From Thermoprotei archaeon (GTDB lineage Archaea; Thermoproteota; Thermoprotei; QMSL01), in NCBI GenBank assembly GCA_003650925.1, contig QMSP01000022.1:1-34193 (forward strand): a DNA stretch of 34,193 nt, read 5' to 3'. The position numbers and the translations under genes are program-made. Below are positions 1 to 34,193 of this stretch, in pieces; the stretch's first letter is position 1, and each line of letters starts with the position of its first letter. Below the pieces are notes generated by a model. The model was not told the origin of the DNA and did not search any database. It saw only the letters and a program-made list of their open reading frames with translations.

Positions 1-881
1 GCCTCAGAGGGCTTACTCAGCATGAGACCTCTCTTGACGATCTCCTCTGGAAGCCACTTGAGGAAGTCGAAGATACCACTTTCAGGAGGATGATGTTCTC
101 CAAAGGTCTCCATGTCTATTGCTATGAGCACCACCTCGCCAGGCAGATATGCAAGCCAAGTTGCATACTTATCCGCAGTCAGAGGCCACTTATCCCAGCT
201 TCTATTCGAGAACCTGAAGCCTATGTCATCACTAAGAACATAGTGCCTTAAGAGAAGACGCAATCTCAAGCCCTGAGCTCTGAAGACATGAACAGGCTCT
301 ATGCCTTTCAATATCCTCTTCACACCTTCAGTGAGAGCCACTCTAAAGCCTAGCTCCTCAAGGAGCCTGCCTATTCTATCAGAATATATGAACTCTGTAT
401 TCTCGACGGTGATGGCTCTTACCCCAAAGAGCTCCTCCAAGAGCCCTCTATGCTTCATTATTTGTTCCTTGAACTCTGAGTCAGAGATCATGAAGGCTAT
501 GGAGTGATAATATGTCTGAGCTATAAGCTCTAGGCAGCCCATGCATACTAGCTCCTCCATGAGTTCAAGGACCTCAGGCCTCCACATCTGAAGCTGTTCA
601 AGAACTACGCCTGATGCTCCGATTGATAGCTTGAGCTCCTTACCGCTCCTCTTGAACTCCTTGGCTTTATCTAATATTATCTTGAGCGTAGGTATGTAGC
701 ATCTTGAAGCCACCCTCTCCAATATCCTCCTGTTCAGTTCATCATCAAAATACAGCTTCTCAAGGTCATCTATCTCTTTGACTGCTCTAAACTTGGTGAG
801 ACGCGAGGTATGGATCCCAAGCTTTCTTGAAAGCCTTCTGGGCTGGTGCATCTCAAGGAAGAGAACTACACTCTTCATCAT
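1..881 (-). CDS. GH57 glycoside hydrolase (alpha-amylase-like), 3' end outside window
   Basis: The frame is open from ATG at 881 to the left edge (293 codons), so the C-terminus is missing. The conserved GH57 blocks appear in order: HQP at residues 12-14, ASGVVLEQ near 90, ENTEFIYSD near 160-168 with Glu163 as the expected nucleophile, DDIGFRFSN as the region carrying the general-acid Asp, and IDMETFGEHH near the edge. GH57 enzymes are retaining alpha-glucan hydrolases or transferases built on a (beta/alpha)7 barrel. The ENTEFIYSD type points to the alpha-amylase / MJ1611-like subgroup rather than branching enzymes, but the exact substrate cannot be read here. No signal peptide is visible, so it is probably cytosolic. 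It is transcribed divergently from the gene at 924. Tandem ATG codons occur at 881 and 878. Confidence 0.85.
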   Translation of the reverse strand, partial: MMKSVVLFLEMHQPRRLSRKLGIHTSRLTKFRAVKEIDDLEKLYFDDELNRRILERVASRCYIPTLKIILDKAKEFKRSGKELKLSIGASGVVLEQLQMWRPEVLELMEELVCMGCLELIAQTYYHSIAFMISDSEFKEQIMKHRGLLEELFGVRAITVENTEFIYSDRIGRLLEELGFRVALTEGVKRILKGIEPVHVFRAQGLRLRLLLRHYVLSDDIGFRFSNRSWDKWPLTADKYATWLAYLPGEVVLIAIDMETFGEHHPPESGIFDFLKWLPEEIVKRGLMLSKPSE

Positions 882-923
882 GTATATCTAGCGCTTCTGG
901 GGATTAAATAGTCAAATAATCCA

Positions 924-1493
924 ATGTGGAGGGCAAGAGATATTATCCCAGAATGCCACCTTCTAGTCGCAGAATCTCAAGGAGGCGAAAGCTTGAGGTT
1001 AATGGAGGTATGGGTTAAAGCACCCAAGCTCAAAGGCAGCAAGCTGATAATAGTAAGTGAATGCCTTAGGTTCGTCAATGAAGAGGTCTACAAGAGATTT
1101 GCAGGTGAAGGAGTAGTCCTGACTGTATGTCCTGAGAACGACAACATCTCCACCTATGGTAAGATAGCATCCATCATAAGGAGCAGCAGTCCAACTCAGG
1201 TAGTGGTCGTGACCATAGACGGCAGTCCTCACTGCCTACAGGTGCATGCTGCAGTCAATGAAGCAGCCTATATACTTGGCATGAAGGTAAATAGGAAGCA
1301 CTATGTACTCGTCAATGGCCATGAGCTTGTGGAGATAAGTCCAGAGGCAGTTAGAGTAGCTAGATATCTTAGTCTAGTAGACAAGCTGATAAAGGAGAAT
1401 CCCATGATATTGAGAGAGCTTAGAGTTCACAGCATGGAGTACAGACTAGCATTGAGCACAGGAGATGCAAGGCTTAAGCCAGCGGGAGACTAG
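924..1493 (+). CDS. Unassigned protein with conserved-looking cysteines, possibly Fe-S or redox related
   Basis: This 189-residue soluble protein is not confidently recognised. Cysteines occur in ECHLL (residue 11), SECLRF, VCPENDN and GSPHCLQVH. The central stretch, a Cys-Pro start followed by a helix, a V-rich strand and a Cys-containing loop leading into an A/E-rich helix, resembles the C-terminal domain of some archaeal and bacterial ferredoxin-like proteins that have a CPK...PCC arrangement. That resemblance is by eye only. The ATG sits close downstream of a TATA-like ATTAAATA at 903-910, so the transcript may be nearly leaderless. It lies 24 nt before adenylate kinase on the same strand and may be cotranscribed with it. 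Function unknown. Confidence 0.7.
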   Translation: MWRARDIIPECHLLVAESQGGESLRLMEVWVKAPKLKGSKLIIVSECLRFVNEEVYKRFAGEGVVLTVCPENDNISTYGKIASIIRSSSPTQVVVVTIDGSPHCLQVHAAVNEAAYILGMKVNRKHYVLVNGHELVEISPEAVRVARYLSLVDKLIKENPMILRELRVHSMEYRLALSTGDARLKPAGD

Positions 1494-1517
1494 AGACCTA
1501 GAACTGGGGGATGTGAT

Positions 1518-2165
1518 ATGAACATAGTCGTCCTTGGACCACCAGGAGTAGGCAAAGGAACCTATGCCAAGAGGCTCTCTGAGATACTGAAGATACCACA
1601 CATATCAACTGGAGACATGCTCAGAGAGGAGATAAAGAAAGGAAGTGAACTTGGTAGAAAAGTCAAGGGATATGTTGAGAGAGGGGAGCTAGTGCCTGAT
1701 GAGATCATGATAGAGGTCATAAAGGAGAGAATAAGCCAGAGGGACTGCGAAAAAGGCTTCATACTTGATGGCTTTCCAAGAACTCTCAAACAAGCACAAG
1801 CACTAGACAGTATCACCAAGATTGACATAGCCCTCAACTTCCTAGCCCCCAAGGAGGTCATAATAGAGAGGCTGAGCGGTAGGAGAATCTGTAAGCGATG
1901 TGGAGCTATCTACCACATAAAGAATATGCCACCAAAGAGGCCTGGAGTATGCGACATATGTGGAGGTCCTCTTTACCAAAGGGAAGATGACAAACCAGAG
2001 GTCATTGAACGAAGGCTAGAGGTCTATAAGAACACCATGAAGCCTGTTGAGGACTACTATAGAGATAAGGGAATTCTCATCACTATAGATGCTAGCGCTG
2101 GTGTTGAGGAAGTGGTCAAGAGCTGTTTGAAGGTGCTTAAGGAGAAGGGGTTGTTGAGTGACTAG
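1518..2165 (+). CDS. adk: Adenylate kinase
   Basis: It catalyses ATP + AMP to 2 ADP in the cytosol. The 215-residue length and layout match bacterial-type long adenylate kinases: P-loop GPPGVGKGT at residues 7-15, the AMP-binding STGDMLREE segment, GFILDGFPRT with the conserved FPRT, and a LID domain carrying a Cys4 zinc site (CKRC near 127 and CDIC near 147). The latter is typical of thermophile enzymes. Many Thermoproteota and euryarchaea use the different archaeal AdkA family, so a bacterial-type enzyme is worth noting, though it is found in several archaea. The start ATG at 1518 has a purine-rich GGGGGATG just upstream. Its last 29 nt overlap the convergent 3' end of the HypB-like gene. 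Confidence 0.95.
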   Translation: MNIVVLGPPGVGKGTYAKRLSEILKIPHISTGDMLREEIKKGSELGRKVKGYVERGELVPDEIMIEVIKERISQRDCEKGFILDGFPRTLKQAQALDSITKIDIALNFLAPKEVIIERLSGRRICKRCGAIYHIKNMPPKRPGVCDICGGPLYQREDDKPEVIERRLEVYKNTMKPVEDYYRDKGILITIDASAGVEEVVKSCLKVLKEKGLLSD

Positions 2166-2949
2166 CGATTAGCTTCTCTATTTTATCAACTATTTTGGAT
2201 ACCTGGAGGAAGAACTTTGTTCTCATGATCAGCCTTGGATTGCCTATGGCGCTTTCAAGCGTAGGGTCTATGGGGATATCCCCTAGATATTCTATCCCAC
2301 TCTCCTTGGCTAACTCTCTAATAGAAGTACCTCTAAAGATTTCAAGCTCCACCTTGCCCTGAGTCAACCTGCTCATGTTCTCTACAAGGCCCAAGATATT
2401 TATCCTGAGCTCTCTAAGCAGGGCGATAAGCCTCTTTACAGTAGCTACAGCAACCTTGGATGGTGTAGTCATCACTATTGCAAAGGCTTTATCTCTCAGA
2501 AGCCTTGTTGTGGTTAGCATTTCATCTCCAGTGCCTGGAGGAAGGTCAACAATTAGCCTGTCCAAGTTCGACCATCTAGTTATGGCCAACAGCTCGAGTA
2601 TGGCCTCAGCCTTTGAGCCTAGCCTTAATGGAAGAGGACTGCTCTCCACAAACAGAGCAAGAGACATCATCTCTACACCATAGACCTTGGGAGGGATGAG
2701 GCCTTCTCTGCTCTCACTAGGCATCCTATCATGTACTCCAAGTATCATTGGAACTACTGGCCCATGTAGGTCAAGGTCTAGAATACCTGCTCTAAGCCCT
2801 TTATCAGCGTAGGCTAGTGCCGTGGAGACTGAGAAAATGCTCTTCCCCACACCACCCTTCCCACTTGCTATGAGGAGCACCTTATCAATAGTTTTCATCC
2901 TCTCTCTTATGGCTATGATGCGTGGGTCTAGCCGCCTCTCACTCATCAC
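2137..2949 (-). CDS. hypB: Mrp/MinD-type ATPase, likely the atypical archaeal HypB
   Basis: This 270-residue P-loop ATPase has the deviant Walker A GKGGVGKS at about residues 31-38 and the DLPPGTGD Walker B-like segment typical of the Mrp/Nbp35 family. It lacks the C-terminal CxxC of Mrp cluster carriers. The gene overlaps hypA by the sequence GTGATGA (the hypA stop TGA lies inside its start), which signals translational coupling. In Thermococcus, HypA is known to work with an Mrp/MinD-family ATPase (atypical HypB) instead of the usual GTPase, and together they load nickel into NiFe hydrogenase. The pairing here and the hydrogenase operon 11 kb away support that role; a general Mrp Fe-S carrier is the alternative. 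Start could be GTG 2949 or ATG 2946. Confidence 0.85.
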   Translation of the reverse strand: MMSERRLDPRIIAIRERMKTIDKVLLIASGKGGVGKSIFSVSTALAYADKGLRAGILDLDLHGPVVPMILGVHDRMPSESREGLIPPKVYGVEMMSLALFVESSPLPLRLGSKAEAILELLAITRWSNLDRLIVDLPPGTGDEMLTTTRLLRDKAFAIVMTTPSKVAVATVKRLIALLRELRINILGLVENMSRLTQGKVELEIFRGTSIRELAKESGIEYLGDIPIDPTLESAIGNPRLIMRTKFFLQVSKIVDKIEKLIASHSTTPSP

Positions 2950-3359
2950 TTAACACCTCTTATCGACTCTATCCATACGCCTCTCCCACGAAGAAGCTCG
3001 AAATCAGGGCTACCACAATATGGGCATCTGACGAGAGCATACACAAGGTCGGGAACGAAGTGAATGGGATTATCCTCCCCTAGCTCACTTACCAGCTTGT
3101 TCTTCACCTCTCTGAAGCTCCAGGTCTTATCACAAGAGTTGCACTTGAAGACAGCCTCCTCCTCTCTTAAGATGAAACTGGCTCTCTCGGCTATGGTTCC
3201 CTTTGAAAGCTCCTTAAGAGCTAGCCTGAGTATATCCAGGTCTATCTGCGATATCTCGCCTACGACTATGATAACCTCCTCCACGCTTTTTACTGACCTC
3301 TCCTTGGCTACTTCAAGCACTGTATCCACTATGGACTTAGCCAAGGCCCATTCATGCAA
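2946..3359 (-). CDS. hypA: Hydrogenase nickel-insertion protein HypA
   Basis: HypA is a small metallochaperone that binds Ni(II) at its N-terminus and zinc in a treble-Cys domain, and delivers nickel to the large subunit of NiFe hydrogenase. The 137-residue protein starts MHEW, with the Ni-ligating His2 and Glu3. It carries CNSC near residue 73 and CPYC near 113 as the zinc site. The insert between the two CxxC pairs is longer than in bacterial HypA, as in thermococcal homologues. It is the first gene of a two-gene operon with the Mrp-type ATPase. The likely client is the hydrogenase at 16.8-18.1 kb. No other hyp genes (C, D, E, F) are present in the window. Confidence 0.93.
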   Translation of the reverse strand: MHEWALAKSIVDTVLEVAKERSVKSVEEVIIVVGEISQIDLDILRLALKELSKGTIAERASFILREEEAVFKCNSCDKTWSFREVKNKLVSELGEDNPIHFVPDLVYALVRCPYCGSPDFELLRGRGVWIESIRGVK

Positions 3360-3470
3360 ACGACTACACCCACCTAATAAGTCTCCTAGCTGAATTTAGA
3401 TGTTGTCTAGACATGAGTATGTGGAGAGAGGCCTTAAGTATCCTTTACGAGTAGAGATAATAAGGGGTAC

Positions 3471-4178
3471 ATGTTGAAGAAATGGTATAAACAGACCATA
3501 TTTCTAATATCCGCCTGTATAACTCTTGTGATAATACTTCTCCTCGCAGTGAGCATGCCCATCCTAACCATAGCTGCTATAACCCCACATCTCGCCTACT
3601 TGATCTATGTCTGGATTAAGGAGGAGGTTGAAAGAGAACCTCTTGCAGCTCTCTTCATGGTATTCTCCTATGGCTTCATAGTCTCATCAACCTTAGCCAT
3701 CATCATTGAAGGAGTTCTAGTAGATGCTCTTAACTTAGCTGATGTCTATGCATTACTCCTCCTTGCTCCTATAGTGGAGGAGTTGACCAAGTTCTCAGGA
3801 GTGTATTTAGTGGCGAAGAATAGGAGATTATTCAATGAAATAGATGATGGCATAGTCTACGGCGCCTCAGCAGGTCTTGGCTTTTCAGCCATTGAGACAA
3901 TTTTATATGCTATGGCATGTGAGGATCCCCTCTTTGTGAGCCTGATTAGAGCTATCTCCAGCACTGCATCACATGCAGCAGCAACTGCTTTATCTGGCTT
4001 AGGCCTAGCTCTCTACATGTTCAGAGGAAGTATCTCCTCGTTGCCCCTCTTGTTCATGTGTGCCATCCTTCTACACATGGTCCATAACTTCATGGTCATG
4101 ATGGGCCCTTTCACTCTGCTTATACTCATAGTCATAGACCTGTCCGTGTTCCTCTTGACGGTGATGAGGGTAGAGTAG
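3471..4178 (+). CDS. PrsW-like intramembrane metalloprotease family protein
   Basis: This 235-residue integral membrane protein has about seven hydrophobic segments. The PrsW / CPBP-like signature is visible: APIVEELTKF with a Glu-Glu pair at 103-104, GASAGLGFSAIETI near 130-143, a His in SHAAATALSGLG near 164-175, and HMVHNF near 207. In Bacillus, PrsW performs site-1 cleavage of an anti-sigma factor; the archaeal targets are unknown. The ATG at 3471 follows AAGGGG, a good ribosome binding site. It stands alone, divergent from hypA, with a small helical protein downstream. Family assignment is firm, substrate unknown. Confidence 0.85.
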   Translation: MLKKWYKQTIFLISACITLVIILLLAVSMPILTIAAITPHLAYLIYVWIKEEVEREPLAALFMVFSYGFIVSSTLAIIIEGVLVDALNLADVYALLLLAPIVEELTKFSGVYLVAKNRRLFNEIDDGIVYGASAGLGFSAIETILYAMACEDPLFVSLIRAISSTASHAAATALSGLGLALYMFRGSISSLPLLFMCAILLHMVHNFMVMMGPFTLLILIVIDLSVFLLTVMRVE

Positions 4179-4286
4179 TTGTTATGGTGTAATGACTGTA
4201 GTTGGAAGCATGTTGGCTAGGACAGAACTGGGTGTACATTAAATATTAAAAGTATCTATTGAAAGTGTATGGTGTAGCGGAGGTAG

Positions 4287-4646
4287 ATGATGAATCCAAT
4301 TAAAGAGCTACAGCTAGCGGGCACCTCATTAGCTAAGGCTGAGCAGAGTATTGAAGTAGATGATGAAGTCCTCGCTAAAGATGCCAGCAGAAGAGCTATA
4401 AGGCATGCTGCCAAAGCAGTAGCTCTCACGTACATAGACGAGTCCAATATAGTAGATTTGAGGTCTAGCATACTCATGGCTATGGAGCACATGCCTCCTA
4501 AGCTATGGGCTGAAGCCCTTCGCCTTCTCGAGATCATAAGGTCCCTTGATGAGGAGAACGTACAGATCCTAGTGGACTTGGCCAGAGAAGCTGTAGAGGT
4601 AGCTGTAGGCATAGTCCTAACCGAGGCCTTCTCAAGGGAAGGATAG
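4287..4646 (+). CDS. Small all-helical hypothetical protein
   Basis: This 119-residue protein is rich in Ala, Leu and Glu and predicted to be entirely helical. It reads like a HEPN- or four-helix-bundle-type protein (ASRRAIRHAAKAVALTY, then a C-terminal helix with REAVEVAVGIVL), but no diagnostic Rx4-6H motif is present. The start lies behind GCGGAGGTAG, a strong ribosome binding site; ATG codons occur at 4287 and 4290. An AT-rich box (CATTAAATATTAAAAG, about 4238-4253) about 40 nt upstream is a plausible TATA region. It is 50 nt upstream of the DedA gene. Function not recognised. Confidence 0.65.
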   Translation: MMNPIKELQLAGTSLAKAEQSIEVDDEVLAKDASRRAIRHAAKAVALTYIDESNIVDLRSSILMAMEHMPPKLWAEALRLLEIIRSLDEENVQILVDLAREAVEVAVGIVLTEAFSREG

Positions 4647-4696
4647 GAATTTCACTTTCAGAGCTCATCATGTTCAATGACAAGAGGTGATGCTCT

Positions 4697-5326
4697 TTGA
4701 TTGAGGAGCTCCTCAGGACCATAACAGCCTACGCTGTAGCAATGGTTGAGTACTTCTCATGGTATGGCGTCTTCATAGCCATGGTCATGGAGAGTGCATG
4801 TCTGCCCATCCCCAGCGAGGTAGTCATGCCTCTAGCTGGATTTGTGCTATGTCATGATGCCCATGGTGTCCTAAAGGCGACGCTCCTGGCCAGCATAGCG
4901 AACCTAATAGGCTCTTGGATAGCATACGTCATGGGACTATATGGTGGCAGGCCATTGATAAGACGTTATGGCAGATACCTACTCATAAGGGAGAAGGAGA
5001 TAAGGATGGCGGAGAACTTCTTTGCAAAGCATGGTGAGATAGCAGTTCTTGTAGCCAGAGTCATGCCAGCTATAAGGACTGTGATAGGATTCCCTGCTGG
5101 CCTTTTCAAGATGGATCTGGCAAAGTTCTCGATATATACACTCATAGGTTCCATACCTTGGAACTTCATGCTCACCTATCTGGGATTCATTCTTAAGGAG
5201 AGATGGTATATTGTTGAAGAGTATGTGCATGCTCTTATACCGCCACTACTTCTAGCCACAGCACTCCTAGTCGTCTCATACATTGTGTTGAGAAGACTTA
5301 GATTGAGGCAATTACGCTTAAGGTAG
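4697..5326 (+). CDS. DedA-family (SNARE-associated / VTT) membrane protein
   Basis: This 209-residue membrane protein has the DedA features: an N-terminal amphipathic stretch, MVMESACLPIPSEVVMP near residues 31-47 with the conserved E/P-rich re-entrant segment, GRYGRYLLIREKEI-like basic loop, the diagnostic arginines in VARVMPAIRTVIGFPAG near 115-131, and IPWNFMLTYLGF. DedA proteins are implicated in flipping undecaprenyl-phosphate and phosphatidylethanolamine or in membrane homeostasis; the archaeal role is probably polyprenyl-phosphate or lipid transport. The start is TTG at 4697, supported by GAGGTGA about 7 nt upstream. The nearby ATG at 4690 is out of frame and terminates at once. Confidence 0.9.
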   Translation: MIEELLRTITAYAVAMVEYFSWYGVFIAMVMESACLPIPSEVVMPLAGFVLCHDAHGVLKATLLASIANLIGSWIAYVMGLYGGRPLIRRYGRYLLIREKEIRMAENFFAKHGEIAVLVARVMPAIRTVIGFPAGLFKMDLAKFSIYTLIGSIPWNFMLTYLGFILKERWYIVEEYVHALIPPLLLATALLVVSYIVLRRLRLRQLRLR

Positions 5327-5404
5327 CCCTTCATGAACGTTTAGCTTAAGTCAGAAATCCTTAATAATTCTCACAGTCAAGCTAGCCTAAGCGAGGTGAA
5401 GCAC

Positions 5405-6697
5405 TTGAAGCTAATATACTTAGTGATAGATGGGGTTGCTGACAGGCCCAATGAGGGTGTTACGGCGCTCGAGGCAGCTATCAAGCCAGCGCTCGACAAC
5501 ATAGCCAAGAAGGGAATTTGTGGGATGATGTACCCTATATCCAAAGGCTATGCTCCAGAGAGCGATTCAGCTGTCCTCTCAATACTCGGCTATGATCCCG
5601 AGAAGTACTACACAGGAAGAGGACCTCTAGAGGCACTGGGTGTAGGTATAAGGATTGCTGAGGGAAAGGAAGTAGCCTTTAGGGCAAACTTTGCTACAGT
5701 AAAAGAGGATACCTTAGAGATAATAGATAGGAGATGTGGAAGAGATCTTACAAGTGAAGAAGCCTCTGAGCTAGCTAAAGCACTTGATGGCATGGACCTA
5801 GGCGTGCCAGGAGCTTATGTGAAGGTAGTTGCCACCATAGGGCATAGAGCAGTAGTGGTTCTAGGTCACAAGGAGATGAAGCTCTCAGGCAATGTAAGCA
5901 ACACGGATCCAGCCTATGCAAGAAAAGGGCTGATCTCAGTAGCAGTAAAGGAATACGAGCCCAAGATCGCTCCTTGTATTGCACTTGACGATACTCCTGA
6001 GGCTAGGCTCACAGCTGAACTTGTGAACATATTCACCATAAAGGCAATAAAGGTACTCTCAAGACATCCTGTAAATGAGAAGCGAGAGAGTGAGGGAAGG
6101 CTAAAGGCGAATGCTCTACTTCTAAGAGATGCAGGAGACAAGCTACCGAAGATAAGGCCTCTAAGTGAAATCTATGGGCTTAAGTTTGCTGCAATAGCTG
6201 AAATGCCTGTAGAGAAAGGCATAGCTAGACTGCTTGGAATGGAAGTGGCTGAGGTACCGCCACCAAGCGAGGATAAGAAGAAGGACTATGAGATGAGACT
6301 TGAAACGACATTAAGACTACTTGAAACAAACGATGTCGTCTATGTCCATTTAAAAGGGCCTGATGAGCCAGGACACGATGGGAACTTTAGAGCCAAAGTC
6401 TCATCAGTTGAGATCATAGACAGGTATTTTGTAGAGCCACTACTCAAGCGCATAGAAACAGAGGAGGTCGCCATCCTCGTCACAGCAGATCACGCAACTC
6501 CATACACAGTCAAAGCTCATACTGACGACCCTGTCCCAGTAGCACTCATGAGCCCTAACGTGGAGCCAGATGAAGTCGACCGCCTTACGGAAAGGGACTG
6601 CGCTAAAGGAGCACTAGGCTTAATAGAGCATGGATGGCAGCTTCTGCCCAGAGTCCTCCAGATGATTGGACTCTACGAGATATCAGAGGTATCGTGA
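5405..6697 (+). CDS. apgM: Archaeal 2,3-bisphosphoglycerate-independent phosphoglycerate mutase
   Basis: It interconverts 3- and 2-phosphoglycerate in glycolysis and gluconeogenesis and belongs to the alkaline phosphatase superfamily. Visible metal and catalytic features are DGVADRP near the N-terminus, YAPESDSAVLSILGYDP containing the nucleophile Ser, GRGPLEALGVG, KGPDEPGHDGN, and TADHATP near the C-terminus. Length (430 residues) suits the archaeal aPGAM family. The frame is open to a GTG at 5396, but that GTG is part of the GAGGTGA ribosome binding site (5393-5399). The TTG at 5405, 5 nt after it, gives MKLIYLVIDG, the expected N-terminus. Monocistronic, preceded by an AT-rich CTTAATAATTC element. 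Confidence 0.95.
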   Translation: MKLIYLVIDGVADRPNEGVTALEAAIKPALDNIAKKGICGMMYPISKGYAPESDSAVLSILGYDPEKYYTGRGPLEALGVGIRIAEGKEVAFRANFATVKEDTLEIIDRRCGRDLTSEEASELAKALDGMDLGVPGAYVKVVATIGHRAVVVLGHKEMKLSGNVSNTDPAYARKGLISVAVKEYEPKIAPCIALDDTPEARLTAELVNIFTIKAIKVLSRHPVNEKRESEGRLKANALLLRDAGDKLPKIRPLSEIYGLKFAAIAEMPVEKGIARLLGMEVAEVPPPSEDKKKDYEMRLETTLRLLETNDVVYVHLKGPDEPGHDGNFRAKVSSVEIIDRYFVEPLLKRIETEEVAILVTADHATPYTVKAHTDDPVPVALMSPNVEPDEVDRLTERDCAKGALGLIEHGWQLLPRVLQMIGLYEISEVS

Positions 6698-7005
6698 GCA
6701 CATGAGAAAATATTTTTACAAAACACTTCCTTCACTTAATATTGGCCTATGATGAGGCCATCCCCGATGCTGAGAAGTGATGAAAGGGTAGGTTGCTGAA
6801 ATTTTTGTGATAACTTTCCATGGCACTCCAGGGTCAAATTAATGAAAAGTGCACTATATAATGCCTATTACGGTTTTGCGGATCGAGTAGGAGAATGATC
6901 TATCTGACTTTTCGATGAGGAGAAGAGATTGTAAAAAGACTTCAAGAACACTACGGCACTAGGCTGTCAAAGGAGGACTTTGACAAACTGCTTAAAGGGA
7001 GAGTT
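6698..7005. other. Intergenic region between apgM and the acetyltransferase gene
   Basis: This 308-bp gap holds the C/D sRNA at 6747-6801. After it comes a strong TATA-like CTATATAATG (6854-6863) that has no intact gene behind it, only a broken reading frame described separately. Nothing else was recognised. Confidence 0.6.
6747..6801 (+). ncRNA. C/D box guide sRNA 1
   Basis: Boxes are C = ATGATGA (6749-6755), D' = CTGA (6770-6773), C' = GTGATGA (6777-6783) and D = CTGA (6796-6799). The linker between D' and C' is 3 nt, the D' guide interval 14 nt and the D guide interval 12 nt. The D guide (AAGGGTAGGTTG) is complementary, with one G-U pair, to the UAACCUACCCU stretch of archaeal 16S rRNA around E. 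coli position 125, recalled from memory. A TATA-like AAAATATTTTTA lies roughly 30 nt upstream. These RNAs guide fibrillarin-Nop5-L7Ae 2'-O-methylation. 5' and 3' ends are estimates. Confidence 0.88.
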
Positions 7006-7014
7006 CTAGAAGCT
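6919..7014 (+). pseudogene. Possible gene remnant with protein-like coding but no start codon
   Basis: The frame GGA GAA GAG ATT GTA... reads as a plausible amphipathic helical peptide (EEIVKRLQEHYG, then LSKEDFDKLLKG). It lacks an in-frame start: an ATG at 6895, placed behind TAGGAGA and downstream of a TATA-like box at 6854-6863, runs into TGA at 6916 after seven codons. Beyond about 7006 the frame overlaps the 3' end of the convergent acetyltransferase gene and is probably meaningless. It could be a decayed short gene or a chance frame. No family recognised. Confidence 0.25.
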
Positions 7015-8271
7015 GTCGAACCTCCAGAAATAGGGATTGCCTGGTGGGAACAAAGCGTCAAACAGTTTGATTGCTTCATAAGGATGAACAATAGCATCAC
7101 CGTAGCCTACTGCAGTCCTTACGTCTCTAAATCCAGTAATGAGCTGAGCTAGTACTCTTTGATCCACCTTTAGTACTCCATCAGGAGAGGGAGCTCTTTC
7201 CTCGAGGACTTCTATCTCAGACTCCGAGATTCTTAAAGAGCAAATTCCAATGTCGGTCTCTATAGCCAGGGTCTTTTTCTGACTAGCGAGACCAGATTTC
7301 CTAGTTCTAGCTAACAATTCATCGGCTAGAGCCCGGAATAGAGACACTAGATCCACCACTTTGAGCATAGCGCCTGAGCGCGACTTTGAGAGATGGGCGC
7401 CTAGTTCGATAAGGAGCCACGTCATGGGATGATCCTCCGGTAATAAGGCTCTCATCGAGCTTATGCGGCGCTCAATGCACAGCTTGAGAAGTCTCCTCAA
7501 TAAGTAGACATAAGCGCCTTCAAACCCTCTTAGGGAGCATGCCTCCAAGATCGAGCATGTGTATTCGTTAAGTTTACTGCGAATATACGCTACAACAGAA
7601 TCATCTTTAAGAGCCACTAAGAAGCCCTCGGGAGTCTCAAAGCCGAGCTCGAAGGATCCTTTTAAGCGCAGACGCCAGTACTCTAAGGTTCTCTCGATGG
7701 TGCAAGTGCGTGATCGGTTGTCTTCATCATAGACACGGGCTACAGATTTCAAGTCATTCTCTTCAAATCTGCGAATTTCGTATTTAGGAATGTTACGAGA
7801 GCCTATGAAGTCCTCAAGCCTCTTAGCAAGTGATAGCACATCGCCTGAGATCGAGATATTATGGAGTACGACCTCCCATCCCAGCCTCCTGTAGAAGGGA
7901 GCTATGCCCGTGAAAAGGAGGGATACCACATAACCATGCTCTCTCATATAGTTCAAGGCATCCTTCAGGAGAGCAGTAGCAAGACCCCTTCTCCGGTAGG
8001 GTACTAAGGTGCTAACATCAGCTATTCCTCCCATTAGGACTAATGATGAGCCTATACGCATCCTTCTATGAACTATGCGAACGTTACTCACTATCTTGCC
8101 ATCGACTATCGCTATTCGGTTAAATTCTGGTCTGTGGTAAGGATCATAGGATATCGCTAGCTTGAAGTACTTACGCCTCTGCTGGTATTCCGAGAAGACT
8201 TCAGCATTTAACCTCACTATCTCCTCCAATTCCTCTTGAGTAGCACCGCGTATCTGAGGTCTGGAAGACAA
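7006..8271 (-). CDS. Eis-like GNAT N-acetyltransferase
   Basis: This 421-residue protein has the Eis-type three-domain plan: an N-terminal GNAT fold (about 1-145) with the acetyl-CoA loop VPYRRRGLATALL; a second, degenerate GNAT-like domain (about 150-290); and a C-terminal SCP2-like domain ending in the typical FFP/LFPPGNPYFW...F tail. Family members acetylate amines of antibiotics, polyamines or protein lysines; the archaeal substrate is unknown. The start is TTG at 8271 behind GGTGA, with a TATA-like CTTTTTAAC centred near 8312 on the minus strand. A perfect dyad abuts that TATA box and suggests regulated expression. Monocistronic. Confidence 0.88.
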   Translation of the reverse strand: MSSRPQIRGATQEELEEIVRLNAEVFSEYQQRRKYFKLAISYDPYHRPEFNRIAIVDGKIVSNVRIVHRRMRIGSSLVLMGGIADVSTLVPYRRRGLATALLKDALNYMREHGYVVSLLFTGIAPFYRRLGWEVVLHNISISGDVLSLAKRLEDFIGSRNIPKYEIRRFEENDLKSVARVYDEDNRSRTCTIERTLEYWRLRLKGSFELGFETPEGFLVALKDDSVVAYIRSKLNEYTCSILEACSLRGFEGAYVYLLRRLLKLCIERRISSMRALLPEDHPMTWLLIELGAHLSKSRSGAMLKVVDLVSLFRALADELLARTRKSGLASQKKTLAIETDIGICSLRISESEIEVLEERAPSPDGVLKVDQRVLAQLITGFRDVRTAVGYGDAIVHPYEAIKLFDALFPPGNPYFWRFDSF

Positions 8272-8317
8272 GGGGCTTCACCGCTTCTAACCTAGGTCAT
8301 AATAGGGTTAAAAAGAA

Positions 8318-8348
8318 TTTCGTGTGAGAACACTGATCTCACACGAAA
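8318..8348. promoter_or_regulatory. Perfect inverted repeat next to the acetyltransferase TATA box
   Basis: TTTCGTGTGAG (8318-8328) and CTCACACGAAA (8338-8348) are exact reverse complements separated by 9 nt. The dyad lies directly upstream of the TATA-like element (about 8307-8316, minus strand) of the gene starting at 8271. A dyad at the BRE side of an archaeal promoter is the usual place for an activator or repressor dimer. A transcribed hairpin is less likely because it would lie upstream of the start site. Confidence 0.7.
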
Positions 8349-8362
8349 GGTAATCTGTATAT

Positions 8363-8554
8363 CTAGGAGCTTGAACTCTGTGATCCAAGGGGAGAGATCG
8401 AGCTTGGACAGCCTCTCTCTATGGTGCAGACGGCAGATTTTAGTATCATTCTGAACCATTTCAAGCCTTTCTGCATTTGAAGCTCAGCTACTCGGATGAG
8501 AAGCTCAACAGCTCCGATAGCCATCTCTTCAGGACCAAAATCCACAAGCTCCAT
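8363..8554 (-). CDS. Doubtful 63-residue open reading frame
   Basis: The first two thirds (MELVDFGPEEMAIGAVELLIR, then a basic helix with KGLKWFRMIL) look protein-like; the last residues are Ser-rich and look like read-through. CTCTTAATA, about 25-30 nt upstream on the minus strand, could be a TATA box for a leaderless message. No ribosome binding site and no recognised family. It could be a fragment of a lost gene in an eroded interval. Confidence 0.3.
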   Translation of the reverse strand: MELVDFGPEEMAIGAVELLIRVAELQMQKGLKWFRMILKSAVCTIERGCPSSISPLGSQSSSS

Positions 8555-8882
8555 AACAGGCCTAACGTTGATTGGGGGTATTAAGAGCTGATCTTTTGGC
8601 TATGAGGACCTACTATCTCGCGAAGTAGTAAAGACCCGGCATTTAGCCCTTTCTATTCCCTTCGGGAAGAGAGATATGAACGTGAAATCTTTTAGGATAA
8701 AGAGGGTACAGCGCCTCCTCAGCCTCTCTGGCAAGGAACTCGCCTGATCTTTGCTAGACCTTTTATTTAAAGGTGGAAAGCTATTACAATTTCTGTGCTG
8801 AGAGTATGTTGCTGAGCTTTTCTGTTCACTCATGTCATTGAGAAGAGCAACTGAATTAGCTAAGGATGCGAATCGAAATAGC
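8555..8882. other. Gene-poor stretch with a start-less open frame and an orphan TATA-like box
   Basis: No intact gene was found. On the plus strand, 8593-8747 is open for about 50 codons and ends in a natural-looking peptide (FRIKRVQRLLSLSGKELA, stop). It has no upstream start apart from a late ATG at 8676 giving 23 residues, so it may be a gene remnant. At about 8761-8774 a TTTATTTAAAGG element resembles a TATA box. It faces a plus-strand frame that soon overlaps the large convergent gene and is judged spurious. Confidence 0.35.
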
Positions 8883-10580
8883 TTAGGTCGCTATCTCAAT
8901 GACTATTATAATCCTTGGTATTGTGAAAACAGCTCCACTAGAGTCTCTGAGCACTATTCTATTGTTCTCATCAAGGTCTATGATAAGATAGAACTTATCA
9001 CACTGATTGATGACATTCTTCCATTCATATGCAAGGAAGGCTGGGCCTGGCCAATACTCCTCTACAAGCTTCTCTGCTATTACTGGATGGTAGTATAGGA
9101 CAAAGTGCTTATCATGCCACCATAGTACCCAGCCCCTAGTGAATGCAGGAGGCAGTGCTACTTTTGACACTTCATTGAACTGTTTTATGGATTTCATGTG
9201 CCTTTCTGCAAGTTGTTTTAATCTTAAGTCCTCCCTATAGTGTGGATATAGCTCCAAAAACCTCTGCTTTGTAAGTCTTACAATCAACCTGATATCCTCC
9301 TCCGTTATATGATATGTCCTCTTCTTCAGAGCATCTCCACTCCAGGTCCAGATATGTACTATCTCTGGCTCATTATCCTCTCCTAGTCTGATGGCATAGA
9401 ATGTCACGTTTAAGATTTCATCACCATCCTCCAAGAGCTCCCAGTAATAATTTCCTATAGGTATTAATGGTAGATGCTGGTCTAAGACGAAGTACTCATT
9501 ATGGATCTTTATTGCAACTGCTGCATGGCTGGTCTCCTTATTCTTAAAGCTGATGTCGAGCATGTACACTGGAGAAACTCCAGAATCAAGAAGCAGTGCT
9601 GCTGTCAAAAGCGCATAGTCTGAGCATATTCCCTTCTTGTAGTAGACAGTCTCATTTATTGCATAGAGCTTTGAACTATCAAGTTGAGCTTTTACGTGAT
9701 CATACTCTATGTTCTCACTAATCCACTTAAGCACAGCCCATGCCCTATCAAGGACCGTGTCATAGATGAGAAACTGCCTGGAGATGTACTGTATTTCTCT
9801 TCGAAAGAGAATGCATAAACCAGCCTTGAATGCCTCTTCATTATAGAAGTGCCTCCAATCATACCTTGGATTGGTCCCAATCTTCACCTCATAGCCATCA
9901 GGAAGATAGTCCTTGTCAGTATCCTTCTCTCTTGGATCAGTCTGATAATAAAGTATCTCCTCACCATCCGTTAGACCATCCTGATCAGTGTCAGCGCTGA
10001 GTGGATCAGTATAGTACTTATTAACCTCCTCTCCATCCCACAGCTCATCCCCATCAGTATCTCTGTTCAGAGGATCTGTTCCAAGCATTAGCTCCATGGA
10101 ATCCACTAGGTCATCTTCATCACTATCAGGGCTTAGTGGATTGGTGTGGTATTGTTCCAGCTCTGCTTTGTCACTTATATTATCATGGTCCGTATCTGAG
10201 CTTAATGGATTAGTTCCAGCCATGATCTCCTCCAGATTATTGAGTCCATCATAGTCAAGGTCAAAGATAGGGCAAAGCATTATGATGAGGAGAAGTGCTA
10301 GAGCTATCACTATGCCCTTCCTCCATCCTCGCCTTGGAGACTTAGGTCGACTAGCCCTGACCTTAACTACACGACTTGGAATCTCACCTCTTGGACTAGG
10401 ATAGGCTCTAACACCACCAGGAACATAGATTATTGATTCATGTCGTCTTGCTTTATACTCTCTCAGGCCTGGGCAATCATGATTCTCTGGCAGGTGGTGT
10501 TTAACGCAGAAGATTCTTCCACAGAATTTGCACCTATAGGGTAGCGCCACCTCTTGACCGCAATAATCACACCTAGCCAC
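8883..10580 (-). CDS. Membrane-anchored protein: AN1 zinc finger, TSP3 calcium repeats, transglutaminase-like domain
   Basis: Domains in order: an AN1-type zinc finger at residues 4-36 with all ligands (C4, C7, C17, C20, C25, H28, H34, C36); a basic linker; one transmembrane helix near 89-108 preceded by RRGWRKG, so the N-terminus should be cytosolic and the rest outside; about five thrombospondin type-3 / dockerin-like calcium repeats of the DxDxDGLxDxxE kind between about 108 and 235; and a transglutaminase-like cysteine protease fold near 280-400 with GICSDYA (Cys), SHAAV (His) and VLDQH (Asp). The C-terminal 150 residues are unassigned. Start is GTG at 10580 with ATATTTAAT about 25-30 nt upstream, suggesting a leaderless message. 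It may act in cell-surface remodelling; partners unknown. Confidence 0.85.
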   Translation of the reverse strand: MARCDYCGQEVALPYRCKFCGRIFCVKHHLPENHDCPGLREYKARRHESIIYVPGGVRAYPSPRGEIPSRVVKVRASRPKSPRRGWRKGIVIALALLLIIMLCPIFDLDYDGLNNLEEIMAGTNPLSSDTDHDNISDKAELEQYHTNPLSPDSDEDDLVDSMELMLGTDPLNRDTDGDELWDGEEVNKYYTDPLSADTDQDGLTDGEEILYYQTDPREKDTDKDYLPDGYEVKIGTNPRYDWRHFYNEEAFKAGLCILFRREIQYISRQFLIYDTVLDRAWAVLKWISENIEYDHVKAQLDSSKLYAINETVYYKKGICSDYALLTAALLLDSGVSPVYMLDISFKNKETSHAAVAIKIHNEYFVLDQHLPLIPIGNYYWELLEDGDEILNVTFYAIRLGEDNEPEIVHIWTWSGDALKKRTYHITEEDIRLIVRLTKQRFLELYPHYREDLRLKQLAERHMKSIKQFNEVSKVALPPAFTRGWVLWWHDKHFVLYYHPVIAEKLVEEYWPGPAFLAYEWKNVINQCDKFYLIIDLDENNRIVLRDSSGAVFTIPRIIIVIEIAT

Positions 10581-10943
10581 GGTTAAAAGTATAGTATGAT
10601 GGCATTAAATATGTTGTCATCATAGCATGAGCTGATGCATGGCAATTACAAGGCCTCTCCCAATAGCGACCTCATCTTAATCATGGCCCAACTATCGTGA
10701 GGCTCCTCAAGCCTATGATAGCTCTCTAAGCGCTCTAGATCTATGATCTGTTGCTTAGCCTGAAGTCTTAGAGCACTACTCGACTCCATAGACCTGACTG
10801 CTGAGCATCAATGTCAAGTGAATCTGGCCTCACTAGCCCTCATTAGGTCAGGCGCTGTCGCTACATGATATTGGAAATTCATACCAGATTGTATGCGTTA
10901 CGCCTTAATGTACTGCACTACATCATCTCTATTGGGTGTCTTC
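10581..10943. other. Intergenic region upstream of the creatininase-family gene
   Basis: This stretch of about 360 bp contains the minus-strand promoter (ATATTTAAT, about 10603-10611) for the gene at 10580 and a possible 47-residue minus-strand frame at 10646-10789. No C/D sRNA, tRNA or repeat was found here. Confidence 0.5.
10646..10789 (-). CDS. Possible 47-residue small protein or gene fragment
   Basis: An ATG at 10789 opens a frame ending at TAA 10646-10648. The peptide is charged and helical (LRLQAKQQIIDLERLESYH, then DSWAMIKMRSLLGEAL) and its composition looks coding. An AGG lies only 3 nt before the ATG, which is a poor ribosome binding site, and no TATA box is evident. No family recognised; it might be the tail of a lost gene. 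Confidence 0.3.
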   Translation of the reverse strand: MESSSALRLQAKQQIIDLERLESYHRLEEPHDSWAMIKMRSLLGEAL

Positions 10944-11690
10944 GTGAACAAGGCACTGCTCTTGCATGAGATGAGCTGGGTCAAGGCCGAGGAACAGCTC
11001 AGAAGAGCTGACGTAGCACTGCTCCCCATAGGCTCTGTTGAGCAACATGGTCCTCATAACCCTCTAGGAACCGACTATCTGATAGCATACAAGTTAGCTC
11101 TTCAAGCATCAGCTAGGACAAGTACTCTGTGTTTGCCTCCAATACCATTTGGCGTTAGCGCTCATCATAGACACTTCCCTGGGACTATATATGTGAAGCC
11201 AGAGAGCCTAAGGGCATATGTAAGAGATGTACTATGTTCCTTAGCAGATCAAGGGCCTCGAAAAGTCGTTATCGTGAATGGTCATGGAGGAAATCTCCAC
11301 TCACTACTTGAGGTAGCTCGTGAGCTTAGGGGAGAGCGCAAGGCCTTTGTTGTAGTCTATCAATGGTGGGATGCCATCAAGGAATTATATCCCAAGGAGG
11401 AGCGTGGTCATGCAGCCTCTCTTGAGACATCTCTTAACTTATATCTACATAAGGATCTAGTCGACATGTCAAGGGCCGTTGATGAACCTCTCAAGAAGCT
11501 CTCGTATGAGCTAAAGGGGGTCTATGTGCCTTGGGATACTCGTGACTTCACGTCGAGTGGAGTAATGGGAATATCGACTACTGCAAGTGAGGCAAAGGGG
11601 AAGGAAGTCTTTGAGAAGGCATTGAAGGAACTGTGTTCTCTCATAGAAGAGCTACGAAGGATACCTCTGGATAGGCTACTAAAGGCGTGA
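10944..11690 (+). CDS. Creatininase-family amidohydrolase
   Basis: These metal-dependent amidohydrolases include creatininase, MftE and the archaeal ArfB formamide hydrolase. Signature motifs are LLPIGSVEQHGPHNPLGTD (Glu, His and Asp ligands), HHRHFPGTIYV, VIVNGHGGN and ERGHAASLETS, the last carrying the C-terminal His/Glu. The alpha/beta fold length (about 250 residues) is normal. The frame extends to ATG 10893, but GTG at 10944 follows GGGTG by 5 nt and gives an N-terminus that fits the family better (the helix starting LHEMSW). Substrate is not identifiable; in archaea a role in riboflavin/F420-like deformylation (ArfB) is the best known possibility. Monocistronic. Confidence 0.85.
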   Translation: MNKALLLHEMSWVKAEEQLRRADVALLPIGSVEQHGPHNPLGTDYLIAYKLALQASARTSTLCLPPIPFGVSAHHRHFPGTIYVKPESLRAYVRDVLCSLADQGPRKVVIVNGHGGNLHSLLEVARELRGERKAFVVVYQWWDAIKELYPKEERGHAASLETSLNLYLHKDLVDMSRAVDEPLKKLSYELKGVYVPWDTRDFTSSGVMGISTTASEAKGKEVFEKALKELCSLIEELRRIPLDRLLKA

Positions 11691-11747
11691 ACCTCATGGA
11701 ATGCCTCCTCACTCATTTATTCGATAAAGCACCTTTCTTTTCACTTA

Positions 11748-11897
11748 ATGATGAGTATGTTGTCAGCTCTACGGTACCTCAAGGGATGGACTAAGGTTCA
11801 ATCAGACTTTAAGCCCTCACCTGATGTGCTTAGGCTTGAAAAATATCAAGTTGCTCTTAGTGCTAAGAGAGCTTTGTCTGAGTGGGCCAAGTCCTAG
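11748..11897 (+). CDS. Small basic protein of 49 residues, unknown function
   Basis: Tandem ATG codons at 11748 and 11751 begin a short frame whose composition looks genuinely coding (SALRYLKGWTKVQSDFKPS, then RLEKYQVALSAKRALSEWAKS). It is basic and helical. A CTCATTTATTCG element about 25-35 nt upstream is a credible TATA box for a leaderless message. Its stop overlaps the convergent 3' end of the dehydrogenase gene by 4 nt, a compact arrangement typical of real archaeal genes. It is not recognised as any named family. Confidence 0.55.
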   Translation: MMSMLSALRYLKGWTKVQSDFKPSPDVLRLEKYQVALSAKRALSEWAKS

Positions 11898-12904
11898 GGA
11901 ACTACTACTGCCTTTATGACATCCTTTAGCTCACCTTTAATAGCTCTTATCACTTCATCCAATGAGAGCTTATGTGTTATTATCCACTCAGCGGTTACTA
12001 TACGCTCATGAAGTACCTCCATGGCCCTGTACATGGTGTAGGGATTTGTGAATGAGCCGGCTACAGTTATCTCATTGCGGTAGATATCGAAGGGCTTTAT
12101 CTCTAAGATCGCATCCTTGGGAGGTACTCCGAATAGCAATATCCTGCCCGTTGGCTTAACTATCCTTAGTGAATCCTTTATCGCTCTCAAACTGCCCGAA
12201 GCCTCGACAACTACATCGACACCATACCTACTAATATGCTCCTTTACAAACTCCTCAGGATTTTCAGTCAAGGGGTCAACTGCATAATCCGCACCTATTC
12301 TTAGCGCCATCTCCCTTCTGAACTCCACTGGTTCAAAAGCCACTATTCGCGAGGCCCCCATATGTCGTAGTAGCTGAATGAACATAAGTCCTATGGGTCC
12401 CATTCCAAATATGGCAACATCCACCCCCATGACAGGTTCAATCACGTCTATACCGTGTAGTATGCAGGCTACAGGCTCAGTCAGGGCCCCTATTTCAAAG
12501 GGCATATCACTGGGCATTCTGTACACTACGTGGTAAGGAACCCTTACATATTCCGCATAGCCTCCATCACGAGTCACCCCTATGGCTTCCCAGTTCTCAC
12601 AGAAGTGCTTCCTACCTATCCTACAGAAGTAGCATGAATTACAAGGTATGTTTGGATCTATGGTGACTCTATCTCCCACGCTTATGCCTCTGACTTTAGG
12701 CCCTACTTCAACAACCTCACCAGCTAGCTCATGGCCTGGTATCAGCGGATAGCTGACAGGAAACTTACCTTCAAATATATGCCTGTCCGTTGCACATATT
12801 CCACAAGCTCCTACCTTTAATAACACCTCATTATCCTCTATTTTTGGCTTGGGAACATCCTCAACTGCACCTTGATGAGGAGCTCTGATTACGAAAGCCT
12901 TCAA
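11894..12904 (-). CDS. Zinc-dependent medium-chain dehydrogenase (polyol/alcohol type)
   Basis: This 336-residue MDR-superfamily NAD(P)-dependent dehydrogenase has catalytic zinc residues in GACGICATDRH and the GHELAGEV motif, a structural Cys4 zinc lobe (CNSCYFCRIGRKHFC), and the Rossmann motif GMGPIGL followed by VAFEP. That acidic residue after the second strand favours NAD. Sequence style is closest to sorbitol, arabinitol or L-threonine dehydrogenases; the substrate is uncertain. The start is TTG at 12904 after AGGGGG. On the minus strand, AATATAAAT at about 12939-12947 is a likely TATA box. It is divergent from a paralogous dehydrogenase at 13048, sharing a 143-bp intergenic region. Confidence 0.88.
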   Translation of the reverse strand: MKAFVIRAPHQGAVEDVPKPKIEDNEVLLKVGACGICATDRHIFEGKFPVSYPLIPGHELAGEVVEVGPKVRGISVGDRVTIDPNIPCNSCYFCRIGRKHFCENWEAIGVTRDGGYAEYVRVPYHVVYRMPSDMPFEIGALTEPVACILHGIDVIEPVMGVDVAIFGMGPIGLMFIQLLRHMGASRIVAFEPVEFRREMALRIGADYAVDPLTENPEEFVKEHISRYGVDVVVEASGSLRAIKDSLRIVKPTGRILLFGVPPKDAILEIKPFDIYRNEITVAGSFTNPYTMYRAMEVLHERIVTAEWIITHKLSLDEVIRAIKGELKDVIKAVVVP

Positions 12905-13047
12905 TTAGCCCCCTTCTAGAGCTATTGCATTCTTCGCATTTATATTCACATCAGACACATTCGATTAAGGATGAGCTTACATTGTAATCAGTTATTCTAA
13001 TCTTAATAACTCTCACAGGTAAGATTTACTACGGGAGGGTGGCCTTC

Positions 13048-14076
13048 TTGAAGTGTGCAAAATTGGTAGCCCCCAGAAAGATAGTTATAGAGGAAGCTCC
13101 TAAGCCCACTCCGGGCCCTCATGAGGTAATCATTGAGGTACGCTACTGTGGAATATGTGGGAGTGACATACATGCTTATCATGGAAGACATCCCTTCATA
13201 CACCCTCCCATAGTCCTTGGCCATGAATTCTCTGGTGTAGTGCATGAGGTAGGCGAGTCAGTTGAATATGTGTTCAGAGGACAGAGAGCTGTTGTGGAGC
13301 CTTTACTCACATGTGGTAGATGTCTTAACTGCAGGCTTGGGGACTATAACAGATGCAAGGAGCTCAAGGTCATAGGCTGTCAGACAGATGGAGCCTTTGC
13401 TGAGTTCGTCAAGGTTCCTGCTCATAGAGTGTTTGAGATACCTGATGACCTAGACTTCCTTACTGCAGCCTTCACTGAGCCTGTTGCAGTAGCTGTGCAT
13501 GCTGTCAAAAGAGCTGGGCCTCTAGCTGGCAATAAAGTACTAGTGCTTGGCTCTGGCACTATAGGTCTTCTAGTGGCTGCAGTATCTAAGATATATGGTG
13601 CAGCCGAGGTAATCTCCACTGATATCTATGACTATAAGCTGGATGTAGCTCTAAGAATGGGGGCTGACCAGGTAGTCAACGTTAGGAGGGAGTCCCTTGA
13701 GGAGTACATATTCAAGCATGTAGACCCTGAAGGAGTTGACGTAGTCTTTGAATGTGTTGGAGGAGTTAAGGAGACATTAGAGCAAGCCGTAAAGGTCACC
13801 AGGCGAGGAGCAAGAGTAGTTGTAGTCGGTGTATTTGGAAAGCCCGTGGAGGTTAATGTAGGCCTAGTTCAAGATAAAGAGCTTGAGGTCAAGGGCTCAG
13901 CAGTCTACATATTCAAGGACTTCCTTGATGCAATAGAGCTTCTTAGGCGAAGACGTATTGATGTGAGGCCGCTGGCAACTAAAGTGTTCTCCCTAGACCA
14001 AGTTCCCGATGCCTTCAAGTACATAGATGAGCATCGAGACACAGCCATAAAGGTTCTTATAAAGGTCAAGGACTAG
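13048..14076 (+). CDS. Zinc-dependent medium-chain dehydrogenase (threonine/sorbitol dehydrogenase-like)
   Basis: This MDR-family oxidoreductase of about 342 residues carries catalytic zinc motifs YCGICGSDIHAYHG and GHEFSG, a structural zinc lobe CGRCLNCRLGDYNRC, NAD site LGSGTIGLL and the acidic STDIYD. The frame is open to GTG 13039, but that GTG is fused to the ribosome binding site GGGAGGGTGG. TTG 13048, just downstream, gives the normal short N-terminus (MKCAKLVAPRK). A TATA-like CTTAATAAC lies near 13001-13009. It is a divergent paralogue of the gene ending at 11894; both probably oxidise sugar alcohols or amino-alcohol-like substrates. The exact substrate cannot be assigned. Confidence 0.88.
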   Translation: MKCAKLVAPRKIVIEEAPKPTPGPHEVIIEVRYCGICGSDIHAYHGRHPFIHPPIVLGHEFSGVVHEVGESVEYVFRGQRAVVEPLLTCGRCLNCRLGDYNRCKELKVIGCQTDGAFAEFVKVPAHRVFEIPDDLDFLTAAFTEPVAVAVHAVKRAGPLAGNKVLVLGSGTIGLLVAAVSKIYGAAEVISTDIYDYKLDVALRMGADQVVNVRRESLEEYIFKHVDPEGVDVVFECVGGVKETLEQAVKVTRRGARVVVVGVFGKPVEVNVGLVQDKELEVKGSAVYIFKDFLDAIELLRRRRIDVRPLATKVFSLDQVPDAFKYIDEHRDTAIKVLIKVKD

Positions 14077-14274
14077 TGAATATTAACTTTACTCTTTATA
14101 CATCATTTTCATATTTCATGTTATTTTGTGAAGCCGTACAGAATATTTTGAGAGTATTTATCGCAATATATAATGATGCAAGGCCATAAATTATATGTAT
14201 CTCATGTGGTTTACAGAAGTAAAATATTAATATGGTGTCCATACATTACATGAGGAGCACTCAGAGGTGTTCAC
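14077..14274 (+). promoter_or_regulatory. AT-rich promoter region of the hydrogenase operon
   Basis: This 198-bp interval is clearly AT-richer than its surroundings. The best TATA element is AAAATATTAATATGG at 14221-14235, about 40-45 nt before the hydB start, which leaves a leader of roughly 23 nt with GAGGTG at 14264-14269. Further AT tracts (for example AATATATAATG near 14166-14176) could be regulator sites or a second promoter. No clear dyad was identified. Confidence 0.55.
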
Positions 14275-15264
14275 TTGGAAACCTCATGGTACAGCATAGA
14301 CAAGAATCCTCTAGAGACCATATTCAGAAGAATAAGAGAGCTTGGATATAGAGTCATAGCACCCATAAGACTTAATGAAGACCACGTGGTGCTAGACTTT
14401 GCCAACAAATTTGATGAAGTATCCCTTGACTTCATCAGGCCTAGGAACAATCCAAAGAGCTTCCTATTTCCTAATGAAGATACGCTGCTATACTTCGACT
14501 ATAGGTCACAAAACATAAAATCGCCACTCAACCATAGCGAGAAGCTAGCGCTATTCTGCATACATCCATGTGACGCTAATGCCATCTACGTGCTGGACAA
14601 GATGTTGCTAGACCCTCCTGAAGATCCCTATTATATGCTACGAAGGAGAAACTTGATGATAGTGGTTCTCGACTGCGAGAAGGCTGATGACTACTGCTTC
14701 TGTGAGAGCGTAGAGTCCAGAGTACCTCGCGTATATGACCTATGGATAGTGCCAAGCTCCTCAAAATATTTCATCTCCATAGGCAGCCGCCTAGGCTCAC
14801 TCATCATAGATCATTTACCTATCAAGAAGGATAGAAGTCCAGAGATAAGAGAATTGAACGTCAAGAAGTACAGCTTCGACTGGAGCCATCTCAGAGACCT
14901 GTATGACAATGAGGTGTGGAGAGAGCTCTCAGAACAATGTGTACTCTGTGGAAGCTGTCTATCAAGCTGTCCTACCTGCGTATGCTTTGATGTTGTCGAT
15001 AGAGTCTCCCATGACCTAAACGCTTGTAGAAGGGTAAGAGTATGGGATTCCTGCATATTCAGAACCTTCACTATGTTGGCTGGAGGAAGGATCGTAAGGA
15101 AAAGCCCTGAGGAGAGATTCAAGTTCAGGTTCTATCACAAATTTGTCTTCATCAAAGAGCGCTATGGAGTCTTCGGCTGTACAGGATGTGGTAGATGTAT
15201 CTCCAGGTGTAGTAGCCATATACATCCCCTGGAGGTCGTGAGCGAGGTGTTGAGAAATGCTTAA
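14275..15264 (+). CDS. hydB: Sulfhydrogenase beta subunit (4Fe-4S electron-transfer subunit)
   Basis: It is the Fe-S subunit of a cytosolic group 3b NiFe hydrogenase, passing electrons between the small subunit and the flavin subunit. The N-terminal domain has the family's FCIHPCDANAI and DPPEDPYYMLRRRN segments. The C-terminal part has two clusters of cysteines: C222-x2-C225-x2-C228-x3-C232 followed by C235 and C237, and C302-x2-C305-x2-C308-x3-C312. The start is TTG at 14275, 5 nt after GAGGTG. Its 3' end overlaps hydG by ATGCTTAA. The Pyrococcus order beta-gamma-delta-alpha is preserved. The 329-residue length is slightly short for the family. Confidence 0.92.
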   Translation: METSWYSIDKNPLETIFRRIRELGYRVIAPIRLNEDHVVLDFANKFDEVSLDFIRPRNNPKSFLFPNEDTLLYFDYRSQNIKSPLNHSEKLALFCIHPCDANAIYVLDKMLLDPPEDPYYMLRRRNLMIVVLDCEKADDYCFCESVESRVPRVYDLWIVPSSSKYFISIGSRLGSLIIDHLPIKKDRSPEIRELNVKKYSFDWSHLRDLYDNEVWRELSEQCVLCGSCLSSCPTCVCFDVVDRVSHDLNACRRVRVWDSCIFRTFTMLAGGRIVRKSPEERFKFRFYHKFVFIKERYGVFGCTGCGRCISRCSSHIHPLEVVSEVLRNA

Positions 15265-16063
15265 TCCCTACATGCCAAGGCTAGCTCACATAGTTGATGT
15301 AGTTGATGAAACTCGCGACGTCAAGACCTTCATACTCAGGCCTGAGTCTGCCATCCGCTTTGAGCCAGGTCAGTTCATCATGATATCAGCCTTTGGAGTG
15401 GGCGAAGCCCCCTTTGCGATAGCCTCCTCGCCCTTCAGGCCAGAGCTCATTGAAGTGTCAATAAGGGCTGTCGGCAACGTGACAAGAGCTCTTCACAGGA
15501 TGGAAAAAGGAGATGTAGTAGGCATCAGAGGCCCCTATGGCAATGGCTTTCCTGTTGATCAGATCAAAGGTCATAACGTGGTGTTTATAGCGGGAGGGAC
15601 AGGTATCTTTGGGATATCTTCCTTCGTATGGTATATATTTGAGAAGAGAGATGACTTCAGCGATGTATATCTGCTCTATGGTGTGAGAAGGCCCTCGCTT
15701 ATGATGAGACGCTATGATCTTGAGAAGTGGCGTGATCGTATAGAGGTCTTCTTGACGGTAGATGTTCCTGAGCCTGGATGGAATGGCCATGTGGGACTAG
15801 TGACAGACCTGCTCGATAGACTAAGCCTTCCTAGACACGATGTAGTGTTTGCTCTGTGCGGGCCTCCACTTATGATAAAGTTCGCCTACTACAAGCTGCG
15901 AAAAATGGGATATGGTGCAGATCAGATATTTGTATCATTAGAGAGAAATATGAAATGTGGAATAGGCAAATGCGGAAGATGCATGCTATCCAATGGCCTC
16001 TATGTATGTAAGGATGGTCCAGTCTTTAGATGTGATCAGATACCAGAGAGGGATATAGAATGA
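15257..16063 (+). CDS. hydG: Sulfhydrogenase gamma subunit (FAD/NAD(P)-binding)
   Basis: This ferredoxin-NADP reductase-like flavoprotein exchanges electrons with NAD(P)H in the group 3b hydrogenase. Seen in the 268-residue protein are an FAD-binding beta-barrel with FEPGQFIMISAFGVG and APFAIASSP, the nucleotide-binding VVFIAGGTGIFGI near residue 113, LLYGVRRPS, and a C-terminal iron-sulfur motif CGIGKCGRCxxxxxYVCKDGPVF as in dihydroorotate dehydrogenase B electron-transfer subunits. Start ATG 15257 overlaps the end of hydB by 8 nt and its stop overlaps hydD by 4 nt, so translation is probably coupled. Whether NADP or NAD is preferred cannot be read with confidence. Confidence 0.93.
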   Translation: MLNPYMPRLAHIVDVVDETRDVKTFILRPESAIRFEPGQFIMISAFGVGEAPFAIASSPFRPELIEVSIRAVGNVTRALHRMEKGDVVGIRGPYGNGFPVDQIKGHNVVFIAGGTGIFGISSFVWYIFEKRDDFSDVYLLYGVRRPSLMMRRYDLEKWRDRIEVFLTVDVPEPGWNGHVGLVTDLLDRLSLPRHDVVFALCGPPLMIKFAYYKLRKMGYGADQIFVSLERNMKCGIGKCGRCMLSNGLYVCKDGPVFRCDQIPERDIE

Positions 16064-16818
16064 TAAGGCCCATGAGGATAACCATAGCTCAGTATAGTTT
16101 AAGCGGATGTGAAGGATGTGCCTTACGCCTACTGAACATAATAACATCTAACGAGAAATTAATTGATCACATTGAGCTTGTGTCCTCAAGAGTGATGGGC
16201 ATTCCCGAGGTGAGGCAGGCTGATGTAGCCTTTGTGGATGGAAGCGTATTGAGGGATAACGAAGAAGAATTCCTCATGGAGATAAGGTCTAAGTCTAGGA
16301 TACTTGTAGCTCTAGGGACATGCTCTATAATGGGAGGTCTTAATGCCCTTCGAGAGCTATACACCGTAGCTGAGCTTGAAGAACAAGTATATGGAATGAA
16401 ACTTAACATAGGACACCTTGACTCTGCCAAACCGCTTGACAGTATAGTCAAAGTTGACTATATCATACCAGGATGTCCTCCTCCAACTTGGGAAATAGAG
16501 GAGTTCCTACTATGCCTTCTGCTGGGCAAGGAGTTCAGACTAACCGATAGGACTGTGTGTTTTGAGTGCACTTCGCAAGGTCTTCCATGCCTTCTAGAAA
16601 GAGGTGAGGTGTGCTTCGGTCCTGTGATAAGAGGCGGATGCAACGCTATATGTCCAAAGTATGGCATTCCTTGCTGGGGCTGCAGAGGAATTGTAGAGGA
16701 GTATGGCATGGAGAGGCTCATCGAGAATCTAAGGAAACATAATGTGAGCCCTGAAAGGGTCAAGGAGTACATCAGGATATTTCTCCTCAAGACAAAGCTG
16801 AGAACACTTATGAGGTGA
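16060..16818 (+). CDS. hydD: Sulfhydrogenase delta subunit (NiFe hydrogenase small subunit)
   Basis: The small subunit carries the Fe-S relay from the NiFe site. The proximal-cluster ligands are visible: C17 and C20 in SGCEGC, C88 in LGTCSIMGG and C139 in PGCPPP. A further Cys-rich stretch follows (CFECTSQGLPC, then GGCNAICPKYGIPCWGC), consistent with medial and distal clusters. There is no twin-arginine signal, so the enzyme is cytosolic. The 252-residue length fits the Pyrococcus HydD group. It overlaps hydG and hydA by 4 nt each, giving a tightly coupled operon. Confidence 0.93.
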   Translation: MIRPMRITIAQYSLSGCEGCALRLLNIITSNEKLIDHIELVSSRVMGIPEVRQADVAFVDGSVLRDNEEEFLMEIRSKSRILVALGTCSIMGGLNALRELYTVAELEEQVYGMKLNIGHLDSAKPLDSIVKVDYIIPGCPPPTWEIEEFLLCLLLGKEFRLTDRTVCFECTSQGLPCLLERGEVCFGPVIRGGCNAICPKYGIPCWGCRGIVEEYGMERLIENLRKHNVSPERVKEYIRIFLLKTKLRTLMR

Positions 16819-18086
16819 ATGTCTTGGAAGAGAGGTCTTTCATCCCTGGAATTGAAGGTCCTATGAAAGTGGAGGTCTCAATCGACCCATCCTCTAGACG
16901 ACTAGTAGACCTTGAGATAAAGCCCATGGAGAGCTCTAGGTTCTTTGAAGTAATACTTCTAAATCGAGAAGCCAAAGCAGTTCCTTACATAGCCAGCAGG
17001 ATATGTGGTATATGTGGATATGCCCATGCCTTATGCTCAGCCATGGCTATTGAGGATGCCTGGAGGTTAGAAGTACCAGACTCAGTCAGAAGTCTTCGCG
17101 AGCTGATCGCTATCCTAAGCACCGTAAATAGCCATCTCTTCCACTTGGTCACACTGCTCTTCACCTGGCTCGGCAGGTCAAGACCCATCTCACTAAACTT
17201 TAAGCGCAATTTGATAGAGCTCATGAAGGTCAAGACGCACACCATAGACAAAGCCCTTAATGAGCTCTGTGGAGATAAGCTGCATCCAAGGAACATAGTG
17301 CCAGGAGGCTTCACTTATCTCCCATCCATGAATAGAGTCATGAGCACATTGGAGGGCGTGAATAGATTGAACAAGCTAGTGTATGGCCTTGTAGAGGAAC
17401 TTCTCTCCTTTGATCTCCTGAGGGAGGAAGATTTCAAAACTCACTACGTAGCCTTAAAGAATGAGACTAGATACGGCCTCCTGGAGGGCTGTATATCCAT
17501 AGACTCCATGATAGAGATAAAGGTCTCAAACTTCAAGAAGTACTTCATAGAACAGAGCATCTCAGGCTCTCCCGCCAAGCTATGTCTCCTCTATGGAAAA
17601 GAGAGCTACATGGTTGGAGCCTTGGCACGTCTCAATGTTAACTCATGTCAGGAATGTGAGTATCGAAGGTGGCTACACAAGCTGCCCTCAACAAATCCCT
17701 ACCTCATCCCAATAGCCCAAGGGGTGGAGGTCATGAAGTTCCTTGACATCATCCAAGACTTAAGGCGTGAACTCCGTGATGAGCCAAGACTAGTCAAGCC
17801 TCATCACTACCCCAGAAGAGCTAGAGGCATGAGTGCCATAGAAGCTCCAAGAGGTCTTCTCTACTATGAAGTTGAGGTCATCAGCCATAAGCTCACAGCT
17901 CTTGACATCATAACTCCAACAGTTCAAAATCTCGCTAATATGAAGGACAGTTTAAAGTACATAGTACAACGCCTGCTTGAGGGCATGAAGCGCGCTCAGA
18001 TCGATGAAATAAGAAGAGAGGCTGAAAGACTAGTGCAGTGCTATGACCCTTGCATACCTTGTGCAGTTCATGTCCATGAGACTTGA
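16815..18086 (+). CDS. hydA: Sulfhydrogenase alpha subunit (NiFe hydrogenase large subunit)
   Basis: The catalytic subunit binds the NiFe(CN)2CO centre. N-terminal ligands are C64 and C67 in RICGICGYAH. C-terminal ligands are C413 and C416 in DPCIPCAVH. Only four residues (VHET) follow the cleavage-site His419. This matches the Pyrococcus enzyme, where a four-residue tail is removed by a HycI/FrxA-type endopeptidase after nickel insertion. The window carries no such protease gene. Length 423 is normal for group 3b. It is the last gene of hydBGDA, and HypA and the Mrp-type HypB 12 kb away are its likely maturases. Reactions are reversible H2 oxidation coupled to NADP(H), and possibly sulfur/polysulfide reduction. 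Confidence 0.95.
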   Translation: MNVLEERSFIPGIEGPMKVEVSIDPSSRRLVDLEIKPMESSRFFEVILLNREAKAVPYIASRICGICGYAHALCSAMAIEDAWRLEVPDSVRSLRELIAILSTVNSHLFHLVTLLFTWLGRSRPISLNFKRNLIELMKVKTHTIDKALNELCGDKLHPRNIVPGGFTYLPSMNRVMSTLEGVNRLNKLVYGLVEELLSFDLLREEDFKTHYVALKNETRYGLLEGCISIDSMIEIKVSNFKKYFIEQSISGSPAKLCLLYGKESYMVGALARLNVNSCQECEYRRWLHKLPSTNPYLIPIAQGVEVMKFLDIIQDLRRELRDEPRLVKPHHYPRRARGMSAIEAPRGLLYYEVEVISHKLTALDIITPTVQNLANMKDSLKYIVQRLLEGMKRAQIDEIRREAERLVQCYDPCIPCAVHVHET

Positions 18087-18159
18087 TGCCTCCTATCATG
18101 CCTCTCCTTCATTATGTTTAAATTGTATGCATTGATAAGATTGTTATTGAGGTACTAAG

Positions 18160-18942
18160 ATGAGCTCCTACTCCTCGAGTAGCATCTACGTTAGCTTGGT
18201 GTTCGAGGACTATGGTGAAATAGTGGCATCTTTTGATCCAAAGATAGACACGGTTCAGAGACTTGTGAAAAGCCTTCCCTTCGAATCTGAGGTCATCAGG
18301 TGGAAGGAAGAGGTGTACTTCTCAACTCCAGTTAAAGTTGAACAGGCATCTCCTAGCACAACGAGAGTTAACATAGGAGATGTGGCCTTTTGGCCTCCGG
18401 GAAATGCACTTTGCCTCTTCTACGGGATATCGCAACCATACTCTGAGGTCATTCCTTTGGGCTTCATACTAGGTCCTCCTCACCTCTTGGGAGAAGTAGA
18501 GGAAGGCACTAAAGTAAAGGTTGTAAGGCATACTGAGGAGATAATCGCCAAGTATAAGCCAATCCTTGATATACTCAGGGATATGGGCTTTGAGGCTGCT
18601 GTTAGGGAGTGGGAGGGAGAGGTGAATGTAGTAGCTACAGGGACTGTAGTCCATGAGGGACATGTGTATAGAGTACCTCTGGAGATATCAGCCGAGGACT
18701 ATAATATCTTCATTGAGGCAAGCCCCATAGTGAAATACTCCGAGACCGTCATAGCTACAGGCTTCTTGAAGCAACTGAAGTCCCTACTCGCAGCCTTCGA
18801 TGAGATAAGGATAGACGTTGATGAGGAGGGGTATATGTGCTTAAGCTCAGCTATTCATTTTGAAAGGCTTCGTCTTGAGAAGGCTTTAGACCAGATGAAA
18901 AAGGCCTACGTCTCCTCACTAGCACTCCTAGGCATAGCATGA
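18160..18942 (+). CDS. Cyclophilin-like (DUF369-type) domain fused to an uncharacterised C-terminal domain
   Basis: The N-terminal half (about residues 5-125) matches the TM1367 / DUF369 cyclophilin-like family of short archaeal and bacterial proteins. It has GDVAFWPPGNALCLFYG, the hallmark loop, followed by a segment ending LLGEVEEGTKVKV. Family members adopt a cyclophilin beta-barrel, but isomerase activity is not established. The remaining 130 residues alternate strands and a long C-terminal helix (FLKQLKSLLAAFDE, RLEKALDQMKKAYVSSL) and are not recognised; usual family members stop near 125 residues, so this looks like a fusion. Start ATG 18160 follows TTGAGGT; TGTTTAAATTG around 18114-18124 is a plausible TATA box. 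Monocistronic. Confidence 0.75.
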   Translation: MSSYSSSSIYVSLVFEDYGEIVASFDPKIDTVQRLVKSLPFESEVIRWKEEVYFSTPVKVEQASPSTTRVNIGDVAFWPPGNALCLFYGISQPYSEVIPLGFILGPPHLLGEVEEGTKVKVVRHTEEIIAKYKPILDILRDMGFEAAVREWEGEVNVVATGTVVHEGHVYRVPLEISAEDYNIFIEASPIVKYSETVIATGFLKQLKSLLAAFDEIRIDVDEEGYMCLSSAIHFERLRLEKALDQMKKAYVSSLALLGIA

Positions 18943-19206
18943 CCTTTCAAGCACTCCTCCACCTCGCAGACGATGATCCTGATACTACATATGCCCACTC
19001 TCGGCCAGGATAAGGATATAAGCCTCTCCCGCTTTTTATCTAACCAGATGATGAACGCCTGCGACGACTGATAAATGATGATTACTAAACCGTCTGATAC
19101 CTTTCCTTCTATATCTCCCATGGTGTAAAAACTTTAGGAAGAGGAGTTTCAACGCAAAGTATTAGTATACTCCAGCACTATATGTTATGAGTAGAGGAGA
19201 TGGCAT
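18943..19206. other. Intergenic region carrying a C/D sRNA and a promoter
   Basis: It contains the C/D sRNA at 19046-19099 with its TATA box, then AT-rich promoter sequence (ATTAGTATAC and CTATATGTTATG, about 19160-19188) ahead of the tiny Cys-rich protein gene at 19207. The long minus-strand frame in this gap lacks coding character. Confidence 0.6.
19046..19099 (+). ncRNA. C/D box guide sRNA 2
   Basis: Boxes: C = ATGATGA (19048-19054), D' = CTGA (19068-19071), C' = ATGATGA (19075-19081), D = CTGA (19094-19097). All four boxes are canonical. Intervals are 13 nt, a 3-nt D'-C' linker and 12 nt. GGATATAAGC at 19013-19022, about 26 nt before the inferred 5' end, is an excellent TATA box. The D guide would pair with ACGGUUUAGUAA and the D' guide with UCGUCGCAGGCG; targets were not identified by eye. 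Confidence 0.9.
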
Positions 19207-19356
19207 ATGGACAACAAGTGTAGACATCTTGTAGTCATAAGGAATCACATAGGTGATCCCCACTACTACTGTCGTCTTTTGGGTAAAATAGTTGATGAAT
19301 TTGACTGTACAACTTGTCCAAATAACTCATGCCTAAGAGGCTCTGCTATGCGATAG
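19207..19356 (+). CDS. 49-residue Cys-rich protein, probable metal-binding
   Basis: This short frame encodes a protein with five cysteines: Cys5 in NKCRHL, Cys22 in YYCRLL, Cys34 and Cys37 in CTTCPNNSC, and Cys42. The arrangement suggests a zinc or small Fe-S knuckle. The ATG at 19207 is preceded by GAGGAG with about 6-7 nt spacing, an unambiguous ribosome binding site, and TATA-like sequence lies further upstream. The motif style (CRxL, HYYCRLLG, DCTTCP) is like short archaeal proteins of unknown function that read as redox or RNA-binding modules. It is 46 nt upstream of the D-aminopeptidase gene and may be cotranscribed with it. Function not known. Confidence 0.75.
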   Translation: MDNKCRHLVVIRNHIGDPHYYCRLLGKIVDEFDCTTCPNNSCLRGSAMR

Positions 19357-19402
19357 GTTAATCTTTACTCCTTCTTCTTATCATAACCCTGAGGTGATGT
19401 AG

Positions 19403-20239
19403 ATGAGAGTCTACATATCCGCAGACATGGAGGGCATAGGAGGCATAGTCTCTGCTGTTCAATGTCATCCGAGGGAGAAGGAGTATGAGATAGCTCGTCG
19501 TCTCATGACTCTTGAGGTCCTAGCAGCTGTTCATGGAGCTAAGAAGGCTGGAGCCACGAGGATTGTTGTCAACGATGCACATGATGGAATGAGGAACTTC
19601 ATCATCGAGGAGTTCCCTGAGTATGTCGAGGTAGTATCTGGCTTTCCCAAGCCCCTCTGCATGATGTCAGGGATAAGCTCAGACTTCGATGTAGCATTCT
19701 TAATAGGCTATCACTCAAGGAAGGGTGTTAAGGCCTCTATACTTGATCACACCATGAGCGGCACCCTAATTCAACGTGTTATAGTAAATGGTGAGGAAGT
19801 GAGCGAACTCTGGCTAAGTGCAGCTGTAGCCGGGCATTATAACGTCCCCATAGGCCTTGTGACAGGAGATGATAAGCTCATCTCTCACGCTAAGGAGATC
19901 CTAGGCGATGTAGAGGCAGTCACTACCAAGATAGCCCTCTCAAGGGTCTCTGCAGTGGGGAAGAGTCCCATAAGGATAAGGAGAGAAGTAGAGGAAGCCG
20001 CTATGAGAGCTGTGAAGAGAGCTAGGGAAGGGTCCTTAAGGCCTTTCAAGCCAAGTCCACCTTTCAGTCTTGAGCTGGAGTTCACTGAGAGCCTAGTAGC
20101 TGACCTTGCAGAGGCCATTCCTGGAGTTGAGCGAGTTGATGGACTAAGAATACGTTACAAAACTGACAACATCCTCAAGTTGTACAGGATAGTTGAACTC
20201 TGCCTGCTTCTAGGTATTGCTGCTCAAAGACTTCATTAA
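19403..20239 (+). CDS. dppA: M55-family D-aminopeptidase (DppA-like)
   Basis: This zinc-dependent D-aminopeptidase releases D-amino acids from short peptides. Family signatures are ISADMEGIGGI at residues 4-14 (metal-binding Asp-x-Glu), VVNDAHDGMRN (Asp/His), GYHSRKG (His) and ILDHTMSG. The 278-residue length is normal for M55. The start ATG follows GAGGTGATGTAG, a strong ribosome binding site. In Bacillus, DppA belongs to a dipeptide transport operon; no transporter is present here, so a general peptide-recycling role in the cytosol is more likely. Confidence 0.93.
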   Translation: MRVYISADMEGIGGIVSAVQCHPREKEYEIARRLMTLEVLAAVHGAKKAGATRIVVNDAHDGMRNFIIEEFPEYVEVVSGFPKPLCMMSGISSDFDVAFLIGYHSRKGVKASILDHTMSGTLIQRVIVNGEEVSELWLSAAVAGHYNVPIGLVTGDDKLISHAKEILGDVEAVTTKIALSRVSAVGKSPIRIRREVEEAAMRAVKRAREGSLRPFKPSPPFSLELEFTESLVADLAEAIPGVERVDGLRIRYKTDNILKLYRIVELCLLLGIAAQRLH

Positions 20240-20291
20240 TCAACGAACTCTTTAAATAGCTGATCAATTTATTCATAAGCAAGGTGGTCTT

Positions 20292-21287
20292 ATGAGTGGT
20301 GAGGCCATCCGCATTAGAGTATCTAGAGGAATGCCAAGAAGGATCACTAGAGTGGCATTGTCAATGATAGCGATAGGCATCCTGGCTCTCATTGTAACGT
20401 CGATGTGTATAGTGTACATACCTGTTGGTCATGTAGGCGTCATATTCGACCCCTTAACAGGCAAGCTATTTGAGATGCCTGTTCCTCCTGGATATAGGCT
20501 TAAGCTTCCATGGCAGGAAGTACGCGTGATATATACTGGCACGGACGCCCTACACATGTGGGGAACAGGAACTGAGCCAGGCTACCCTCCTCATTACCCC
20601 AGGCTTGAGTGCTATACATCTGATAGCCTCAGGGTTTGGGTAGATATAACCGTTAGATTTCATGTCAATCCTGATAAGGCACCACTCCTCTACATGAGGT
20701 TTCCTGATCTAGACTACAAGGATAAACTAGTAGTGCCCAAGGTTAGGGAAGTGGTTAGGAATGTAATAGGCAAGTATAAGGCGATAGATGTAGTGCCTAA
20801 GAGGGAGGAGATAGCTCACGTCATAGTAGCTGAGCTCTCCAAGTCATTTAAGGAGGATCCGATGCTCCCCGGAGTGATAGAGATAGAGGACGTGGTGGTT
20901 CGAAACATAGAGCTGCCCAAGGAATATCTCCTGGCCATTCAGAGAAAGCTTGAAGCAGAGCAGCTGATGCTAGCTGCTGAGTACAATAGGACTAGAATCC
21001 TCATATTAGCCAACGCTACTGCCATGGCCGAGATCTTAAGAGCTAAAGGAGTTGCCTTATCAAAGATACTGATCGCCAATGCCACTAAGAAGTCGCTTGA
21101 GCTCATAAGAAGAGCCGTCCAGAACAGGACGGACATAGTAGCCCTCTACCTATACCTGACCTATCTTGAGAGAATAGCTGAGACAGGCAGAAATGTGTAC
21201 TTCGTAATAGCCATGCCCACTGAGGGAGGATACATACCGATAATATACTACATACCACCGCCCGCATCATCAGAGGAGAGGAGCTAG
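20292..21287 (+). CDS. SPFH/Band 7 (prohibitin-like) membrane protein
   Basis: There is one N-terminal transmembrane helix (about 21-45) preceded by a basic stretch (RRITR). An SPFH domain follows, starting VGHVGVIFDPLTGKLFE with the PPGYRLKLPW motif, and then a helical region with ELPKEYLLAIQRKLEAEQ leading into Ala/Glu-rich coiled coil. SPFH proteins form oligomeric membrane scaffolds and often regulate membrane proteases or lipid microdomains. The C-terminus ends in a Pro/Tyr-rich tail rather than the long coiled coil of stomatins. A HflK/prohibitin-like role is the best analogy. It lies 3 nt upstream of pelA, so the two are probably cotranscribed. Confidence 0.88.
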   Translation: MSGEAIRIRVSRGMPRRITRVALSMIAIGILALIVTSMCIVYIPVGHVGVIFDPLTGKLFEMPVPPGYRLKLPWQEVRVIYTGTDALHMWGTGTEPGYPPHYPRLECYTSDSLRVWVDITVRFHVNPDKAPLLYMRFPDLDYKDKLVVPKVREVVRNVIGKYKAIDVVPKREEIAHVIVAELSKSFKEDPMLPGVIEIEDVVVRNIELPKEYLLAIQRKLEAEQLMLAAEYNRTRILILANATAMAEILRAKGVALSKILIANATKKSLELIRRAVQNRTDIVALYLYLTYLERIAETGRNVYFVIAMPTEGGYIPIIYYIPPPASSEERS

Positions 21288-21290
21288 CAC

Positions 21291-22388
21291 ATGAAGCTAC
21301 TAGGCATAAGCAAGAATGGAAGAGCGCTCAGGCTAAGGCCTGAGTCCGAGGATGACCTCTGGGTACTCTACAACATCATAAGGCAGGGGGATATAGTTCG
21401 CTCAAGAACTACTAGAGAGCTTAAGACGAGGTCAGGGAGCAAGAGAAAGCCCATGACCATGGCTATAAGGGTGGAGTGGACTGAGTATCAACCCTTCACC
21501 ACAAGGCTTAGGATACATGGAAAAATCGTAGAGGCTCCCAGGGAGTATGACCTCATAGGCCAAAGACACACAATAAACCTTGAGATTGGAGATGAAGTAC
21601 TCATCTTCAAGGAGGAGGGATGGGAGCAATATGACTTCAAGAGAATAAAGGAAGCGTGTAGAAGAAGCTCAGTATCTCTCCTGACGGTGGCTATAGATGA
21701 GGATGAGGCCTGTATAGCCCTCGTAAGGGATTATGGCATTAAGGTCATGGCTGAAATAGACCTCAACCTACCTGGAAAATACGATGTAGCCGGCAGAGAG
21801 CATGAGCTCAAGCGAAAGCTTTCGCATATTGCCAAGGTTGTGGAGGCTCTGGTGAATGAATATAAGCCCAATGCTGTGATAGTAGCTGGCCCAGGAGTGA
21901 TAAAGGAGATGCTGAAGAACAAGCTAAGTGAGCACAACATAAAGCCCTATGTCGAAAACGTATCAACAGGCGGAATTAAAGGAGTTCATGAGGTCATAAA
22001 GAGAGGCTTTACTCTAAAGGTTCTCAAGGACATGAGGATAGTTGAGGAAGAGCGCATCATGGAGGAAATTATGAGAACTCTAGCAGTGGATGAAGGACGT
22101 GTAGCCTTTGGCCTAGAAGAGGTAGAGACAGCCGTTATGATGAGCGCTGCACGCAAACTCTTCATAATAAGCGAGCTGGTGAGAGCTCAGGATGAGGAGC
22201 TGAGGAGGAGGGTTGAAGCCTTGCTTAGAGAGGCTGAGAGAAAGGGCGCTCAGGTCAGGATATTTGATTCCTTCCATGACACATATCTTCAGCTGAAGAA
22301 CCTAGGAGGAGTTGTAGCCATAATGTCATACAAGCTTCCCCTGAAGGAGATCATGAAGGGGCAGAAGTCATCTGAACAAGAGGAGTAA
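21291..22388 (+). CDS. pelA: Pelota homologue (Dom34), ribosome rescue factor
   Basis: With ABCE1 and aEF1A, Pelota dissociates stalled ribosomes in no-go and non-stop decay. The protein has the three-domain eRF1-like layout: an N-terminal Sm-like domain (about 1-130, DLWVLYNIIRQGDIVRS), a central domain (about 133-260) with AIDEDEACIALV but no GGQ, and a C-terminal domain ending VRIFDSFHDTYLQLKNLGG and VAIMSYKLP. The 365-residue length is standard. The start follows GAGGAG overlapping the end of the SPFH gene. A C/D sRNA with its own TATA box begins about 30 nt after the stop codon. Confidence 0.96.
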   Translation: MKLLGISKNGRALRLRPESEDDLWVLYNIIRQGDIVRSRTTRELKTRSGSKRKPMTMAIRVEWTEYQPFTTRLRIHGKIVEAPREYDLIGQRHTINLEIGDEVLIFKEEGWEQYDFKRIKEACRRSSVSLLTVAIDEDEACIALVRDYGIKVMAEIDLNLPGKYDVAGREHELKRKLSHIAKVVEALVNEYKPNAVIVAGPGVIKEMLKNKLSEHNIKPYVENVSTGGIKGVHEVIKRGFTLKVLKDMRIVEEERIMEEIMRTLAVDEGRVAFGLEEVETAVMMSAARKLFIISELVRAQDEELRRRVEALLREAERKGAQVRIFDSFHDTYLQLKNLGGVVAIMSYKLPLKEIMKGQKSSEQEE

Positions 22389-22419
22389 GGCCTATAAGGC
22401 AGAGTAGGCCATCATGATA

Positions 22420-22474
22420 CGGTGATGAGCCGGGGTTCAGCTCTGACACATGATGACTACACACCATGCTGATG
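22420..22474 (+). ncRNA. C/D box guide sRNA 3
   Basis: Boxes: C = GTGATGA (22422-22428), D' = CTGA (22443-22446), C' = ATGATGA (22450-22456), D = CTGA (22469-22472). Intervals are 14 nt, a 3-nt linker and 12 nt. CCTATAAGG at 22391-22399 is a well-placed TATA box, immediately after the pelA stop and inside a small GGCCTA/TAGGCC dyad (22389-22394, 22405-22410). The D guide would pair with CAUGGUGUGUAG and the D' guide with AGCUGAACCCC; targets not identified. Confidence 0.9.
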
Positions 22475-22495
22475 AACCTTTTATGAGTAAAAAGG

Positions 22496-22883
22496 CTAGA
22501 CAAGCTCTCTAGGGTCGAGAGCTCTTAGGCCAACCACCTTCCTATAGCCCTTATCAATAGGTATTATTACACCATTGTGTAGAAGAGCAGAGGCTGCGTG
22601 AAGTGAATCAAAATATGAGAGATCATACTTGCTCCTGGTAAGTGAAGCTCTTGTGAGAACTTCATGACTTAGTGGAACCTCATGGATATTGCATATTCTC
22701 ATAAAGGACTCTATATCCTCTCGACTTGAGGATGAGCTCATACTCGAGAAGAGCAGATGTAGGAATAACAACATTCTTGAGCTCACCACCAATTATCTTC
22801 TTGAAAAGCTTTCTAGAGATTTCATGAAGCCTATCCCTTCTATTGACAAGGGCTATGAGCATACCAAGCTCTATTACTGGCAT
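22496..22883 (-). pseudogene. Frameshifted PIN-domain toxin (vapC)
   Basis: Two frames together make one PIN domain. The first (ATG 22883) carries the N-terminal strand MPVIELGMLIALVNRRDR and the acidic helix ALLEYELILKSRGY. The second (to 22496) continues SREDIESFMRIC, the third acid in YFDSLHAASAL and the fourth in IIPIDKGYRKV. The switch is near 22710-22730, where one stretch would have to be read in both frames to complete the domain, as if one copy of a short direct repeat was lost. The first canonical Asp is a Glu here (VIEL). PIN toxins are RNases restrained by VapB. As assembled, the toxin is inactive unless this is a sequence error. It overlaps vapB by 44 nt. Confidence 0.75.
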
Positions 22884-23121
22884 GAGCCTTCCTCAGCAGA
22901 ATCTCATCAGCCATGCCCTCAACTTCATCATACGTCAGCTCTGAATCATCATATTTGCCCTCGAGGATCCTCAAGGGATCCTTGATGACTCTCACTACAA
23001 TGACATCATGCTTTTCATCAACCTCCCATGCTAGATAATCACCTTCCTCAATACCGAGCCTTCTTCTGACTTCGGCAGGAATAGTCACTAGCCACTTCTT
23101 AGAGACCTTGCTTAGTATCAA
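22840..23121 (-). CDS. vapB: AbrB/VapB-type antitoxin
   Basis: This 93-residue protein begins with a swapped-hairpin AbrB DNA-binding domain (KVSKKWLVTIPAEVRRRLGIEEGDYLAWE). A flexible acidic C-terminal tail follows, with DDSELTYDEVEGMADEI, the part expected to grip the toxin. Start is TTG at 23121. The promoter TATA (minus strand, about 23152-23160) lies within an inverted repeat, so autoregulation by the VapBC complex is likely. The coding frame runs 44 nt into vapC, which is more than the usual few bases and leaves the last residues (HASNRAWYAHS) probably non-essential. Confidence 0.85.
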   Translation of the reverse strand: MILSKVSKKWLVTIPAEVRRRLGIEEGDYLAWEVDEKHDVIVVRVIKDPLRILEGKYDDSELTYDEVEGMADEILLRKAHASNRAWYAHSPCQ

Positions 23122-23135
23122 GATTGCCCCTTAGT

Positions 23136-23164
23136 ATAGCTTGATATGCTTAGATATAAGCTAT
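23136..23164. promoter_or_regulatory. Inverted repeat over the vapBC promoter
   Basis: ATAGCTT (23136-23142) and AAGCTAT (23158-23164) are perfect reverse complements around a 15-nt centre that itself holds GATAT...ATAT symmetry. The minus-strand TATA element TTATATC of vapB lies inside, about 36 nt before the start codon. Position and symmetry fit an operator bound by the AbrB-type antitoxin. Confidence 0.6.
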
Positions 23165-23253
23165 TTTCTCAGCATCCTAGCCTTCAATAAGAAGCTTTTC
23201 CAAAAAGAAGAGCTTGGTGTATAGTCTCAAGAAAATCTCATGGTCTGAGGTGC

Positions 23254-24768
23254 CTACTCTACTTTCCCAAGCATGAAGTTAGGTATTCGTGCATACTCCT
23301 CGAGATATTCTGGTATACCATTCTCCTCTATGATGTGCTTGTATATGAAGGCGCTGGGCCTAGGTACTCTCTCCTTAGTCCTCATGTTCACATAGAAGAG
23401 GCCAAACCTCATCCTGAAGCCTGCTGCCCACTCGAGGTTATCTATGAGGCTCCAGTGGAAGTAGCCGAAGACATTAAGCCCTTCCTTCACAGCCTTGTGA
23501 AGATAGCGTAGAGTTGCTACTAATAGCCAAGGTCTGTGTCTATCGACTGCATCAGCTATACCATTCTCAGTTATGGCCATGGGCCTACCATACTTTGCAA
23601 AGAGCTTCAATGCACTTACGATGCCCTCTGGATAGAGCTCCCATCCGAAGTCAGAGGTTGGCCTGCCAGCTGCTGAAGTGGAGTTAGGCTTGCAGGCGAA
23701 GCCATAGTTCTCAACCACCTTGAAGCCTGGAGGCGCCTCTTGATGCTGAACCACCTGCCTAGTGTAGTAGTTCACTCCTATCCAATCAACTCGATCCCTT
23801 AGGTCATCACGCTTAACCACCTTGGGCTCTATAGCATAGGGAGTGACGTCAAGTTCACCTTCAACTATAGCTCTGAAGAGCCATAGGTTCGCTAAGTAGT
23901 TGGCCCTCTCAGCCGCCTTGACGTTCTCCTCCTTCTCATCTACAGGCTCTGCAGGGGATGTTGCGTAGATGATGCCCACCTTAACATCCTTACCTGTTAT
24001 CCTCTTTATCTGATCATAGGCTCTTGCGTGAGCCTGAGCTATGTTAATCATGATCCTAGGTATGGCTTCATAGTTCGTTATCCCAGGCGGGAAATTGCCC
24101 CCAATATATCCCAGAGTCCAAGTTACGCTAGGCTCATTGAAGGTGCTCCACATATCGGCTAGGTCGCCAAACTTCCAAGCGATGTAAGCAGCAAACTTGG
24201 CAAACTCTATTATAGCATCCTCATCGTACCATCCTCTAGGCCCTTCTCGCAGATTAGTATCCCTTACCCTGATGGGATCATGAAGCCATAGAGGCAATGG
24301 CCAGTGGTAGAGGTTGATGATGAGCTTCATGCCTCTGCCCTTGATATCCATAAACACCTCTCTATAATGCTCTACAGCACTCTTGTTGGCTAGTTCATCA
24401 AGCTTCCTCAAGGCATCCTCACTTATGTCGATGTCCTTTATGCCTTCATCATCTTTATGAACTGTCACCTTCACCTCCTTGGTGGACTTTGGGAATATCC
24501 TGCTCCACTCAGGATTCATCCTCCACGCATTCAAGCCCAGCCACTGTGCTAGCTGATGGTCTTTCCTGAATAGATCCCAATATCCAGGGCCATTCTCAGG
24601 AACATCTCCACTAACAATACCCTTCTCTATGTTAGTCTTATCGTGAAGCCATACGTACCAGTCACTGTTAGGGTCTATGGCCTCCTTTGAGACGCCCATT
24701 TCATACTGAAAAGCAGCCATGGATATTCCCCATAGAAAACCTCGAGGGAATTCATGGACTGATATCAT
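23254..24768 (-). CDS. GH1 beta-glycosidase (LacS-like)
   Basis: This retaining beta-glycosidase (beta-galactosidase/glucosidase) acts on oligosaccharides. The 504-residue protein aligns by eye with the Sulfolobus LacS group: FPRGFLWGISMAAFQYEMG at the start, WRMNPEWSRIFP, the acid/base Glu near residue 212 in TFNEPSV, the WIGVNYYTR strand, nucleophile Glu near 400 in ITENGIAD, and the FGYFHWSLIDNLEWA block. An insertion near residues 95-120 is longer than in bacterial GH1, as in LacS. No signal peptide, so it acts on imported or internal glycans. Start ATG follows GAGGAGATGA. It complements the GH57 enzyme at the left edge. Confidence 0.95.
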   Translation of the reverse strand: MISVHEFPRGFLWGISMAAFQYEMGVSKEAIDPNSDWYVWLHDKTNIEKGIVSGDVPENGPGYWDLFRKDHQLAQWLGLNAWRMNPEWSRIFPKSTKEVKVTVHKDDEGIKDIDISEDALRKLDELANKSAVEHYREVFMDIKGRGMKLIINLYHWPLPLWLHDPIRVRDTNLREGPRGWYDEDAIIEFAKFAAYIAWKFGDLADMWSTFNEPSVTWTLGYIGGNFPPGITNYEAIPRIMINIAQAHARAYDQIKRITGKDVKVGIIYATSPAEPVDEKEENVKAAERANYLANLWLFRAIVEGELDVTPYAIEPKVVKRDDLRDRVDWIGVNYYTRQVVQHQEAPPGFKVVENYGFACKPNSTSAAGRPTSDFGWELYPEGIVSALKLFAKYGRPMAITENGIADAVDRHRPWLLVATLRYLHKAVKEGLNVFGYFHWSLIDNLEWAAGFRMRFGLFYVNMRTKERVPRPSAFIYKHIIEENGIPEYLEEYARIPNFMLGKVE

Positions 24769-25025
24769 AAACTCATCTCCTCACTATAATAGATAGCTTA
24801 GCTTAATAGAAATAGATATCTCGACCTATTCTAAGTCACTGCATCACTCCTCATGGGTGTGGAGAGGTCTGTGAAGGTGATGGAGCTTGATTCAGAGCCT
24901 TTTATCACGCGGTTATGTCATAAGCTGACTCGAATAATGAGCATGAGAACACAGGGACTCAAATATTTAAACTCTGAGACATCTCTATTCCAGTAGATAG
25001 ACGCATTCATGAGGGAGGGCTAGTC

Positions 25026-25616
25026 ATGAAAGCACTTGCCATCTCTGGTATACATGGTGATATCAATCCTCTAAAAGAAGTTCTTGACGTGGGAAAAAGG
25101 TCTGGAGTAAGCCTAATCCTCTGCTGTGGAGACATAGGATCTCCCTCCGTGGTCGACATCCTATCAGGATACTCCAAGGCCAGAACCCTTATAGTGTCAG
25201 GAGATCTTGATGACTCATACGTAGTTGATATCCTAAGTCATAGAAATCTGCTGATCGATGGAAGAGTGGTCTTCGTAGGGGGCTTGATAATAGCTGGCCT
25301 TGGAGGCTTTAGGACAAGGAGAAGATACCATAGGGTCAGAAATGAGCTCATGATAAAGCGAGTAAGAGGTGAACGCCTAATCATACTCTCCCACTATCCT
25401 CCTAATGCAGAAGGGCCTGGGAGCTCCTATGTGCGAAAGCTAATCAGAGACTTTACACCTGGTATGGTCATATGTGATCATGCTCATGGAGAGGGTGAGG
25501 TCAAGACCATGGAGAAGACGCTAGTGGTGAAGCTAGCTCCCCTGTCTAGAGGCTACTATGCCTTGCTTGACCTTGAGCACAAAGCCTGTGAGATACGTAG
25601 GCTCAAGCGCTCATGA
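25026..25616 (+). CDS. Calcineurin-like metallophosphoesterase with altered first metal motif
   Basis: This 196-residue YfcE/MJ0936-like phosphoesterase fold has motifs in order: SGIHGD at residues 7-12 (the family has SDIHG, so the first metal-ligating Asp is Gly here), CGDIGS, SGDLDD (for GNxD), LSHYPP and DHAHGEG (for GHxHxG). The other metal ligands are retained. Loss of the first Asp should weaken one metal site; the enzyme may use a single metal or have become regulatory. A strong ribosome binding site GAGGGAGGG precedes ATG 25026, and CAAATATTTAAAC (about 24960-24972) is a good TATA box. It converges with the gene at 25611. Confidence 0.82.
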   Translation: MKALAISGIHGDINPLKEVLDVGKRSGVSLILCCGDIGSPSVVDILSGYSKARTLIVSGDLDDSYVVDILSHRNLLIDGRVVFVGGLIIAGLGGFRTRRRYHRVRNELMIKRVRGERLIILSHYPPNAEGPGSSYVRKLIRDFTPGMVICDHAHGEGEVKTMEKTLVVKLAPLSRGYYALLDLEHKACEIRRLKRS

Positions 25617-26282
25617 AAGAAATCTGTCTAGAGTTCTGCTGCTCAGTAGGAAGACTCTCCTACTCAGCTCTCGTACGAGCTTATCACTAGGTGGTGGTGC
25701 TCTAAGTCTATTTGAGTACTGTATCTTGAGGTACTCCTTCTCCTCTCTATCCCTCACCTTGCCTTGCGCTATGTCCATGGCAAGCTTCAGAGCTATGAAG
25801 TGGCTCATGAACCTCATGAGGCCTCTTCTAAGGTAAGGGAAGTCCTTCAGAGCCATCTGATAAGCTCTTAACAAATCCTCCTCTGCTCCAAGGCCGAGGG
25901 TTGCTTTAGCGGCAGCTACTCTTAGCGTGTCGAATACTAGCTCCTCATCTATGAAGTCGAAGATCGTGAAGAGTGCATCCTCTAGTCCTCGTCCCTTGAG
26001 CACCTCTTCAAGCGCTCTCTCACAGCGTGCCTCATAGCCAAAATATCTTCTAAAAGCCTCCTCTGCTTCCTCATGTAGCCCAAGTCCATGTCTTCCTATG
26101 AGGAACAACGTGAATAGCTCCTTTCGTCTCCTCCTTGGTATCGTGTCCAGCCCTCTGACTCTATACTCTCTCAATAGTCTCCTCAGTATCTGAGCTCTGC
26201 TTCTCAAGCGTCCTTCAAGTATATCTCCCCATACTTCAATACAAGCCTCTATTCTCATCCGTATTGCAAAGGGCATCATCAC
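25611..26282 (-). CDS. Helical protein resembling the DUF2192 family of Thermoproteota
   Basis: This 223-residue, Arg-rich and mostly helical protein opens with RMRIEACIEVWGDILEGR, a pattern remembered from the crenarchaeal DUF2192 family; later segments FLIGRHGLGL and RRYFGYE also fit. The function of that family is unknown. Start is GTG 26282 (ATG codons at 26279 and 26276 also possible), 7 nt after the stop of the upstream gene, so it is the second gene of an operon with 26290-27096. It overlaps the convergent phosphoesterase by 6 nt. Family assignment is tentative. Confidence 0.6.
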   Translation of the reverse strand: MMMPFAIRMRIEACIEVWGDILEGRLRSRAQILRRLLREYRVRGLDTIPRRRRKELFTLFLIGRHGLGLHEEAEEAFRRYFGYEARCERALEEVLKGRGLEDALFTIFDFIDEELVFDTLRVAAAKATLGLGAEEDLLRAYQMALKDFPYLRRGLMRFMSHFIALKLAMDIAQGKVRDREEKEYLKIQYSNRLRAPPPSDKLVRELSRRVFLLSSRTLDRFLS

Positions 26283-26289
26283 GTAATCC

Positions 26290-27096
26290 CTACTCTAGCT
26301 TGAGCACCTTCTCTAGGTATAGTATCAGGACATCTATATCTTCCCTACGAACATTTGGAGTATAGATGAGCAATCCTCCTCTACTGTCCAGCCTACACGT
26401 AAGCCTCCTATTGATCTCTGGCAGTAGCGGCGTGACGAAGGTTATGGATGAGAGCTCATGTGAACTCCCTTTTATGTCCTCATATATCTTGGTCGTATCA
26501 AGCCCTTCCTTCTTGATGCTCACTTCATCAAGTATGGAATTATCAAGCCTAGTCCTCCTGAAGCTGGCTCTCATGATATTCCCTGACACTGGATACTCCT
26601 TAGAGGTGACCCAATCCTCAATGGCCTCGATAGCTGATCTGTCAAGCTTTAGAGGCGCTATGACTGTGGGGTCTCCAAAGAGCCTCAGAGAGGCAAGCTC
26701 ACTTATGACTCTTGAGATCCTCTTCAAGGGGGCATCAAACACTATGAAGAGCCCAGACCTCAGCCTAACCCACACATCATGCTCAATTAGAGCCTCGTGC
26801 TCAACTGTTCTCCTCTCTCCTCGACTGAAGTAGGAGAATTTCAGCCTGAAGCTGTAGGAGAACAATAGTCTGGCATCTCTGGAGGTGGCATACTGCTTAG
26901 AGAAGCTTCCGGCTAGATCAACTATGGTCTTAGATAACGCCTCTAGTCTTCTAAGGCTGACCTTATCGCCAGCCTCCTCAAAATACCTCCTCAGCTCCTC
27001 AAGCCTAGCTCCATCAAGCTTATTCAGCACATCCTCAGGAGTCCATTCTGCAATTCTTGCCCTAGGAATCATATATAGTGTGAGTCCTCTAGGCAT
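26290..27096 (-). CDS. Unrecognised 268-residue alpha/beta protein
   Basis: No family is recognised. The N-terminal 80 residues are helical and charged (WTPEDVLNKLDG, ARLEELRRYFEEAGD); the remainder alternates strands and helices (EALIEHDVWVRL, FIVFDAPLKRISRVISELA, FVTPLLPEINRRLTCRL, LIYTPNVRREDIDVLILYL). There is no transmembrane segment, cysteine motif or P-loop. Start ATG 27096 follows GGGATTAA; TCTAAATATAC near 27137-27147 on the minus strand is a likely TATA box. It heads an operon with the DUF2192-like gene. The conserved pairing may be the best handle on function. Confidence 0.65.
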   Translation of the reverse strand: MPRGLTLYMIPRARIAEWTPEDVLNKLDGARLEELRRYFEEAGDKVSLRRLEALSKTIVDLAGSFSKQYATSRDARLLFSYSFRLKFSYFSRGERRTVEHEALIEHDVWVRLRSGLFIVFDAPLKRISRVISELASLRLFGDPTVIAPLKLDRSAIEAIEDWVTSKEYPVSGNIMRASFRRTRLDNSILDEVSIKKEGLDTTKIYEDIKGSSHELSSITFVTPLLPEINRRLTCRLDSRGGLLIYTPNVRREDIDVLILYLEKVLKLE

Positions 27097-27158
27097 TTAA
27101 TCCCAAGCCCCAGTACTCAATAAGTATCAGAACAGTATATTTAGACAGCGAGGAAATG

Positions 27159-28223
27159 TCAGTCCATAGTCCCTCGCTCATCCCTTCGCACTAGGTGTTG
27201 CTCATCATCCATCTTAGACTCTATGCTCACTACCTTATTAAGCTTGAGGCATGATAGAAAGCCTAGCACATACGCAGCAGCTGTGCTCCCTCTCATGGAT
27301 AGACCTACCTCAGGCCCTAGCCTAATGCGATATCTAGCTCTTTCCCTAGCCTTCAAGCTAAGGCCTTCATACTCATTTCCAATCATCAAGCCGATCCTGC
27401 CTTTGAGCTTCATCTTAAGGAGGTCTTCCTCGTTTAACTCACCATACCTGGTGAGGGCTACGGGTACTAGACCCCTTAATGCATCATCGAGCTCATCATA
27501 TACGATAACATTAGCCCTCATACCAGCTCCTTTCATTATGTTGAGAACTTCACTTACCTTTTTCCTAACATTTTCATCACCAACAATCCTAAGCTCTACG
27601 TTAAGAGCTGCACAAAGCCTGATCATGTCCATTATCTCATACTTCATTTTAGGCCTCTCGAACACTATGACCACGTCCCTGAAGAACTCCTTAGGAAGAG
27701 CTCTTCTCTCCTTGAACACTATCCTGGATGGAGCCACTCCAAGCGCTATCCTTGAGCCTATCTGAACATAGACTACATAGTCCGGCTTCTCAAGGTCAAC
27801 AGGCACATCAAGCCTGCTCTTGATGACAGCTCCAACTTCTCTGCTTATCTCCGGTGAGGATTTATCCACCCTGGCTCTGCCATGGATCTTCTTCGTGATC
27901 ACCATGAAGCTGCCCCTGCCCATGGACCTCATAAGCTCCTCTAGAAGCTGAGCAGCACGCTCGCCTATGACATTCACATCATATTGCAGGTTCAGGGCCT
28001 GAAATGGTATGATGTGTGATATCTCATGTCTACTTCTCAGTAGCTCACATACACGCCATAGGGCTGAGTCGCTCACCTTGACTAGAAGTCTACCAGATGG
28101 GCTCTCCCAATCCTTTTCCACTTGAACTCTCAAGCCCTTCTCCTTTAGGTACTCCTCTATGGTCTTGGCTACATACTCTTCCTTGCCCTTAGCAAAGGCC
28201 TCAAGCGTTACTAGTACATACAA
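27159..28223 (-). CDS. THUMP-domain and SPOUT-type RNA methyltransferase-like protein
   Basis: The N-terminal ~170 residues form a THUMP-type RNA-binding region (a strand-helix start VLVTLEAFAKGKEEYV, then MVITKKIHGRARVDKSSPEI, YVVYVQIGSRIALGV). The C-terminal ~180 residues look like a SPOUT methyltransferase with the knot strands VVIVFERPK, GLMIGNEYEGLS and RIRLGPEVGLSMRGSTAAAY. This matches the archaeal THUMP-SPOUT class expected to modify tRNA; the modified site is not known. Start is TTG 28223, immediately after the TAG of the upstream gene at 28224, so translation is coupled. Confidence 0.8.
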   Translation of the reverse strand: MYVLVTLEAFAKGKEEYVAKTIEEYLKEKGLRVQVEKDWESPSGRLLVKVSDSALWRVCELLRSRHEISHIIPFQALNLQYDVNVIGERAAQLLEELMRSMGRGSFMVITKKIHGRARVDKSSPEISREVGAVIKSRLDVPVDLEKPDYVVYVQIGSRIALGVAPSRIVFKERRALPKEFFRDVVIVFERPKMKYEIMDMIRLCAALNVELRIVGDENVRKKVSEVLNIMKGAGMRANVIVYDELDDALRGLVPVALTRYGELNEEDLLKMKLKGRIGLMIGNEYEGLSLKARERARYRIRLGPEVGLSMRGSTAAAYVLGFLSCLKLNKVVSIESKMDDEQHLVRRDERGTMD

Positions 28224-29120
28224 CTAGATGCACCTAACAACAAGTTCCAGCCCCTCCCTCTTTAAAATATCCTCTATCCTTGCTACATCTCTAAGGCTCC
28301 TCATGGAGACTTCTACAGCTATATGAGCATCCTCACCTAAGATGAGCTTAAGGAAGCTAGCGGCCTGCTCTATAAGGGCCCTATCGATGAGGGCTCTAGC
28401 TGGCAAGCTTATGTGAACTTCATCAGGGACACTGCCTATGGCATCAAGTGAAACACCATACTCACATAGGCAGCCCAGCCTACTAAGGCCTCCTCCACAT
28501 CTGACCCCCATGACATCGGGGGGAAGTGTTATTGATACCTTCATGCCCAAATCCTTTACAAGCTCAACAGCTCTATGGATAGCTGCCATAACATCTCTTC
28601 TCCTCAGATGAGTCCACATAACAACATCCATGTGATCCTCAGCATAGAGATCCACAAGCTTATTCCTATCCTTAGCTATTATCTCCTTTAGGAACTCCAC
28701 ATCAATGTTCATCCTCTCATACTCCTTGATATGTCTTGGGCAGAAGCACCACTCAGCGCTTGGATATCTGACATAGTCAAAATTCACCTCAGCTATCTTA
28801 TCCTTCACTGAGCTCAATATCCTTCGAAGCCATGTGTTGATATAAGGCTCAGATAGAAAGCAGACTAGGGCTCTTGAAGGCTGTGAATTATATTTCACCA
28901 TGGCCTCTGAAGGCCTCCTCCTTATGAACTCATAGTCACAGTTGAGATATAGACAGAGGCCTACCTCCTTAGCCCTAACCTTGCTCATAGCCCTGCTCAT
29001 CAGGTCTCTCAAAAAGCCCTCACTCAACAACACATCCTTACGCTCAAGCTCTAATATCAACACGTCAGCCTCAGCCCTAGCCATATAGCGTATAGCATCG
29101 TGCCGAACCTTGATCTTCAA
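28224..29120 (-). CDS. TIM-barrel protein with glycoside-hydrolase-like FDYVRYP motif
   Basis: The 298-residue protein reads as a (beta/alpha)8 barrel. Its most telling motif is EVNFDYVRYPSAEWCFC near residues 112-128, like the FDYIRYP motif of putative glycosyl hydrolases of the DUF4015/GHL10 kind. Later strands include MKVSITLPPDVMGVRCGGG, with Cys, and IGSVPDEVHISLPA. Catalytic function is unproven; coupling to the RNA-modifying THUMP-SPOUT gene suggests it could instead act in RNA or cofactor modification. Start is TTG 29120 after GGAGGAGTG. Its TATA element GGATAAAAATAG (minus strand, 29155-29166) lies at or beyond the end of the adjacent IS607 element. Confidence 0.6.
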   Translation of the reverse strand: MKIKVRHDAIRYMARAEADVLILELERKDVLLSEGFLRDLMSRAMSKVRAKEVGLCLYLNCDYEFIRRRPSEAMVKYNSQPSRALVCFLSEPYINTWLRRILSSVKDKIAEVNFDYVRYPSAEWCFCPRHIKEYERMNIDVEFLKEIIAKDRNKLVDLYAEDHMDVVMWTHLRRRDVMAAIHRAVELVKDLGMKVSITLPPDVMGVRCGGGLSRLGCLCEYGVSLDAIGSVPDEVHISLPARALIDRALIEQAASFLKLILGEDAHIAVEVSMRSLRDVARIEDILKREGLELVVRCI

Positions 29121-29173
29121 GACACTCCTCCACTTATCCTCAATGAACAGTCAACTATTTTTATCCGTTTCCC

Positions 29174-30576
29174 CTAGGTGGTAATTCTAATCGTTTTATA
29201 TAAGTTTATGGTCGCACCTAGAGAGTTTGTCTTCACCCATACCTTCATTGGTAGCACAGCTACCTCTAGGTATGGGTACATTGACCTCGGGGCTAACGGC
29301 ATAAAGCCCCTCATCCACAGGTTAATACATGCAATAACGTCTCGGTCGTGGGAAAAACCACATTTAGGACAAGTCATCACCCTCGGAGCATAGCTCCTCA
29401 TCAGGTACGAACCACAAACTGGGCATCTAGAGGAGGAACCTCTTGGATTAACCTTAACTACAGGTACTCCTTCTTTTTCAGCAATCTCCTCAATAGTCTT
29501 TATCATACCTTTAAATGCAGACTGATATATTCTGTACCTCAACTTCCTATTACTTATGTTGCTAATCATTTTCTCTGGAGCCTTTTCTGGCAGGTCTTCA
29601 ATTATTATTCCAAACCTTCTTCTCTTAGCCTCATTAACTATTATTCTAGCTATCTTAAACCTCCAATCACGCTTTCTCCTACCCTCTCTAAGCTTCCTAA
29701 AAATCCTTCTCCAGTACTGGTATAATGGGAACTTCTTTTTCCAATAGCCATTGTAAACTTCCTCTGTATCTTTATCCTAAACTTATAATATCTTACAATA
29801 ATGTTCCTCATCAACGTTATGAACTTTATAGCAACATTATCTACTAGTATTGTAACATTATTCTCATTTACATCAACAGCCAGATACCCTATAGGCTTGT
29901 AAGTTTTAATCTCCTTCTCAAGGACGAAGTACACGTAAATTCTCAGCTCCCTAGCATCTAGTTTTATTTTTGGTTGTGTTCTTAGTTTCCAAGTGGAGTT
30001 GATGTATTTCCAGAATAACTTATGTGGTTTTAGTTCTACAGCTATCCATCCCTTATGTGTAGCCATCTTTATTGTTGTATATCCTAGCGTTTTCCATAGA
30101 TGGTCATCAAGCCAAATACTAATTCTCTTAACCTTAGGTTTAACTACTTCATCTCTCATTTCTCGTTCTACTTGATACCTTGCAATCTTCCTAACTATCC
30201 TGTAGACTACCTTTCTTTCCTCCTTACTTAGTCTGCTTAACTTAACGCCGTAATGCCTCTTTATTTCTTCCAATATTTCTTCAGTTAAGTCCTCAACTCT
30301 CTTCTCTATGAAGCTCTTAACTCTAGTACATGCATCTTGACAGATAGTGTGAATATAGTGGCTTGGTAGTTGAGGATATCTCTGCCGAAACTTATAGTAT
30401 AGATGCTTCTTTAAGCCCGTAAAAGACTTAATGTAGTTCCTTGAAGCATAGTCTACTGCTTCTACAAGTAACACTTTATACATGTTGACTAACTCCTTTA
30501 ATATTTCATACTTCCTCTTAGTTAATATTATGCTGGGAACAATAACTGTTCTAGTTATTCTAACCACTCTTTTCAA
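29174..30576 (-). pseudogene. tnpB: TnpB RNA-guided nuclease of IS607, broken by one frameshift
   Basis: The first frame (ATG 30576) encodes the N-terminal REC/WED-like part and RuvC-I in YLAVDVNENN. A second frame takes over between about 29782 and 29751 and continues to 29174 with KKFPLYQYWRRIFRKL, RuvC-II Glu in FGIIIEDLPEKAPEK, the Cys4 zinc ribbon CPVC...CPKC, and RuvC-III Asp in HDRDVIACINL. All catalytic residues survive, so the lesion is recent or a sequencing error; the offset equals one missing base. TnpB cuts DNA guided by an omega RNA transcribed from the element's right end and helps retain the transposon. As read, only truncated products are made. Confidence 0.85.
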
Positions 30577-31201
30577 CCTCCTCTAATAAATGTTTAAAAC
30601 CTTGAACTAAGCGTTTCTTCTTGTGGCTTCTCATACCGTAGAGCTTACCAGCGAATGAGGTAACTATCGCTATCAAGTCTTCAACTAACTCTTGATAGGC
30701 ATCTTTAGATTCCTCACCATAGACTACTTCTATTTTCACATCAAACTGCTTAAAGAAGTATTCTAAGTATTCAAAACCGAACCTTGTAAGTCTATCCTTA
30801 TAGGTGACAACAACTACGTCTATCTGTCTATCTATTACATAGTCGAAGAGCTTTTGTAATCCTCTGCGATTAGTTTTAAGCCCACTAGCAATATCACTTA
30901 GAATATCAATTACTTTGTAACCTTTAGCAGAGCAATACTGCATAAGATATTGTATTTGCCTCTCAAGGTCTTTCCTCTGGTCTGAGGAACTAACACGAGC
31001 ATAAATAATAGCTCTAACTTCCCCTGCCTCCACTCCACTTAATAACCTCTTTACTTCACTCTCTGGTATACGATATTTACCTCCAAGTGTTCGTACTGCT
31101 CTTATTCTCCCCTCCTTAATCCACCTACGAAGAGTAACATAACTAACACCAAGAAGCTTACAAACCTCCTTAGGTCTCAGCAGACGCTCGCTCATTTTCA
31201 T
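30560..31201 (-). CDS. tnpA: IS607-family serine recombinase (TnpA)
   Basis: This 213-residue transposase has an N-terminal MerR-like helix-turn-helix (RPKEVCKLLGVSYVTLRRWI, residues 7-26), followed by a serine recombinase catalytic domain: YARVSSSDQRKDLERQ with the nucleophile Ser near 71, SDIASGLKTNRRGLQKL, and VVTYKDRLTRFGFEY. The N-terminal position of the DNA-binding domain is diagnostic of IS607 rather than classical resolvases. The protein looks complete and active. It starts at ATG 31201 (a second ATG is two codons later) and overlaps tnpB by 17 nt. Confidence 0.93.
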   Translation of the reverse strand: MKMSERLLRPKEVCKLLGVSYVTLRRWIKEGRIRAVRTLGGKYRIPESEVKRLLSGVEAGEVRAIIYARVSSSDQRKDLERQIQYLMQYCSAKGYKVIDILSDIASGLKTNRRGLQKLFDYVIDRQIDVVVVTYKDRLTRFGFEYLEYFFKQFDVKIEVVYGEESKDAYQELVEDLIAIVTSFAGKLYGMRSHKKKRLVQGFKHLLEEVEKSG

Positions 31202-31296
31202 TCATCTCATTCATTAGATGTATTTGAATATCAATCTATATAAACTTTTCCTCTGAACATCAAAACGTATTCTCCCCTCCCTACTCATCCAATATG

Positions 31297-31349
31297 CTGT
31301 GATGAGCGGCAAAACCCCTGAGAAGTGATGAAAGGTCAGTGAACTGAGC
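31297..31349 (+). ncRNA. C/D box guide sRNA 4 (first of a tandem pair)
   Basis: Boxes: C = GTGATGA (31299-31305), D' = CTGA (31318-31321), C' = GTGATGA (31325-31331), D = CTGA (31344-31347). Intervals are 12 nt, a 3-nt linker (GAA, as in sRNA 1) and 12 nt. The D' guide GCGGCAAAACCC would pair with GGGUUUUGCCGC and the D guide AAGGTCAGTGAA with UUCACUGACCUU. Targets not identified. Confidence 0.9.
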
Positions 31350-31351
31350 TA

Positions 31352-31407
31352 GCCGATGAAAGAGCCCGACCACTGCTGAATCGTGATGAGAAGTCCCACT
31401 ACTGAGG
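31352..31407 (+). ncRNA. C/D box guide sRNA 5 (second of a tandem pair)
   Basis: Boxes: C = CCGATGA (31353-31359, one base off the consensus RTGATGA), D' = CTGA (31376-31379), C' = GTGATGA (31383-31389), D = CTGA (31402-31405). Intervals are 16 nt, a 3-nt linker and 12 nt. Only 5 nt separate its C box from the D box of sRNA 4, so both must come from one precursor. The D guide GAAGTCCCACTA would pair with UAGUGGGACUUC, the D' guide with CAGUGGUCGGGC. Targets not identified. Confidence 0.82.
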
Positions 31408-31525
31408 CAAGGTCATGTATGATCAAGCTGAAGATTATGGAGGAAGTGAGCCTACATATCAAGTTAACGAAAGACCTTTTATCACCTCTGAAGTACTACT
31501 TTTCGAACACATGGCGTGATGGCGC

Positions 31526-31945
31526 ATGAGGAGAAAAGGAGTGTACATCGTCAGAAGTGTCCTTCTGATGATAGCATTGAGCATGATCTTGACGCCAAGA
31601 ATAGGAGTAATACTGGGCTTATTCATGGCCTCGATCATAGCAGGCATGTTATCGGCAAGGCCAGAAGTCGCGACAGTAGTAGGCAACGTAGGCTTCATAG
31701 GATGGTTCTGTGTCCTTGCTCTATTGTTTATAGTCAAGAGGGCTGGCTATGAAGGCTTCACCAAGATGCTTGAGGCCTATGGAATCTCAACGATCACGAA
31801 CACTATAATACCATATCTACAAGCCTGTGGACACTGGTCGGTGGTGTGTGTAGCCATGGCGGCTGCACTCTTTACTCCGATAGTGGGAGGAGGCATAGGA
31901 GGAGCATTAGGGCTACTGATTAGAGCTAAGATGAGCCGATCTTAG
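31526..31945 (+). CDS. Small multi-pass membrane protein, unknown function
   Basis: This 139-residue protein has about four hydrophobic segments (VLLMIALSMIL, GLFMASIIAGML, NVGFIGWFCVLALLFIV and VVCVAMAAALFTPIVGGGIGG). The Gly-rich end GGGIGGALGLL suggests a packed final helix. No family recognised. A TATA-like CCTTTTATC is about 45 nt upstream of ATG 31526. The 3' end overlaps the convergent nucleotidyltransferase gene by 20 nt. Confidence 0.65.
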   Translation: MRRKGVYIVRSVLLMIALSMILTPRIGVILGLFMASIIAGMLSARPEVATVVGNVGFIGWFCVLALLFIVKRAGYEGFTKMLEAYGISTITNTIIPYLQACGHWSVVCVAMAAALFTPIVGGGIGGALGLLIRAKMSRS

Positions 31946-32696
31946 AGCGAGCCCAACCGCTTATGCGCCTATATAAGTCCAGAGCCCATCTACAGTCCTC
32001 GCTCGTTATCACAGCATCAGGGTCGTATCGAGCTTTATTCCTGACCTCAAGCATCTTATAGAGGAGGCTGACGACATCATCACTTAGCTCTCCTCTCTCC
32101 TTCACATAAGTGGTCACGAATACGTGAATGTATCCTCCATGAGTTGAAGGAAGAGGTTTGCCTGCATACATTATCATGGCCTTGAGTATCAGTTCAACTG
32201 CGTTCTGACAAGCATCAATACACAGCCTATATGCTCCCATATCATGGGCCTTAAGGGCATAATTGAAGTACTCCTCAGCGAGGCTTAGAAGCTTCGTGAC
32301 TCGTTTCTTCAATACCTCCTCAGACAAGTACAACACCTTACCATAGTTTCTAACCTCGTACATAAAAGGATTAGATTCATCATAGTATTTAGCCATGAAC
32401 TCTTCAATATTGTACACCATGAACTCTATGTCTTCACCATACCTCTCATAAACCTCAAGAGCTGCATTACATATGCCTCTATAGGCCTCATCTGTTAGTG
32501 AGGATACCACTATCAGCACGTCAATATCACTATGCTCAGTGGCCATCCCTTTGGCTAGACTTCCAAAGAGGATAACTGCATAGAGGCTATCACCTATGAT
32601 CCCTTCAAGAAGATCCATGAACAGCTCCAGAGCCTGCTGTTTTCTGCTCAAACTCATATTTTCAACTAAAGATGCTTTACGCTGCCAGATAAGCAT
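31926..32696 (-). CDS. Nucleotidyltransferase (MNT)-HEPN fusion protein
   Basis: The N-terminal domain is a minimal nucleotidyltransferase with FGSLAKGMATEHSDIDVLIV (GSx..DxD motif) and a downstream acidic strand IEFMVY. The C-terminal domain, from about residue 140, is HEPN: AEEYFNYALKAHDMG, an ALKAMI-type helix and EVRNKARYDPD, where R-x4-Y replaces the usual R-x4-H. MNT and HEPN are normally separate genes of a toxin-antitoxin pair in which MNT AMPylates the HEPN toxin. A single-chain fusion resembles kanamycin nucleotidyltransferase-like proteins. GTG 32708 is possible, but GAGGTG at 32706-32711 points to ATG 32696. It lies about 40 nt after the LEA14-like gene. Confidence 0.8.
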   Translation of the reverse strand: MLIWQRKASLVENMSLSRKQQALELFMDLLEGIIGDSLYAVILFGSLAKGMATEHSDIDVLIVVSSLTDEAYRGICNAALEVYERYGEDIEFMVYNIEEFMAKYYDESNPFMYEVRNYGKVLYLSEEVLKKRVTKLLSLAEEYFNYALKAHDMGAYRLCIDACQNAVELILKAMIMYAGKPLPSTHGGYIHVFVTTYVKERGELSDDVVSLLYKMLEVRNKARYDPDAVITSEDCRWALDLYRRISGWARSKIGSS

Positions 32697-32737
32697 AACG
32701 TCCAGCACCTCATCGGTGACTTGATGAAGCTCATTAG

Positions 32738-33223
32738 CTATCTGCTCAGCTCCTTCTCAACCTCGAAGGGTACTTGAATGCTGAAAAGCCTTATCATGCC
32801 ATAGAGTTTCACAGGAACCATTACATATCCCTTCAGCCTCAACCTGCCCTGGCCTTCGCTAATCATCCTCAATACCATCCTAGGGATCTTTATCATCTCG
32901 ATCTTCGCATGGAAACTAACCTCTGAAACTCCTGGCGGTATGATTATTGAAGCTCGCTCTATGTAGCCCAGGTATTCTTCATCAAAGTACATGTCAGCAT
33001 AGAACACATCAGCCTCTATGGAGTAGCTCGTTGGATTACGCATCCTAACGATGAGCTCTAAGATGATCTCCTTGGCCATAACATCAATGCCTATTCTCCT
33101 TATCATGAGCTCCTCCACAACAAGCTCTCTATAGGCAACGTAGGTCTGTGCAAGTGGTGCTATGACTCCTATGAGCAATAATACCACTATCACTATCAGA
33201 ACTACTCTAGACACACTTCTCAT
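32738..33223 (-). CDS. Membrane-anchored LEA14-like (WHy domain) protein
   Basis: This 161-residue protein has an N-terminal signal-anchor helix (residues 6-28, VVLIVIVVLLLIGVIAPLA) and a single LEA-2/WHy beta-sandwich domain. The typical core is MRNPTSYSIEADVFYADMYF, then IIIPPGVSEVSF. Archaeal WHy proteins are linked to stress tolerance or surface functions, with no defined partner. Start ATG 33223. It is divergent from the glycosyltransferase gene; the intergenic CTTTATATGC (about 33251-33260) may serve one or both directions. Confidence 0.75.
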   Translation of the reverse strand: MRSVSRVVLIVIVVLLLIGVIAPLAQTYVAYRELVVEELMIRRIGIDVMAKEIILELIVRMRNPTSYSIEADVFYADMYFDEEYLGYIERASIIIPPGVSEVSFHAKIEMIKIPRMVLRMISEGQGRLRLKGYVMVPVKLYGMIRLFSIQVPFEVEKELSR

Positions 33224-33297
33224 GTCAAATACTCTACCTCTCAGCTCTTAACTTTATATGCAAACACATGGAATAAGCTCTTAAATCTTGTAGCTAG

Positions 33298-34032
33298 ATG
33301 GTATTATGGCGTGAAGCCTTGAAGCCCTCAGTGTCGATTGTCATGCCAGTATATAGAGGGGCTAGGTATATAGACAAGAGCATTGACATAGTGTCCAGAT
33401 TTATGAACAGGATGGGAAGACCCTATGAGATCTTAGTGGTTGATGATGGAAGTGACGATAATACAAGGGAAGTTGCTGAGATGATGGCTAGAGAGCTGGA
33501 CTGCGTCAAGGTGTTGGGCTATGAGAGGAACAGAGGCAAGGGCTATGCCTTCATATATGGAGCCTTGAGAAGCAAAGGTGATGTTGTCGTGCTCCTTGAT
33601 GCAGATCTGGACATACCACCTCAACAGGTAGCCATACTCCTGAAGGCCATTGACAGAGGAGCTGATATAGCGATAACTAATAAGTGGCATAGGCTATCAA
33701 AGACCAGAGCAAGCTTGCTGAGGAAATTCATGTCGAGAGCATTCAACCTCCTGGTCAGATTCCTCCTGGGGCTGTCCTTCAGAGACACACAGACTGGAGC
33801 CAAGGCCTTTAGAAGAGAGGCCCTCCTGAGGATAATAAAGAACCTCTACGTCAAGAGGTATGCCTTTGACGTAGAAGTACTCTATGTGGCTAAGAAGCTG
33901 GGCTATATGGTGGTCGAAGTACCCTCTATAGCCTCTATAAGACTGAAAAGGCCACCCACAATAGGCATGGTATGGAGAATGATGCTGGAGCTCCTCTCCA
34001 TATTCTACAGGCATAGACTGTTGGGGAGTTGA
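33298..34032 (+). CDS. GT2 glycosyltransferase (dolichyl-phosphate mannose/glucose synthase-like)
   Basis: This 244-residue GT-A fold enzyme has SIVMPVYRGARYI, VVDDGSDDNT (nucleotide binding), RNRGKGYAFIYG, the metal-binding LLDADLDIPP, DTQTGAKAFRREAL (the motif of the ALG5/DPM1-like group) and a basic C-terminal end without transmembrane helices. It probably transfers a hexose from a nucleotide sugar to dolichyl phosphate for N-glycosylation. The start is ATG 33298. CTTAAATC at about 33280-33287 or CTTTATATGC further upstream could be the TATA box. Confidence 0.9.
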   Translation: MVLWREALKPSVSIVMPVYRGARYIDKSIDIVSRFMNRMGRPYEILVVDDGSDDNTREVAEMMARELDCVKVLGYERNRGKGYAFIYGALRSKGDVVVLLDADLDIPPQQVAILLKAIDRGADIAITNKWHRLSKTRASLLRKFMSRAFNLLVRFLLGLSFRDTQTGAKAFRREALLRIIKNLYVKRYAFDVEVLYVAKKLGYMVVEVPSIASIRLKRPPTIGMVWRMMLELLSIFYRHRLLGS

Positions 34033-34121
34033 GTCTCTAGCTCTGAAGAGGACTTCTCAAGTCATCAAGCTCTAGCTACAGGAGAAGTGTTATCTGCACT
34101 AGTCAATCAAATTAACCCTAG

Positions 34122-34193
34122 GTGATCCTCACGTCAGCCATAACTGAGAAGCTGAGACTGATCGAGGCCCTCATCAGGACTCCCACATACACA
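34122..34193 (+). CDS. Possible start of a further gene, cut by the window edge
   Basis: From GTG 34122, directly after an in-frame TAG, the frame stays open for 24 codons to the edge and reads plausibly (TSAITEKLRLIEALIRTPTY). The AATCAAATTAACC stretch just upstream is TATA-like but close. Too short to assign. Confidence 0.35.
   Translation, partial: MILTSAITEKLRLIEALIRTPTYT

Follow-up and report, generated by a model that had tools for sequence, protein, structure and literature searches.

We find a perfect dyad at positions 8318-8348 (no strand assigned) of the 34,193-nt stretch of Thermoprotei archaeon DNA that was analysed, which we call the window, and we tentatively interpret it as a lineage-specific candidate site, serving a single gene, at which a helix-turn-helix regulator would bind as a dimer; the regulator's own gene would lie elsewhere in the genome. 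The dyad lies at the edge of the promoter of a gene for an Eis-like N-acetyltransferase. We favour this single-gene operator weakly, and closely ahead of a palindrome without function; we infer both protein binding and the direction of control. If the dyad is an operator, it would mark where a regulator binds to control an Eis-like acetyltransferase, one that passes from lineage to lineage; the archaeon itself is hydrothermal and uncultured. The impact is local, with one site, one gene, no regulon and no conservation, and only demonstrated binding would make the finding more than ordinary.

The initial annotation had described an 11-bp dyad of the form TTTCGTGTGAG-N9-CTCACACGAAA. This sequence is present as an exact match where it had been placed, and an extra A-T pair lies inside it, such that the arms are really 12 bp long (8318-8329 and 8337-8348) and flank a 7-nt centre. 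Read on the gene strand, these 12-bp arms are TTTCGTGTGAGA and TCTCACACGAAA. The dyad is the longest perfect one of the short-spacer type in the window, where the initial annotation had called it the strongest operator-like symmetry. The order on the gene strand is dyad, TTC, a TATA-like box TTTTTAA (8308-8314, minus strand), a Shine-Dalgarno-like GGTGA (8278-8282, minus strand) located 6 nt upstream of the start, and the TTG start codon of the acetyltransferase gene. The usual archaeal spacing leads us to expect a transcription start near 8285. The proximal dyad arm overlaps the BRE position (about 8316-8321). The dyad had been said to abut the TATA box, and its promoter position is indeed as claimed, but 3 bp separate it from the TTTTTAA downstream and it overlaps the BRE position, so that it is not strictly abutting. 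This overlap with, or adjacency to, the core promoter is what would be expected of a single-gene operator. Bacterial sigma-70 promoter predictions close to the dyad were set aside because the genome is archaeal, Thermoprotei MAGs from Guaymas being the closest matches that carry a name.

The acetyltransferase gene (7006-8271, minus strand, TTG start at 8271) encodes a protein of 421 amino acids that was assigned on the basis of domain and structure matches. Pfam places a GNAT domain, Acetyltransf_9, at residues 6-134 (88.9 bits) and an SCP2-like domain, SCP2_2, at residues 345-416 (24.8 bits), both above cut-off. The protein therefore has the combination of a GNAT domain and a C-terminal SCP2-like domain that defines the Eis family, as do the Eis family N-acetyltransferases described previously (PMC5799202; PDB 6rft Eis2, 3n7z), although the protein studied here is archaeal and distant from them. 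Its PDB matches include Eis2 (6rft) and the Eis-like 3n7z. The earlier description of the product as Eis-like is thus upheld by its architecture and by these structural matches, but not by the NCBIfam Eis equivalog model, for which it scores 23.9 bits, far under the cut-off of 576. Judged from its sequence, the protein is a distant Eis relative and not Eis itself, and the "drug/polyamine" substrate assigned to it is a guess from family membership.

A genome search for the half-site had been suggested as a means of defining a regulon, and no regulon emerged from it. The full dyad occurs once in the 2.1-Mb genome. When the core GTGTGAG-N9-CTCACAC was searched in the same genome with up to 3 mismatches, 60 sites were found, as compared to 47 for the reversed control, and the 4 sites with 2 mismatches all lie inside ORFs. 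Likewise, the exact core at any spacing from 0 to 30 has no second occurrence beyond this dyad in five genomes, and the DNA outside ORFs shows no enrichment of half-sites when up to 2 mismatches are allowed (5, versus a mean of 8.5 for shuffled motifs). Across 398 genomes of the phylum, the only matches are the orthologue in the genome designated G002 and one unrelated 3-mismatch site, while the reversed control gives 1. The viral contigs searched hold no copy of the dyad, and an Rfam search at the dyad returned no family. The motif is therefore not found before other genes of the genome, as it would be in a conserved regulon. The further claim that no regulator gene is adjacent agrees with our scan of the window ORFs, which revealed no ordinary regulator; the sole helix-turn-helix protein identified by Pfam among the ORFs scanned is the resolvase of an insertion element (30560-31201). 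This IS607-like element (29174-31201, minus strand) comprises the serine resolvase, with its MerR-type helix-turn-helix, beside an apparently split TnpB. One TnpB-like piece (29650-30576) has no Pfam match and the other (29174-29569) carries a Cas12f1-like TNB domain, and from their sequences the TnpB of the element is probably broken.

The dyad is slightly rarer than chance predicts; it is modestly unusual as a sequence, and its position makes it more so. When the window was shuffled 200 times with dinucleotides preserved, 5.5% of the shuffles contained a perfect dyad with arms of at least 12 and a spacer of at most 20, a comparison in which the dyad at 8318-8348 had been chosen as the window's best; with arms of at least 11, the proportion of the 200 shuffles rises to 19%. 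Sampling 400 kb of this genome, we observed 3 dyads with arms of at least 11, versus 3.2 expected from shuffles. All 3 are located outside ORFs, in a fraction that makes up 9.5% of the sampled DNA, and by our own calculation the Poisson P for this location is about 0.004. Given that the count matches the shuffles while all 3 sampled dyads are outside ORFs, it is mainly by location that the dyad is unusual. Other long perfect dyads of this genome, outside ORFs of at least 100 amino acids, are L050:17295-17331, L057:17912-17937 and L066:12121-12144, and the first of these sits between divergent genes, one prolyl-tRNA-synthetase-like and the other NADH-dehydrogenase-subunit-like.

Only two close homologues of the acetyltransferase were found in the genomes searched, both in Guaymas MAGs: G046 (Thermoprotei MAG B17_G15), with 95% protein identity, and G002 (MAG B3_G16), with 97% protein identity over 116 amino acids at a contig end. 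Both MAGs are placed in families other than that of the window's genome (G000). DNA comparison with G046 reveals a common block with 89.75% identity (6778-8369, minus strand) that comprises the gene, its promoter and the proximal part of the dyad, and that occupies a different gene neighbourhood in G046. Since a block of approximately 90% DNA identity is found in other families and in a different neighbourhood, the gene and its promoter have probably moved horizontally between archaeal lineages, as judged from these alignments, although a binning error in one MAG could instead account for the appearance of recent transfer. Farther upstream, a long intergenic gap (8349-8882, minus strand), shared in part with G002, holds a 57-amino acid stretch (8408-8578) that is broken in G002 and is possibly a decayed ORF. 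The gap was rejected as a coding gene, since it matches no Pfam family and G002 alone has a homologue. Beyond it, an unusual protein (8883-10580, minus strand) combines an AN1 zinc finger, TSP3 repeats and a DUF553/transglutaminase-like domain.

The initial annotation would have taken two things together, no conservation of the dyad upstream of orthologues and no protein binding, as refuting its proposal, and the first of the two holds in the two orthologues found. In G002, 27 of the 31 dyad bases are identical (87%), as compared to 91% in the noncoding DNA at 8349-8573 and 94% at third codon positions; the 3 arm substitutions (3/22) represent a rate no lower than that of flanking noncoding DNA, and they weaken the symmetry. 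In G046 the dyad is broken: the distal arm has lost 5 bases and another five arm bases differ, while the TATA stretch at 8307-8317 is identical; in G002 that stretch has 1 substitution, which falls outside the box. The GGTGA motif is conserved in both. The dyad is thus not conserved above background, as a regulon site would be, and these alignments give no sign of constraint, with little power to see it because there are only three sequences. Promoters of distant homologues (25-38% identity) are without a matching dyad.

The single-gene operator is favoured, at low confidence, because of the positions of known regulator sites and the existence of small regulons. With the half-site centres 20 bp apart, or about two helical turns, the two halves lie on one face of the helix. 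A dimer occupying both would lie over the BRE and reach the TFB/TBP site; by keeping TFB/TBP away it would repress the acetyltransferase promoter, activation through TFB/TBP recruitment being the less likely alternative. Among the archaeal regulators that have been studied, dimers bound immediately upstream of the BRE act as activators, and binding next to the TATA box can repress (PMC2995911). The sites of the archaeal Lrp-type regulators Ptr2, LysM and Ss-LrpB likewise place a palindrome at the upstream edge of the target's BRE/TATA (PMC2995911), but Lrp-type targets usually carry several imperfect sites in a cluster, and the palindrome used by FL11 measures 13 bp, whereas here there is a single perfect 31-bp dyad with no known binding protein. 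The GntR-family operator of YtrA_Sa from Sulfolobus acidocaldarius is an inverted repeat of similar length (32 bp), and this archaeal regulator has a very small regulon of two targets (PMC6746942), indicating that the lack of further dyad copies is not fatal to an operator. The YtrA_Sa site differs in that it covers the transcription start downstream of the TATA box, is conserved across species and has its regulator encoded in a target operon, while the dyad described here is upstream of the TATA box, is unconserved and has no adjacent regulator gene.

What speaks for the operator is a perfect dyad at the BRE/TATA edge, together with the intergenic location of all the sampled dyads with arms of at least 11, at least one of which (L050:17295-17331) lies between divergent genes. 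Counting against it are evolution no slower than that of the surroundings, the break in G046, the lack of another genomic site, and the equally good dyad found in about 5% of shuffled windows. The closest rival is a palindrome that arose by coincidence or as a mutational product, for example by template-switch correction of a quasi-palindrome, with the core promoter as the only conserved part. We regard this as nearly as likely as the operator: dyads in the genome sample are as numerous as in shuffles, the G002 arm substitutions are no rarer than those in flanking noncoding DNA, G046 has lost part of the distal arm yet keeps its TATA region, and the dyad has no other copies; pure chance would nevertheless not be expected to yield a place at a promoter edge, or a concentration of long dyads outside ORFs. 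Least probable of all is a mobile segment that carried the acetyltransferase gene between lineages and had its end, or a recombination site, at the dyad. While the gene block is common to genomes of different families and neighbourhoods, homology runs through the dyad, to 8369 in G046 and past 8573 in G002, and neither the far side of the block nor the rest of the genome has a second copy of the dyad, so that a mobile-element end is largely refuted.

It is also unlikely that the dyad acts as RNA, as a gene-strand hairpin and U-rich tract that would stop or insulate incoming readthrough transcription before the promoter. The predicted fold does contain both elements, a gene-strand hairpin (-17.4 kcal/mol) and then UUCUUUUUAA, a combination that resembles the hairpin and T-rich run of a bacterial-type intrinsic terminator, and the upstream gene is on the same strand in all three genomes. 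That T-run, however, is the following gene's TATA box, the end of the upstream gene is more than 530 bp from the dyad, and archaeal terminators are U-tracts in which a preceding hairpin is unusual (PMC8716108). On the gene strand, each of the 3 substitutions in the G002 arms replaces C with T and retains pairing as G-U, with a predicted fold of -10.7 kcal/mol on this strand versus -2.8 on the opposite one. But C-to-T accounts for 12 of the 28 noncoding changes between G000 and G002, and because it dominates, three pairing-preserving changes would arise by chance approximately 17% of the time by our estimate. G046 lacks this hairpin and has, about 20 nt further upstream, a different, perfect 14-bp one (-30.2 kcal/mol; L003 1370-1413, equivalent to L085 7393-7436), although no U-tract follows it and G046 is rich in perfect dyads anyway, with 9 perfect inverted repeats with arms of at least 11 in 264 kb versus 1.3 in shuffles, 8 of the 9 inside ORFs. 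These repeats, with arms of 11-15 and short spacers, are spread across L072-L085 (for example, L075:17780-17810 and L077:13742-13775), and their excess is either natural or an assembly effect. It is very improbable that a promoter-edge hairpin is upheld by differing sequences (the 12-bp dyad in G000, the G-U stem in G002 and the 14-bp hairpin in G046) and would, through RNA or DNA structure, insulate the promoter of a horizontally moving gene from host readthrough.

Elsewhere in the window, a sulfhydrogenase-like cluster (14275-18086, plus strand) encodes an Fe-S protein, an FAD/NAD reductase, and NiFe small and large subunits, and a HypA-like metallochaperone is encoded at 2946-3359. A further ORF (31926-32708, minus strand) has nucleotidyltransferase and HEPN domains fused in one reading frame, in the manner of the MNT-HEPN type, and from this domain content it is a possible toxin-antitoxin relative.
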